Part shown: piece after piece, positions 1 to 34,896 of the stretch | How positions within the stretch are numbered: position 1 is the first letter of the stretch | Layout of the letters: the number at the start of each line of letters is the position of its first letter | IMG/VR virus record: IMGVR_UViG_3300046028_010857 | Span: 1 to 34,896 of that record | Reading direction: 5' to 3' (one strand) | DNA length: 34,896 bases | DNA from: a virus | Made by a program: the position numbers and the translations under genes | Notes under the pieces: model-generated | The model's database searches: none | What the model saw: only the letters and a program-made list of their open reading frames with translations | What the model was told of the DNA's origin: nothing

Positions 1-31
1 TGCAGCATGGCTTAGTTAAACAAATATTAAT

Positions 32-154
32 TATAAGGGGTAGAACAAAAGATACACCAACAACATAACCCCAAAAACCCGTAAAAAGCCCTAACAACAA
101 CAGTTTAAAGCCAAAAAACCGTTTTTGACCGTGCAAAACAAAAGTTACATCAAC
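32..154. repeat. Left phage end: putative transposase-binding sites
   Basis: Two similar 20-bp sites lie in the same orientation at 42-61 and 135-154 and agree at 17 of 20 positions (core ACAAAAG-TAC). The same core occurs inverted at the right end of the window (34847-34866 and 34869-34888). When the outermost left and right sites are aligned, TATAA at 32-36 matches TTATA at 34890-34894, so the phage termini probably lie near 32 and 34894, with host DNA outside. Transposable phages carry transposase sites repeated at each end and inverted between ends, so these are inferred to be the L1 and L2 sites. The Mu terminal TG/CA is not seen at these positions, which leaves the exact end uncertain. 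Confidence 0.55.
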
Positions 155-260
155 TACCATTGCGGGTATCTTTTAAACAGGGTTTTTAAGGCGTTTAAAC
201 CCTGCTTTACTATTTTGGGTGTATTGAGCTGTAATTATTGATATTAAACGGTTTTTGGCT
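109..260. repeat. Long-range inverted repeat in left end
   Basis: The 16 bases at 109-124 are the reverse complement of 246-260 apart from one extra A. They flank the second putative transposase site and a hairpin. They may belong to the end architecture or form a cruciform; no function can be assigned. Confidence 0.4.
178..204. other. Hairpin, possible weak terminator
   Basis: CAGGGTTT (178-185) pairs perfectly with AAACCCTG (197-204) across an 11-base AT-rich loop. Neither flank has a clean T-run, so it is a poor intrinsic terminator by itself. It lies beyond the stronger hairpin at 284-305 and may back it up. Confidence 0.35.
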
Positions 261-275
261 CAATACAGGGTAATT

Positions 276-305
276 AAACGAAAAACGGCCGCATCTGCGG
301 CCGTT
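276..305 (-). terminator. Intrinsic terminator of the leftward early operon
   Basis: AACGGCCGCA (284-293) and TGCGGCCGTT (296-305) form a perfect 10-bp GC-rich stem. On the minus strand the stem is followed by TTTTTCGTTT, a typical rho-independent T-tract. It lies about 80 bases past the stop of the last early gene, the right place to end the early transcript. Confidence 0.8.
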
Positions 306-312
306 CGTGTGT

Positions 313-387
313 GTATACCTAATAAATGTAGGTTTTGTTTTAGTTTAGTTGCTTAGGTATACATTTAGGTATACATTGGGTATACAT
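313..387. repeat. GTATAC palindrome array
   Basis: Four GTATAC palindromes occur at 313-318, 357-362, 369-374 and 380-385. The last three sit in near-identical TAGGTATACATT units spaced 12 and 11 bp apart, roughly one helical turn. The array fills the space between the last early stop codon (388) and the terminator. Helically phased palindromes suggest a protein-binding array, but no known protein is recognised. Confidence 0.6.
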
Positions 388-819
388 CTACTTGTTGTCA
401 TTCCACCGCTTTTTTGATAGGTAAGTGGATGGGTAAAGTTTGGCCAAACCGCTCTTGATAAGGCTTGTATTATACACCGGAATAAACGATAGTGCGGCCA
501 TCTTTTCACCCTCTGTCAAGCCCTTCCAACGGGTTTCGGTGGTCTTTTTGTCGGTTTTGTAGTCGTATTCGTCCCAAAAACGCTCAAACGATAGGTCGGG
601 CGGCAAAAGCTTGTAACCACGAGTCGATTTCTCATTGGCCACTTTCTTGAGCTCTTCTAGCGTCAATGGCAGTAATTTAAAGAGAAACATGTGCAGATAC
701 TCGTTATTCATGTTGCTTTTATTGGCATAATTCACCAATAAGCCGTTGCCATTATACGTCAATATCACTTCACCATCAAACCCGTTGCTGGTAAAGCTGT
801 AAGTGTTGGTTGGTTGCAT
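388..819 (-). CDS. DnaT/replication-protein C-domain-like protein
   Basis: A 143-residue protein, last gene of the early operon. Its C-terminal half has a pattern that recurs in phage replication and DnaT-like proteins: FWDEYDYKTDKK near residue 82, W...L..GEK..A near 100, I..Y, then a YPSTYLSKKRW.D end. In those families this module usually follows a DNA-binding domain and contacts helicase loader or ssDNA, so a replication role is inferred. The N-terminal half has no recognisable domain. The ATG at 819 lies inside the end of the upstream gene, a 55-bp overlap; a later start cannot be excluded. Confidence 0.6.
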   Translation of the reverse strand: MQPTNTYSFTSNGFDGEVILTYNGNGLLVNYANKSNMNNEYLHMFLFKLLPLTLEELKKVANEKSTRGYKLLPPDLSFERFWDEYDYKTDKKTTETRWKGLTEGEKMAALSFIPVYNTSLIKSGLAKLYPSTYLSKKRWNDNK

Positions 820-1157
820 AGTGTTAGGTGCGTTTGTTCTATAATCTTTCTAAAAACATTGCCGCTGTAGTTGTCTAGGCCCAGCCCATCAATGCGCCAC
901 AATACCATTGCCTCGGTTATATCAATCGTTACCGTTTGGGTGCCTTTATCCTTCTCCCAGCGGTCTCGCAGCTTCTTAAATAGCTTTGTGGCAATAACCG
1001 CAGTGGTTACCGCATCGGCATAGTGTTCATCTTCCGGCTCCATACTGGCGAGCATGTTTGTTCTATAGGTGCTCTCGGCCTGTATTATATAAAAGAGCGA
1101 CTGTAGTTCGTCTCTATTTAACTTGCCAAGGCAAATGTGTTCGGGTATACGTCTCAT
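765..1157 (-). CDS. Hypothetical early protein
   Basis: A 130-residue protein that I do not recognise. It is soluble and mostly helical in appearance, with an acidic middle and a basic stretch (KLFKKLRDRWEKDK) near residues 58-71. The start overlaps the stop of the preceding GemA-like gene by 4 bases, indicating translational coupling. The end overlaps the next gene. Its place in the early operon suggests a role in replication or host takeover, but nothing in the sequence shows it. Confidence 0.6.
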   Translation of the reverse strand: MRRIPEHICLGKLNRDELQSLFYIIQAESTYRTNMLASMEPEDEHYADAVTTAVIATKLFKKLRDRWEKDKGTQTVTIDITEAMVLWRIDGLGLDNYSGNVFRKIIEQTHLTLCNQPTLTALPATGLMVK

Positions 1158-1558
1158 TTGCTTACCTCCTTGCCATATATGGCCTTTACTTGGGTTACCA
1201 CATCGTTCAATGCCGCACCCGATAAGTGATACAGTGCCTTTTTCTCTTTATTGCAGCCAAGGGCTTGCACCGTAGCGTTTATGGCCTCCATGTTTAGTTT
1301 GTCGCCGTTTTGGTATACTTTGGGCTTCCAAAGGGCCAATAAATGGCAAACGCTTGCCCTGCTGCGGTTATTCAACTGCGCGTCCCTATCGGCTACTATG
1401 CTAATTAGGTGCGTCATTTCGTTTACTTCCAGCTCTTTCGTGGTTTCGGTTCGCCCATCACTAACTTCGTACACCATTTGGCGCACAGTGTCTTTATCTA
1501 GTCGGGCATTGTTCACCAAAGCCCAAAAACGCTTATTTTGTCCATTAGTGCGTATCAT
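1154..1558 (-). CDS. GemA/Mu gp16-like regulatory protein (DUF1018)
   Basis: A 134-residue protein if started at the ATG at 1558, where MIRTNGQNKRFWALVN begins. The open frame extends 22 codons upstream, but that part overlaps the DnaA-like gene more deeply. The layout resembles the DUF1018 family: an N-terminal helical segment with a DKDTVRQMVYEVSDGRT stretch (as in the family's LD.DTYR..L....G) and a second half with a CHLLALW-like helix. In Mu, GemA alters host gene expression and DNA supercoiling. Similarity is moderate and judged by eye, so the family call is tentative. It overlaps both neighbours by a few bases. Confidence 0.5.
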   Translation of the reverse strand: MIRTNGQNKRFWALVNNARLDKDTVRQMVYEVSDGRTETTKELEVNEMTHLISIVADRDAQLNNRSRASVCHLLALWKPKVYQNGDKLNMEAINATVQALGCNKEKKALYHLSGAALNDVVTQVKAIYGKEVSK

Positions 1559-1937
1559 AAATAATGGCTTTAATGGTTTCGTAATCGCTCGCCAATGTTG
1601 GCTCTGTCTCCATAAGGTTTGCAAGCTTTTTTCGAGCGCTTATTATAGTGGCATGGTTGCGGTTGAGGTATTTAGCCGCTTGGTTTTGGTTTAAATTGCC
1701 AACCTTAATAAGTAACTCAATCAGCACGAACCGTGCATCGCAAATCTTTGCGGTTCGGCTAGTACTTTTTAGGTCGGTTACGTTTACGCCAAACCACTGG
1801 CACACATGATAAGTAATGCGCTGTATCATAGTGTTTTGGTCGGGGTTTTTACTCAACCGCAAGCTGGCCAACATCTCCAACTCGCGGTTTGTAAAAGTAT
1901 ACGTACCCTCGGGCACTTGTATCGTTATTGAGTGCAT
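1545..1937 (-). CDS. Stand-alone DnaA domain IV-like DNA-binding protein
   Basis: A 130-residue protein. Residues about 42-125 resemble the C-terminal DNA-binding domain of DnaA: a VCQWFGVNVTDLKS helix, an R-rich segment with R..K..DARFVLIELL, then NQNQAAKYLNRNHATIISAR, which matches the DnaA signature (GGRDHTTVIHA-type). There is no AAA+ ATPase domain, so it cannot unwind an origin like DnaA. It may bind DnaA boxes, either to recruit or to block host initiation, or act as a repressor. The first 40 residues are unrelated to DnaA domains I-III. It overlaps its neighbours, consistent with one operon. Confidence 0.75.
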   Translation of the reverse strand: MHSITIQVPEGTYTFTNRELEMLASLRLSKNPDQNTMIQRITYHVCQWFGVNVTDLKSTSRTAKICDARFVLIELLIKVGNLNQNQAAKYLNRNHATIISARKKLANLMETEPTLASDYETIKAIIYDTH

Positions 1938-2299
1938 ACCGGTGCCATTTTGTTGGTGTAAATAAGGTCGTTAAGGCTTTGCGGCTCAATGTTGCGAAGC
2001 ATATCGTACCTTATGCTAAATATCTTTAGTTCACCAGCCAACATCAACTCCAACCGTGCGCCCATGCTGCCCTCCCAGTTGTCCAATCGGGCAACGGCAT
2101 CGGCGGTGCACAGGTGCGGTATATCGCGCTTCATATAACCCTCCCAACTGGTATCGGTTGCGCCCTCGTGCAGCTCGTGAGGGTTAATAGCCTCATAGCC
2201 CTTCGCTCTAAGTGTGGCGGCGGCTTCTGCAAAGGCTTCTTTATTGCCGTTCGGCATATTGCTTATCGGGCCTGCAATGTAAATGATGGGCTTTTTCAT
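1925..2299 (-). CDS. DUF4406 / nucleoside 2-deoxyribosyltransferase-like protein
   Basis: A 124-residue protein that begins KKPIIYIAGPISNMPNGNKEAF, the N-terminal signature of DUF4406 and of the nucleoside 2-deoxyribosyltransferase fold (YIAGP, then a helix, then INPHEL). DADAV.L..W..S.GA..E is also present as TADAVARLDNWEGSMGARLE at residues 65-84, which holds the usual glutamate. Members probably act on nucleotides, but the DUF4406 substrate is unknown. It lies next to the MazG-like gene with a 4-base overlap, which hints at a small nucleotide-pool cassette. Confidence 0.8.
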   Translation of the reverse strand: MKKPIIYIAGPISNMPNGNKEAFAEAAATLRAKGYEAINPHELHEGATDTSWEGYMKRDIPHLCTADAVARLDNWEGSMGARLELMLAGELKIFSIRYDMLRNIEPQSLNDLIYTNKMAPVCTQ

Positions 2300-2601
2300 A
2301 GTTGTTTGTTTGAGTAGTATGGCGAATTGGAAATAAACCTAATAGCCATAGCACCGACTTGTATGGCCTCCATGTTGGGCATGGTTTTATTGCCATCTTC
2401 GTAAGTTACTTGCAGGGTTGCTCTTGTTAATTCGCCAGCCTCTTCAGCTACAATAGCCCCAGCGTGTATTAGGTCACTCGGCCACGCAACGTGCTTTTCA
2501 CAGGCGCGGTTGTATTCAATAATAATGTCGCGGATGGCATTGAGCTCGTTTTGGTCTAGTGCTTCGGAAAGGTCCAGTATCTCCTGTGTTACTTTTCTCA
2601 T
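2296..2601 (-). CDS. MazG-like NTP pyrophosphohydrolase-family protein
   Basis: A 101-residue protein. Residues 37-90 carry the phage MazG-like pattern HVAWPSD..HAGAIVAEEAGEL, with the EEAGE metal-binding motif, followed by a second helix with EAIQVGAMAIRFI. In typical MazG proteins the second helix carries E..D; here only E is clear, so activity is uncertain. Family members hydrolyse (d)NTPs to monophosphates, and phage members can clean the nucleotide pool or blunt host alarmones. An ATG at 2601 follows a leader containing AACCCATTAAAACC, like many genes here. Confidence 0.75.
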   Translation of the reverse strand: MRKVTQEILDLSEALDQNELNAIRDIIIEYNRACEKHVAWPSDLIHAGAIVAEEAGELTRATLQVTYEDGNKTMPNMEAIQVGAMAIRFISNSPYYSNKQL

Positions 2602-2636
2602 AGGTATGCTTGGTTTTAATGGGTTTGTTAATAATG

Positions 2637-2681
2637 CTCCCGCCCTGGTCTCGAACCTCGGGCGACTGCCTGTCGGGAGGT
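2637..2681. repeat. GC-rich palindromic element between early genes
   Basis: CTCCCG and CGGGAG close a structure that also holds GGGCG/CGCCC and a GGTTCGAGACC inner palindrome, in an 81-bp gap between two early genes. The inner part resembles a tRNA T-arm but the spacing is wrong and no full cloverleaf can be drawn on either strand. A mobile REP-like palindrome or an mRNA processing or stabilising element is likelier. There is no T-run, so it is not an intrinsic terminator. Confidence 0.5.
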
Positions 2682-2682
2682 G

Positions 2683-2880
2683 TTATGGTTTAATTCGTTT
2701 GGCAACTTGAAATGCGTTATCCAAATGGTGTGCAATGTCCAGTATACATTGGCCGTCAGCTTTATCTAAGGCTTCGTTATAAGTCACCATTATAGTGTGC
2801 TGTATGCTATTAAGCGTGTCCAGTTTTTTGCCGTTTCTAAACCAAGAATTGAAAGCGTCGTGAAAATCAGTTTTGTTCAT
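2683..2880 (-). CDS. Hypothetical small early protein
   Basis: A 65-residue protein that I do not recognise. It looks all-helical (NSWFRNGKKLDTLNSIQHTIM...), with no cysteine pair, signal peptide or membrane segment. It sits between the DUF3164 gene and the MazG-like gene in the early operon, with 12 bases to the former. Its leader includes CCTTTAAAAATACC, related to the leader seen before other genes here, which supports the ATG at 2880. Confidence 0.5.
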   Translation of the reverse strand: MNKTDFHDAFNSWFRNGKKLDTLNSIQHTIMVTYNEALDKADGQCILDIAHHLDNAFQVAKRIKP

Positions 2881-2892
2881 AACTCGGTATTT

Positions 2893-3537
2893 TTAAAGGC
2901 TACTGAAATTCAAGTCAATCGGCTGGTATTCGCCCTCGGCATCGCGCACAAACACGCGCACATATCGCTTGCTGTCCACCACTTGCATCGATTGCTTAAG
3001 CAGCTCAATACCGGCCTTCCAAGTGGCATCGTTAATCTCTAATTTCAGCAGGCCAAGTATGCGCTTGGTGTCCAGTTTGCCGCCGCTGGTCTCAAATGCG
3101 GTGTATATCAGTTTGCGCACGGCTTCTTGTTTGTCGCCCAGCTCGCTCTTTAGGTACTCAAATATCTTGGCCTTGGCAAAACCAATCTCCGGCTCTTTCC
3201 AGGCCACACGGTCTTGTATCGTCATTTCAATTTTTACCTCACCGCCAAACGACGTAATGGCATAGCTGCCCTTTTGGCTCGTCTTGATGTGCGCATCGGC
3301 TTTCATTTGCTCATATAGCGCATCGCACTCGTCCATTATCTCTTTTTTGAAGGCCACTAGGCTGTTGTGCAGCGCGAGTGCTTTCTTGCTCTGCTTGAAG
3401 GCTGTAGCGTCCTGTTGCTTATTGATTTTGCGGATGTATGCCGCTGGCACGGTCTCGCCTTTTGGGTTTAGCCACTGGCGTTTACCTTCCTTGTCTTTGG
3501 GTTGGTTAATGGCGATTTTTTTAGTCTCGGTACTCAT
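2893..3537 (-). CDS. DUF3164 family Mu-like early protein
   Basis: A 214-residue protein of about the family's usual length. Hallmarks are an N-terminal WLNPKGETVPAAYI, a long basic helical middle (residues 40-85), a TSFGGEVKIEMTIQDRVAW block near 95-113, and the C-terminal RVFVRDAEGEYQPIDLN. DUF3164 is widespread in early regions of Mu-like phages, often near the GemA-like gene. Its biochemical role is unknown. It is probably cytoplasmic; no membrane segment or catalytic motif is seen. It is the best marker, after the transposase, that this is a Mu-type early operon. Confidence 0.85.
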   Translation of the reverse strand: MSTETKKIAINQPKDKEGKRQWLNPKGETVPAAYIRKINKQQDATAFKQSKKALALHNSLVAFKKEIMDECDALYEQMKADAHIKTSQKGSYAITSFGGEVKIEMTIQDRVAWKEPEIGFAKAKIFEYLKSELGDKQEAVRKLIYTAFETSGGKLDTKRILGLLKLEINDATWKAGIELLKQSMQVVDSKRYVRVFVRDAEGEYQPIDLNFSSL

Positions 3538-3562
3538 GTTTAAATGCTATTTGAATGGTGAA

Positions 3563-3844
3563 TTAATGTTTGATTTTGTATGCCCTGTTATAGCTATCAA
3601 GCTCAAAGAGGGTGGTTATATTAACTAAATCGGTCTGCTTGTCGCGCCTGTCCATCAGTTCCAGTTTGTGGCGTTCGCACTCGTCAAAGTACTCTTGGTG
3701 GGTGGCGCTGTCCAGGCTCTCTTCGCCCATGGCGTGCAACAAATCCGCAATGCGGTCCCTAAGTTGCTGTTCGTTCATTTCCTTGCTGTTCATCGCTAGG
3801 TCTTTTGTGGTGAATGATGGGTATTTAGGTTGATGGATGCGCAT
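3563..3844 (-). CDS. Hypothetical early protein
   Basis: A 93-residue charged protein that I do not recognise. It has a helical, acidic middle (KEMNEQQLRDRIADLLHAMGEESLDS) and a second charged helix (DECERHKLELMDRRDKQTD). The ATG at 3844 shares one base with the upstream stop. An alternative start at the internal Met at residue 18 (MNSKEMNE) would give a 76-residue protein. There is no export signal. Confidence 0.55.
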   Translation of the reverse strand: MRIHQPKYPSFTTKDLAMNSKEMNEQQLRDRIADLLHAMGEESLDSATHQEYFDECERHKLELMDRRDKQTDLVNITTLFELDSYNRAYKIKH

Positions 3845-4119
3845 TACATTTCGATTGTGCCAGCGGCCATTTTAATAATGTGCGTATGACTCGGACGGTC
3901 TTTTGCATATAGGCCTAAATGCACTCCCAACGTGGAAGTATCTTTTGCTCTTGCCAGCATTACACTATTTATTGTGCCGTCGTTATCCAAGTCGCGTTGT
4001 TCGCTAACGAAAACAAGCATATCCAACTCGTCGGTGTGGTTTTGCATCGCATCATGCAAGCGAACCATAGCGGAATACACTTCGGGGTATTTGCTTTGAA
4101 ATCCAATATCTTGGCTCAT
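3844..4119 (-). CDS. Hypothetical early protein
   Basis: A 91-residue protein, not recognised. The sequence is compatible with a small alpha/beta domain, with a hydrophobic strand LDMLVFVSE near residues 32-40 followed by a DLDNDG segment that looks like an EF-hand loop but stands alone. The start overlaps the stop of the RecA-like ATPase by 4 bases, so it is probably co-translated with it and could be an accessory to it; that link is inference from position only. Confidence 0.55.
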   Translation of the reverse strand: MSQDIGFQSKYPEVYSAMVRLHDAMQNHTDELDMLVFVSEQRDLDNDGTINSVMLARAKDTSTLGVHLGLYAKDRPSHTHIIKMAAGTIEM

Positions 4120-4772
4120 TGTGCAACTTTTAAATGTTCCGGAAATACAATCTCGCCAGCCTTTGGCGCGCGCTTAATGGTGGGCTTAAACAAGGTCACC
4201 TCAACGGCTTCGCCCACAAAGCGGCTGTGCACGGTCAGTTGGCCCTTGTGGTGCCACATCTTCACATCGGCATCGTGCAATAGGTCGTTAGCGCCTTTCG
4301 TGCTGCCCTCGCCCGTACCGAAGCTCACCAGTATCACCACCAGTTTGCGTTTCTTAAAGGTCTCGCGCAGCTCCTTTACCTGGTCGCTACTAATGCCCGC
4401 CATCTGCACGCTATCAATCACCACCACGCGTGGGCCGGTGGTGCGTATCTTGTGCATCAAGCGCTCAAACGAAAGGCCCGGTGTAAACGATAGCTTCGGG
4501 TAATCAACGCCATGCTTAATACACCTATCGCGCACCGTCTTGTTTATGCCCTCCTCGTGGCTGTCGTATAGTACCTTGCCGTTTTGCAGCTCGGCAATGT
4601 GCACTGCCAATTCAAGCGCCGTGGTACTCTTACCGCTGCCGCTATTGCCATAGGCCATTATCAGGCACTTGGGCGTTATCTCGCCCATCAGTGCGGCCCA
4701 TTTATCATTAAGCCGCAACACATCGTAGTTGCGCTCCGTTAGGGCCTTTATGCTGTAGGTTTCTCTAGCCAT
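4116..4772 (-). CDS. RecA/RadA-like AAA ATPase
   Basis: A 218-residue P-loop ATPase with Walker A GNSGSGKST at residues 42-50 and Walker B VVVIDS at 116-121, followed by a GTGEGSTKGANDLLHDAD segment typical of RecA-core loops (compare RadA and KaiC). After Walker B the pattern KLVVILVSFG resembles the RecA sensor strand. There is no DNA-binding extension or lon domain. Likely roles are recombination, repair or helicase loading during replicative transposition; which one cannot be told. It sits directly behind a 111-residue gene (8-bp overlap) and ahead of a coupled small gene. Confidence 0.8.
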   Translation of the reverse strand: MARETYSIKALTERNYDVLRLNDKWAALMGEITPKCLIMAYGNSGSGKSTTALELAVHIAELQNGKVLYDSHEEGINKTVRDRCIKHGVDYPKLSFTPGLSFERLMHKIRTTGPRVVVIDSVQMAGISSDQVKELRETFKKRKLVVILVSFGTGEGSTKGANDLLHDADVKMWHHKGQLTVHSRFVGEAVEVTLFKPTIKRAPKAGEIVFPEHLKVAQ

Positions 4773-5100
4773 TGGTTTCGCCCTTCTTTGTTGGTAGTAC
4801 TATTCTCATAGCACCACTGTTGAACATGCTTTGGCTAATTATATCATCAGCCTCCTCTTTGCTCCAGCCATGGAATTTGTTATGTGTATCACAAGCTTGT
4901 TGGCACTGGCCTTTATCGGCAAAGTCAATTTTTCCCGAATCTTCTGCAAAAGGGTCTATATAGCCAGCGTGGTCTACTTCTGCGGCGCGCCAAAATAGTT
5001 TTTGGGCCTGTTCATCAAATTTGCTAACTGGATGTAGTACGTAACGCTTTTCGTGCATTTTGTAGTGGTCTTGCTTTGGGTAATTGGGTATTGTTTTCAT
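4765..5100 (-). CDS. Hypothetical early protein
   Basis: A 111-residue protein that I do not recognise. It has an N-terminal segment rich in aromatic and basic residues, then a helical part with QCQQACDTHNKFHGWSKEEADDIISQSMF. The ATG at 5100 follows a leader (AACCCTTTAAAACCAGCAAA...) that is repeated almost exactly before the next gene upstream, which fixes both starts. The last 8 bases overlap the RecA-like ATPase gene. Confidence 0.55.
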   Translation of the reverse strand: MKTIPNYPKQDHYKMHEKRYVLHPVSKFDEQAQKLFWRAAEVDHAGYIDPFAEDSGKIDFADKGQCQQACDTHNKFHGWSKEEADDIISQSMFNSGAMRIVLPTKKGETNG

Positions 5101-5122
5101 CGGTTTTGCTGGTTTTAAAGGG

Positions 5123-5413
5123 TTATTTGTTTTTGGGTACGCTTTTCACGTTTACCCAAGGTTTAAATGTTCTGTCCCATATTTGAGGGATAATGTTTGA
5201 TACATCATTAAACTTCGTGTCCCTATCCTCGCTCGTTATATAAGATAGTGTTACCTCAAGCGTTGTTCCGCTCTCGTTTACAGTCTTGAGGCGAATGTAA
5301 TATGGTGCCTCTTGGTGGGCGGGGTCGCGGTCGTCATCGTCAAAGTGGCCACACTCGGCCAACACTTGAAAGTCACCGCAAGGGCTCGTTAATAATTCTG
5401 CAAATCGCTTCAT
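5123..5413 (-). CDS. Hypothetical early protein
   Basis: A 96-residue protein, unrecognised, probably mostly beta (YYIRLKTVNESGTTLEVTLSYIT). It has an acidic DDDDRD patch near residue 25. The frame is open for 14 more codons upstream, but those codons are the leader itself: AACCCTTTAAAACCAGCAAA matches the non-coding leader of the gene at 5100. The Met of MKRFAELLTS (5413) is therefore the likelier start. Confidence 0.55.
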   Translation of the reverse strand: MKRFAELLTSPCGDFQVLAECGHFDDDDRDPAHQEAPYYIRLKTVNESGTTLEVTLSYITSEDRDTKFNDVSNIIPQIWDRTFKPWVNVKSVPKNK

Positions 5414-5435
5414 CGGTTTTGCTGGTTTTAAAGGG

Positions 5436-5627
5436 TTATTGTTTAATAATGTCAATCAATTCGTGCAATAGGCCCGCCATAACGGCAAAGGCAATACAGC
5501 CGCCCGTAAACAACAGGCCGCCCATGGTGCCATGCCCGGCATCGCTGGCCGTAATAGCCGCGCCAAACATGCCACCGCTGGTAGCGCCCATCAACATGGC
5601 CGCAATTAAGAGTAGCGCTGCCCTCAT
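5436..5627 (-). CDS. Small membrane protein
   Basis: A 63-residue protein that is nearly all hydrophobic and small residues: segments at about 3-26 (ALLLIAAMLMGATSGGMFGAAI) and 35-56 (MGGLLFTGGCIAFAVMAGLL) fit two membrane helices with a short charged C-terminus. No family is recognised. In an early phage operon such proteins can act in superinfection exclusion or membrane disturbance, but that is conjecture. Four bases overlap with the upstream gene show coupling. Confidence 0.6.
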   Translation of the reverse strand: MRAALLLIAAMLMGATSGGMFGAAITASDAGHGTMGGLLFTGGCIAFAVMAGLLHELIDIIKQ

Positions 5628-6016
5628 ACTGCTTGTGCATTGCGCCTTTTACTGCCTTTGTACATGGCCAAGCCTTGTATTACTTGGTTGGGGTGGTATG
5701 GCAACCGTGCCGGGCTGTGGTAGTTGGCGTAAAACTCGGGGTATGGTTTGCCGGTGCGCATGTCTATCCATGCCACTAACTCCATACTGGGTTGCTCTTG
5801 CATCAGCATGTTTACTATGCGCTGGTCGCGCATTTCCCATATGCCTGCCCACCACTGCCAAAAGGCTTCGCTTTGGCGCAAGGCCGCCGCTACTTGTATG
5901 CGCACGGGTGCCCACTTGTCAAGGTATTCGCGCCCGGCATCTATCATTTTCCAATACCGCTCGTTGGGGGTTAATCCGGTAAGGGCTTGTATCTGTTTTG
6001 CTAGTTCTAGGTTCAT
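5624..6016 (-). CDS. Hypothetical early protein
   Basis: A 130-residue protein that I do not recognise. It is tryptophan- and tyrosine-rich (AFWQWWAGIWEMRDQRI near residues 51-67; PYPEFYANYHSPARLPYHP near 91-109) and mostly helical. The tryptophans are spread through a charged helix, so a membrane span is not evident. The leader before the ATG at 6016 contains AATAACCCCAAC, like its neighbours. Coupled to the small membrane protein downstream by a 4-base overlap. Confidence 0.55.
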   Translation of the reverse strand: MNLELAKQIQALTGLTPNERYWKMIDAGREYLDKWAPVRIQVAAALRQSEAFWQWWAGIWEMRDQRIVNMLMQEQPSMELVAWIDMRTGKPYPEFYANYHSPARLPYHPNQVIQGLAMYKGSKRRNAQAV

Positions 6017-6041
6017 TGCTTTGCTGGATTTTTTGTTGGGG

Positions 6042-6236
6042 TTATTGTTTGCTTATCTCATAATCTTTGCAGGCGGCCACTACCGCCTTTATGCCCTTCA
6101 ATGCTCCGGCTTGGGTTTTATACCCTTCGCCCTGGGCTATTATCTCTCCGTTTTTGGCCTTAAGATGCCAATAGTGTTGTTTGTCGGCTTCCGATTGAAA
6201 GGTTACAAACTTGCTGGTGCGGTTTTTCTTGCTCAT
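6042..6236 (-). CDS. DUF1508 (YegP-like) single-domain protein
   Basis: A 64-residue protein with one YegP/DUF1508 repeat: YWHLKAKNGEIIAQGEGYKTQAGALKGIKAV at about residues 22-52, matching the W.LKA.NGEIIA.SEGY.....A..GI..V pattern. Many members have two repeats; this has one. Function in bacteria is unknown. Its leader (AAACCC and TTTAAACCC units) lies inside the coding region of the zinc-ribbon gene upstream, and the two genes overlap by 77 bp in different frames. Confidence 0.8.
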   Translation of the reverse strand: MSKKNRTSKFVTFQSEADKQHYWHLKAKNGEIIAQGEGYKTQAGALKGIKAVVAACKDYEISKQ

Positions 6237-6420
6237 TGTTTTGTTGGTTTTTTAAGGGTTTAAAGGGTTTAATCGGTGCCGCAATGGCGGCGGTTATCTC
6301 GTTGTTTTGTGAGCTGCAATGGCCACACTCAAAGTCCACGGTTATCAGTCGGCCACAATAGCGGCACTTGCTTATGCCGAACTTTATAAGCCCTTGCGGT
6401 TGGCGGTGCAAATCGTTCAT
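6160..6420 (-). CDS. Small zinc-ribbon protein
   Basis: An 86-residue protein with a CRYCGRLITVDFECGHC motif at residues 19-35 (two CxxC pairs), a typical small zinc ribbon. The rest is low-complexity and Gln/Pro-rich, and its last 26 codons overlap the DUF1508 gene in another frame; that part may be incidental. It starts with ATG overlapping the upstream stop by 4 bases, which supports real translation of at least the ribbon part. Confidence 0.55.
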   Translation of the reverse strand: MNDLHRQPQGLIKFGISKCRYCGRLITVDFECGHCSSQNNEITAAIAAPIKPFKPLKNQQNNEQEKPHQQVCNLSIGSRQTTLLAS

Positions 6421-6794
6421 GGCTCAAATAAATTTGGTTCGGCACTCTCTTTTGGTGGTTTGGCGGTGCGCACATATAGCACCAGTGCCAATTGAGTGGT
6501 GTTCCAATCTTTGCCGCTATACATTTTGGTCAGTATCTCGCGGCACTCGGTGGCGCTATAGCCTGTATCAAGGCGCGCAACCCACTCATTTATCTCGTGC
6601 AGTTTTAAGTGTTTCACGCTGGCCACCTTGGCGCGGCCATACGGCTTGCCTTTAAGTTCAATGGCGTGCTCGGCTCCAACTTTATACTTGCCATCATTGC
6701 GCAAGCGCAGCGTGGTAAAGCACTCGCATTCAAGCTTATTATTCCAGTTCGTTGAGAATGATAGTATTTCCATGGCTTTTGCTATTGTGCTCAA
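6417..6794 (-). CDS. ASCH/PUA-like early protein
   Basis: A 125-residue protein. The order FTTLRLRNDGKYKVGAEHAIELKGKPYGRAKVASVKHLKLHEINEWVARLDTGYS resembles ASCH-type PUA folds: a TLR start, a vG.....l.gk strand and a g.a.v..v strand, then a helix. Such domains often bind RNA or modified bases. The similarity is judged by eye, so the fold call is tentative. It follows MuB by only 3 bases and is surely in the same transcript. Confidence 0.55.
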   Translation of the reverse strand: MSTIAKAMEILSFSTNWNNKLECECFTTLRLRNDGKYKVGAEHAIELKGKPYGRAKVASVKHLKLHEINEWVARLDTGYSATECREILTKMYSGKDWNTTQLALVLYVRTAKPPKESAEPNLFEP

Positions 6795-6797
6795 TTA

Positions 6798-7727
6798 TCA
6801 AAGGTCAAGTATGCGTTTGGCCAACTGGTGGGTAATGGCATCGGCACCGGCTTCGCGCAATAGGCTCTGTATAGCTCCGCTCAACTCGCCAATGTTGCGG
6901 TAGTGGTCAAATAGCAGTTGTTGTACCTTGCGGTCGGCAATGCCCACGGTATTGCATATATCGGTTACGTCCACCATTTCCATCGGCACCAACTTCTTAA
7001 TGCCACCTTCTTTTATGCGGCGGTATATCTGCGGAAACGAGCGGCGCATACGGTCGCTTTTGGCGCGCAAGGTGTGTTCAAATTCATTGGCACCTATTAC
7101 CACCATACCACAATGCCCTTTAAGCGCATCCATCATGGTCTTAATACTGTCCCATGCGCCATCTTTAAGGTTCTCGCCCTCGTCAATTATCAATAGCGGT
7201 TGGCTGTCGCGTTTAAGGCGGTTCACACAGGCCTTGCGTATCTCGCTGGTGGCACCCGTTACCCGAAGGTTTAGGCTTTCGGCCAGTTCCACCATAAAGC
7301 TCTTGCTCGTTAGGTCGCCACTACAGCGCACCAAGTATGTTTCTTGTGGGCATAATTGCTTGTATCGTTCGGCTGTGTATGTTTTGCCAGCACCGGTGCC
7401 ACCATCAATGCACACGGGCATACGGTGGCCGCGACACTCGGTAAAGGTTTGCACCATGTACTGGTAGTTTATGGTCTCCAAATGTCCCCACGCCTGCGCG
7501 GTGGGCGCATAGCCGCAAGCCTTAGCAATGGCGGCAAAGTATTTATTGTCCAGCGACACCAATTTGTTACCAGCTGGCACCTCGTTCCATTTACCGTTAA
7601 GCATGTGGCTTAAATAGCTTGGGTTGATGCCCGCTAAATCTGAAAAGGCTTTATTGCTAATGCCTTTATCGGTAATGTACGCCGCTGCGGCGGTTACAAT
7701 GTGCTGTTTTTGGGTTTCGTTGAGCAT
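6798..7727 (-). CDS. MuB-like AAA+ ATPase, transposition target activator
   Basis: A 309-residue protein of the usual MuB length. Residues 1-75 form an N-terminal helix-turn-helix (SNKAFSDLAGINPSYLSHMLNGKW). An AAA+ core follows with Walker A GGTGAGKT at 109-116 and Walker B LLIIDEGE at 178-185, then an arginine-rich DRMRRSFPQIYRRI segment near 225-238 and a helical C-terminal domain. In Mu, MuB coats target DNA in an ATP-dependent way, delivers it to the transposase and provides target immunity. It lies 35 bases downstream of the transposase. Its leader contains two copies of ACCATTTAA. Confidence 0.92.
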   Translation of the reverse strand: MLNETQKQHIVTAAAAYITDKGISNKAFSDLAGINPSYLSHMLNGKWNEVPAGNKLVSLDNKYFAAIAKACGYAPTAQAWGHLETINYQYMVQTFTECRGHRMPVCIDGGTGAGKTYTAERYKQLCPQETYLVRCSGDLTSKSFMVELAESLNLRVTGATSEIRKACVNRLKRDSQPLLIIDEGENLKDGAWDSIKTMMDALKGHCGMVVIGANEFEHTLRAKSDRMRRSFPQIYRRIKEGGIKKLVPMEMVDVTDICNTVGIADRKVQQLLFDHYRNIGELSGAIQSLLREAGADAITHQLAKRILDL

Positions 7728-7762
7728 GGGTGGATTTGTTTGGTGGTGCTGGTTTAAATGGT

Positions 7763-10054
7763 TTAAATGGTTCTATTTTTAATAAAATCTCGCTTGCTTT
7801 GGGTGCTGGTTTCCTTCTCTACCGGCACGGCGTGGCCTTGGGTGCGCAATAAGCGGTCGGTGTAATAGTCCGTGCTCTGTTGGGCGCTTGGTGTGGCCAG
7901 TGCATCGGCATAAAGCTCTTCGGTGGTTTCTATCAACTGTTGGCGGTTGCGTTCGCCCGCAACAATGGCACGCTTCTCTGCTATAGTTGCGCCCTCCAGC
8001 AATTCAATGCCCAATACACTCGCTTCCCATTCCACTTGCTTGCGCAGGGTGTTATCCAATACGCTAGCGCGGTCTCTGTCCATTTGCCCAATGCGCGCAA
8101 GGTCGGCGGGCGTTTGCTCGGCCACGCTGCGCTGTGCGCGCTCTAATAGTGTAAGGCTGCACAGGTATCTGTCGGTGTCGGTATCGGCTTTGTCTGTATA
8201 GCCAAACACGGTTACTTCGTCCATGTCGGTTTCGTCAAAGTACACGCGCACCTTATTGCCTTTGGCCATGTGCTGCAAGTGCTGGTGGTATTGCGGCCAA
8301 GCATATTCGTAGGTGCGGCGGTTCACGGTTATCAGTACCTTGGCATTGTTCACAGTGGCTATCGTCCATTGGTTCAATAGCGTTGCGCGGGTTTCGGGTG
8401 CCACCACCGGTGCGGCAGGGTTAAGGTTCTCCAGATACATTTCCATGCGGCTCTTGCCGTTGTATTTGGCAATGGGCTGGTTGTTGTATATGCCCACCAA
8501 CGCTATCAGTTGTTTTACGCCGTGCGCATACGTTTCTTGGGCTTGTATGCCAAGTTCGGTATTGGGCTTGCGCTGGCGGTCAATGCTGGTTATGTTTGTG
8601 CCCTTCCAGCCGTCCACATTCTGCGTTAATCGGTTCAGTTCTTGCAATAAGCGTTCTACAAAGCGCGCTTTAGGGTTACTGGTAAGGCCACGCGGGTCGT
8701 TGGGTTTCGGTTGGGTTACAGTGTTGCAGCAAGCGGTAAATATGCGTTGGGTTTCTTTGGCAAGGTTGCCGCTAAACCTATCGCTCTCTATTTCCATGTA
8801 GCTGCGGCCACCATTAAGGTTTAAATGGTTTAAATACATGTTGCGCACCATCCGGCCATCTTCTACAAGGCCCACATCAAAGCCTGTAACGGCTTCGCTG
8901 GCATAGTCAAACACGGCCACACAGGTAAGCATTACGCGCATTTGCTCCACATTGGTATAAAAATCCACTTGGAAACCATCGTACCCACCTTTGCTCAAGC
9001 TCATTTGCGGGCGTTTGCCGTACACGTGCGGTAAGTATGTTTCGTAAGCTGCCATACCATCGCGCTCCAAGGTGGCAAACTGGCGCACTTCGTTACGATT
9101 AAGAAAGTGCTTTAATGCACTGATGCTTACGGGTTTTTGGTTTTGCTTGGCGCACTCTCGGGTGTAGCGGTAGTGGATATTCTCAAAGTCGAATTTATTG
9201 GCCTTGCCCGGGTTCATAAACAGGTAAAGGATGGTAGCGGCATGAAACTCGCTGATGTCCAACCTATCGCCCAAAAGCACAGGTGTATTGTTTTGCTCCG
9301 TGTCACACCGAGTCTCGCCTGAGGCGAGAAAGTGCGATGTGCGACCGATAATTTGCGTATTGGTGTTGCCAAAATAGCCCGGTACCAATCCATCAAGCGC
9401 GGCATTGTTGGCCGTTGTCAGTGCCTTGTGTTGAGGTCCTTCGTAGGTGGCTAGAACGGCCTGTTGCGCCTTGCGCCAATCCAGTTCTTTATTTTGCAAC
9501 ACACGCAAGTTTTGAACCTTAAACCCATACCGGTGTGTACCATTATTATCACTATCGACAACGATAGCGGCAAGTACCCCGTTTCGCAAATCCATTTTAG
9601 TATCATAGCCAATTATTTTGGTATCGGTGCTGGTTTTGTGAGCATCTAGCATACGCAACCAAGCCGCACCCCACGCAAGGTCTTGGGCTTTATCGGTGGC
9701 CAGTTTGTGGTTTATGCGGTAGTGTTGCACATCGCCCATTTGGTGGTATCGGGCGTGCAGCTCAAGTAATGCGGCCTGTGTGCTCACGTGCTGGCGTATG
9801 GCTTGGCTGGTGGCCTGTTGTGCCGTGGCCTGGTATGGGTCGCCAATTCGGTTTTTAATGGCCTCTTGGTACTTGGGCGCAAGGCCTTCGTAGTTTAGCC
9901 ATACCTCTCTACCCTCTTTAATGTGCGGCCAACACGTGGCTTTACCCTTGCGTTGACGCATAAGGCCCATTTTTAGAGTAGCCTCGCCAACAATGTCATT
10001 GTTCACCAGGGCGGCAAAGCTTATGTGCGGTATATGGTTAATGAGTTTAAGCAT
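7763..10054 (-). CDS. MuA-like DDE transposase
   Basis: A 763-residue transposase, a little longer than MuA (663). The catalytic core has the expected retroviral-integrase layout: D364 in FQVDFYTN, the supporting VFDYASEAVTGFDVG strand, D425 in EIESDRFSGN and E467 in FVERLLQELN. The N-terminal 250 residues should hold the end-binding domains, and the basic C-terminal part should contact MuB. It cuts the phage ends and joins them to target DNA for integration and replication. A 17-bp palindrome (9313-9329) is embedded in the coding region at FLASGETR (residues 242-249). The leader is rich in TTTAAAC repeats. It is the second gene of the early operon. Confidence 0.93.
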   Translation of the reverse strand: MLKLINHIPHISFAALVNNDIVGEATLKMGLMRQRKGKATCWPHIKEGREVWLNYEGLAPKYQEAIKNRIGDPYQATAQQATSQAIRQHVSTQAALLELHARYHQMGDVQHYRINHKLATDKAQDLAWGAAWLRMLDAHKTSTDTKIIGYDTKMDLRNGVLAAIVVDSDNNGTHRYGFKVQNLRVLQNKELDWRKAQQAVLATYEGPQHKALTTANNAALDGLVPGYFGNTNTQIIGRTSHFLASGETRCDTEQNNTPVLLGDRLDISEFHAATILYLFMNPGKANKFDFENIHYRYTRECAKQNQKPVSISALKHFLNRNEVRQFATLERDGMAAYETYLPHVYGKRPQMSLSKGGYDGFQVDFYTNVEQMRVMLTCVAVFDYASEAVTGFDVGLVEDGRMVRNMYLNHLNLNGGRSYMEIESDRFSGNLAKETQRIFTACCNTVTQPKPNDPRGLTSNPKARFVERLLQELNRLTQNVDGWKGTNITSIDRQRKPNTELGIQAQETYAHGVKQLIALVGIYNNQPIAKYNGKSRMEMYLENLNPAAPVVAPETRATLLNQWTIATVNNAKVLITVNRRTYEYAWPQYHQHLQHMAKGNKVRVYFDETDMDEVTVFGYTDKADTDTDRYLCSLTLLERAQRSVAEQTPADLARIGQMDRDRASVLDNTLRKQVEWEASVLGIELLEGATIAEKRAIVAGERNRQQLIETTEELYADALATPSAQQSTDYYTDRLLRTQGHAVPVEKETSTQSKRDFIKNRTI
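9313..9329. repeat. Palindrome inside the transposase gene
   Basis: TCTCGCCT, a central G, then AGGCGAGA form a perfect 8-bp arm palindrome. It is read in frame as FLASGETR within the N-terminal part of the transposase. It resembles the short palindromes scattered through Bacteroidota genomes and may be an inserted REP-like unit that kept the frame open. Confidence 0.5.
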
Positions 10055-10108
10055 TCGAAGCGGTGTGGGGTGCGTTTAAACTTGTTTAAATGCTGGTTTA
10101 AAGGTTGT

Positions 10109-10315
10109 TTAACTGGCTTTTTGCAGTTGCTCAAATGCTTGCTCTTTGGCTTTGAGGTAGTTGGTGGCCAAGGTCATTATCGCCTCGTTGGTGCGGTCGC
10201 CGTTCAGCACTTTCTCCACATAACTGCGGCTGTACCCCTTGCCTTCATTCAAGCCTTTTGCCTTGGTCAACTCCGTGATTACACCGAGGTCTCCGTATTT
10301 ATACTCTATTGACAT
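10109..10315 (-). CDS. Small Cro/Ner-type DNA-binding protein
   Basis: A 68-residue protein, first gene of the early operon and divergent from the repressor. Residues 8-50 read as a helix-turn-helix of the XRE type (LGVITELTKAKGLN..., then YSRSYVEKVLNGDRTNEAI). Position and size match Ner or Cro, which turn down early transcription and the repressor promoter after infection. The function is inferred from place and fold. The start codon ATG at 10315 faces the operator-rich intergenic region. Confidence 0.7.
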   Translation of the reverse strand: MSIEYKYGDLGVITELTKAKGLNEGKGYSRSYVEKVLNGDRTNEAIMTLATNYLKAKEQAFEQLQKAS

Positions 10316-10318
10316 ATC

Positions 10319-10390
10319 CGATTTGTTGTTTTACCTTGTGCGATAATTACACACAAGATACAAACAAGTTTGTGTAAAAGTCAAACAAAA
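10319..10390. promoter_or_regulatory. Immunity control region with operators and divergent promoters
   Basis: This gap separates the Ner-like gene (minus) from the repressor (plus). It holds two clear dyads: CTTGTG (10335-10340) with CACAAG (10352-10357) across 11 bp, and ACAAAC-AA-GTTTGT (10360-10373). The half-site (A/C)ACAAG recurs, as expected for a repressor/Cro operator. On the minus strand a TATCTTGT at about 10354-10361 with TTTG 21 bases upstream resembles the Bacteroidota promoter layout (TTTG, then TAnnTTTG), though the -7 match is imperfect. Confidence 0.6.
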
Positions 10391-11161
10391 TTGAAAACAT
10401 TTTCAAACAGGTTAGAATTTTTAATGGGTCAGAAGGGTATTAAAAGCCCTGCTGAACTGGCTGCTGCATTGAATTATAATAGCGGCGAGAAGCTTTATAG
10501 ATTATTTAGAAATGAAGACAATAAGCCATCAACCGACATTCTAACTGATTTGTCAAACTTGTTTGAGGGTGTAAATTTAACCTGGTTGCTAACCGGTAAT
10601 GGTCCAAAATTTATCGAAGAGCCGGTGGCAGAAAGTGCTGTCAATAATATTGCTGAAGACCGGGCCGTGTACCAAATAGCTAACCATAACAATGGCCGAA
10701 TTATTTACATACCGGCCCGTGCAGAGGCTGGTTTGTTGGCTGGGTATGGCAATGAGAATTTTTTGGACCGCATGGAAAAGATGTGGGTGCCAGGCTTTGA
10801 GGATTGCGACTTGGCGGTAATGGCCAGTGGCGATAGCATGTATGGCAACATTTGCAATGGCGACCTTATCCTGTGCAAGCAGTTGCCCGATTTTAGCTAT
10901 GTGCGGTGGGGTGAGCCTTATGTGCTGTTGGCCGACGATGGCGTGGTGGTAAAGTATGTGCACCAAAGTCCAAGTGGTAAAGATTATTTTGAGCTGCGCA
11001 GCGAAAATAGCCACTACCCGCCCTACGAAATTAAGCGTAAGCGCATCCGCTCTATTTACTTGGTAAAAGGCAAAGTGAGCAAGAATGTGGGTAGCCAGCG
11101 CGACGATTGGCGAGAGGCCGTAACGGCCCAGTTATTAGAGATACAACGCAAAATACAATGA
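10370..11161 (+). CDS. LexA-like (S24) phage repressor
   Basis: Up to 263 residues. An N-terminal XRE-type helix-turn-helix (FSNRLEFLMGQKGIKSPAELAAALNY, residues 11-36) is followed by an S24 self-cleavage domain: the Ala-Gly cleavage site in ARAEAGLL (A120-G121), the catalytic serine in SGDSMYGN (S156) and the lysine in VVVKYVH (K195). It should keep the prophage silent and be inactivated through RecA after DNA damage. No ATG fits the domain start. TTG at 10370 or TTG at 10391 must be used, because the first ATG (10424) would remove the first helix. It faces the Ner-like gene and overlaps the next gene by ATGA. Confidence 0.9.
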   Translation: MCKSQTKLKTFSNRLEFLMGQKGIKSPAELAAALNYNSGEKLYRLFRNEDNKPSTDILTDLSNLFEGVNLTWLLTGNGPKFIEEPVAESAVNNIAEDRAVYQIANHNNGRIIYIPARAEAGLLAGYGNENFLDRMEKMWVPGFEDCDLAVMASGDSMYGNICNGDLILCKQLPDFSYVRWGEPYVLLADDGVVVKYVHQSPSGKDYFELRSENSHYPPYEIKRKRIRSIYLVKGKVSKNVGSQRDDWREAVTAQLLEIQRKIQ

Positions 11162-11361
11162 TAGCACTGTTATTATCCTTTGCCCTTTATGGCACGCCCG
11201 CCGATAGTGTGCTAGTATGCACTGGGCCTGCCGCATACGCTTACCACAGTGAGCCTTGCGAGGGGCTTGCCCAATGCGACTATGAGGTTATTGCCGTCAC
11301 TGCCGATAGTGCCGCTGCGCTTATGCGCACGCCGTGCTTGGTTTGCTACAAAAAACAATAA
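11158..11361 (+). CDS. Small exported cysteine-rich protein
   Basis: A 67-residue protein when started at ATG 11158, which overlaps the repressor stop as ATGA. It begins with a short hydrophobic signal (MIALLLSFALYGTPADS). The mature part has VCTGP..YAYHSEPCEGLAQCDYEV and then TPCLVCY, a YH...C.GL..C...PC..CY pattern that I have seen in small Bacteroidota proteins; the four mature cysteines and histidine could bind metal or form disulphides. Co-transcription with the repressor predicts expression in the lysogen. The function is unknown. Confidence 0.6.
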   Translation: MIALLLSFALYGTPADSVLVCTGPAAYAYHSEPCEGLAQCDYEVIAVTADSAAALMRTPCLVCYKKQ

Positions 11362-11362
11362 T

Positions 11363-11968
11363 ATGCCTACCTATCAAGTTGATGTAAACCTATTGGTTAA
11401 GCAAGGTTTAAGCACTTCTTTAGAGTCGTTTTTAAGCCAACGAGGCCACCAAGTATTGCGCACCTATATGCAAGATGGTAAAACCTATGTTGAGTTGGCT
11501 AATGCGGCTAATGAACCTTTTTTGATGGGTGGAGAGAGGATAAAGAAAGTAAATACAAGTTACTCGGTGAGCGAGTGGGGCAAGATGTCGCCCGACCAAC
11601 GAAAAGCCGCTGGTTTCGCTAAAATGCCATTTGTGGGCAAAATGGCGTTGGGTGTTATGGGCTTTATGGCAATATTGTTAATTGGCACTTGTTTGTCAAC
11701 GCCGTCAACACCAACACCTAAAAAAGCAACTGTATATAATGGATATGACGGTAGTGTTTATCAAGTAGAAACATACCTAGAACGAACATTAAATGATGCT
11801 GATAGTTATGAAGGTATTGAGTGGAGTAAGGTTCTGCAACGAACGGATGGAACTTTTGCGGTGCGCCACAAGTACCGAGCTGCTAATGCCTTTGGTGCCA
11901 AGATTATTATAAACGAGGTGTTTACGCTGGATAGCAAAGGCAATGTTATTGCCCAGGAGCGGCTGTAA
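11363..11968 (+). CDS. Membrane-anchored lysogenic accessory protein
   Basis: A 201-residue protein from ATG 11363, two bases after the previous stop. The N-terminal 95 residues are cytosolic-looking and charged. A membrane helix (MALGVMGFMAILLIGTCL) lies near residues 94-111. The outer part, VETYLERTLNDADSYEGIEWSKV....VRHKYRAANAFGAKIIINEVFTLDSKGNVI, matches a conserved extracytoplasmic pattern found in many bacterial lipoproteins (D.DSYE.IEW, RHKYRA.N.FG). It is read from the repressor side, so it may alter the lysogen's envelope, for example superinfection exclusion. The DNA is more AT-rich than the structural genes. Confidence 0.65.
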   Translation: MPTYQVDVNLLVKQGLSTSLESFLSQRGHQVLRTYMQDGKTYVELANAANEPFLMGGERIKKVNTSYSVSEWGKMSPDQRKAAGFAKMPFVGKMALGVMGFMAILLIGTCLSTPSTPTPKKATVYNGYDGSVYQVETYLERTLNDADSYEGIEWSKVLQRTDGTFAVRHKYRAANAFGAKIIINEVFTLDSKGNVIAQERL

Positions 11969-12128
11969 GCCAATATTTACTTTTTATCAGCTCCTTTTCG
12001 CGCTCAACATGTTCGCGCATCAAGCGGCGTATCTCTGTGGTATTGTTCACGTCACCGTAATGGTAAAAAGAACCGTACTCGGTATTGATTAAAAAGGTTT
12101 GTTTTGTGGTTCCCAATCCATTGCCCAT
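11946..12128 (-). CDS. Hypothetical small protein at the end of the leftward late unit
   Basis: A 60-residue protein, unrecognised. It has a YGSFYHYGDVNNTTEIRRLMREHVEREKELIK stretch that would be helical and charged. It is the last gene on the minus strand of the leftward late unit and overlaps the convergent membrane-protein gene by 23 bp. Three bases separate it from the gene upstream, so translation in series is plausible. It could also be spurious. Confidence 0.4.
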   Translation of the reverse strand: MGNGLGTTKQTFLINTEYGSFYHYGDVNNTTEIRRLMREHVEREKELIKSKYWLTAAPGQ

Positions 12129-12131
12129 AAC

Positions 12132-12332
12132 TCAACCCTCCTGATAAATGCGCGTAATGCTTAACTCCGATAGGTGAAACTCTTTGGCGGCGGCCTGTAT
12201 ACAGTCGTCAAAGCGGCGGCGCTTCTCCTTGTACATCTTGTCAATAAACAACCGCACCGCTTGGTTGCGCGCTTTGGTGCGGGCTTTGCGTTCGTCGTAA
12301 GGCTTGGTGGTAGTGGCTGGCATGGCAAACAT
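12132..12332 (-). CDS. Small helix-turn-helix protein
   Basis: A 66-residue, strongly basic protein (KPYDERKARTKARNQAV) whose C-terminal half, DDCIQAAAKEFHLSELSITRIYQEG, reads as a helix-turn-helix. It is a candidate for the phage's late or middle activator (Mor/C-type), but its place at the end of a late unit is unusual for that. The leader AAACCAGCAC before ATG 12332 matches those of other genes here. A start three codons later is possible. Confidence 0.5.
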   Translation of the reverse strand: MFAMPATTTKPYDERKARTKARNQAVRLFIDKMYKEKRRRFDDCIQAAAKEFHLSELSITRIYQEG

Positions 12333-12371
12333 AAAGTGCTGGTTTATGGTTTGTGTGTGCCACGGTATCGG

Positions 12372-12905
12372 TTATGGTATCGCAGCATTAACCACTAAAC
12401 TAGCCTGTTTAGTAATAAGTTCCAACATGGCAGTGTAGTCATATATGGTACAACTAAACTCTTGCACGGTTACCAATCGGTTGCTAAGTGTGTGGTCGGG
12501 CGTTATCTGCGTGCGGCTCATGGTGTTGATAACTATTCTATCATTGGCTGTGCCAGCGAGGGCCGCAAAGGCCGCTAATAAGCTTAAATAGAAGTCGCGG
12601 CCGTTCAAAACCTTGTACACGTCCTCGCACATCTGCAAGTGGTTTACAGTGGCATCGGTTATGCGGCTGCCATCGTCATACACGCACTCTTGCGCAACAT
12701 GTATGCGCACACGGGTTTGCAACAATTGTGCATTGCCGCCCAATTGCTCCGTTGGTATTTCCATAAACTCAATGTACACGCCATCGCTCACATGCCAAAC
12801 GCTTTCACCGTTTTGTAAATACTGGCCCAGCCAATAATCAACCTCGCCCACCGTTACGGCGGCTTCAAGCGTTTGCTTCAATATCAAGTATGCGTTCTTA
12901 ATCAT
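12372..12905 (-). CDS. Probable tail terminator (Mu gp37-type position)
   Basis: A 177-residue protein directly after gpG, with a 4-base overlap. It looks like a small alpha/beta protein: a first helix (AYLILKQTLEAAV), strands with the pattern ...TRVRIHVAQECVYDD, a long helix with LQMCEDVYKVLNG and a final strand VTVQEFSCTIYDY. This order suits the tail-terminator/neck fold found after gpG-type genes in tailed phages. The call rests mainly on gene order. It would cap the tail tube and join it to the head. Confidence 0.55.
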   Translation of the reverse strand: MIKNAYLILKQTLEAAVTVGEVDYWLGQYLQNGESVWHVSDGVYIEFMEIPTEQLGGNAQLLQTRVRIHVAQECVYDDGSRITDATVNHLQMCEDVYKVLNGRDFYLSLLAAFAALAGTANDRIVINTMSRTQITPDHTLSNRLVTVQEFSCTIYDYTAMLELITKQASLVVNAAIP

Positions 12906-13351
12906 GGTTTTAAGCGGTTAAGGCGTTGTTCAACTTTTCTGTTTATGGCCGTCACTATGTCGGGTGTCAGTTCAAGGTATTTGCGTTGCGGCATTTGCGT
13001 GGTGCTGCCATTTTTGCGCGGTATACCCCCGCCCGTTTGGTGTATTTGGGCATACGGTATCTGTTGTCCGTCCACGCCCACGGTTACAGTGCCGTTGGCT
13101 ATCCAATAGCGCACCGCAGCTTTAAGGTTTCCCCGGTCGGTCAGTGTCTTTTTGTTGCGAGGGTTTTTTTTCTTGGGTTTCCATTTATCAATGCTGCCAT
13201 TGCGTATGATACCTTCCACCTCAAAATTGCGCCTTGCACCTCGCACCGCTTCCACGCCAATAATGGTTAACAGTTCGCTTTGCTCAATCCGTTTAAGGTT
13301 GGCTGCCAGTTTCCGTATATCGGCACCGAGCCGGTTTATATTTCTTGACAT
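12902..13351 (-). CDS. Mu gpG-like virion morphogenesis protein
   Basis: A 149-residue protein of the phage virion morphogenesis family (Phage_tail_S, PF05069). It has the family order: an N-terminal helical section, a basic KPKKKNPRNKKTLTDRGNLKAAV segment (residues 58-80), a strand with GTVTVGVDGQQIPYAQIHQTGG and a C-terminal RKYLELT. Proteins of this family complete the tail and connect it to the head. It is coupled to the downstream tail-terminator gene. A 97-bp gap to gpF holds a small convergent RNA gene. Confidence 0.8.
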   Translation of the reverse strand: MSRNINRLGADIRKLAANLKRIEQSELLTIIGVEAVRGARRNFEVEGIIRNGSIDKWKPKKKNPRNKKTLTDRGNLKAAVRYWIANGTVTVGVDGQQIPYAQIHQTGGGIPRKNGSTTQMPQRKYLELTPDIVTAINRKVEQRLNRLKP

Positions 13352-13375
13352 TTGGCATTTTGTTTGCTACATTTG
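13345..13375 (+). promoter_or_regulatory. Bacteroidota-type promoter for a small RNA
   Basis: TACATTTG at 13368-13375 is a perfect match to the TAnnTTTG -7 element, and TTG at 13345-13347 lies 20 bases upstream, the spacing of the -33 element. It points right, against the genes on both sides. A start site near 13382 is predicted. Confidence 0.65.
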
Positions 13376-13381
13376 CAATAG

Positions 13382-13450
13382 AGCTTGAAAAGGATACGGC
13401 AGATAACGCACAACGTTATGAGATGCGCCACGAATTTTCGGGCTTTTTTT
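13382..13450 (+). ncRNA. Predicted small RNA, convergent to the head operon
   Basis: A stretch of about 69 nt lies between a perfect TAnnTTTG promoter and an intrinsic terminator. It contains one hairpin (ATAACG 13403-13408, CACAA loop, CGTTAT 13414-13419) and then the terminator stem. No start codon with a usable frame is seen. The RNA is antisense to the gpF-gpG intergenic region and to the last codon of gpF. It may tune late head-gene mRNA or act in trans. No known RNA family is recognised. Confidence 0.6.
13427..13450 (+). terminator. Intrinsic terminator of the small RNA
   Basis: GCC (13427-13429) pairs with GGC (13441-13443) and CGAA with TTCG inside it, with A13430 bulged. Seven T residues (13444-13450) follow directly. 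The T-run overlaps the stop codon of the gpF gene on the other strand. Confidence 0.7.
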
Positions 13451-14660
13451 ATTTACGGTAGAGCAATATGTTTATCCGCCACTGATTTACTCGTGCCCAA
13501 TTGTACGCTTGCTGAATACTCAACACAGTGCCCTCGGCATCCACCAACACCGCAATCGGTAATTGCCCTTTATAGTATTTGATGTATGCCGTTACCCATC
13601 GTTTAGCAAATTTAGCACCCTCTACATATCCGCTCCATACTTCGTCAGGCTTTTCAATCACTGCTTTTAGTTCTTTACCATACGCATAGCGGTTTTGCTT
13701 TACAATTTTACCGGCTAGTGCTTTTGGCACTTTTGGGGTTATGTTTAGGGCTGCTGGCGGTTTCAACTCAAAGGTTTCACCACCGTTTAATTGTTCGTTA
13801 AACCATGTTTCAAACTCTTCTTTGCTCACAAATTGCACTGGTGTGCCGCCTGTTATGTCTTCGGCTTTTGGCAATCCATAGTCTGATGCCTTGAGTTGTT
13901 TGCCCTTGGGCAATGATTGGAAATAGTCGTGTGCATCGCTAAACACCACACCGCTCTTGCCAGGGTTTACCTTAAACCCATCGGCCACCTTGGCGTTTTT
14001 GGCCGCCACACTTACCGCTTCGTCGGTGGTTATAGTGCCAGTAACATCGGCCTCGGTCAGTTGCTCGGTGTAGCAACGGCAGTTCCAGCCGTTAGGTGGG
14101 TAAAAGTTGTCCCAAAACCCATCGCTCACCTTGCGCACAATACCTTCCAGGGCCGCATGTTCCGGGCGCACGTTGTTGTCGGCTTCGGTGCGGTATTTCA
14201 AGTATGGGTATACGCTGGCCGCTTGTACGTTTCGTTGCCATTCGCTACTCATTATGCCACTGCGTATTACGTTTTGCCGCTCGGTGGCCAACCAGGTAAG
14301 GTTATAGTTATCTACCACTTGCAGTGCCTCTCGTTTAAATTCGGCAAAACTGCGCACGCGGCCACCATCGGTTACCAAGTCGCGAAGTTGTTTGTACATG
14401 GCCATGCTCTTGGCACCGCTAAAAGCATACAGGTTGTTTTGTACCGTGTACAAAAACGCTTCGTCGGGCACATCAAAGTTTGCCTTAAAATCGCCGAAGA
14501 GCGTTTGTGCCAATTGTAGGTACATATCACTGTCAATGCCTTTGATTGTCCCATCATGTATGCCTTTCAATAACGCATCGGCCCTATCTTTAAAACTTAG
14601 TGTTGTACTAATCGGAGTAGAAGCATCTGCGCTATGCCCCGTGCAGCACATGTGCGCCAA
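13449..14660 (-). CDS. gpF-like head morphogenesis protein with C-terminal nuclease-like domain
   Basis: A 403-residue protein. Residues about 20-205 match the Mu gpF/SPP1 gp7 minor head family, with the diagnostic end YPYLKYRTEADNNVRPEHAALEG..........FYPPNGWNCRC, which holds the GW.CRC motif. The last 98 residues (306-403) form a separate domain: GKELKAVIEKPDEVWSGY..., YIKYYKG, LPIAVLVDAEGTVLSIQQAYNW and a final INILLYRK. This layout resembles the PBECR group (phage Barnase/EndoU/ColicinE5-D/RelE-like nucleases) found at the ends of phage head proteins. The domain could act as an RNase delivered with the DNA. Fourteen bases from the portal stop. Confidence 0.78.
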   Translation of the reverse strand: MAHMCCTGHSADASTPISTTLSFKDRADALLKGIHDGTIKGIDSDMYLQLAQTLFGDFKANFDVPDEAFLYTVQNNLYAFSGAKSMAMYKQLRDLVTDGGRVRSFAEFKREALQVVDNYNLTWLATERQNVIRSGIMSSEWQRNVQAASVYPYLKYRTEADNNVRPEHAALEGIVRKVSDGFWDNFYPPNGWNCRCYTEQLTEADVTGTITTDEAVSVAAKNAKVADGFKVNPGKSGVVFSDAHDYFQSLPKGKQLKASDYGLPKAEDITGGTPVQFVSKEEFETWFNEQLNGGETFELKPPAALNITPKVPKALAGKIVKQNRYAYGKELKAVIEKPDEVWSGYVEGAKFAKRWVTAYIKYYKGQLPIAVLVDAEGTVLSIQQAYNWARVNQWRINILLYRK

Positions 14661-14674
14661 TTCGCGGCCAAACT

Positions 14675-15958
14675 TTACAGCATTAAACCCATTGGGCGCT
14701 TTCCCATGCCGCCACCTCGGTGCGCCAGTTTCTTTTTGGGCGGTTGTGGTTTGCTGGTATCGTCTTGTGGGTCGTCTGTTGGGTCAGTGTCAATGTTATC
14801 GCCACCATCCTGGTCGTCGCTCTCCATAAGGCCCAAGTAAACAAACTCGTCGTTTTTTGCGTCGAATGGGTAACCGTGCTTTGCCATAAACGGTATAAGC
14901 TCGTAATTAACGTGGTATTGTATGCGGCGCATCCTTGCTTTGGTGTAAGTGTTTTGCACGCGCTCGTGTACCTCGGCACTGCCCACAAAGGCTTTTTGGT
15001 CGCTGGTGCTGGTTTGGCCGTTGGTGCCCTTGCTCATTTGGTCGTCGGCATAGGTCATTTGCTCTTGGTACACTTTGTAAGCATCACTGCCCTTTGGCTC
15101 CAATAGGGTCATTTCGTCTTCTTTATCCACTATTGCCCAGCCGTTGGCACCGAAGTTGGCGGCCATCTCTGCACGCTTGCGCAATTCACTCTCCACGTCT
15201 GTTGATGTCTTGATTACTAAGTAAGGCATTCCAAACTTTTCGGCAGCACGCGCCCAATCCGTTCGGGCGTTGTTTTTAATTATAACCTCTTTGGTGGCTA
15301 TGCGCAATAACCCGAGGTCGTCCCGGTCGCCGATTTCCAAAAGGTTATCAATCCAAGGCTCTTCGCGGTAATACACGCCTTGTATGTAGTTGGGCTCTTT
15401 AACTACTAAGCCAGCTTGTGGTTTTACGTTGAGGCGTGGCAGTAATACCACACGCGTAAACTCTTGGGCCATCAATTGGCTGTCGCTTGGTCCCATGGGC
15501 ATAAACTCAACCAAGCTATGCCCCCAAAACTCCGCATCCAGCGCATGGTTTAAGTATTGGTCAAACCACGGGCGACGCAACAGGTGGGTTTTATCTTCGT
15601 CTATCTCGCCGGTTACTCGGTCCACAATCGCAAAAGCTTCGCTAATTACTTCAACCTTGGCGGTCTTTAGTTGGCTTGCCAAATGGAAGTCTTCAAGGGC
15701 TTGGGCATAAAGCATGTATAGCTCTGTGCGGTTGTAGTATGGTGGCGATTCGGCTACATAAACGGCATTGCGCCATTTATCAAGGCCCATATCAACACGC
15801 CATATACGGTTTGGCACCAACAATTGGCTTAAGCGGCTATCCTTTTTGCCCTTCTCTTGGCTGTTTATAGGGAAAGTATTAGACGGGCTATTTTTAGCGA
15901 GTTTAAGCGAATTGGGTAAAAAAGCAACCAAGCGGTCGCGAAATGTCTTTTGGCTCAT
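14675..15958 (-). CDS. Mu gp29-like portal protein (DUF935)
   Basis: A 427-residue portal protein. Recognisable stretches include the RRPWFDQYLNHALDAEFWGHSLVEF block (residues 128-152) and the NNARTDWARAAEKFGMPYLVIKT block near 230-252, both typical of DUF935. The middle ends in DQKAFVGSAEVHERVQNTYTKARMR, and the C-terminus has a low-complexity acidic tail (DDQDGGDNIDTDPTDDPQDD) followed by a basic one. It forms the dodecameric DNA gate at one capsid vertex and docks the terminase. Slightly shorter than Mu gp29 (512), as is usual outside Mu. It lies between the DUF1320 protein and gpF. Confidence 0.88.
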   Translation of the reverse strand: MSQKTFRDRLVAFLPNSLKLAKNSPSNTFPINSQEKGKKDSRLSQLLVPNRIWRVDMGLDKWRNAVYVAESPPYYNRTELYMLYAQALEDFHLASQLKTAKVEVISEAFAIVDRVTGEIDEDKTHLLRRPWFDQYLNHALDAEFWGHSLVEFMPMGPSDSQLMAQEFTRVVLLPRLNVKPQAGLVVKEPNYIQGVYYREEPWIDNLLEIGDRDDLGLLRIATKEVIIKNNARTDWARAAEKFGMPYLVIKTSTDVESELRKRAEMAANFGANGWAIVDKEDEMTLLEPKGSDAYKVYQEQMTYADDQMSKGTNGQTSTSDQKAFVGSAEVHERVQNTYTKARMRRIQYHVNYELIPFMAKHGYPFDAKNDEFVYLGLMESDDQDGGDNIDTDPTDDPQDDTSKPQPPKKKLAHRGGGMGKRPMGLML

Positions 15959-15991
15959 ATTAAACGAGTTTAAACGGGTCTGTGTCGATAA

Positions 15992-16447
15992 TTAAGAGTA
16001 AGTGGTCGGGTCGTTGCGATAGCCAATGCCATACGGGTTATTTTCCCTTTGTGGTTGGCTGCCCCACCTAAAGCGGTCTGTGCTTTCGCCATCGGTCAGT
16101 TTCGGTACCAGTGCAACGGGCAGTTTTCTGTTTACCACCATTTTCAAATCCTCTCGCACATCGTCGTAATCTTTTATTACGCGGTCAGGAACTTGCGCAT
16201 CGGGTATTCGGGCATAAATAAAGTAAGTGGTTATATCTACCAACCATCTTATCAACGTGGGATTTCGTGCCGTTCCGGTTTTCGCCAGTTCGGTGGCAAT
16301 ATCATACCATTGGTTTGTAAAGTCGGTTACCATGCCAATGGCCTTGCGCTCGGCATCGGTCAGTATGTCCGGTTCGCTATTGGTTATTTGGTCGAGGCGG
16401 TTGGTTCGCAACTTTACCGCAATGTCGTCGCTGGTCAAAAATATCAT
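15992..16447 (-). CDS. DUF1320 / Mu gp36-like head-tail connector protein
   Basis: A 151-residue protein with the family signature: an N-terminal TSDDIAVKLRTNRLDQI, then a helix ending ...ITTYFIYARIPDAQVPDRVIKDYDDVREDLKMV (residues 71-103), followed by a conserved LP-type loop (KLPVALVP). In Mu it is the head-completion or adaptor protein under the portal. The C-terminal 30 residues are polar and disordered. It overlaps the large terminase by 4 bases. Confidence 0.85.
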   Translation of the reverse strand: MIFLTSDDIAVKLRTNRLDQITNSEPDILTDAERKAIGMVTDFTNQWYDIATELAKTGTARNPTLIRWLVDITTYFIYARIPDAQVPDRVIKDYDDVREDLKMVVNRKLPVALVPKLTDGESTDRFRWGSQPQRENNPYGIGYRNDPTTYS

Positions 16448-18069
16448 AGTCTGCGTTTACTGGTGTGTACATAATTGCCGAGTATCGGCTCACGCTTCGA
16501 GCTGCGCGTGGCTTTGCTGATTTTATCAATTGCACCCTCCACGGCATCGGGTCCATCGTCGTGCCCACTCGGGAAAGCAAGAAACTGGTCGCGCAGGGTT
16601 TGCATGTCAGAGCTGTGGCGTTCTTTGGCATTAAACCGTATATACCCCCGTGCCGCCAACGGCTCCAAGTCTTCAATGCGGCCAAACTTATCCGGCTTCT
16701 TGCGGTTATCGCCACGCACGCGCATTTGGTACCCACGCATATCGCCTTCGGCCGCATACTCTTCTAGCAACATATCTTGGATAAAGTTGCTTTCCATCCA
16801 GTGCGGGCAAACCACTTGTCTTGCAGTGGCGTTATCGGTGCTTACAACCAAGCCCGGCACCTCGGCCTGTATATCTTCGTGCATGTCATAGTGGGCCTTT
16901 ACCATGTTGCTCTTGGTGTCTTGCCTTATCCATGCCCTAATAATATCAAAGTATCGCCCTTTGCGGCCCAATAGCACAATGGCCTTGTAATCGCTCTTTT
17001 TGGTGTCTTTAAAAGATGGGTCGCAATAAGTCACCAGGCCTTCGTATTCGGCAAGCGGCAGCGCATCCACCCACGGAAAATGCTCCTCTTTGAAAATCGT
17101 CCCGTCTTCAATGTGCCTGTGGTAATATTGGCGCATCTTGTTTCGGTGGCCAATCTCGGCAAAGCGAGTGGTAAGGTCTTCAATGCTGTATCGTTCCTTC
17201 CAGGCGGGCACGCCGCCAGCTTCGGGCATCAGCATGGCATGGGTTTTTGGGTCTTCGGTCGCAAACACCTTTATGTGGTTTATGCCCTCGCGCTTTGGGT
17301 CGTTCTCGTCCACATCGCCAACCATGTGGGCGGTAAGGCCTTTTTTGCTTACCCGGTTATTGGCGTAAATGAAGGTTTTGCCCTTGAGCGATAGACAGCC
17401 CATAAATTCGCCCATAATCCAATCAAGGTCTTGCTGCAAGATAACTTGGTTCTTATACCGTTTCTTGCTATCGGCATCATCAATGGTGCCCAGGTTGGGG
17501 CGCTTCTCGCCCTTGCGCACACCGGCAGGGTTTTGCCCAAGGCCAAATGCCCAAAAGCCAATACCGCCCCGTATGTAATAATTGCCTTGGCTCAAACTAC
17601 TACCGGCTATATTGAAATTGCCATCGGCAAAATCGTTTTTAAACTTTACGTTCTCGCGCAGCTCGGCTTCAAAGTCGGCCAACAATACCTTTGCCTTCTC
17701 TTGGTTCTCGCTGCCCAATATGTGGCCATCCAGCGTGCCGCGGGCCAACATCAATGCCGGTATAAATACATTGGCAAATACGCTTTTGGCGTGCTCCCTT
17801 GCCCACTCCCAAACATTGAATGAGTTGCTTGCCCTGGTATCAATAAACACCCTGCGTTGAAACCACCCGAAAGGTGCGCTGCAATAGTGCGGAAAATAGT
17901 AATTGCAAAAAGCCTCTTCGTTGCCGGGCTTTATCAGTTTGTCAATGCGCTTGGCGCGCTCGTCGGCGGTTTCGTTTACAATGCCGCTGGTGGCTTCATA
18001 TATGCGCTTGCGCTGTATGAGCCACTTGTCGTATATCTGTTTCTCTTGCCTACTTAACTCCTCGTTCAT
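16444..18069 (-). CDS. Large terminase subunit (Mu gp28-like)
   Basis: A 541-residue packaging motor. The N-terminal ATPase has a degenerate Walker A at WAREHAKSVFAN (near residues 88-99) and a Walker B in LGTIDDADSKKR (near 192-203). The C-terminal RNase H-like nuclease starts with LVTYCDPSFKD (the first catalytic aspartate) and ends with HDDGPDAVEGAI (the last aspartates); STDNATARQV lies between. It cuts phage DNA together with flanking host DNA and pumps it into the prohead. It overlaps the small subunit and the DUF1320 gene by 4 bases each, so the three are coupled. Confidence 0.92.
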   Translation of the reverse strand: MNEELSRQEKQIYDKWLIQRKRIYEATSGIVNETADERAKRIDKLIKPGNEEAFCNYYFPHYCSAPFGWFQRRVFIDTRASNSFNVWEWAREHAKSVFANVFIPALMLARGTLDGHILGSENQEKAKVLLADFEAELRENVKFKNDFADGNFNIAGSSLSQGNYYIRGGIGFWAFGLGQNPAGVRKGEKRPNLGTIDDADSKKRYKNQVILQQDLDWIMGEFMGCLSLKGKTFIYANNRVSKKGLTAHMVGDVDENDPKREGINHIKVFATEDPKTHAMLMPEAGGVPAWKERYSIEDLTTRFAEIGHRNKMRQYYHRHIEDGTIFKEEHFPWVDALPLAEYEGLVTYCDPSFKDTKKSDYKAIVLLGRKGRYFDIIRAWIRQDTKSNMVKAHYDMHEDIQAEVPGLVVSTDNATARQVVCPHWMESNFIQDMLLEEYAAEGDMRGYQMRVRGDNRKKPDKFGRIEDLEPLAARGYIRFNAKERHSSDMQTLRDQFLAFPSGHDDGPDAVEGAIDKISKATRSSKREPILGNYVHTSKRRL

Positions 18070-18515
18070 AGTGTGCGGCGTTTCAAGTCAAGAAAGGTGT
18101 CGGCATGGTCTAGCGTTTCTTTGGCCAGTGTTTGGTCTTTGGTTTGCAGATATTCGTAATACTCTCGCATTACGGTTACATAATCCGTCCACGTGCGCTC
18201 GTCGCCCTTTACGGCCGCATACATCTTACTAAGTGCGTCAATGTCGCCTTTGTCAATCAGTTTCAGCTCGTCGGGGTTTTCGGCTTGCGCGGCCTTTACC
18301 TTTTGCTCCAATGCCCGCAATTGGTAGTCAATAAGCATTTGCAATCGCTCCGAGCTGGTTTCTTTGCTGGTGTGGTGCTGGCGACGGCGGTCGTCCCACT
18401 TATTTTTCTTTTTCCAATCGCCAATAGTTTTCTCGCTGCGGTTCAATATCCGGGCTATATCCTTTTGCTCGGTGCCGTTTTGGTAAAGTATGTACGCCGC
18501 GTCTTGGTCTTGCAT
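18066..18515 (-). CDS. Small terminase subunit
   Basis: A 149-residue protein. Residues 1-45 (AAYILYQNGTEQKDIARILNRSEKTIGDWKKKNKWDDRR) form a helix-turn-helix of the type seen in small terminases, and the rest is helical, with an SERLQMLIDYQLRALEQKVKAAQAEN stretch suited to oligomerisation. It recognises the packaging start, at the phage end in Mu. The frame is open for 17 more codons, but those codons run into a 7-bp tandem repeat, so the Met of MQDQDAAY (18515) is the likelier start. First gene of the leftward late unit. Confidence 0.8.
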   Translation of the reverse strand: MQDQDAAYILYQNGTEQKDIARILNRSEKTIGDWKKKNKWDDRRRQHHTSKETSSERLQMLIDYQLRALEQKVKAAQAENPDELKLIDKGDIDALSKMYAAVKGDERTWTDYVTVMREYYEYLQTKDQTLAKETLDHADTFLDLKRRTL

Positions 18516-18732
18516 GGTGTGATTGTCTTGATACTTGATACTTGTTACTTGATACTGACAATACAAATGTCGTATCTCTTTTTGCGCCCACGAAAACGGG
18601 TATTCCTAATTGGTAACCATGCTTACCAAATTGGTTTTAAATGCCCACCAATTAAGGATTCTTGATTTTTTTACCCCCAAAAACAGCCCCACTTTTGTTT
18701 CGCATTCGGGCTTAACCCTAACTATTCACAAC
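18516..18732. promoter_or_regulatory. Divergent late control region with AATTGGT dyads
   Basis: This 217-bp gap separates the two late units. TTGGTAA (18610-18616) and TTACCAA (18623-18629) form a dyad with a 6-bp spacer, and AATTGGT (18629-18635) pairs with ACCAATT (18647-18653). Same-strand copies recur 21-22 bp apart, two helical turns. No perfect TAnnTTTG box was found in either direction, as expected for activator-dependent late promoters (compare Mor/C in Mu). The leftward side also holds four 7-bp repeats at 18527-18554. Confidence 0.6.
18527..18554. repeat. 7-bp tandem repeat array before small terminase
   Basis: Four tandem 7-bp units (CTTGATA, CTTGATA, CTTGTTA, CTTGATA) lie 12 to 39 bases upstream of the small-terminase start, within its mRNA leader. 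Two further 4-copy heptamer arrays with different sequence occur at gene starts in the rightward late unit. Confidence 0.75.
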
Positions 18733-19704
18733 ATGCCAACTTTCGTATTAAGCGATTCTAGTTTGAACAAATATGGCTTTCGCACACTCACCAGTGGCGC
18801 TAAGTTGGACCAGTTCAAAAAGAACCCGGTTATGCTCTTTATGCACGACCGCCGCTTAATGCCGATTGGTAAATGGGTTAATATACGAATTGAGGGCGAT
18901 AGGCTTGTGGCCGATACCGAGTTTGATATGGACGACGAATTTGCCGCAACCATATCGGCAAAGGTTGACAAGGGTTATTTGAAAATGGCATCAGTGGGTT
19001 TTGATGTAATTGCTTACAGTGAAGACCCTAAAGACATGGTGCCAGGGCAGCGCCGCCCAACCGTTACCAAGTGGGAGCCGTTCGAGGCATCTATTGTTGA
19101 CATTGGCGCTAACAACGCGGCATTGAAGCTGCGAGACCAATTGCGCGGCATTACCCTTGCCGGTGGCGATGCGATTGACGAACACGACTTAGATATTCTT
19201 TTACCCACCATACAACAAACCCCGAGCATGAAAAAACTGGCTCTTAGATATGGCCTCGCCGAAGATGCGACCGAAGACCAAATACTGGCCGCTGCCGAAG
19301 CTGCCGAAACCAAACTAAAGGCCGAAGCGAAGCCTATCACTGCCAAGACCGACAAGCAGAAGCAAGTGGAATTGCTGATGCAATTGGGAGCAGCCAAAGG
19401 TTTTATTACCGCCGACAACAAAGAAAGCTATGAAAAGCTTGCCGCTGACGATTTTGATACGGTAGAGAAGTTGGTAAACAATGCCAAGGCCGCAAAAACC
19501 GAAGCCACTAGCGACCGCTTGGCCGACGTATTGGAGAAGTTGAATGCCGGTGGAGGTACTAATACCCCCGACGCTAACGACCGCACCAAATGGACGTTGA
19601 CCGATTGGCGCAAAAAAGACGAGAAAGGTTTGGGCCAATTGAAAGCAAGCGACCCGGCTAAGTACCAAAAGTTGGTTGCCGATTTTGAGGCCACCAAGAA
19701 GTAA
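18733..19704 (+). CDS. Prohead protease with C-terminal scaffold
   Basis: A 323-residue protein. The first 150 residues fit the caudoviral prohead protease family: VMLFMHDRRLMPIGKWVNI (with the likely catalytic histidine), DKGYLKMASVGFDV (with the likely serine) and WEPFEASIVDIGANNAALK, the usual E.S.V..PAN block. Residues from about 170 on are Ala/Lys/Glu-rich, helical and scaffold-like, ending in a WTLTDWRKKDEKGLGQLKASDP segment often seen in Bacteroidota phages. So protease and scaffold are one polypeptide. ATG 18733 is preferred over upstream starts because it follows a TTAACCCTAAC leader. Confidence 0.85.
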   Translation: MPTFVLSDSSLNKYGFRTLTSGAKLDQFKKNPVMLFMHDRRLMPIGKWVNIRIEGDRLVADTEFDMDDEFAATISAKVDKGYLKMASVGFDVIAYSEDPKDMVPGQRRPTVTKWEPFEASIVDIGANNAALKLRDQLRGITLAGGDAIDEHDLDILLPTIQQTPSMKKLALRYGLAEDATEDQILAAAEAAETKLKAEAKPITAKTDKQKQVELLMQLGAAKGFITADNKESYEKLAADDFDTVEKLVNNAKAAKTEATSDRLADVLEKLNAGGGTNTPDANDRTKWTLTDWRKKDEKGLGQLKASDPAKYQKLVADFEATKK

Positions 19705-19784
19705 GCCGCAGCACTGAACATTGAACGATAGGCTGGCCACCCAATGGCCGACAAAGCAAAGTTTTCATTCACCAATCACATCCA

Positions 19785-20192
19785 ATGAAACGTATCTTAT
19801 TTCTATTGCTGGGCCTTGCCCTGTTCACCGCTGCCGATGCACAAGTGCAAACGGTGGTACAATGGCCTTTCGGTGCGGCCAACATTCAAGGCACCGCCAC
19901 TATTGATGCCGATAGCACCTGTGACCTTACTGTAAGCAACCGCCTTACGTATGTGCCATTGGGTACCGTAACCGGCATGGATAGCCTTTTTGTAACCGTA
20001 ACGGCCACAGCCCCGACAGGCTCATACTTGTACGTGTATGCCACCATTAGCAATACTGGCGGCACCGTGTTCAAGTGTTCATCCGGGTGTACTATGTTGC
20101 CCACTACCCTGGCAACCGCACAAACCCACTTATTGGAGTTCTTTTACAATGGCACCACCTATTTACTGGTGGGCACACAGCGGGTGCAATAG
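19785..20192 (+). CDS. Exported small protein, possible decoration protein
   Basis: A 135-residue protein with a clear signal peptide (MKRILFLLLGLALFTAADAQ, cut after ADA). The mature part is Thr/Ser/Val-rich and beta-like (ATIDADSTCDLTVSNRL, VTVTATAPTGSYLYVYATISNTGG) with a possible disulphide in FKCSSGCT. It sits between protease-scaffold and capsid, the slot that often encodes a capsid decoration protein, but decoration proteins do not normally carry an export signal. It could instead be a host-derived exported protein. Confidence 0.6.
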   Translation: MKRILFLLLGLALFTAADAQVQTVVQWPFGAANIQGTATIDADSTCDLTVSNRLTYVPLGTVTGMDSLFVTVTATAPTGSYLYVYATISNTGGTVFKCSSGCTMLPTTLATAQTHLLEFFYNGTTYLLVGTQRVQ

Positions 20193-20208
20193 ATAGATTC
20201 ACGAAAGA

Positions 20209-20250
20209 GCCCTGTGTCATATTGAGCGTAGTCGAAATGCGACACGGGGC
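20209..20250. repeat. REP-like palindrome before the capsid gene
   Basis: GCCCTGTGTC (20209-20218) pairs with GACACGGGGC (20241-20250) over 10 bp with one G-T pair. The loop contains TTGAGCGTAGTCGAA, a string I recognise as the core of short repeats scattered in many Bacteroidota genomes. It lies in the 114-bp gap between the exported protein and the capsid gene and may protect or end the upstream mRNA. Confidence 0.6.
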
Positions 20251-20306
20251 ACACAATACCGATTGCAAAACATCAAGATACTAACCCATTTAACAACCCT
20301 TCGCTA

Positions 20307-21422
20307 ATGAAGAATTTTAAACCAAAACGCACGCTCTCCATTGTGGGCCTGTTGTTTAATATTACCATGGCCCTGTTGATTGGCTTGATTGCCAGTGCAA
20401 CTATCGGTGTGCCGGCATTGGCTGTTGCTGGCCCTATCTTGTTGGTAGGCACTGTGCCACAGTTTATTTGGCCAAACCTTATGGCCAACAATATGCCGAA
20501 AGGCGCGTATGTGGCCATTACGGTTACTATTTGGTTATCTCAACTTGAAGAGCTTTTGTTTCCGGATAACAGCTTTGCCGATAGGGCCGTTGACGATACG
20601 CCTTTTGTTTCGTCCGGGGGCAATACCGTAGTGATACCACAGAGTGGAGCTGCACCTAACGTAGAGGTAAATAGGTCTAACTTGCCTGCCGCCATTAGCC
20701 AACGCACCGATACAACCAATGATTACCCATTGGAGTTTTTGACCAGTGACCCTACGCTAATAACCGATATTGAGCAATTAGAGGTGAGTTATCCTAAGTT
20801 GCAATCAATCTTGATGCCGCACGCCCAGGCTATCGAAACAAAGGCCGCTGCCACCTTGGCTGTGAACTGGACACCTGATGGTGCTGATAACCAAGTGCGC
20901 ACTACCGGTGCAAGCCGCCCTGCTGGTTCGCCTGGTGCCACCGGCAGCCGTAAGGCGCTTACCCGTGCCGATTTTGTGGATGGCCTTACCTTGCTTCGCC
21001 GTATGGATGTGCCAATAAATGGCATCTGTGCCTTGGTGCCCGCATCAATGCTTGGTGACTTGTTTAAGATTGATGATTTCGTGCATGTGGACAAGATTGG
21101 TGGCGACGCATTGCGCAGCGGTATTATCGGTCGCATCTTAGGTGTTGATTTGTATATCCGCTCTACCGGTGTAGTGTTTACCAACGCTAGTCCTCCGGTA
21201 AAGAAAGCGTACAACGCCGCTACTACTACTGCCGATAATGAAGCTATCATTATGTGGCACCCCAACTTTGTGCGCAAAGCCAAAGGCCAGTTAAAGGTTT
21301 ACGAGAAAATTGACGACCCTGCTTATTACGGTTCGCTGTTTTCTGCAAGCCTTTACTATGGTGGTAAATATGGCCGCAGCGACAAAAAAGGTATTGTGGC
21401 TATCATTGAAGCCCACGCCTAA
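20307..21422 (+). CDS. Major capsid protein
   Basis: A 371-residue protein in the capsid slot after protease-scaffold. The body from residue about 85 reads as an HK97-fold capsid: LPAAISQRTDTTNDYPLEFLTSDPTLI, a Q-rich E-loop region and a C-terminal IIMWHPNFVRKAKGQLKVYEKIDDPAYYGSLFSASLYYGGKYGR. Oddly, residues 9-50 are two hydrophobic segments (LSIVGLLFNITMALLIGLIAS and ALAVAGPILLVGTV) after a basic start, like a membrane anchor. Either the protease removes this part or immature capsid forms on the membrane. ATG 20307 follows an AACCCATTTAAC leader. Confidence 0.8.
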   Translation: MKNFKPKRTLSIVGLLFNITMALLIGLIASATIGVPALAVAGPILLVGTVPQFIWPNLMANNMPKGAYVAITVTIWLSQLEELLFPDNSFADRAVDDTPFVSSGGNTVVIPQSGAAPNVEVNRSNLPAAISQRTDTTNDYPLEFLTSDPTLITDIEQLEVSYPKLQSILMPHAQAIETKAAATLAVNWTPDGADNQVRTTGASRPAGSPGATGSRKALTRADFVDGLTLLRRMDVPINGICALVPASMLGDLFKIDDFVHVDKIGGDALRSGIIGRILGVDLYIRSTGVVFTNASPPVKKAYNAATTTADNEAIIMWHPNFVRKAKGQLKVYEKIDDPAYYGSLFSASLYYGGKYGRSDKKGIVAIIEAHA

Positions 21423-21425
21423 ACC

Positions 21426-21671
21426 ATGGAGCTGATAGAGATAATTGTTTCGGTCGGCGGTGGGTTTATAGTATTGCTTCTTTCAATAGTGGCATACTTT
21501 CTGAAAAACCTACACTCCCAACTGCAAACTATGGATAAGGACTTTAAAGAGGTTATAACCAAGTTGGCGGTAATGGACGAGCGAACCAAGAATAATCACG
21601 AAGAACAAAATGGCCGATTTCGGCAAATAGAGCATAGGTTGACCCAGTTGGAAAACTGGCGAAACAAATAG
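21426..21671 (+). CDS. Membrane-anchored coiled-coil protein (lysis type)
   Basis: An 81-residue protein with an N-terminal membrane helix (IEIIVSVGGGFIVLLLSIVAYFL, residues 3-25) and a coiled coil (LHSQLQTMDKDFKEVITKLAVMDERTKN...FRQIEHRLTQLENW). The layout resembles XhlA/hemolysin-type or small holin-like proteins. It directly precedes the tRNA and the endolysin, which supports a lysis role such as holin or holin partner. Four bases after the capsid stop. Confidence 0.6.
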   Translation: MELIEIIVSVGGGFIVLLLSIVAYFLKNLHSQLQTMDKDFKEVITKLAVMDERTKNNHEEQNGRFRQIEHRLTQLENWRNK

Positions 21672-21675
21672 CATA

Positions 21676-21754
21676 CCCACGCCTTGCGGCCCCTTGCGTT
21701 CAAGCCTCAAGTAACCATAACATAGCTTGGTAGCCAAGCAGCCCAGGGCGTGGG
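21676..21754 (+). other. Structured RNA element 5' of the tRNA
   Basis: CCCACGCC (21676-21683) pairs perfectly with GGCGTGGG (21747-21754), closing a 79-nt domain. Inside it GCTTGG-TAG-CCAAGC (21725-21739) is a perfect 6-bp hairpin. It starts 5 bases after the upstream stop and ends 7 bases before the tRNA. It could be a tRNA-processing leader, an mRNA 3' protector or an independent RNA. It is not a tRNA itself. Confidence 0.55.
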
Positions 21755-21761
21755 ATAATAT

Positions 21762-21834
21762 CGCGGGATGGCGCAGATGGTAGCGCGACGGGCTCATAAT
21801 CCGTAGGTCGGGGGTTCGAGTCCCTCTCCCGCAA
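21762..21834 (+). tRNA. tRNA-Met (CAU), initiator-like
   Basis: A complete 73-nt cloverleaf. Acceptor CGCGGGA pairs with TCCCGCA except for the first pair, which is C1:A72, the unpaired end that marks bacterial initiator tRNA. D-stem GCGC/GCGC; anticodon stem ACGGG/TCCGT with loop CTCATAA and anticodon CAT at 21795-21797; T-arm GGGGG-TTCGAGT-CCCTC; discriminator A. The anticodon stem has G29:C41 and G30:C40 but G31:U39 in place of the third G:C. C11:G24 is elongator-like. CCA is not encoded. It is in the sense direction of the late genes, between the lysis gene and the endolysin. An Ile (k2C) tRNA with the same anticodon is less likely because of C1:A72. Confidence 0.9.
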
Positions 21835-21862
21835 CATAACCCCAAAACGAGAGCGCAGAGGC

Positions 21863-21888
21863 GGAGGGTGGCAAACGTGCCACCCTCC
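21863..21888 (+). other. Strong hairpin after the tRNA
   Basis: GGAGGGTGGCA (21863-21873) pairs perfectly with TGCCACCCTCC (21878-21888) around an AACG loop. There is no T-run after it. It could be a processing site that frees the tRNA 3' end or a partial attenuator before the endolysin. Its sequence overlaps an in-frame GTG, which is why the upstream start of the endolysin was rejected. Confidence 0.6.
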
Positions 21889-21897
21889 AATTCAAAA

Positions 21898-21933
21898 CCA
21901 GTAACCAATAACGCATCAACCAATAACCAAACA
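21898..21933 (+). repeat. Degenerate heptamer array in the endolysin leader
   Basis: CCAGTAA, CCAATAA, an 8-base CGCATCAA unit, CCAATAA and CCAAACA follow each other up to the ATG at 21937. This is the same roughly 7-base rhythm as at 18527, 31131 and 32661, but less exact. Confidence 0.45.
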
Positions 21934-21936
21934 CCA

Positions 21937-23070
21937 ATGGCACAGTTTACCCCAGCATACGAAATAGGCAAGGCCAACGAAGGCGGGTATGTAAACGACC
22001 CCAAGGATAGCGGTGGCGAAACCTACAAAGGTATTGCCCGCAAGTTCCACGGCGATTGGCCATGTTGGGCGGCTATCGATGCCGCTGGTGAGATGCACGG
22101 TAAAGGCACTAGGGCCTTTGTTGGAGCTTTGGAAATAGATAGCCATGTGCAGAATATGGTTATCGCATTCTACCGCGCCAAGTTTTGGAAACCACTGATG
22201 GGCGACCAGTTGCCAAGCCAAGCCATTGCCAATGAGTTGTACGACACCGCCATTAACCAGGGCGTGGGCCAAGCGGTAAAGTTCCTTCAGCAAAGCCTTA
22301 ACCTATTGAACGATGGTGGCGCGCTGTATGCCGATATTGAAGTGGATGGCCAAATGGGACCAGGCACCTTGCGCGCCCTTAATACCTATTTTGGCACTCG
22401 CCCAACCCAACGGGTTGATGCAAAAGAGAAAGTGCTATTGAAAGCCCTTAACGGCTTTCAGTTCCAGCGATATGTAACGGTTACTCCTGGTGAGGACCAC
22501 AAAAACGAACGCTTTTTTTACGGGTGGCTCAATACCCGTATAGCAATGATGCTGGTTTTAGTTGGATTTACGGCTGCTTTCGGTGGGTGTCGGTCTTTAA
22601 AAGACTCATCTACCGAGGCAACCGTAACCAATGCCGCCACTACCGATAGTGTCATGTATCGCGAAAAGTTGGTGCCGTATTTGGTTGAAGTACCGGGAGA
22701 AGTGGTATTTACCGAATTGGATAATCCATGTGATAGCCTGGGCAATTTAAAGCCTCTTGAAACGGCCGTTAAAGGTAAGCGCAATGCCACTGTTACCGTA
22801 ACCACCAAAAACAATAAGTTGCGAGTAAGCGGCGGTTGTGATGTTTACCGCGATAGTGTGCTGGTGCTCAATACCCAATTAGAGCGCTACCGAAACAACG
22901 CTACTAGTACCGTCCGTACCAAAGAAACCATTAAGCAAGTAAAGTATACGCCCAAATGGCTGCGCTTCCAGTGGCTATTGCTATATGCGGCGGCCATTTA
23001 TATGGCAGGCCACTTTAGGTTGGTTACCAAAGCTTTCAGATTAATCGTAAAACTTTCAACAGGAATATAA
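21937..23070 (+). CDS. GH108-type endolysin fused to a spanin-like lipoprotein
   Basis: A 377-residue protein. Residues 1-200 are a GH108 lysozyme with the catalytic-glutamate motif NEGGYVNDPKDSGGETYKGI and a peptidoglycan-binding part ending FFYGWLNTRI, where such enzymes normally stop. The frame continues with MMLVLVGFTAAFGGC (lipobox-like, Cys218), a 115-residue periplasmic stretch and a C-terminal membrane helix (FQWLLLYAAAIYMAGHF, 344-360). Lipobox plus C-terminal helix is the layout of a unimolecular spanin that joins inner and outer membranes. The internal ATG at 22546 could start the spanin separately. ATG 21937 was chosen because earlier codons run through the hairpin. Confidence 0.82.
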   Translation: MAQFTPAYEIGKANEGGYVNDPKDSGGETYKGIARKFHGDWPCWAAIDAAGEMHGKGTRAFVGALEIDSHVQNMVIAFYRAKFWKPLMGDQLPSQAIANELYDTAINQGVGQAVKFLQQSLNLLNDGGALYADIEVDGQMGPGTLRALNTYFGTRPTQRVDAKEKVLLKALNGFQFQRYVTVTPGEDHKNERFFYGWLNTRIAMMLVLVGFTAAFGGCRSLKDSSTEATVTNAATTDSVMYREKLVPYLVEVPGEVVFTELDNPCDSLGNLKPLETAVKGKRNATVTVTTKNNKLRVSGGCDVYRDSVLVLNTQLERYRNNATSTVRTKETIKQVKYTPKWLRFQWLLLYAAAIYMAGHFRLVTKAFRLIVKLSTGI

Positions 23071-23504
23071 TGGAAAAATCACAGCTATTGCAGGCGGCCA
23101 AAGGCATTTTTGATGCAAACCCGGAAGCCAATAAAATTATTATGACATCCGATGGCCAAGGTTTTTTGCCAAGCCACGAGAATGATGCCAAAGCACATGC
23201 GCGCCGCAATGGCTTGAATGTGGAGACGATTGAGAAGAGTGAGGTAGAAGACCTAATTAAACAGCATAAGGCTGCTGTAGATGCTGATTTGAAAGCCATG
23301 AAGGCCGAAGCCGACAAAGCTGCGGCCGAAGCCAAGAAAGCCGAAGAGGACAAAGTGAAAGCCGAAAAGGCTGCCGCTGCCGAAGCCAAGAAAGCTGAAG
23401 AGGACAAAGCAAAAGCCGAAAAGGCTGCCGCTGCCGAAGCCAAGAAAGCTGAAGAGGATAAAGTAAAGGCCGAAGAAGCCGCCGCTGCCGCTACTGAAGG
23501 CTAA
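23070..23504 (+). CDS. Repeat-rich Ala/Lys/Glu protein
   Basis: A 144-residue protein. The N-terminal 55 residues form a small globular domain (GIFDANPEANKIIMTSDGQGFLPSHENDAKAHARRNG) of a kind found in Bacteroidota phages. From residue 60 it becomes a long charged helix with three 18-residue repeats (AEAKKAEEDK(V/A)KAEKAAA). Role unknown; the N-terminal domain plus helical tail before the sheath suggests a minor head or tail assembly protein. Its ATG overlaps the endolysin stop as TAATG. Confidence 0.6.
   Translation: MEKSQLLQAAKGIFDANPEANKIIMTSDGQGFLPSHENDAKAHARRNGLNVETIEKSEVEDLIKQHKAAVDADLKAMKAEADKAAAEAKKAEEDKVKAEKAAAAEAKKAEEDKAKAEKAAAAEAKKAEEDKVKAEEAAAAATEG
23325..23486 (+). repeat. Three 54-bp in-frame repeats
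   Basis: Three 54-bp units (23325-23378, 23379-23432, 23433-23486) encode an 18-residue helical repeat. Units differ at few bases, so they expanded recently or are kept alike by recombination. Being multiples of three, changes in number keep the frame. Confidence 0.85.
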
Positions 23505-23556
23505 TAAGCAGACTGGCAAGTAACAACCCATTTACCAACAATTTCAATAAAAGATA

Positions 23557-24906
23557 ATGGCCAATCAACCAGGTATCAATTTCAATGTGGCCAATGGCCA
23601 GCTCGGCACGCCGTTGGATGGTGAAGACCACATCAGTGGTTTTATCACTTACAAAAACGAGTTGCCAGCGTTTGCTACCCTTACCGCTTGGGTTACCTCT
23701 ACTGTTTATGCTTTGGGCGTTATTCGCAAAATAAACGGCCGTGTATATGAGTGTATTGAGGCGCACACCAGTGGCACATTTGCTACTGATTTGGCTGCTG
23801 CCAAGTGGATAGAGTTGACTGATTTGAGTTACCGTTGCAAGGCCATTTTCTCTCTCGCCGAAGCCGAAACGGCTGGCATTATAGAGGGCGATGCCAATTG
23901 GGGTGTATTGTGGTACCACTTATACGAGTGTTTCCGCATTAACCCAAAAGCCGAGGTTAACGTGTATATCGCACCCGTTCCGGCATCTACTTACGACTTT
24001 GCCGAAATTACCGCCTTGCGCGCCTTTACTGGTGGCCGTGTGCGCCAAGTGGCTATTTATGCCCCGGCGCTTACTTATGCCAAGGCACAAGTAGGCACTA
24101 TACAGGCCTTGTGCAACACTGCCCGCACCGACAAACAACCATTAAGCGTGCTATACGCTGCCAACTTTGCCGCCGTTACCGATTGGAGCGCTGCCGAAGG
24201 TGCTGGCGGTGCGGATAGTTTGGCATTGCTCACTAGCGATGCTCCGAGTGTGAGTGTAGTTATTGGGCAAGATGGTGCTGCGCGCGGCGCGGCATTGTAT
24301 ACCGCACTTGGTTATTCTATTACTTGCATTGGTGCCCTATTGGGTGCGGTAAGCCGTGCCAAGGTTAACTATAGCATTGCTTGGGTGTCGCAATTTCAAT
24401 TGAGCGATGGTACTGAATTGAATGTTCCGGCTTTGGCCAATGGTCAGTTATGGCGCACATTTAGTGTTGGTTTCTTGGATGCCCTACACACCAAGCGGTT
24501 TATCTTCATTAAGAAGTTTACTGGCAATGCCGGTACTTATTTTAACGACGACCACACTGCCACCGCGCTCACCAATGATTATGCTTATATCAGTCGCACC
24601 CGTGCCATTGATAAGGCCATCCGCAGCTTGTATGCGCGCCTGTTGCCCGAAGTAAACGCCCCTGTGCTGGTAAACGCCACTACCGGACGTTTGAGCCGCG
24701 AGTATATTGAATACTTGAAAGGCCTTGGCGACAAAGCCCTGGGCGACATGGTTGGTGCTGGTGAGCTAAGTGGTGGGCAAACAGTTATAAACCCCACCCA
24801 AAACGTCAACTCCACTAGTTTAATAGTGGTAGGTGCCGAGCTGGTGCCCATAGGTGTGAGCCGCACTATTACCGTAAATATTGGTTTCAAAACTCAATTA
24901 AGCTAA
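23557..24906 (+). CDS. Contractile tail sheath protein with embedded carbohydrate-binding-like module
   Basis: A 449-residue sheath protein (DUF2586, Mu gpL type): PGINFNV N-terminal strand, a large sheath core and the C-terminal subunit-swap strand (ISRTITVNIGFKTQL). This proves a contractile tail. Residues about 44-87 are an insert, AWVTSTVYALGVIRKINGRVYECIEAHTSG......AAKWIEL, which has the pattern of chitin/carbohydrate-binding modules (CBM5/12: W...tvY..G..v...g..Yec...HtS...W). It would sit on the sheath surface and might hold host glycans. Leader AACCCATTTACC precedes ATG. Confidence 0.85.
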   Translation: MANQPGINFNVANGQLGTPLDGEDHISGFITYKNELPAFATLTAWVTSTVYALGVIRKINGRVYECIEAHTSGTFATDLAAAKWIELTDLSYRCKAIFSLAEAETAGIIEGDANWGVLWYHLYECFRINPKAEVNVYIAPVPASTYDFAEITALRAFTGGRVRQVAIYAPALTYAKAQVGTIQALCNTARTDKQPLSVLYAANFAAVTDWSAAEGAGGADSLALLTSDAPSVSVVIGQDGAARGAALYTALGYSITCIGALLGAVSRAKVNYSIAWVSQFQLSDGTELNVPALANGQLWRTFSVGFLDALHTKRFIFIKKFTGNAGTYFNDDHTATALTNDYAYISRTRAIDKAIRSLYARLLPEVNAPVLVNATTGRLSREYIEYLKGLGDKALGDMVGAGELSGGQTVINPTQNVNSTSLIVVGAELVPIGVSRTITVNIGFKTQLS

Positions 24907-24907
24907 C

Positions 24908-25330
24908 ATGAATTACCCATTAATTAACGGCGTTGGCTACTCTTGGGCCAGTATTAAGGTAACGGTATTGGGTCGTATGGTTATTGGCATTCGTGCTATT
25001 GACTATAAAGATAGCCAAGCTATAGAGGGCACATACGGTGCGGGCAACCAGGCTATTGAGGTGGGTTTTGGCAACATTACCAACGAGGGCAATATTACCC
25101 TATTGGGTTACGAGCTTGATGCCTTAGAGCTTTTGGCTCCCAATGGCCGCATCCAAGAGATACCACCTTTCGATATTATCGTGAGCTGGAATGCCGGTAC
25201 ATCGGTTAAGGTGCACCGATTGGAGAATTGCATTTTTAAAGATAACGGTCGCAGCAACTCGCAAGGTGACACTATGAGCGAGTTTCAAGTGCCGCTATTT
25301 ATCGGTCAAATCAAATTCAACGTAAACTAA
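24908..25330 (+). CDS. Tail tube protein
   Basis: A 140-residue protein directly after the sheath, as gpM follows gpL in Mu. It is beta-rich with NPLINGVGYSWASIKV-type start, a GIRAIDYKDSQAIEGTYGAGNQAIEVGFG block and an ITNEGNITLLGYELDAL block, then a C-terminal strand IGQIKFNVN. It polymerises into the inner tube of the tail. One base separates it from the sheath stop and one from the chaperone. Confidence 0.85.
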   Translation: MNYPLINGVGYSWASIKVTVLGRMVIGIRAIDYKDSQAIEGTYGAGNQAIEVGFGNITNEGNITLLGYELDALELLAPNGRIQEIPPFDIIVSWNAGTSVKVHRLENCIFKDNGRSNSQGDTMSEFQVPLFIGQIKFNVN

Positions 25331-25331
25331 T

Positions 25332-25715
25332 ATGGAGCCGACAAATCCAACCAAAGCGGCCAAAACAAACCCGTCCAACCTTGAAGAGCTTGAGGCGCGT
25401 CGGTTGCAACTGGAAAAAGAGCGCGGCAAACCAGTATACCTGGTTGCCGCGCCCACCAGTAAACCAAAGAGCATTGACGAGTATGTGAAGTGGTTGCCGC
25501 TGTTTTTCCGTCGCCCAAGCCGCGACGAGCTGCAAAGCTACTTGGCGCTACAGAGTGCGCAGCGCATGTTTGATGCCACCGAGCTAATGATTAACAGTTG
25601 TGTGATTGAGGGCGACACGCAAGCCATATTGGACGATGACGATTTATTCTTTGCCATCCATACCGGTTTTCGTGGCATGATTGAGATGCGCCAAGGGGTG
25701 CTAAAAAAAAGTTAA
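25332..25715 (+). CDS. Tail assembly chaperone, short form (gp41-type)
   Basis: A 127-residue protein, between tube and tape measure. It has a charged N-terminus (NLEELEARRLQLEKERG), a SIDEYVKWLPLFFRRPSRDELQSYLALQSAQ middle and ends just after an eight-A run in LKKS. The place and shape match the short form of tail assembly chaperones, which bind the tape measure. A -1 shift at the A run makes the long form described in the separate frameshift entry. Confidence 0.8.
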   Translation: MEPTNPTKAAKTNPSNLEELEARRLQLEKERGKPVYLVAAPTSKPKSIDEYVKWLPLFFRRPSRDELQSYLALQSAQRMFDATELMINSCVIEGDTQAILDDDDLFFAIHTGFRGMIEMRQGVLKKS

Positions 25716-25903
25716 GTGAGGCGCGCCCGATAAGTGAGCGCAAAGACTATGACGAGATACGCAAAATGGATGCCATTATTATGGGTGCATTCGGTCTTTC
25801 GCCACAAACCGTAAGCGAGCTTGAAGACGACCAATGGATTGATACCTTCCATAAGGCCGCATGGTTCTTAAAAATCACAAATCCGTTCCCAGCTAAAAAA
25901 TGA
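25332..25903 (+). CDS. Tail assembly chaperone long form by -1 frameshift (gp42-type)
   Basis: At 25703-25710 an A8 run contains the slippery A-AAA-AAA heptamer in the zero frame. A -1 slip there enters a frame that stays open from about 25709 to the TGA at 25901-25903, giving about 190 residues in total. The extension KKKLSEARPISERKDYDEIRKMDAIIMGAFG......FLKITNPFPAKK has no other start that fits until ATG 25766. The extension's end overlaps the tape measure ATG (ATGA). Tail chaperone frameshifts are conserved in tailed phages. The palindrome GGCGCGCC lies 8 bases after the slip site and may help as a stimulator. Confidence 0.75.
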
Positions 25904-27516
25904 GCGCAGTATACACCATAAAGCTAGAAGACCTCGCCAGTGGCGGCCTCATACAAGTGGCCGACCATGCCGACGAAGTGCAAAGCCGATTGGATAACGC
26001 CACCGGAGCGGTGGGGCGCATGAACAAACAAATGGGTGGCACGCCCGGTTATATCAAAGCCATTGGCGGTGCTGTTGCCGGATATCTTACCTTCCAGGGT
26101 ATTACGCAGCTAGTTAGCGGCGTTTTTACCGTTGGTGCCGAGTTTGAACGATTGGAGGCGGTTCTTACCAATATGATGGGGCCAGAGGCGGCCAAAAAAG
26201 CCTTTGCCGATATCAAAGAGTTTGCCGCCACTACGCCATTTGAGGTGCAAGGCCTTACCGATAGTTTTGTGCGCTTGAGCAACCAAGGTTTTGTGCCCAC
26301 TATGGCCGAAATGGAAAAGCTCGGCGACCTTGCCAGTGCTGTGGGTAAACCCTTCGACCAGTTGAGTGAAGCGATATTGGATGCCATGACCGGCGAAAAC
26401 GAACGGTTAAAAGAGTTTGGTATTAAAGCCAAAGTTAATGGCGACCAAACGGCGTTTACCTTTAAAGGGGTAACCACCACCGTAAATAATACCAGTGAAG
26501 GTATCAAGGACTATATATTGAGCCTTGGCGACCTGCAAGGCGTGCAAGGTGCCATGAACGCCATTATGGGCACAACTGGTGGTAGGTTAAGTAATTTAAA
26601 AGACGGTATTACTAATCTTGCCAACGAGATTTTCCAGAGTTCAAACCCTGCATTTGATAGCATGATAAGTGTTGCGCAGGGTTTAGTCGCGGGCATTGGC
26701 GATGTTATAGGTTTTATGCGAGAGCACACGACCTTGGTTAAGGTTCTTGCTGGTGCTGTTTCGGCTGCGGCTTTGGGTTACGGCATATTTACTGTGGCTT
26801 CCTATGTAGCTAGTGGAGGTATGGTGATACTTGCAAAGTCAGTCTGGGCTAGTACTTATGCTTTTTTGGCTTCGCCGTTGGGTTGGGTAACGGTGGGTTT
26901 GGCTGCGGTAACTGGCGGTGTTCTGTATTTATGGGAAACATTTGAGGGTTTCCGCGGCTTTTTATATGGCCTTTGGGACAGTATCAAAATCATTTTTGGT
27001 GGCATAACCGACATTTTTACCGAGTTCTTTGGTGGTGCATACGACCTTATTGTGGGCCTTGTGTCTTTCGATAGTGACTTGGTGGCCGCTGGTATCGAAA
27101 AAATTGGCGGTGCGCTGGTAAAAGCAAACCCAGTTGGGTTTGTGGCCACTTATGGAGAAGATATTGCCGATGGCTTCAGTAATGGCTACGATAAGGGTGT
27201 GCAAAGCTTTAAAGCTGACCAAGCTGGCGGTTTGGGTGCATTTCCAATTGTAAACCCAAGCGACCCTGCCGGTATGCCCAATAAGCCGGGTGGCGCGCCA
27301 AGTGCACCAGGCGCAACTAATCTTAAGGCTGGTATTGCCGCTGTAGAAGCCGATGCCAAACAGGTGCGCAATCTTACCATCAATATTGAAAACCTTATTT
27401 CGGGTGGTGTAAATATCAGCACCACCAAAATAGACCAAGCCTATGGCAAGGTAAAAGAAGAGGTATTGAATACGCTATTGGGTGCCGTAAACGATGTAAA
27501 CTTAGCTGCGCCATGA
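25900..27516 (+). CDS. Tape measure protein
   Basis: A 538-residue protein. The N-terminal part matches the phage tape measure core: VFTVGAEFERLEAVLTNMMGPEAAKKAFADIKEFAATTPFEVQGLTDSFVRL..., with the AATTPFEV and RLKEFGIK motifs, residues 75-185. Hydrophobic segments lie near 290-345 (LAGAVSAAALGYGIFTVASYVASG; LGWVTVGLAAVTGGVLYLW). A Gly/Pro-rich linker (residues 440-470) precedes the C-terminus. At about 1.5 angstrom per residue the tail would be roughly 80 nm, short for a contractile phage (rule of thumb). It acts as the tail ruler and passes through the tail at DNA injection. Overlaps the frameshift extension by ATGA. Confidence 0.9.
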   Translation: MSAVYTIKLEDLASGGLIQVADHADEVQSRLDNATGAVGRMNKQMGGTPGYIKAIGGAVAGYLTFQGITQLVSGVFTVGAEFERLEAVLTNMMGPEAAKKAFADIKEFAATTPFEVQGLTDSFVRLSNQGFVPTMAEMEKLGDLASAVGKPFDQLSEAILDAMTGENERLKEFGIKAKVNGDQTAFTFKGVTTTVNNTSEGIKDYILSLGDLQGVQGAMNAIMGTTGGRLSNLKDGITNLANEIFQSSNPAFDSMISVAQGLVAGIGDVIGFMREHTTLVKVLAGAVSAAALGYGIFTVASYVASGGMVILAKSVWASTYAFLASPLGWVTVGLAAVTGGVLYLWETFEGFRGFLYGLWDSIKIIFGGITDIFTEFFGGAYDLIVGLVSFDSDLVAAGIEKIGGALVKANPVGFVATYGEDIADGFSNGYDKGVQSFKADQAGGLGAFPIVNPSDPAGMPNKPGGAPSAPGATNLKAGIAAVEADAKQVRNLTINIENLISGGVNISTTKIDQAYGKVKEEVLNTLLGAVNDVNLAAP

Positions 27517-28235
27517 TAACGCCGTATAAGTTTTTATTGGATGCCAATGGCTTTTACAATGTAAATGCCCCTGATTATACTGCCCAGGCCGATGGTGCTG
27601 AAAGTGATAGTTTTTTGGAACGCAACTTACCTGTTAGCCGCATTGGCACACCGGTGTTTTGTTGGCTCGAAATTGAAGCCGGGCAATATACCGATAGTGA
27701 TGGCAATACGGTGCAATACGATGGGTTTACCCGCGCCGATGGCACGCAGATAAACGTGGTGCTGTTTAATGTGAGCCAAACAAAGAACATCGTTGAGACC
27801 ACCATACAGGGCCGTAACGGCACCGTAAAGGAATATGTAAGTGATGGCGATTACCAAGTGAGTATTTACGGGGTGTTTGTGGCAAAAACCACTAACAGTT
27901 ACCCCGAAAAGGAAATGCAAAAGCTTGTTGCGATAACAAAGAGTAATAGGGCCATAAAGGTTAACAGTTGGTATTTGCGCCAGTTCGGCATTTACAACTT
28001 GGTAATTAAAGAGCCAAATTTTGCCCAAAATGCGGCACAGTTCAATAGCCAACCGTGGCAACTCACTTGCGTAAGCGACCAACCCGTTGAGTTGCTGCGC
28101 GAAGAGGACACCGTGAAAAACGGCACCAGTGGCGAGATAAGTATTGCCGAAACCAAAACACTCGGTGCGATTAACAGCGTGGCCGATGCAGATACAAAAG
28201 ACACAGGCGTGCAAATAATTGCCGCCAACAACTAA
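27513..28235 (+). CDS. DUF6046-like tail/baseplate protein
   Basis: A 240-residue protein. LPVSRIGTPVFCWLEIEAG, IVETTIQGRNGTVKEYVSDGDYQVSIYGVF and YPEKEMQKLVAITKSN match the DUF6046 pattern found in phages and prophages of Bacteroidota, between the tape measure and the hub. It may take the place of the DNA-circulation/hub-adaptor protein (Mu gpN). The last 30 residues are polar. Overlaps the tape measure by 4 bases. Confidence 0.75.
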   Translation: MITPYKFLLDANGFYNVNAPDYTAQADGAESDSFLERNLPVSRIGTPVFCWLEIEAGQYTDSDGNTVQYDGFTRADGTQINVVLFNVSQTKNIVETTIQGRNGTVKEYVSDGDYQVSIYGVFVAKTTNSYPEKEMQKLVAITKSNRAIKVNSWYLRQFGIYNLVIKEPNFAQNAAQFNSQPWQLTCVSDQPVELLREEDTVKNGTSGEISIAETKTLGAINSVADADTKDTGVQIIAANN

Positions 28236-28236
28236 T

Positions 28237-29193
28237 ATGCTGGTAGTAGGGACTTACATAAACATCGGCGGCTTCAAGTTTCCGTATGTGGTGGAAACCG
28301 AGACCGAAAGCTCTTGGGAAAACCTCACCGATAAATGCCAATTGCGCATACCGCGTAAAATACGGTGGGGCAATATAAGTTGGTTTGATGGTGAGCGGTT
28401 GTTTCGCCAAGGTGATAAAGTAACTGTGCAACATGGTTACGATGGTTCTTTGAAAACGGTGTTTACGGGCTACTTGAGCCGCATAAAGCCCGGTAGTATT
28501 ATTGGGTTCACTTGCGAGGACGAGATGTATAAGCTTAAAGGTGCGCCCATAACGGCCAGCTACAAAAGCATATCGCTTCGCCAATTGCTTACCAATCATT
28601 TGCCGGTTGGTGTTCAGTTTCAGTGTCCCGATGTAGAGCTGGGGCAGTTTCGTATAACCAAGGCGAGTTTGGCGCAAGTGCTCGAAGAGCTTAAGAAAAC
28701 TTACGGCCTGCACAGTTGGTTTAGGGACGGCAAATTGTATAGTGGTTTGGCTTATTGGCCCGAGCTGCGCTCCACCCACACCTTTACCCTTGGTTTGGAT
28801 ATTATTGACCATGATAGCCTTGAGTATTGGAGAAAGGACGAAATCAAGATAAAGGTAACCGGCATAAGCATGTTACCCAACAACACCAAAATTGAGGTTC
28901 AAGATGGCGATGCTGATGGCGAACAACGCACCTTGCACTACTACAACCTTACCGAAAGCGAACTAAAGGCGCGTGTGGCCGAGGAGTTGGATAGGTTGCG
29001 AGTGGATGGGTTTACAGGAAGTTTTACCGTGTTTGGCACACCGCTGGTAAGGCACGGCGACATTATAGACCTCAAAGACCCAAGAGGTTTTAAAGGTAAT
29101 TCGCCAGGTCAATATTTTGTAAAGAGGGTAACATATACCGGTGGTGTTAATGGCCTTCGGCAAACGATAGAATTGGACGGGCAAGCAAGATGA
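28237..29193 (+). CDS. Baseplate hub protein (gpP/gp27-like)
   Basis: A 318-residue hub protein. GDKVTVQHGYDGSLKTVFTGYLSRIKPGSIIGFTCEDEMYKLKG shows the phage late-control D/gp27 fold order, followed by SLAQVLEELKKTYGLHSWFRDGKLYSG and a C-terminal PLVRHGDIIDLKDPRG....YFVKRVTYTGGVNGLRQTIELDG. It forms the trimeric hub under the tube and holds the spike. ATG 28237, one base after the upstream stop, is preferred over the TTG at 28219. Confidence 0.85.
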   Translation: MLVVGTYINIGGFKFPYVVETETESSWENLTDKCQLRIPRKIRWGNISWFDGERLFRQGDKVTVQHGYDGSLKTVFTGYLSRIKPGSIIGFTCEDEMYKLKGAPITASYKSISLRQLLTNHLPVGVQFQCPDVELGQFRITKASLAQVLEELKKTYGLHSWFRDGKLYSGLAYWPELRSTHTFTLGLDIIDHDSLEYWRKDEIKIKVTGISMLPNNTKIEVQDGDADGEQRTLHYYNLTESELKARVAEELDRLRVDGFTGSFTVFGTPLVRHGDIIDLKDPRGFKGNSPGQYFVKRVTYTGGVNGLRQTIELDGQAR

Positions 29194-29696
29194 CAATAGC
29201 CGAAGCAATACAAGAATTGGCCAAAAGAGGCAGTGCGGAAGTTTACAGTACCGTGTGTACTGTATTGGAAGTAGATGCCAACGAGCGCACTTGCGATGTG
29301 CGGCCCATCAACGGCGATGCCGATGTATTTGGGGTGCGATTGCAAGCAAATTTGGCTGGAACGGTCGGGTTTGTAATGTTGCCCACAGTTGGCAGCGTGG
29401 TGGTAATAACTTGGTTAAACCCCACTACCGGCTATGTGGCACTTATGAGCGAGGTTGACGAAGTGGAGTTGCACGGCAGCCAATATGGCGGCATTGTAAA
29501 GGTTGCAGAGCTGGTAGATAGGTTGAACCTTGTTGAAGATGACATTAATGAGCTGAAACAAGTATTGAGCGGATGGACACCCGTGGCGCAAGATGGTGGT
29601 TTGGCGCTTAAAACAGCGGCCGCCACTTGGTATGGTCAAACATTGGTTAATACCCAAGTAAGTGATATTGAGAACGATACCGTAAAGCACGGATAA
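29190..29696 (+). CDS. Baseplate spike protein (gpV/Mu gp45-like)
   Basis: A 168-residue protein. An OB-fold starts near residue 20 (VCTVLEVDANERTCDVRPINGDADVFGVRL) and is followed by GFVMLPTVGSVVVITWLNPTTGYVALMSEVDEVELHG, the usual start of spike OB domains. The C-terminal part has a coiled-coil segment (LVDRLNLVEDDINELKQVLSG) that probably trimerises. It overlaps the hub by 4 bases. It pierces the host outer membrane. Confidence 0.82.
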   Translation: MTIAEAIQELAKRGSAEVYSTVCTVLEVDANERTCDVRPINGDADVFGVRLQANLAGTVGFVMLPTVGSVVVITWLNPTTGYVALMSEVDEVELHGSQYGGIVKVAELVDRLNLVEDDINELKQVLSGWTPVAQDGGLALKTAAATWYGQTLVNTQVSDIENDTVKHG

Positions 29697-29705
29697 ACGA
29701 TAAAG

Positions 29706-29993
29706 ATGGCTACTGGCGATTTTTTACTAGACGATGACGACGAGCTGCTAATGCGGACTGGCGACTTTGTGATAGGAGATGCCAGTAAGCAACACGCCAA
29801 GTGCCTAGTGCGCGCCGTGCCAGGGCAATATCGGCAATGGCCAATGGTGGGTGCCGATGTTTTTAGCCAACTCAATGGCCCTAATCCTGATGTGTGGGTG
29901 CGCAACTTGCGATTGCAGTTAGAAGCCGATGGTATGGCGGTAGAAGAGGTGAGTTATAGAACAAACAAATTAACTATCAATGGCAGATATTAA
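29706..29993 (+). CDS. Baseplate wedge protein (gp46/gpW/gp25-like)
   Basis: A 95-residue protein with the short-family pattern GDFVIGDASKQHAKCLVRAVPGQYRQWPMVGAD.......VRNLRLQLEADGMAVEEV. In contractile phages this small wedge protein attaches gpJ to the hub. Nine bases from the spike stop. Its end overlaps the next gene by 14 bases. Confidence 0.75.
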   Translation: MATGDFLLDDDDELLMRTGDFVIGDASKQHAKCLVRAVPGQYRQWPMVGADVFSQLNGPNPDVWVRNLRLQLEADGMAVEEVSYRTNKLTINGRY

Positions 29994-30276
29994 GTTGATA
30001 GTGGCCGATGGGCAAGATGTGTTTGATATTGCCATTGAGCGGTATGGTACCATAAGCGCCGTGCCCTTGGTGCTCGAAGAGAACGCCGAGCTGGTGGGTT
30101 ATAACACCGCACCGGTGGCGGGCAGTGAGCTGGTAGCGGCGTATAGCCCTTTGAATGCCGTGGTGGTTCAGTTTTTTAAAGATAAGCGGTTAAAGCCCGC
30201 CAATGCCGTGGCGGCAAGCAACCCACGGGTGGTGGGCGGTGCATTTAGTGGCGCATTTAATATCAGTTTCAGATGA
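29980..30276 (+). CDS. LysM-like tail protein (gpX type)
   Basis: A 98-residue protein whose first 50 residues look like a LysM module: VADGQDVFDIAIERYGTISAVPLVLEENAEL, then AGSELVAA. Similar small proteins (tail protein X) lie in the baseplate region of contractile phages and hold the hub and tube together. The rest is an extended tail with Ala/Gly. Overlaps both neighbours, 14 and 4 bases. Confidence 0.65.
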   Translation: MADIKLIVADGQDVFDIAIERYGTISAVPLVLEENAELVGYNTAPVAGSELVAAYSPLNAVVVQFFKDKRLKPANAVAASNPRVVGGAFSGAFNISFR

Positions 30277-30764
30277 GTTTAACACGTGCACAAGTAATAG
30301 CTCAATTGGAGGCGCTCGTTTACGAGAATGCCAATAATGAGATAACCGGCCAAATGGCGCAAGATGCGTTCAAGTTGCTTATAAACAACTTGGCCGTGTT
30401 GGGCAGCGATGCGGGCCGAAATACCGTTCCGGCTTATGCGCCCGGTGCCGTTACTGTTGGCCAAGTGGCCAGCATTGGCGGCGTGGTGTTGCGCCAAAGC
30501 CACACGGCCACCTTTGTAAGTGCCGACGTGCAGGCCGAGCTACTGGCTGGCCGCTGGGTGGTGTTGGTGGGTGGCATGGTTTACCGCGTGGTTAAGGGCC
30601 ACGTAATTGTGGTGCCCGATGCGCAATACACCGTGTTTGATAACCTTACCGTTGCCGAAACCGGCCAACTGGATGTATATACCGATGCCCAGGTGCGGGT
30701 GCGCGAGGGCGCGCTGGTGGCCGAGGGTATTATTAACAATTACGGAACCATAATAATTGAGTGA
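30273..30764 (+). CDS. Tail-fibre-like protein
   Basis: A 163-residue protein. The start TRAQVIAQLEALVYENANNEITGQMAQDAFKLLINNL recurs in tail-fibre-type proteins of Bacteroidota phages. A parallel beta-helix-like C-terminus (VPDAQYTVFDNLTVAETGQLDVYTDAQVRVREGALVAEGIINNYGTI) with short repeating strands suggests a trimeric fibre. Its position among the baseplate genes supports a baseplate-proximal fibre. Confidence 0.55.
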   Translation: MSLTRAQVIAQLEALVYENANNEITGQMAQDAFKLLINNLAVLGSDAGRNTVPAYAPGAVTVGQVASIGGVVLRQSHTATFVSADVQAELLAGRWVVLVGGMVYRVVKGHVIVVPDAQYTVFDNLTVAETGQLDVYTDAQVRVREGALVAEGIINNYGTIIIE

Positions 30765-31105
30765 TGGCAGAACAAGCAGCATCCATACGCATTAAGCAGG
30801 CCAGCAACTTGGCTGCTATTGTTACACCGCCTGCGGGCACCTTCTCGCTTACGCTGGTGGGTGGCAACCTTATACTTACCGACGAAGCCGGTACGCACCG
30901 CACCATACGCACCAAGTGTATTCCTTTTGGGCAGTATTCGTGCCACAAGGGCGTGGGCAACACCGGTAGCGCCGACGAGGAGAACGATTGGGCGCAAGGT
31001 GTTTATCACCTCAATACTGGCCCGTATGCCGAGTTTTACGGCCAATTTGTAACCATGCGCTACGAGGGTGGTACTTGGGTTCCTAAAAACGGCATTCCAG
31101 CTTAA
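30764..31105 (+). CDS. Hypothetical tail protein
   Basis: A 113-residue protein when started at ATG 30764, whose A is the last base of the previous stop (TGATG). No known family. Its beta-rich sequence and the aromatic end (YAEFYGQFVTMRYEGGTWVPKNG) fit a tail-tip or fibre-associated protein. The GTG one codon earlier is an alternative start. Confidence 0.55.
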   Translation: MAEQAASIRIKQASNLAAIVTPPAGTFSLTLVGGNLILTDEAGTHRTIRTKCIPFGQYSCHKGVGNTGSADEENDWAQGVYHLNTGPYAEFYGQFVTMRYEGGTWVPKNGIPA

Positions 31106-31125
31106 AATCTATCAAAACCAAAACA

Positions 31126-32394
31126 ATGAGACTCAAGACACAAGACACAAGACACAAGATTGTTTGCGCAATTGCATTCTTTCTTATGGCAACAGTTACC
31201 ATGGCGCAAGATGGCGCACCGCAATACACCAGCGGCCCCAGCACGGGCGTGCGCTCGTATGGTGCCGATAGTAGCGCGGCCCTCAAGGTTCGCAATTATG
31301 GCGTTGGTGGCGCTTGCGTAGAGCTTACCACTGCCAATGATACCACGTTCTTAAACACCGAGCTTGACACCACCAGCCTTAGTAGTGGCAAAAACATTGC
31401 CCTGATGCCTAAGCGTGGCAGTGGCTATGTGGGCATTGGTACCACCAACCCATTGGGCAAGTTGCATATTAACAGCCTGGCACCCGATACCTTGGGCACC
31501 GAGCGCATGTTGTATGTAACCGATAGCGCCGGGCGCGACCACTTTAATATATGGCGCGTAAGCGATGGCAGAACCCTAACGCTGTTTGGCAACTCCGACC
31601 AGTCGGGTAGTGGTTTTCAAATTCAGGCACGCGATGGGTTTTATCCCTTGGCCAGCGGCACGTTTGCGGCCTTCTCATTAATAAGCGACGGCATTACCGG
31701 CACAGTAAGCAACTTCGATTTTGGCGACGATGTAATAGCCTTGCAGGCCGATGGCGGCAATGTGGGTATAGGTACCGATGCTCCGGGTGCTAATTTACAT
31801 GTTGATGGAAACACTATTTTTGATGGGGATGTATATGGCACTGGTTCTAGTTTTGGTTATACTGGGTTTGGTTCTGGTGATACTACCACTTTTGATGTTA
31901 GTTATTTAGGGTTGTATTTTGATATGGGTGTTCAAAGCGCCGGAGGCAGTGGCGGTCGCATACATTTAAGAAACAAACAGCCTGCTGCTGACGATTTATT
32001 TGAAATGCTTTCGGGTATTCAGTTATCTTCTTTTAACGAGTCACTGACTTATGGGAGTTTTGTTAATGTCAACCCCAATAGTGTATCGGTTTCACATGCT
32101 GACACTGTAAATAGTACATCTTCTTACTTTGAGGCTACCGCTTCAGGATTTTTTCTTTTATCCAACAAAAGCCACTTGGTTTTACAAGATGAGTCTTCAT
32201 TGGCCGGAGCTGGCGCGTTTAATGTAGGAATAGGCACCAATAACCCGACCAGCAAACTAACCGTAGGAGATGGCGATGTTTACATAACAGACGTGGCAAG
32301 CGGTGTGGTTATACCCTCGCCCGATGGAACCTGCTGGCGGCTTACTCCTGACAATAGTGGCAATACTGTGTGGACCTCAATAACTTGCCCGTAA
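31126..32394 (+). CDS. Fibre-like protein with signal peptide and GIGT repeats
   Basis: A 422-residue protein. The N-terminus has a signal-like segment (KIVCAIAFFLMATVTMAQ) after a charged start. Three GIGT-type shaft repeats are visible: VGIGTTNPLGKLHI, GNVGIGTDAPGANLHVDG and FNVGIGTNNPTSKLTVGDG; such repeats occur in long fibres and surface proteins. The C-terminus ends in SGVVIPSPDGTCWRLTPDN, a fibre-tip type end. Codons 2-11 are written by a 7-bp tandem repeat. From about 31790 to 32215 the DNA is clearly more AT-rich with different codon choice, as if replaced by transfer. A receptor-binding fibre is likely. Confidence 0.65.
   Translation: MRLKTQDTRHKIVCAIAFFLMATVTMAQDGAPQYTSGPSTGVRSYGADSSAALKVRNYGVGGACVELTTANDTTFLNTELDTTSLSSGKNIALMPKRGSGYVGIGTTNPLGKLHINSLAPDTLGTERMLYVTDSAGRDHFNIWRVSDGRTLTLFGNSDQSGSGFQIQARDGFYPLASGTFAAFSLISDGITGTVSNFDFGDDVIALQADGGNVGIGTDAPGANLHVDGNTIFDGDVYGTGSSFGYTGFGSGDTTTFDVSYLGLYFDMGVQSAGGSGGRIHLRNKQPAADDLFEMLSGIQLSSFNESLTYGSFVNVNPNSVSVSHADTVNSTSSYFEATASGFFLLSNKSHLVLQDESSLAGAGAFNVGIGTNNPTSKLTVGDGDVYITDVASGVVIPSPDGTCWRLTPDNSGNTVWTSITCP
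31131..31158 (+). repeat. 7-bp tandem repeat inside fibre gene start
   Basis: Four tandem heptamers (ACTCAAG, then three ACACAAG) begin two bases after the ATG at 31126 and lie inside codons 2-11. Gain or loss of one unit shifts the frame, so slippage could switch the fibre on or off. An internal ATG downstream could still start translation without the signal segment's charged start. Confidence 0.7.
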
Positions 32395-32681
32395 TGAACA
32401 AAATAGGATTTTTTGAAGAGCAACCGGAGCAAAAGAGCAGCACGAGGCTATACAGCTTTTTTTTGTTGCTGTTTTTCATGGCCTTCAATGCCATGGCCCT
32501 GCGCAGCGGCCAAACCGTTGATTTGGCTTTCAACTTCATGTTGCTGTTGGGTGTGTTTGCGCCCAAGTACCTGCACAAAGTGCAAGAGGTAAAAACACTG
32601 GTTGGCCAAGGCACCACCAAGCCCACCGAGCCAGCAAAGGATAACAAGCCCGATACACAACCCGTAACCCGTAACTCGTAA
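32394..32681 (+). CDS. Small membrane protein, holin candidate
   Basis: A 95-residue protein. Two membrane helices (YSFFLLLFFMAFNAMAL and FNFMLLLGVFAPKYL) are joined by a short charged loop, and the C-terminus is polar and basic (KPTEPAKDNKPDTQPV). This is the class II holin layout. It starts at ATG 32394, which overlaps the fibre stop as TAATG. Alternatively it may be a membrane-associated baseplate protein. No signature motif. Confidence 0.55.
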   Translation: MNKIGFFEEQPEQKSSTRLYSFFLLLFFMAFNAMALRSGQTVDLAFNFMLLLGVFAPKYLHKVQEVKTLVGQGTTKPTEPAKDNKPDTQPVTRNS

Positions 32682-32688
32682 CTCGCAA
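32661..32688 (+). repeat. 7-bp tandem repeat before gpJ
   Basis: Four tandem heptamers (CCCGTAA, CCCGTAA, CTCGTAA, CTCGCAA) end 4 bases before the ATG at 32693. The array also encodes the last residues of the small membrane protein (QPVTRNS). Confidence 0.75.
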
Positions 32689-32692
32689 CTCC

Positions 32693-33541
32693 ATGTCCCG
32701 CACCATAAGCGACATATACGGCAGCATTATCGCCCTCAAAGATGCCCAGGCGCAATTAACGCCTTTGGCACCGCAAGCCGATACGCTGGCCAACTTGCTA
32801 AGCGCCCTCAATAGCCGCTCCAAAACGGCTATTTGGCGCTTGTGGGCTTATATAGTTGCCGTGGCCATGTGGGTGCACGAAAACCTTTGGGACGCGTTTC
32901 GGCTCGAAGTAGATGCCGCTGCGGCCCGTGCGATACCGCACACCTTGTTGTGGTATCAAGGCAAGTGCCTGGCATTTCAATTGGGCGATGCGCTGGTTAT
33001 AACCAACGGTGTGCCCGGCTACGCTACTATTGATGCCACCAAGCAGATAGTTAAGCGCGCCGCCACTATAGAAGATAATACGGGCCTTATTACCATTAAA
33101 CTCGCCAAAGAAACATCGGGCGTGCCTGGTCCACTTACTAGCACCGAACTCTTGCAATTCGAGACCTACTTGAACGGTATTAAAGAAGCGGGCGCTCGCA
33201 CTCAAACTGTAAGTCTTGCCGCCGATAAGGTGCGCATGGCTGGCGTGGTGTTCTACAATGCCATATACGCCGAGGCAACGGTGCGCGCACTGGTGGCTAC
33301 TGCCATTGATACTTACTTGGCCACCATACCATTCAATGGTAAGGTTAACACCAACAAGCTTATTGATGCCATACAGGCCGTGGTGGGCGTAAACGATGTT
33401 GTGTTAAACTCTTTCGATTATCAAATAGGCTTATTGCCTTGGGCGGCAGTGGGCCGGGAATACCAAACCTTTGCCGGTTATGCCGTTTACGATGCCACAG
33501 GCCACCCATTGGCCAGTGCTTTAACCTTTACACCAGCCTAA
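32693..33541 (+). CDS. Baseplate wedge protein (gpJ/gp47-like)
   Basis: A 282-residue protein. The C-terminal half has the baseplate-J pattern TSTELLQFETYLNGIKEAGARTQTVSLAADKVRMAGVVFYNAIYAEATVRALVATAIDTYLATIPFNGKVNTNKLIDAIQAVVGVNDVVL, a set of helices and strands typical of gpJ. The N-terminal half (residues 35-60) contains a hydrophobic stretch IWRLWAYIVAVAMWVHENLW, which could be a buried helix. It builds the wedge that triggers sheath contraction. Start supported by the preceding heptamer leader. Confidence 0.75.
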   Translation: MSRTISDIYGSIIALKDAQAQLTPLAPQADTLANLLSALNSRSKTAIWRLWAYIVAVAMWVHENLWDAFRLEVDAAAARAIPHTLLWYQGKCLAFQLGDALVITNGVPGYATIDATKQIVKRAATIEDNTGLITIKLAKETSGVPGPLTSTELLQFETYLNGIKEAGARTQTVSLAADKVRMAGVVFYNAIYAEATVRALVATAIDTYLATIPFNGKVNTNKLIDAIQAVVGVNDVVLNSFDYQIGLLPWAAVGREYQTFAGYAVYDATGHPLASALTFTPA

Positions 33542-34029
33542 TGCTATACCAGGTAAATTGGTACCGACTGATACAGCAACTGCTGCCGAGCTTCTTACGC
33601 AAGCCCGTGCAGCAATTGTGGCTATATGCGCTGCTTGGGCCATTGGCTGAGCTGCATGCAGTGTTTTTGGCCTACCGAACCGATAAGCTGCGCGAATTGA
33701 GCTACAACGGCCAAACCATTAACATGGAGGCCATGCTCAATTATTACTGGCCCAGTGGTGGCGGTGGCATATTTATCGAAAACAACCCACAGCAGTTGCC
33801 GGTGGTGTATACCTATTACCAAGTAGAGCAACAGCCGCCCCTATACATATTTGCCAATGGTGAGGCCGCGCCCCCTACCTATATATATAGCGATGCCGAA
33901 TACCTTGCCGGTAACGTGGACTTTATTATTTGGGTGCCAGTGGCCACGGTATATACCGAAGCCGCTATGCGTGCCCGTGTTGACCTTTACCGTGCGGCTG
34001 GCAAGCGCTACCGCATACAAACTTACTAG
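33541..34029 (+). CDS. Tail protein I/gp48-like wedge protein
   Basis: A 162-residue protein directly after gpJ, the normal place of gpI. Start ATG 33541 overlaps the gpJ stop as TAATG. It begins MLYQVNWYRLIQQLLPSFLRKPVQQLWLYALLGPLAELHAVFLAYR, a start common to short wedge proteins of Bacteroidota phages, then an aromatic beta part with YTYYQVEQQPPLYIFANGEAA. Function by gene order. Confidence 0.65.
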   Translation: MLYQVNWYRLIQQLLPSFLRKPVQQLWLYALLGPLAELHAVFLAYRTDKLRELSYNGQTINMEAMLNYYWPSGGGGIFIENNPQQLPVVYTYYQVEQQPPLYIFANGEAAPPTYIYSDAEYLAGNVDFIIWVPVATVYTEAAMRARVDLYRAAGKRYRIQTY

Positions 34030-34031
34030 CC

Positions 34032-34787
34032 ATGGAACAGTTGCAATTAAACAATGGCGGCCACCCGCTCAAAAATGACAACCTAAAGCACCTGCAAGAC
34101 AGTGTACTTACCTTGGCCAGTGCATTGGGTATTGGGTTGGGCAGCAACTTTATTGTGCACGGTGCAGTAGCGGGCACGGGCAGCAACGCCAACACGGCAG
34201 TATTGAGCGCCGGTGCTATTTATTTAGCTGGCGAATTGCTGACTGTTGATGCGGCCACCTATACCAAAACCAGTGGCCAAGTGTTTGTATGGGAGCGCTA
34301 CGACGACCCGCTGCCCATCGACCCACAAACCAACCTCAACGGTAACCAAGTAACGGTGCACCATGTATATAAAGCACGCTTGCGCGCGCAGCCTGCCGTT
34401 GGCGGCGACTTTGCTTTTGGCGCTGGTCCGCGCTTGGCTAATAAGATTGGCGACCTGTTGAAAGCCCTGAACACCACCACACCCATCGACTTCTTGGCCA
34501 ACTGGTCGTTTTACGCCCCGGCATCGTCTTCTGTTGATGTAACGGTGGATGTATTGGGCAATGTACAAGTAAGCGGAGCGGTGGTAAACACCAGCGCAGC
34601 CGGTTCGCAAGTGGGCATCTTATTGCCCAAGCCACAAAGGCAAATGTACTTCACTTTGCCCCGCTTGAACGCCGCTGGCCACGTTACGGTATTGCTCACC
34701 GTTTTGGGCATTGTAACTGTGGTTAGTTATGTGCCCGGCACCATCTACGCCTTTGACTTGAGCGGCATCTCCTATCGCGCCGTTTAA
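34032..34787 (+). CDS. Tail fibre or baseplate-fibre protein
   Basis: A 251-residue protein, the last gene. GGHPLKNDNLKHLQDSVLTLASALG near the start and the GAIYLAGELLTVDAATYTKTSGQVFVWERYDDP block fit the fibre-base proteins seen at the 3' end of Bacteroidota transposable phages. The C-terminal part is Ala/Val-rich beta. No enzymatic motif. It may attach to gpI and carry receptor binding. The gap 34788-34846 that follows is AT-rich with a GC hairpin at about 34821-34840. Confidence 0.6.
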   Translation: MEQLQLNNGGHPLKNDNLKHLQDSVLTLASALGIGLGSNFIVHGAVAGTGSNANTAVLSAGAIYLAGELLTVDAATYTKTSGQVFVWERYDDPLPIDPQTNLNGNQVTVHHVYKARLRAQPAVGGDFAFGAGPRLANKIGDLLKALNTTTPIDFLANWSFYAPASSSVDVTVDVLGNVQVSGAVVNTSAAGSQVGILLPKPQRQMYFTLPRLNAAGHVTVLLTVLGIVTVVSYVPGTIYAFDLSGISYRAV

Positions 34788-34846
34788 GGGGTATTTATCT
34801 AGCGTTTAAATTATCTTTAAACCGCCATCGCTGCGGCCATCAAAAT

Positions 34847-34888
34847 ATGTATGATTTGTTTTGGCGGCATGTACGATTTGTTTTGGCG
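34847..34888. repeat. Right phage end: putative transposase-binding sites
   Basis: Two near-identical 20-bp sites (34847-34866 and 34869-34888; 19 of 20 match) lie in tandem 22 bp apart. They match the left-end sites in inverted orientation at the core (GTA, then TTTGTT). TTATA at 34890-34894 mirrors TATAA at 32-36. This is the right end of the phage, about 8 bases inside the window's end. Confidence 0.6.
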
Positions 34889-34896
34889 ATTATATT

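What the first reader, a model, noticed from the sequence alone, without database searches (positions are those of the whole stretch)
13345..13450. Compact small-RNA cassette antisense to the head operon
A perfect TAnnTTTG promoter with a TTG 20 bp upstream points right into a 69-nt segment that ends in a bulged stem plus seven Ts. Both flanking genes run left. No reading frame is present. A self-contained RNA gene between gpF and gpG would be antisense to the late mRNA, or act in trans; being driven by a host-type promoter it may be made in the lysogen, when late genes should be off.
Basis: partly seen in the sequence, partly recalled or inferred. Interest (0 to 1): 0.7.

Follow-up and report, generated by a model that had tools for sequence, protein, structure and literature searches.

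The report
Small RNA beside phage head toxin
A Mu-like phage of Bacteroidetes has a tiny self-contained RNA gene, pointing against the head genes, next to a head protein with a toxin-like nuclease tail; many related phages have the same pairing and phages without the tail do not, so the RNA is probably the antidote that protects the phage's own host cell, which would be a new kind of use for an RNA antidote.

Summary
A Bacteroidetes promoter (TTG-N20-TACATTTG, 13345-13375), a roughly 70-nt structured RNA and a terminator lie in the 97-nt F-G gap, opposite to both genes. Among 83 MuF loci, an antisense -7 element 40-117 nt from the F stop occurs in 33 of 50 with a C-terminal tail and 0 of 33 without (p = 7e-11); the sense strand shows 1 and 2. 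Several exceptions have longer RNAs, sigma-70-like promoters or an antisense protein gene in the slot, where immunity proteins are known. The RNAs are usually more stable than their own complements (27 of 32); one homologous pair keeps its stems through six two-sided changes; RNA similarity follows the tail rather than the MuF core. L014 shows a displaced tail remnant beside a conserved RNA. Best reading (about 0.5): a lysogen-expressed RNA immunity factor against the phage's virion-carried nuclease, working like a type III antitoxin. Cis-antisense control remains possible. No expression or inhibition data exist; this window has no close relatives, and its domain lacks a conserved histidine.

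The parts
13345..13375 (+). Bacteroidetes-type promoter TTGACA...TACATTTG (TTG-N20-TAnnTTTG), overlapping the first codons of gene G on the other strand
   Evidence: -7 consensus for Bacteroides and Flavobacterium as described in PMC7366714
13380..13450 (+). small RNA, about 65-70 nt (start inferred from promoter spacing), closed rod: 13381-13391 pairs with 13435-13445; inner hairpin 13403-13408/13414-13419
   Evidence: not mapped experimentally
13427..13450 (+). intrinsic terminator: GCC(A)CGA-ATTT-TCGGGC stem with T-run 13444-13450, overlapping the F stop codon
   Evidence: hairpin about -7.3 kcal/mol
13449..14660 (-). gene F: MuF head protein (PF04233) with C-terminal PBECR2 nuclease domain (residues 305-402), the proposed toxin
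   Evidence: Phage_Mu_F 1e-13; PBECR2 1.3e-7, above its cut-off; alignment with other tails
12902..13351 (-). gene G: phage virion morphogenesis / neck protein (PF05069, phrog_26)
10370..11161 (+). CI-like repressor, supporting a temperate phage
   Evidence: phrog_4, 5e-24
6798..7727 (-). Mu B-like DNA transposition ATPase, supporting a Mu-like transposable phage
   Evidence: phrog_296, 1e-35

Best explanation
The cassette is an RNA immunity gene for the nuclease fused to the head protein F. Its host-type promoter, independent of the late operon, makes a short structured RNA in the lysogen. The F protein is packed in the head and, as proposed for MuF toxins, its C-terminal nuclease (PBECR2 here; PD-(D/E)XK CdiA_C-like or LPD3 tails in relatives) enters the next cell with the DNA. 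The RNA is proposed to bind the cognate nuclease domain and block it, much as a type III antitoxin RNA does, so lysogens and producing cells are protected. Shown here by sequence comparison: the cassette and its association with a C-terminal tail on F, RNA-strand structural constraint in one homologous pair, turnover together with the tail, a displaced module in L014. Inferred: expression in the lysogen, delivery of the nuclease, and direct RNA-protein inhibition.
For: Association: antisense TAnnTTTG 40-117 nt from the F stop in 33/50 loci with a C-terminal tail of at least 150 aa vs 0/33 without (p 7e-11); sense-strand control 1/50 vs 2/33 (strict promoter, first set: 24/41 vs 1/17). Three nuclease-tail loci without that motif (L083, L087, L096) have sigma-70-like promoters by eye, structured RNA and terminators. 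Layout: the RNA usually ends at or near the F stop, which lies 50-82 nt from the -7 element in most. Structure: mean folding z -4.4; RNA strand more stable than its complement in 27/32, p 7e-6. Two-sided changes: 6 of 25 pairs between L083 and L087 with conserved loops, whose tails are 44% identical. Tracking: RNA similarity correlates with tail similarity (Mantel r 0.11, p 0.009), not with the MuF core (r 0.03, p 0.25); in L035 vs L052 the core score is 0.88, the tail 0.43, and the RNAs are not alike. L014: a new tail plus an antisense ORF stands before the last 11 codons of an L004-type PBECR2 tail and an RNA 73/81 identical to that of L004. Immunity slot: MuF toxins are usually followed by a small ORF thought to be immunity (PMC5576092), Bxa is neutralised by adjacent immunity proteins (PMC11699363), and Bacteroides phage p00 with a deamidase tail has an antisense ORF there. 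CdiA_C includes tRNases (PMC9990079).
Against: No transcript, toxicity or inhibition data. The window's RNA has no close homologue, so its own structure is not tested by covariation. Window and L004 PBECR2 domains lack a histidine conserved in most others, so this toxin may be weak or inactive. The window domain could not be modelled reliably (pLDDT 43). Three tail-bearing loci (L015, L048, L072) lack a visible cassette. A rule linking RNA shape to nuclease fold held 31/32 in the first set but failed for most new loci. The 27/32 strand asymmetry includes the terminator, which is itself strand-specific. RNA boundaries and tail-class labels were set by me, in part by eye. The 83 loci are not phylogenetically independent, and the L083/L087 family is not close to the window.
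Confidence: 0.5

Rival explanations
1. Cis-antisense control (type I-like): the RNA pairs perfectly with the F-G intercistron of the late mRNA and, through RNase III or blocked translation of G, keeps leaky toxin or head-gene expression low in the lysogen.
For: Full complementarity to the late mRNA is unavoidable from the layout; 3'-end antisense antitoxins exist in other systems (established knowledge); cis-antisense RNAs repress susC-type genes in Bacteroides (PMC7366714).
Against: Selection for antisense pairing does not predict two-sided changes and conserved loops on the RNA strand, nor lower energy than the complement. The RNA overlaps little or none of the F coding region. In L014 an RNA of this family persists away from its original F. 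L036 and L057 carry two RNAs.
Confidence: 0.22
2. A trans-acting regulatory RNA (for example on host or early phage mRNAs) that happens to sit in the toxin slot.
For: Own promoter and terminator, structured, independent of the operon.
Against: Not seen when F lacks a tail, and its sequence is hypervariable, with few alike pairs across phages.
Confidence: 0.12
3. Remnant or passenger: promoter and terminator left from an inserted toxin-immunity module, with no present function.
For: Modules are clearly swapped (L014); the window domain lacks a conserved histidine.
Against: Promoter, structure and terminator are intact in the window and in many other loci; L083/L087 show maintained pairing.
Confidence: 0.1
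4. Chance: a promoter-like and terminator-like sequence without meaning.
For: In shuffles of the whole window 22 of 300 contain one such combination.
Against: The same layout at the same place in many distantly related prophages, tied to the tail.
Confidence: 0.03

Closest known systems
MuF polymorphic toxins with immunity proteins (Jamet 2017, PMC5576092; Bxa, PMC11699363)
   Same: C-terminal toxin on a MuF head protein of a temperate phage; a small element right after the toxin gene, expected only when a toxin tail is present.
   Different: Here the element is an RNA gene on the opposite strand with its own host-type promoter, not a protein gene.
Type III toxin-antitoxin systems (ToxIN, CptIN, TenpIN)
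   Same: Proposed logic: structured RNA neutralising a ribonuclease protein.
   Different: No repeat array, not upstream in the same operon, no processing by the toxin shown; the nuclease families found here are PBECR2, CdiA_C (PD-(D/E)XK) and LPD3; the toxin is part of a virion protein.
Phage cis-antisense RNAs such as lambda OOP or P22 sar (from memory)
   Same: About 70-nt RNA with own promoter and terminator, opposite to a phage operon.
   Different: They regulate lysis/lysogeny genes and are not tied to a toxin domain.
DonS-type and other cis-antisense RNAs of Bacteroides (PMC7366714)
   Same: Host phylum, promoter type, size.
   Different: They oppose polysaccharide-use genes; no toxin.

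Membership tests
Type III toxin-antitoxin | RNA antitoxin that neutralises a ribonuclease by direct binding | not testable with these tools
   Only association and structure evidence
Type III toxin-antitoxin | Antitoxin encoded as short tandem repeats upstream of the toxin, same strand, separated by a terminator | tested here: not met
   Single unit, opposite strand, downstream of F; definition from PMC5086642
Type III toxin-antitoxin | Toxin of the ToxN, CptN or TenpN families | tested here: not met
   Pfam finds PBECR2, CdiA_C or LPD3, no type III toxin family
MuF polymorphic toxin | MuF domain with a C-terminal toxin domain in the packaging module of a temperate phage | tested here: met
   terminase and portal next to F; repressor
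MuF polymorphic toxin | Small immunity ORF right after the toxin gene | tested here: not met
   The 97-nt gap holds no complete ORF of useful length; an RNA cassette instead
Bacteroidetes primary-sigma promoter | TAnnTTTG at -7 with TTG/TTTG near -33 | tested here: met
   consensus in PMC7366714
Known Rfam RNA family | Covariance-model match | tested here: not met
   No match in the F-G region of the window (gathering thresholds) or, at lenient E-values, no credible match in that region of L014, L078, L039, L074, L073
Type I (antisense) toxin-antitoxin | Small hydrophobic toxin repressed by antisense RNA to its mRNA | tested here: not met
   The proposed toxin is a 403-aa MuF protein with a PBECR2 domain; antisense action itself not testable

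The most novel reading that the evidence does not exclude
Bacteroidetes Mu-like phages inject RNA-cleaving toxins fused to a head protein and protect their own lysogens with dedicated small RNAs that bind those toxins: an RNA-based immunity system for polymorphic toxins, hypervariable and exchanged together with the toxin tail.
Probability: 0.45. Interest if true: 0.9.

Novelty: new variant of a known kind. Interest (0 to 1): 0.8.

Why it matters
If true, RNA antidotes are not confined to intracellular toxin-antitoxin pairs but also serve as immunity against toxins delivered by virions, in phages across the Bacteroidetes including phages of Porphyromonas gingivalis. It would suggest why nuclease MuF toxins in this phylum can lack an obvious immunity gene, give a family of small RNAs not matched in Rfam, and make the question of what MuF toxins do testable with one co-expression experiment.

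Tried and rejected
Close relatives of the window: none found by G, F or portal protein, by RNA pattern or by DNA. Rfam: no match in the F-G region. Rule 'RNA shape follows nuclease fold': 31/32 in the first set, but of seven new loci L083, L087, L088 and L097 (PD tails, closed) and L082 and L096 (BECR tails, open) go against it and only L100 agrees, so dropped as a general rule; on the core tree the fold label changes 5 times with only 2 independent well-supported pairs, both concordant in most pairings. Displaced toxin remnant in L036: not significant by best match (p 0.15; mean-score p 0.011). tRNA-mimic idea from 7-nt loops in L065, L047 and L049: not consistent, not pursued. Structure of the window nuclease domain: model too poor to search; no solved relative by sequence. 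A search for the L083/L087 RNA motif in viral contigs found nothing.

Full report
What is there. The window is an IMG/VR virus record of a Mu-like, probably temperate Bacteroidetes phage: transposition ATPase, CI-like repressor, terminase, Mu-type portal, MuF and G. Between F (13449-14660, minus) and G (12902-13351, minus) lie 97 bases. On the plus strand they, with the first codons of G, hold TTGACA-...-TACATTTG (13345-13375), a structured segment and a terminator whose T-run (13444-13450) overlaps the F stop codon. The predicted RNA (about 13380-13450) folds into a closed rod: the 5' end pairs with the terminator arm and an inner hairpin sits at 13403-13419 (z -2.8). The promoter type is the -7/-33 consensus of the phylum (PMC7366714). 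Alone, promoter plus terminator would appear somewhere in a shuffled window in 22 of 300 cases, so the case rests on comparison.

F is not a plain head protein: residues 305-402 match PBECR2, a BECR-fold nuclease family, a design described as a MuF polymorphic toxin or phage effector (PMC5576092, PMC5512222).

Comparison. No close relative of the window was found, so I compared distant ones. From terminase- and transposase-based hits, draws of Bacteroidota genomes by MuF family search and named phages I assembled MuF loci and measured the stretch after the MuF domain. Loci with a tail of 150 aa or more have an antisense TAnnTTTG 40-117 nt before the F stop in 33 of 50; loci without have it in 0 of 33 (p 7e-11); the same motif on the sense strand occurs in 1 and 2. 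In most of them the RNA fills the bases between promoter and F stop. Several of the 17 exceptions are understood: longer RNAs (L039, L078), two RNAs further out (L057), sigma-70-like promoters by eye in L083, L087 and L096, or antisense ORFs in place of or beside the RNA (L014, L076). L015, L048 and L072 have a nuclease-type tail and no visible cassette.

RNA-level evidence. Over 32 RNAs the mean folding z is -4.4 and 27 are more stable than their own complement; the terminator contributes to both. L083 and L087, whose tails are 44% identical, have RNAs with 6 of 25 pairs changed on both sides and conserved loops. RNA similarity correlates weakly but significantly with tail similarity and not with core similarity. 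L035 and L052 share the core (score 0.88) and promoter, differ in the tail (0.43) and have unlike RNAs. In L014 a different tail with an antisense ORF stands before the last 11 codons of an L004-type tail and an RNA 73/81 identical to the L004 RNA, while the surrounding block is 76% identical: the signature of a displaced toxin-immunity module.

Interpretation. [quoted passage not shown] Bacteroides phage p00 has a glutamine-deamidase tail and an antisense ORF in the slot. With nuclease tails the slot usually holds an RNA. The economical reading is RNA immunity; direct binding to the nuclease, as in type III antitoxins, is my inference. CdiA_C members include tRNases (PMC9990079), so an RNA inhibitor is plausible.

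Limits. I set the RNA boundaries and nuclease classes partly by hand. An apparent link between RNA shape and nuclease fold did not hold out of sample and is not used. The window and L004 lack a conserved PBECR2 histidine; the domain model was unusable. Loci are related to each other, and the core tree gives only two independent supported contrasts. My literature searches found no report of RNA immunity for MuF toxins, but the library held is not the whole literature. Nothing here shows transcription, toxicity or protection.

Verdict. Observation confirmed; the antisense-regulator idea partly supported; best explanation RNA immunity to the F-fused nuclease, confidence about 0.5; that it is a real RNA gene tied to the F tail, about 0.9.

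Noticed in passing
window 21762-21835 (+): A tRNA-Met (CAT) gene lies among the phage structural genes.
   Followed up: no
L078 10530-10765 and L039 2461-2680: In PBECR2 phages of Porphyromonas gingivalis and a relative the slot holds a 200-240 nt structured RNA with shared motifs and no Rfam match; 10 P. gingivalis phage records carry it in two versions about 91% identical.
   Followed up: partly
L036 and L057, F-G gap: Two antisense RNA cassettes in tandem, as expected of accumulated orphan immunity modules.
   Followed up: partly
L014 10752-11005 (-) and L076 3761-4060 (-): Small antisense ORFs downstream of F with non-nuclease tails (HExxH-like motif by eye in L014; glutamine deamidase by Pfam in L076), one with a strict Bacteroidetes promoter: candidate immunity proteins.
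   Followed up: partly
L083, L087, L088: A homologous RNA family with conserved stretches GGTAATGC and GGGAAAGGC...GGTCTTCCC and, by eye, sigma-70-like promoters in L083 and L087.
   Followed up: partly
window 1-34896: TAnnTTTG is under-represented in the whole window (17 found, 34 expected in shuffles).
   Followed up: no

Follow-up and report, generated by a model that had tools for sequence, protein, structure and literature searches.

Why a bacteriophage should carry its own initiator tRNA is the question raised by the locus analysed in the present study. The tRNA genes of phages have so far been attributed to codon supply and, lately, to the evasion of nucleases whose targets are elongator tRNAs. 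Since codon supply for elongation cannot explain an initiator, a phage-borne initiator tRNA offers a clean test case; in the literature searched, such tRNAs received passing mentions only. The gene lies in a viral IMG/VR record of 34,896 bases (34.9 kb), the whole of which is referred to here as the window. An earlier note, made from the sequence, had described the tRNA as a mosaic of initiator and elongator marks that might raise or redirect start-codon choice.

The virus and its late operon

Judging from its gene content, the virus is a Mu-like myophage of Bacteroidota, with the tRNA in the late capsid/head operon. The left half of the window, on the minus strand, encodes MuB, a transposase-like protein, the portal and the terminases, and the right half, on the plus strand, encodes a protease, the major head protein, a small ORF, the tRNA, a GH108 endolysin, and the sheath, tape measure and baseplate proteins. 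The MuB-like transposition ATPase (6798..7727, minus strand) matched PHROG 296 (E = 1e-35) and the Pfam families AAA_22 and TniB. The Mu-type DDE transposase (7763..10054, minus strand) was recognised by distant similarity, namely a weak Mu-transpos_C match and, in one pairwise comparison, 20% identity over 592 aa (E = 1e-6) to a putative transposase of the DDE type in Flavobacterium phage fF4. The terminase relatives are mostly phages and prophages of Bacteroidota, including fF4, transposable Porphyromonas phages and Hankyphage p00. The gene order, with terminase and head operons pointing away from each other and a transposase (with MuB where annotated), is shared with fF4, Porphyromonas phage006a_EM3 and Bacteroides Hankyphage p00, whereas no initiator tRNA was found in the compared regions of those three. 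Hankyphage p00 has a tRNA-Arg annotated beside its transposase (L484 25771-25854), a different tRNA in a different place, and phage006a_EM3 has a "formyl transferase" annotation at the right end of its genome (L482 34579-35052).

The immediate neighbours of the tRNA, all on the plus strand, bear out its late-operon position, as the earlier note had supposed. Upstream lies the major head protein (20307..21422; PHROG 267, E = 8e-27), the syntenic anchor in the relatives, followed by an ORF of 81 aa with a hydrophobic N-terminal segment (21426..21671; weak PHROG 6179); the next gene downstream is the GH108 endolysin (21937..23070; Pfam PF05838, E = 1e-19), for which the start check favoured ATG at 21937 over GTG at 21868. 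An exact-pattern search of viral contigs for the head protein gave no match. The tRNA is flanked by a long imperfect hairpin just 5' of it (21676..21754, plus strand; -38.3 kcal/mol, z = -4.5), which may be a processing or spacing element, and by an 11-bp hairpin 3' of it, without a T run (21863..21888, plus strand; -25.5 kcal/mol over 21835-21905, z = -5.0). Immediately 5' of the tRNA, a single weak sigma-70-like site, not above chance, was observed; its second hexamer ends at 21759, too near the tRNA start, and the site was therefore rejected as the promoter of the tRNA.

Isotype of the window tRNA

An intact tRNA-Met(cat) was called by ARAGORN at 21762-21835 on the plus strand, and Rfam RF00005 matched 21762-21834 with 63.5 bits over the full model; the E value of 1e-11 places this match far above chance. 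The gene (21762..21834) reads CGCGGGA TG GCGC AGATGGTA GCGC G ACGGG CTCATAA TCCGT AGGTC GGGGG TTCGAGT CCCTC TCCCGCA A. In the cmscan alignment to RF00005, the only non-standard pair is 1:72, with C1 (21762) unpaired with A72. In the ARAGORN parse, A72 and the discriminator A73 (21833..21834) end the gene without an encoded CCA, the following bases being CATAA. C11 (21772) pairs with G24 (21785), and the anticodon arm (21788..21804) is ACGGG-CUCAUAA-UCCGU with the anticodon CAU at 21795..21797. All the marks listed in the earlier note (C1:A72, C11:G24, two of the three anticodon-stem G:C pairs, here G29:C41 and G30:C40, and G31:U39) are thus present in the sequence and in the ARAGORN and Rfam results. 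No second tRNA was detected in the record by ARAGORN or Rfam scans. The minimum-free-energy fold of the bare RNA is not the cloverleaf; as this is common for unmodified tRNAs, nothing was concluded from it.

Covariance models trained on chromosomal tRNAs of Bacteroidota scored the window tRNA at 89.5 bits as initiator (n=13), 71.7 as elongator Met (n=9) and 61.2 as Ile2 (n=11), so that the isotype comparison suggested in the earlier note came out for the initiator. The window tRNA is very probably of the initiator class. An elongator Met identity was rejected on the unpaired C1:A72, the D-loop of 8 rather than 9 nt and the lower score, and an Ile2(CAU) identity on C1:A72, the lower score, and G4:C69 and G5:C68 where host Ile2 has C4:G69 and C5:G68.

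The mosaic character also holds against the host sample of 25 Bacteroidota initiators (17 unique), all with A11:U24 and the arm NNGGG-CUCAUAA-CCCNN. The window tRNA shares CAU, A73, the unpaired 1:72, G29:C41 and G30:C40 with host tRNAfMet (Bacteroidota and E. coli metZWV), and its 8-nt D-loop is that of most sampled Bacteroidota initiators. In contrast, neither C11:G24 nor G31:U39, a wobble replacing G31:C39, was found in the 17 unique host initiators, and pair 27:43 is A:U where the host has U:A. C11:G24 is shared with the sampled host elongator Met and Ile2 tRNAs, which have a 9-nt D-loop and a paired 1:72, and the anticodon arm is one base (A31 to G) from that of one host Ile2 (L478). A pattern scan of 297 Bacteroidota genomes found no initiator with C11:G24, compared with 81 genomes with the canonical form under a similarly strict pattern. 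The acceptor and the D-loop length are therefore those of an initiator, whereas pair 11:24 is of the elongator type and the third pair of the anticodon stem is softened. Bacterial tRNAfMet has three consecutive G:C pairs at 29:41, 30:40 and 31:39; because 31:39 is G:U here, the tRNA was filed as an initiator-type variant rather than a canonical initiator.

Altered anticodon arms in relatives and other viruses

Relatives were collected as 95 loci from a terminase-profile search and were scanned with ARAGORN and the initiator covariance model. A CAU tRNA was found in L004, L015, L136, L172, L173, L174, L175, L176, L186, L203 and L204, among which L173/L175 and L203/L204 are apparent near-duplicates, and was carried by relatives with terminase identities down to about 32%. 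Most of the 95 loci, many of which are fragments, contained no such tRNA, and the other tRNAs in them were only a weak SeC-like call in L153, a tRNA-like element in L159 and a pair of "???" calls by ARAGORN that carry no information. The L159 element (9714-9773, minus strand) is 60 nt long and has acceptor, D and T arms but lacks the anticodon arm. In the window, L015, L136, L172, L173, L175 and L176, the tRNA and the head gene share a strand, and the tRNA follows at a distance of 0.1-1.1 kb; the terminases of this set are only about 33-55% identical. The initiator-type tRNAs of L173 (3337-3421, minus strand) and L175 (6626-6710, minus strand), directly past the head gene and with the loop UUCAUAC, have a D-arm about 12 nt larger, resembling a small extra hairpin.

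With the host-trained models, the initiator gave the best score in 7 of the 8 relatives compared, the exception being L176 (elongator 81.1, initiator 72.1), which pairs A1:U72. All other family tRNAs keep the 1:72 mismatch, and most resemble initiators in having A11:U24 and a short D-loop. The anticodon arms, in contrast, are unlike those of every sampled host initiator: UCGGA-UUCAUAA-UCCGA in L015, CCAGA-CUCAUAA-UCUGG in L136, GAGGG-UUCAUAC-CCCUC in L172, UCAGG-UUCAUAC-CCUGA in L173, CCAGG-UUCAUAC-CCUGG in L174, CAAGA-UUCAUGA-UCUUG in L176, CAAGG-UUCAUUC-CCUUG in L186, UGAGG-UUCAUUC-CCUCA in L203 and GCGGG-CUCAUAU-CCCGC in L004. Across nine family tRNAs, counting only positions that do not vary among the 17 host initiators, 31 of 81 cells were changed in the anticodon arm, compared with 9 of 207 elsewhere (odds ratio 13.6, Fisher p = 2e-12), figures to be read as an effect size since paired positions and related sequences were treated as independent. 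The changed positions in the relatives are 29:41, 31:39, 32, 37 and 38, of which 37 and 38 never varied in the sampled host initiators. Among 12 aligned family sequences, cloverleaf pairs were retained in 97.9% of cells, covariation was 0.477 (0.168 when shuffled), and the anticodon stem was paired in all 12, with two-sided changes in four of its five pairs; CAU, U33, G2:C71 and A73 are invariant in the family. The stem pairing and the two-sided changes point to selection on a folded, changing arm and not to decay. In the window, the inner pairs of the arm differ from the host by one base (C39 to U), which places it with the least altered of the family, so that this tRNA appears to be a mild member of a rebuilt-arm class, with C11:G24 as an added change.

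No support was found for regarding phage initiator tRNAs as exceptional. A strict initiator scan returned 75 viral contigs, and C11:G24 was present in 17 of 82 parsed viral CAU tRNAs, or about a fifth. In IMG/VR, an initiator D-arm followed by CAU was found with position 38 other than A in at least 120 contigs and with position 37 other than A in 48, giving at least 168 contig matches with an altered anticodon loop in all. Among the matches listed, 146 unique altered-loop tRNAs had a non-pairing 1:72 in 112 cases, A73 in 127 and all three G:C pairs in only 41, and in 122 of 166 loci no second tRNA was present in the surrounding sequence examined. A further scan with one fixed D-arm, in which the arm was constrained only to CAU and its flanking YU, gave 120 unique tRNAs; 39 had fully canonical arms, 95 had the loop CUCAUAA, and 75 of 115 parsed were changed at 29-31 or 37-41, all approximate proportions, as this set includes loci from the earlier altered-loop scans. 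A separate viral tRNA(CAU) type, with the reversed mismatch A1:C72, C11:G24 and intact GGG:CCC, was observed in L026, L032, L053, L059, L069, L073 and L078.

On chromosomes, the pattern with a changed position 38 was found in only 4 of 297 Bacteroidota genomes, and two of these matches are degenerate fragments beside a normal gene (G058 and G219). At those two loci (L459 and L460), arrays of degenerate initiator pieces adjoin the intact initiator gene, each piece containing CTCATAT and then a short inverted repeat. Another of the four, L458, is an altered-arm initiator (CAUGG-UUCAUAC-CCAUG, C1:C72) located by a CI-like repressor and a tyrosine-integrase-like ORF. From these scans, we tentatively suggest that many phage groups may carry an undescribed class of tRNA, with initiator acceptor, D and T arms and a rebuilt anticodon stem-loop, usually alone, that would act as nuclease-proof spare initiators; we place this somewhat short of an even chance. 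Since the matched chromosomal baseline covers Bacteroidota only, this wide claim is weaker than that for the family.

A proposed spare initiator and its alternatives

Herein, we propose that the window tRNA is a working tRNA of the initiator class, made late as a spare and poorly recognised by host anticodon-loop nucleases such as VapC, a reading that we hold to be evenly poised between right and wrong. The 1:72 mismatch is the main formylation determinant and A11:U24 a secondary one, and a chimera in which the anticodon arm of an elongator is joined to the acceptor of an initiator was fully formylated (PMC4611024). Pairs 29:41 and 30:40 touch G1338 and A1339 of 16S rRNA (PMC4611024). By established biochemistry, host MetRS would charge the window tRNA through CAU. 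Host Met-tRNA formyltransferase would act on it because of C1:A72, but less well than on the host's own, because C11:G24 replaces the secondary determinant. The mismatch would largely bar it from elongation, and G29:C41 and G30:C40 would permit use in the ribosomal P site. As the 1:72 mismatch and the two pairs that touch 16S rRNA are all retained, the tRNA could plausibly be charged, formylated and used in the P site, if perhaps somewhat less well than the host tRNA. It would be cotranscribed with the capsid genes at a late stage of infection.

The rebuilt anticodon arm would then make the tRNA a poor substrate for VapC/PIN-type nucleases, and phage translation could start once the host tRNAfMet pool is cut. 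VapC cuts tRNAfMet between the anticodon stem and loop (PMC8522696); the window change at position 39 adjoins that junction, which may or may not be where a Bacteroidota nuclease would cut. Altered anticodon loops in phage tRNAs have been put forward as a means of evading the anticodon nucleases of the host (van den Berg 2023, PMC10264068). Defence by tRNA cutting can be overcome with tRNAs that the phage supplies (PMC11555353, a study that also cites the action of T5 tRNA-Lys against PARIS). As a counterpoint, phages were reported generally to avoid encoding tRNAfMet where VapC-LT2 is present (PMC10264068). In four of five genomes holding terminase relatives, 11-19 PIN-domain proteins each were found, which are candidate nucleases at most. 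PIN domains are common, and we know of no Bacteroidota nuclease shown to cut tRNAfMet. Within the inner pairs, the departure of the window from the host is only C39 to U, which alone would not suggest nuclease escape; in the relatives, the anticodon arm is the changing part, which points to conflict with an anticodon-loop nuclease more than to codon supply. In this virus and its viral relatives, the arm has been rebuilt and the remainder of the tRNA kept, possibly so that the host cannot cut the tRNA during infection.

Several other explanations must be weighed against this proposal. The phage might simply add an initiator for late initiation, or the weakened third G:C pair might relax P-site/IF3 checking and favour unusual starts, the host being one that does not select by Shine-Dalgarno sites. 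The late-operon position fits such a role, as do the two G:C pairs kept beside a weakened third and the window genes checked, none of which has an evident upstream Shine-Dalgarno site; the prevalence of the normal loop CUCAUAA in the approximate wider set (95 of 120) fits plain dosage. However, plain dosage leaves the concentration of changes in the anticodon arm of the relatives unexplained, the anticodon is CAU throughout, and an ATG start is possible for the window genes checked. The TTG starts, through which start-codon choice was earlier thought to be redirected, proved to be a product of mechanical ORF calling: in the TTG frames checked, an in-frame ATG lies 3 to 34 codons downstream, preceded in most cases by an A-rich leader without a Shine-Dalgarno site, and that suggestion thereby lost its support. 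We consider extra supply or altered start selection unlikely. A general Met reserve serving both initiation and elongation, through C11:G24 and an elongator-like arm, might be read from L015, in which such an arm is joined to an initiator acceptor, from the elongator score and paired A1:U72 of L176, and from the single base separating the window arm from that of host Ile2; yet the 1:72 mismatch of every family member but L176 works against EF-Tu use, and most members have initiator-like A11:U24 and short D-loops, so that dual use seems quite improbable.

Decay, with an initiator taken from the host and now drifting unused, would agree with the lack of the tRNA in most relatives, the missing anticodon arm of L159 and the D-loop insertion of L173. 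We judge it very improbable, as drift would not leave the acceptor, D and T arms spared, the two-sided changes restore pairing, CAU, U33, G2:C71 and A73 do not vary, and the position is conserved over deep divergence. The least credible explanation is tRNA-dependent lysogeny, established in mycobacteriophages (PMC10865867), in which a phage tRNA makes up for a host tRNA gene that integration has disrupted; the window phage encodes MuB and a transposase of the Mu type, its genes revealed no integrase directed at tRNA genes, and the tRNA is located in the late operon.

Initiators are held to be marked, almost universally, by the anticodon-stem G:C pairs, A37 and A38. Phages appear to break these marks repeatedly while keeping the 1:72 mismatch, and might therefore provide natural experiments on what an initiator requires. 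The altered phage initiators also point to a possible tRNAfMet-cutting defence in Bacteroidota; if many phage groups do carry nuclease-proof spare initiators, translation initiation itself would be contested between phages and the tRNAfMet-cutting systems of their hosts. The window tRNA is of more interest as a member of a rebuilt-arm class of phage initiators than as a lone mosaic.

Comparable tRNAs are on record in named, cultured phages, which makes the idea testable. An initiator acceptor with an altered anticodon arm is shared with LoVEphage and BI-TP1 (loop AUCAUAG in both), PaMx74 (CCGGG-UUCAUAC-UCCGG, likewise with G31:U39) and CN1A (CCAGG-CUCAUAU-CCUGG). These tRNAs and those of Variovorax VBv52 and Lak-B1, the last fully canonical, belong to other phage groups and, unlike the window tRNA, have A11:U24. 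Nuclease-evading phage tRNAs (PMC10264068, PMC11555353) resemble the window tRNA in having an anticodon arm unlike that of the host (here C39 to U and pair 27:43, and far more in the relatives) with the marks for charging and decoding kept. Those tRNAs, however, are elongators, often in large arrays, whereas here the tRNA is of the initiator type and usually stands alone.
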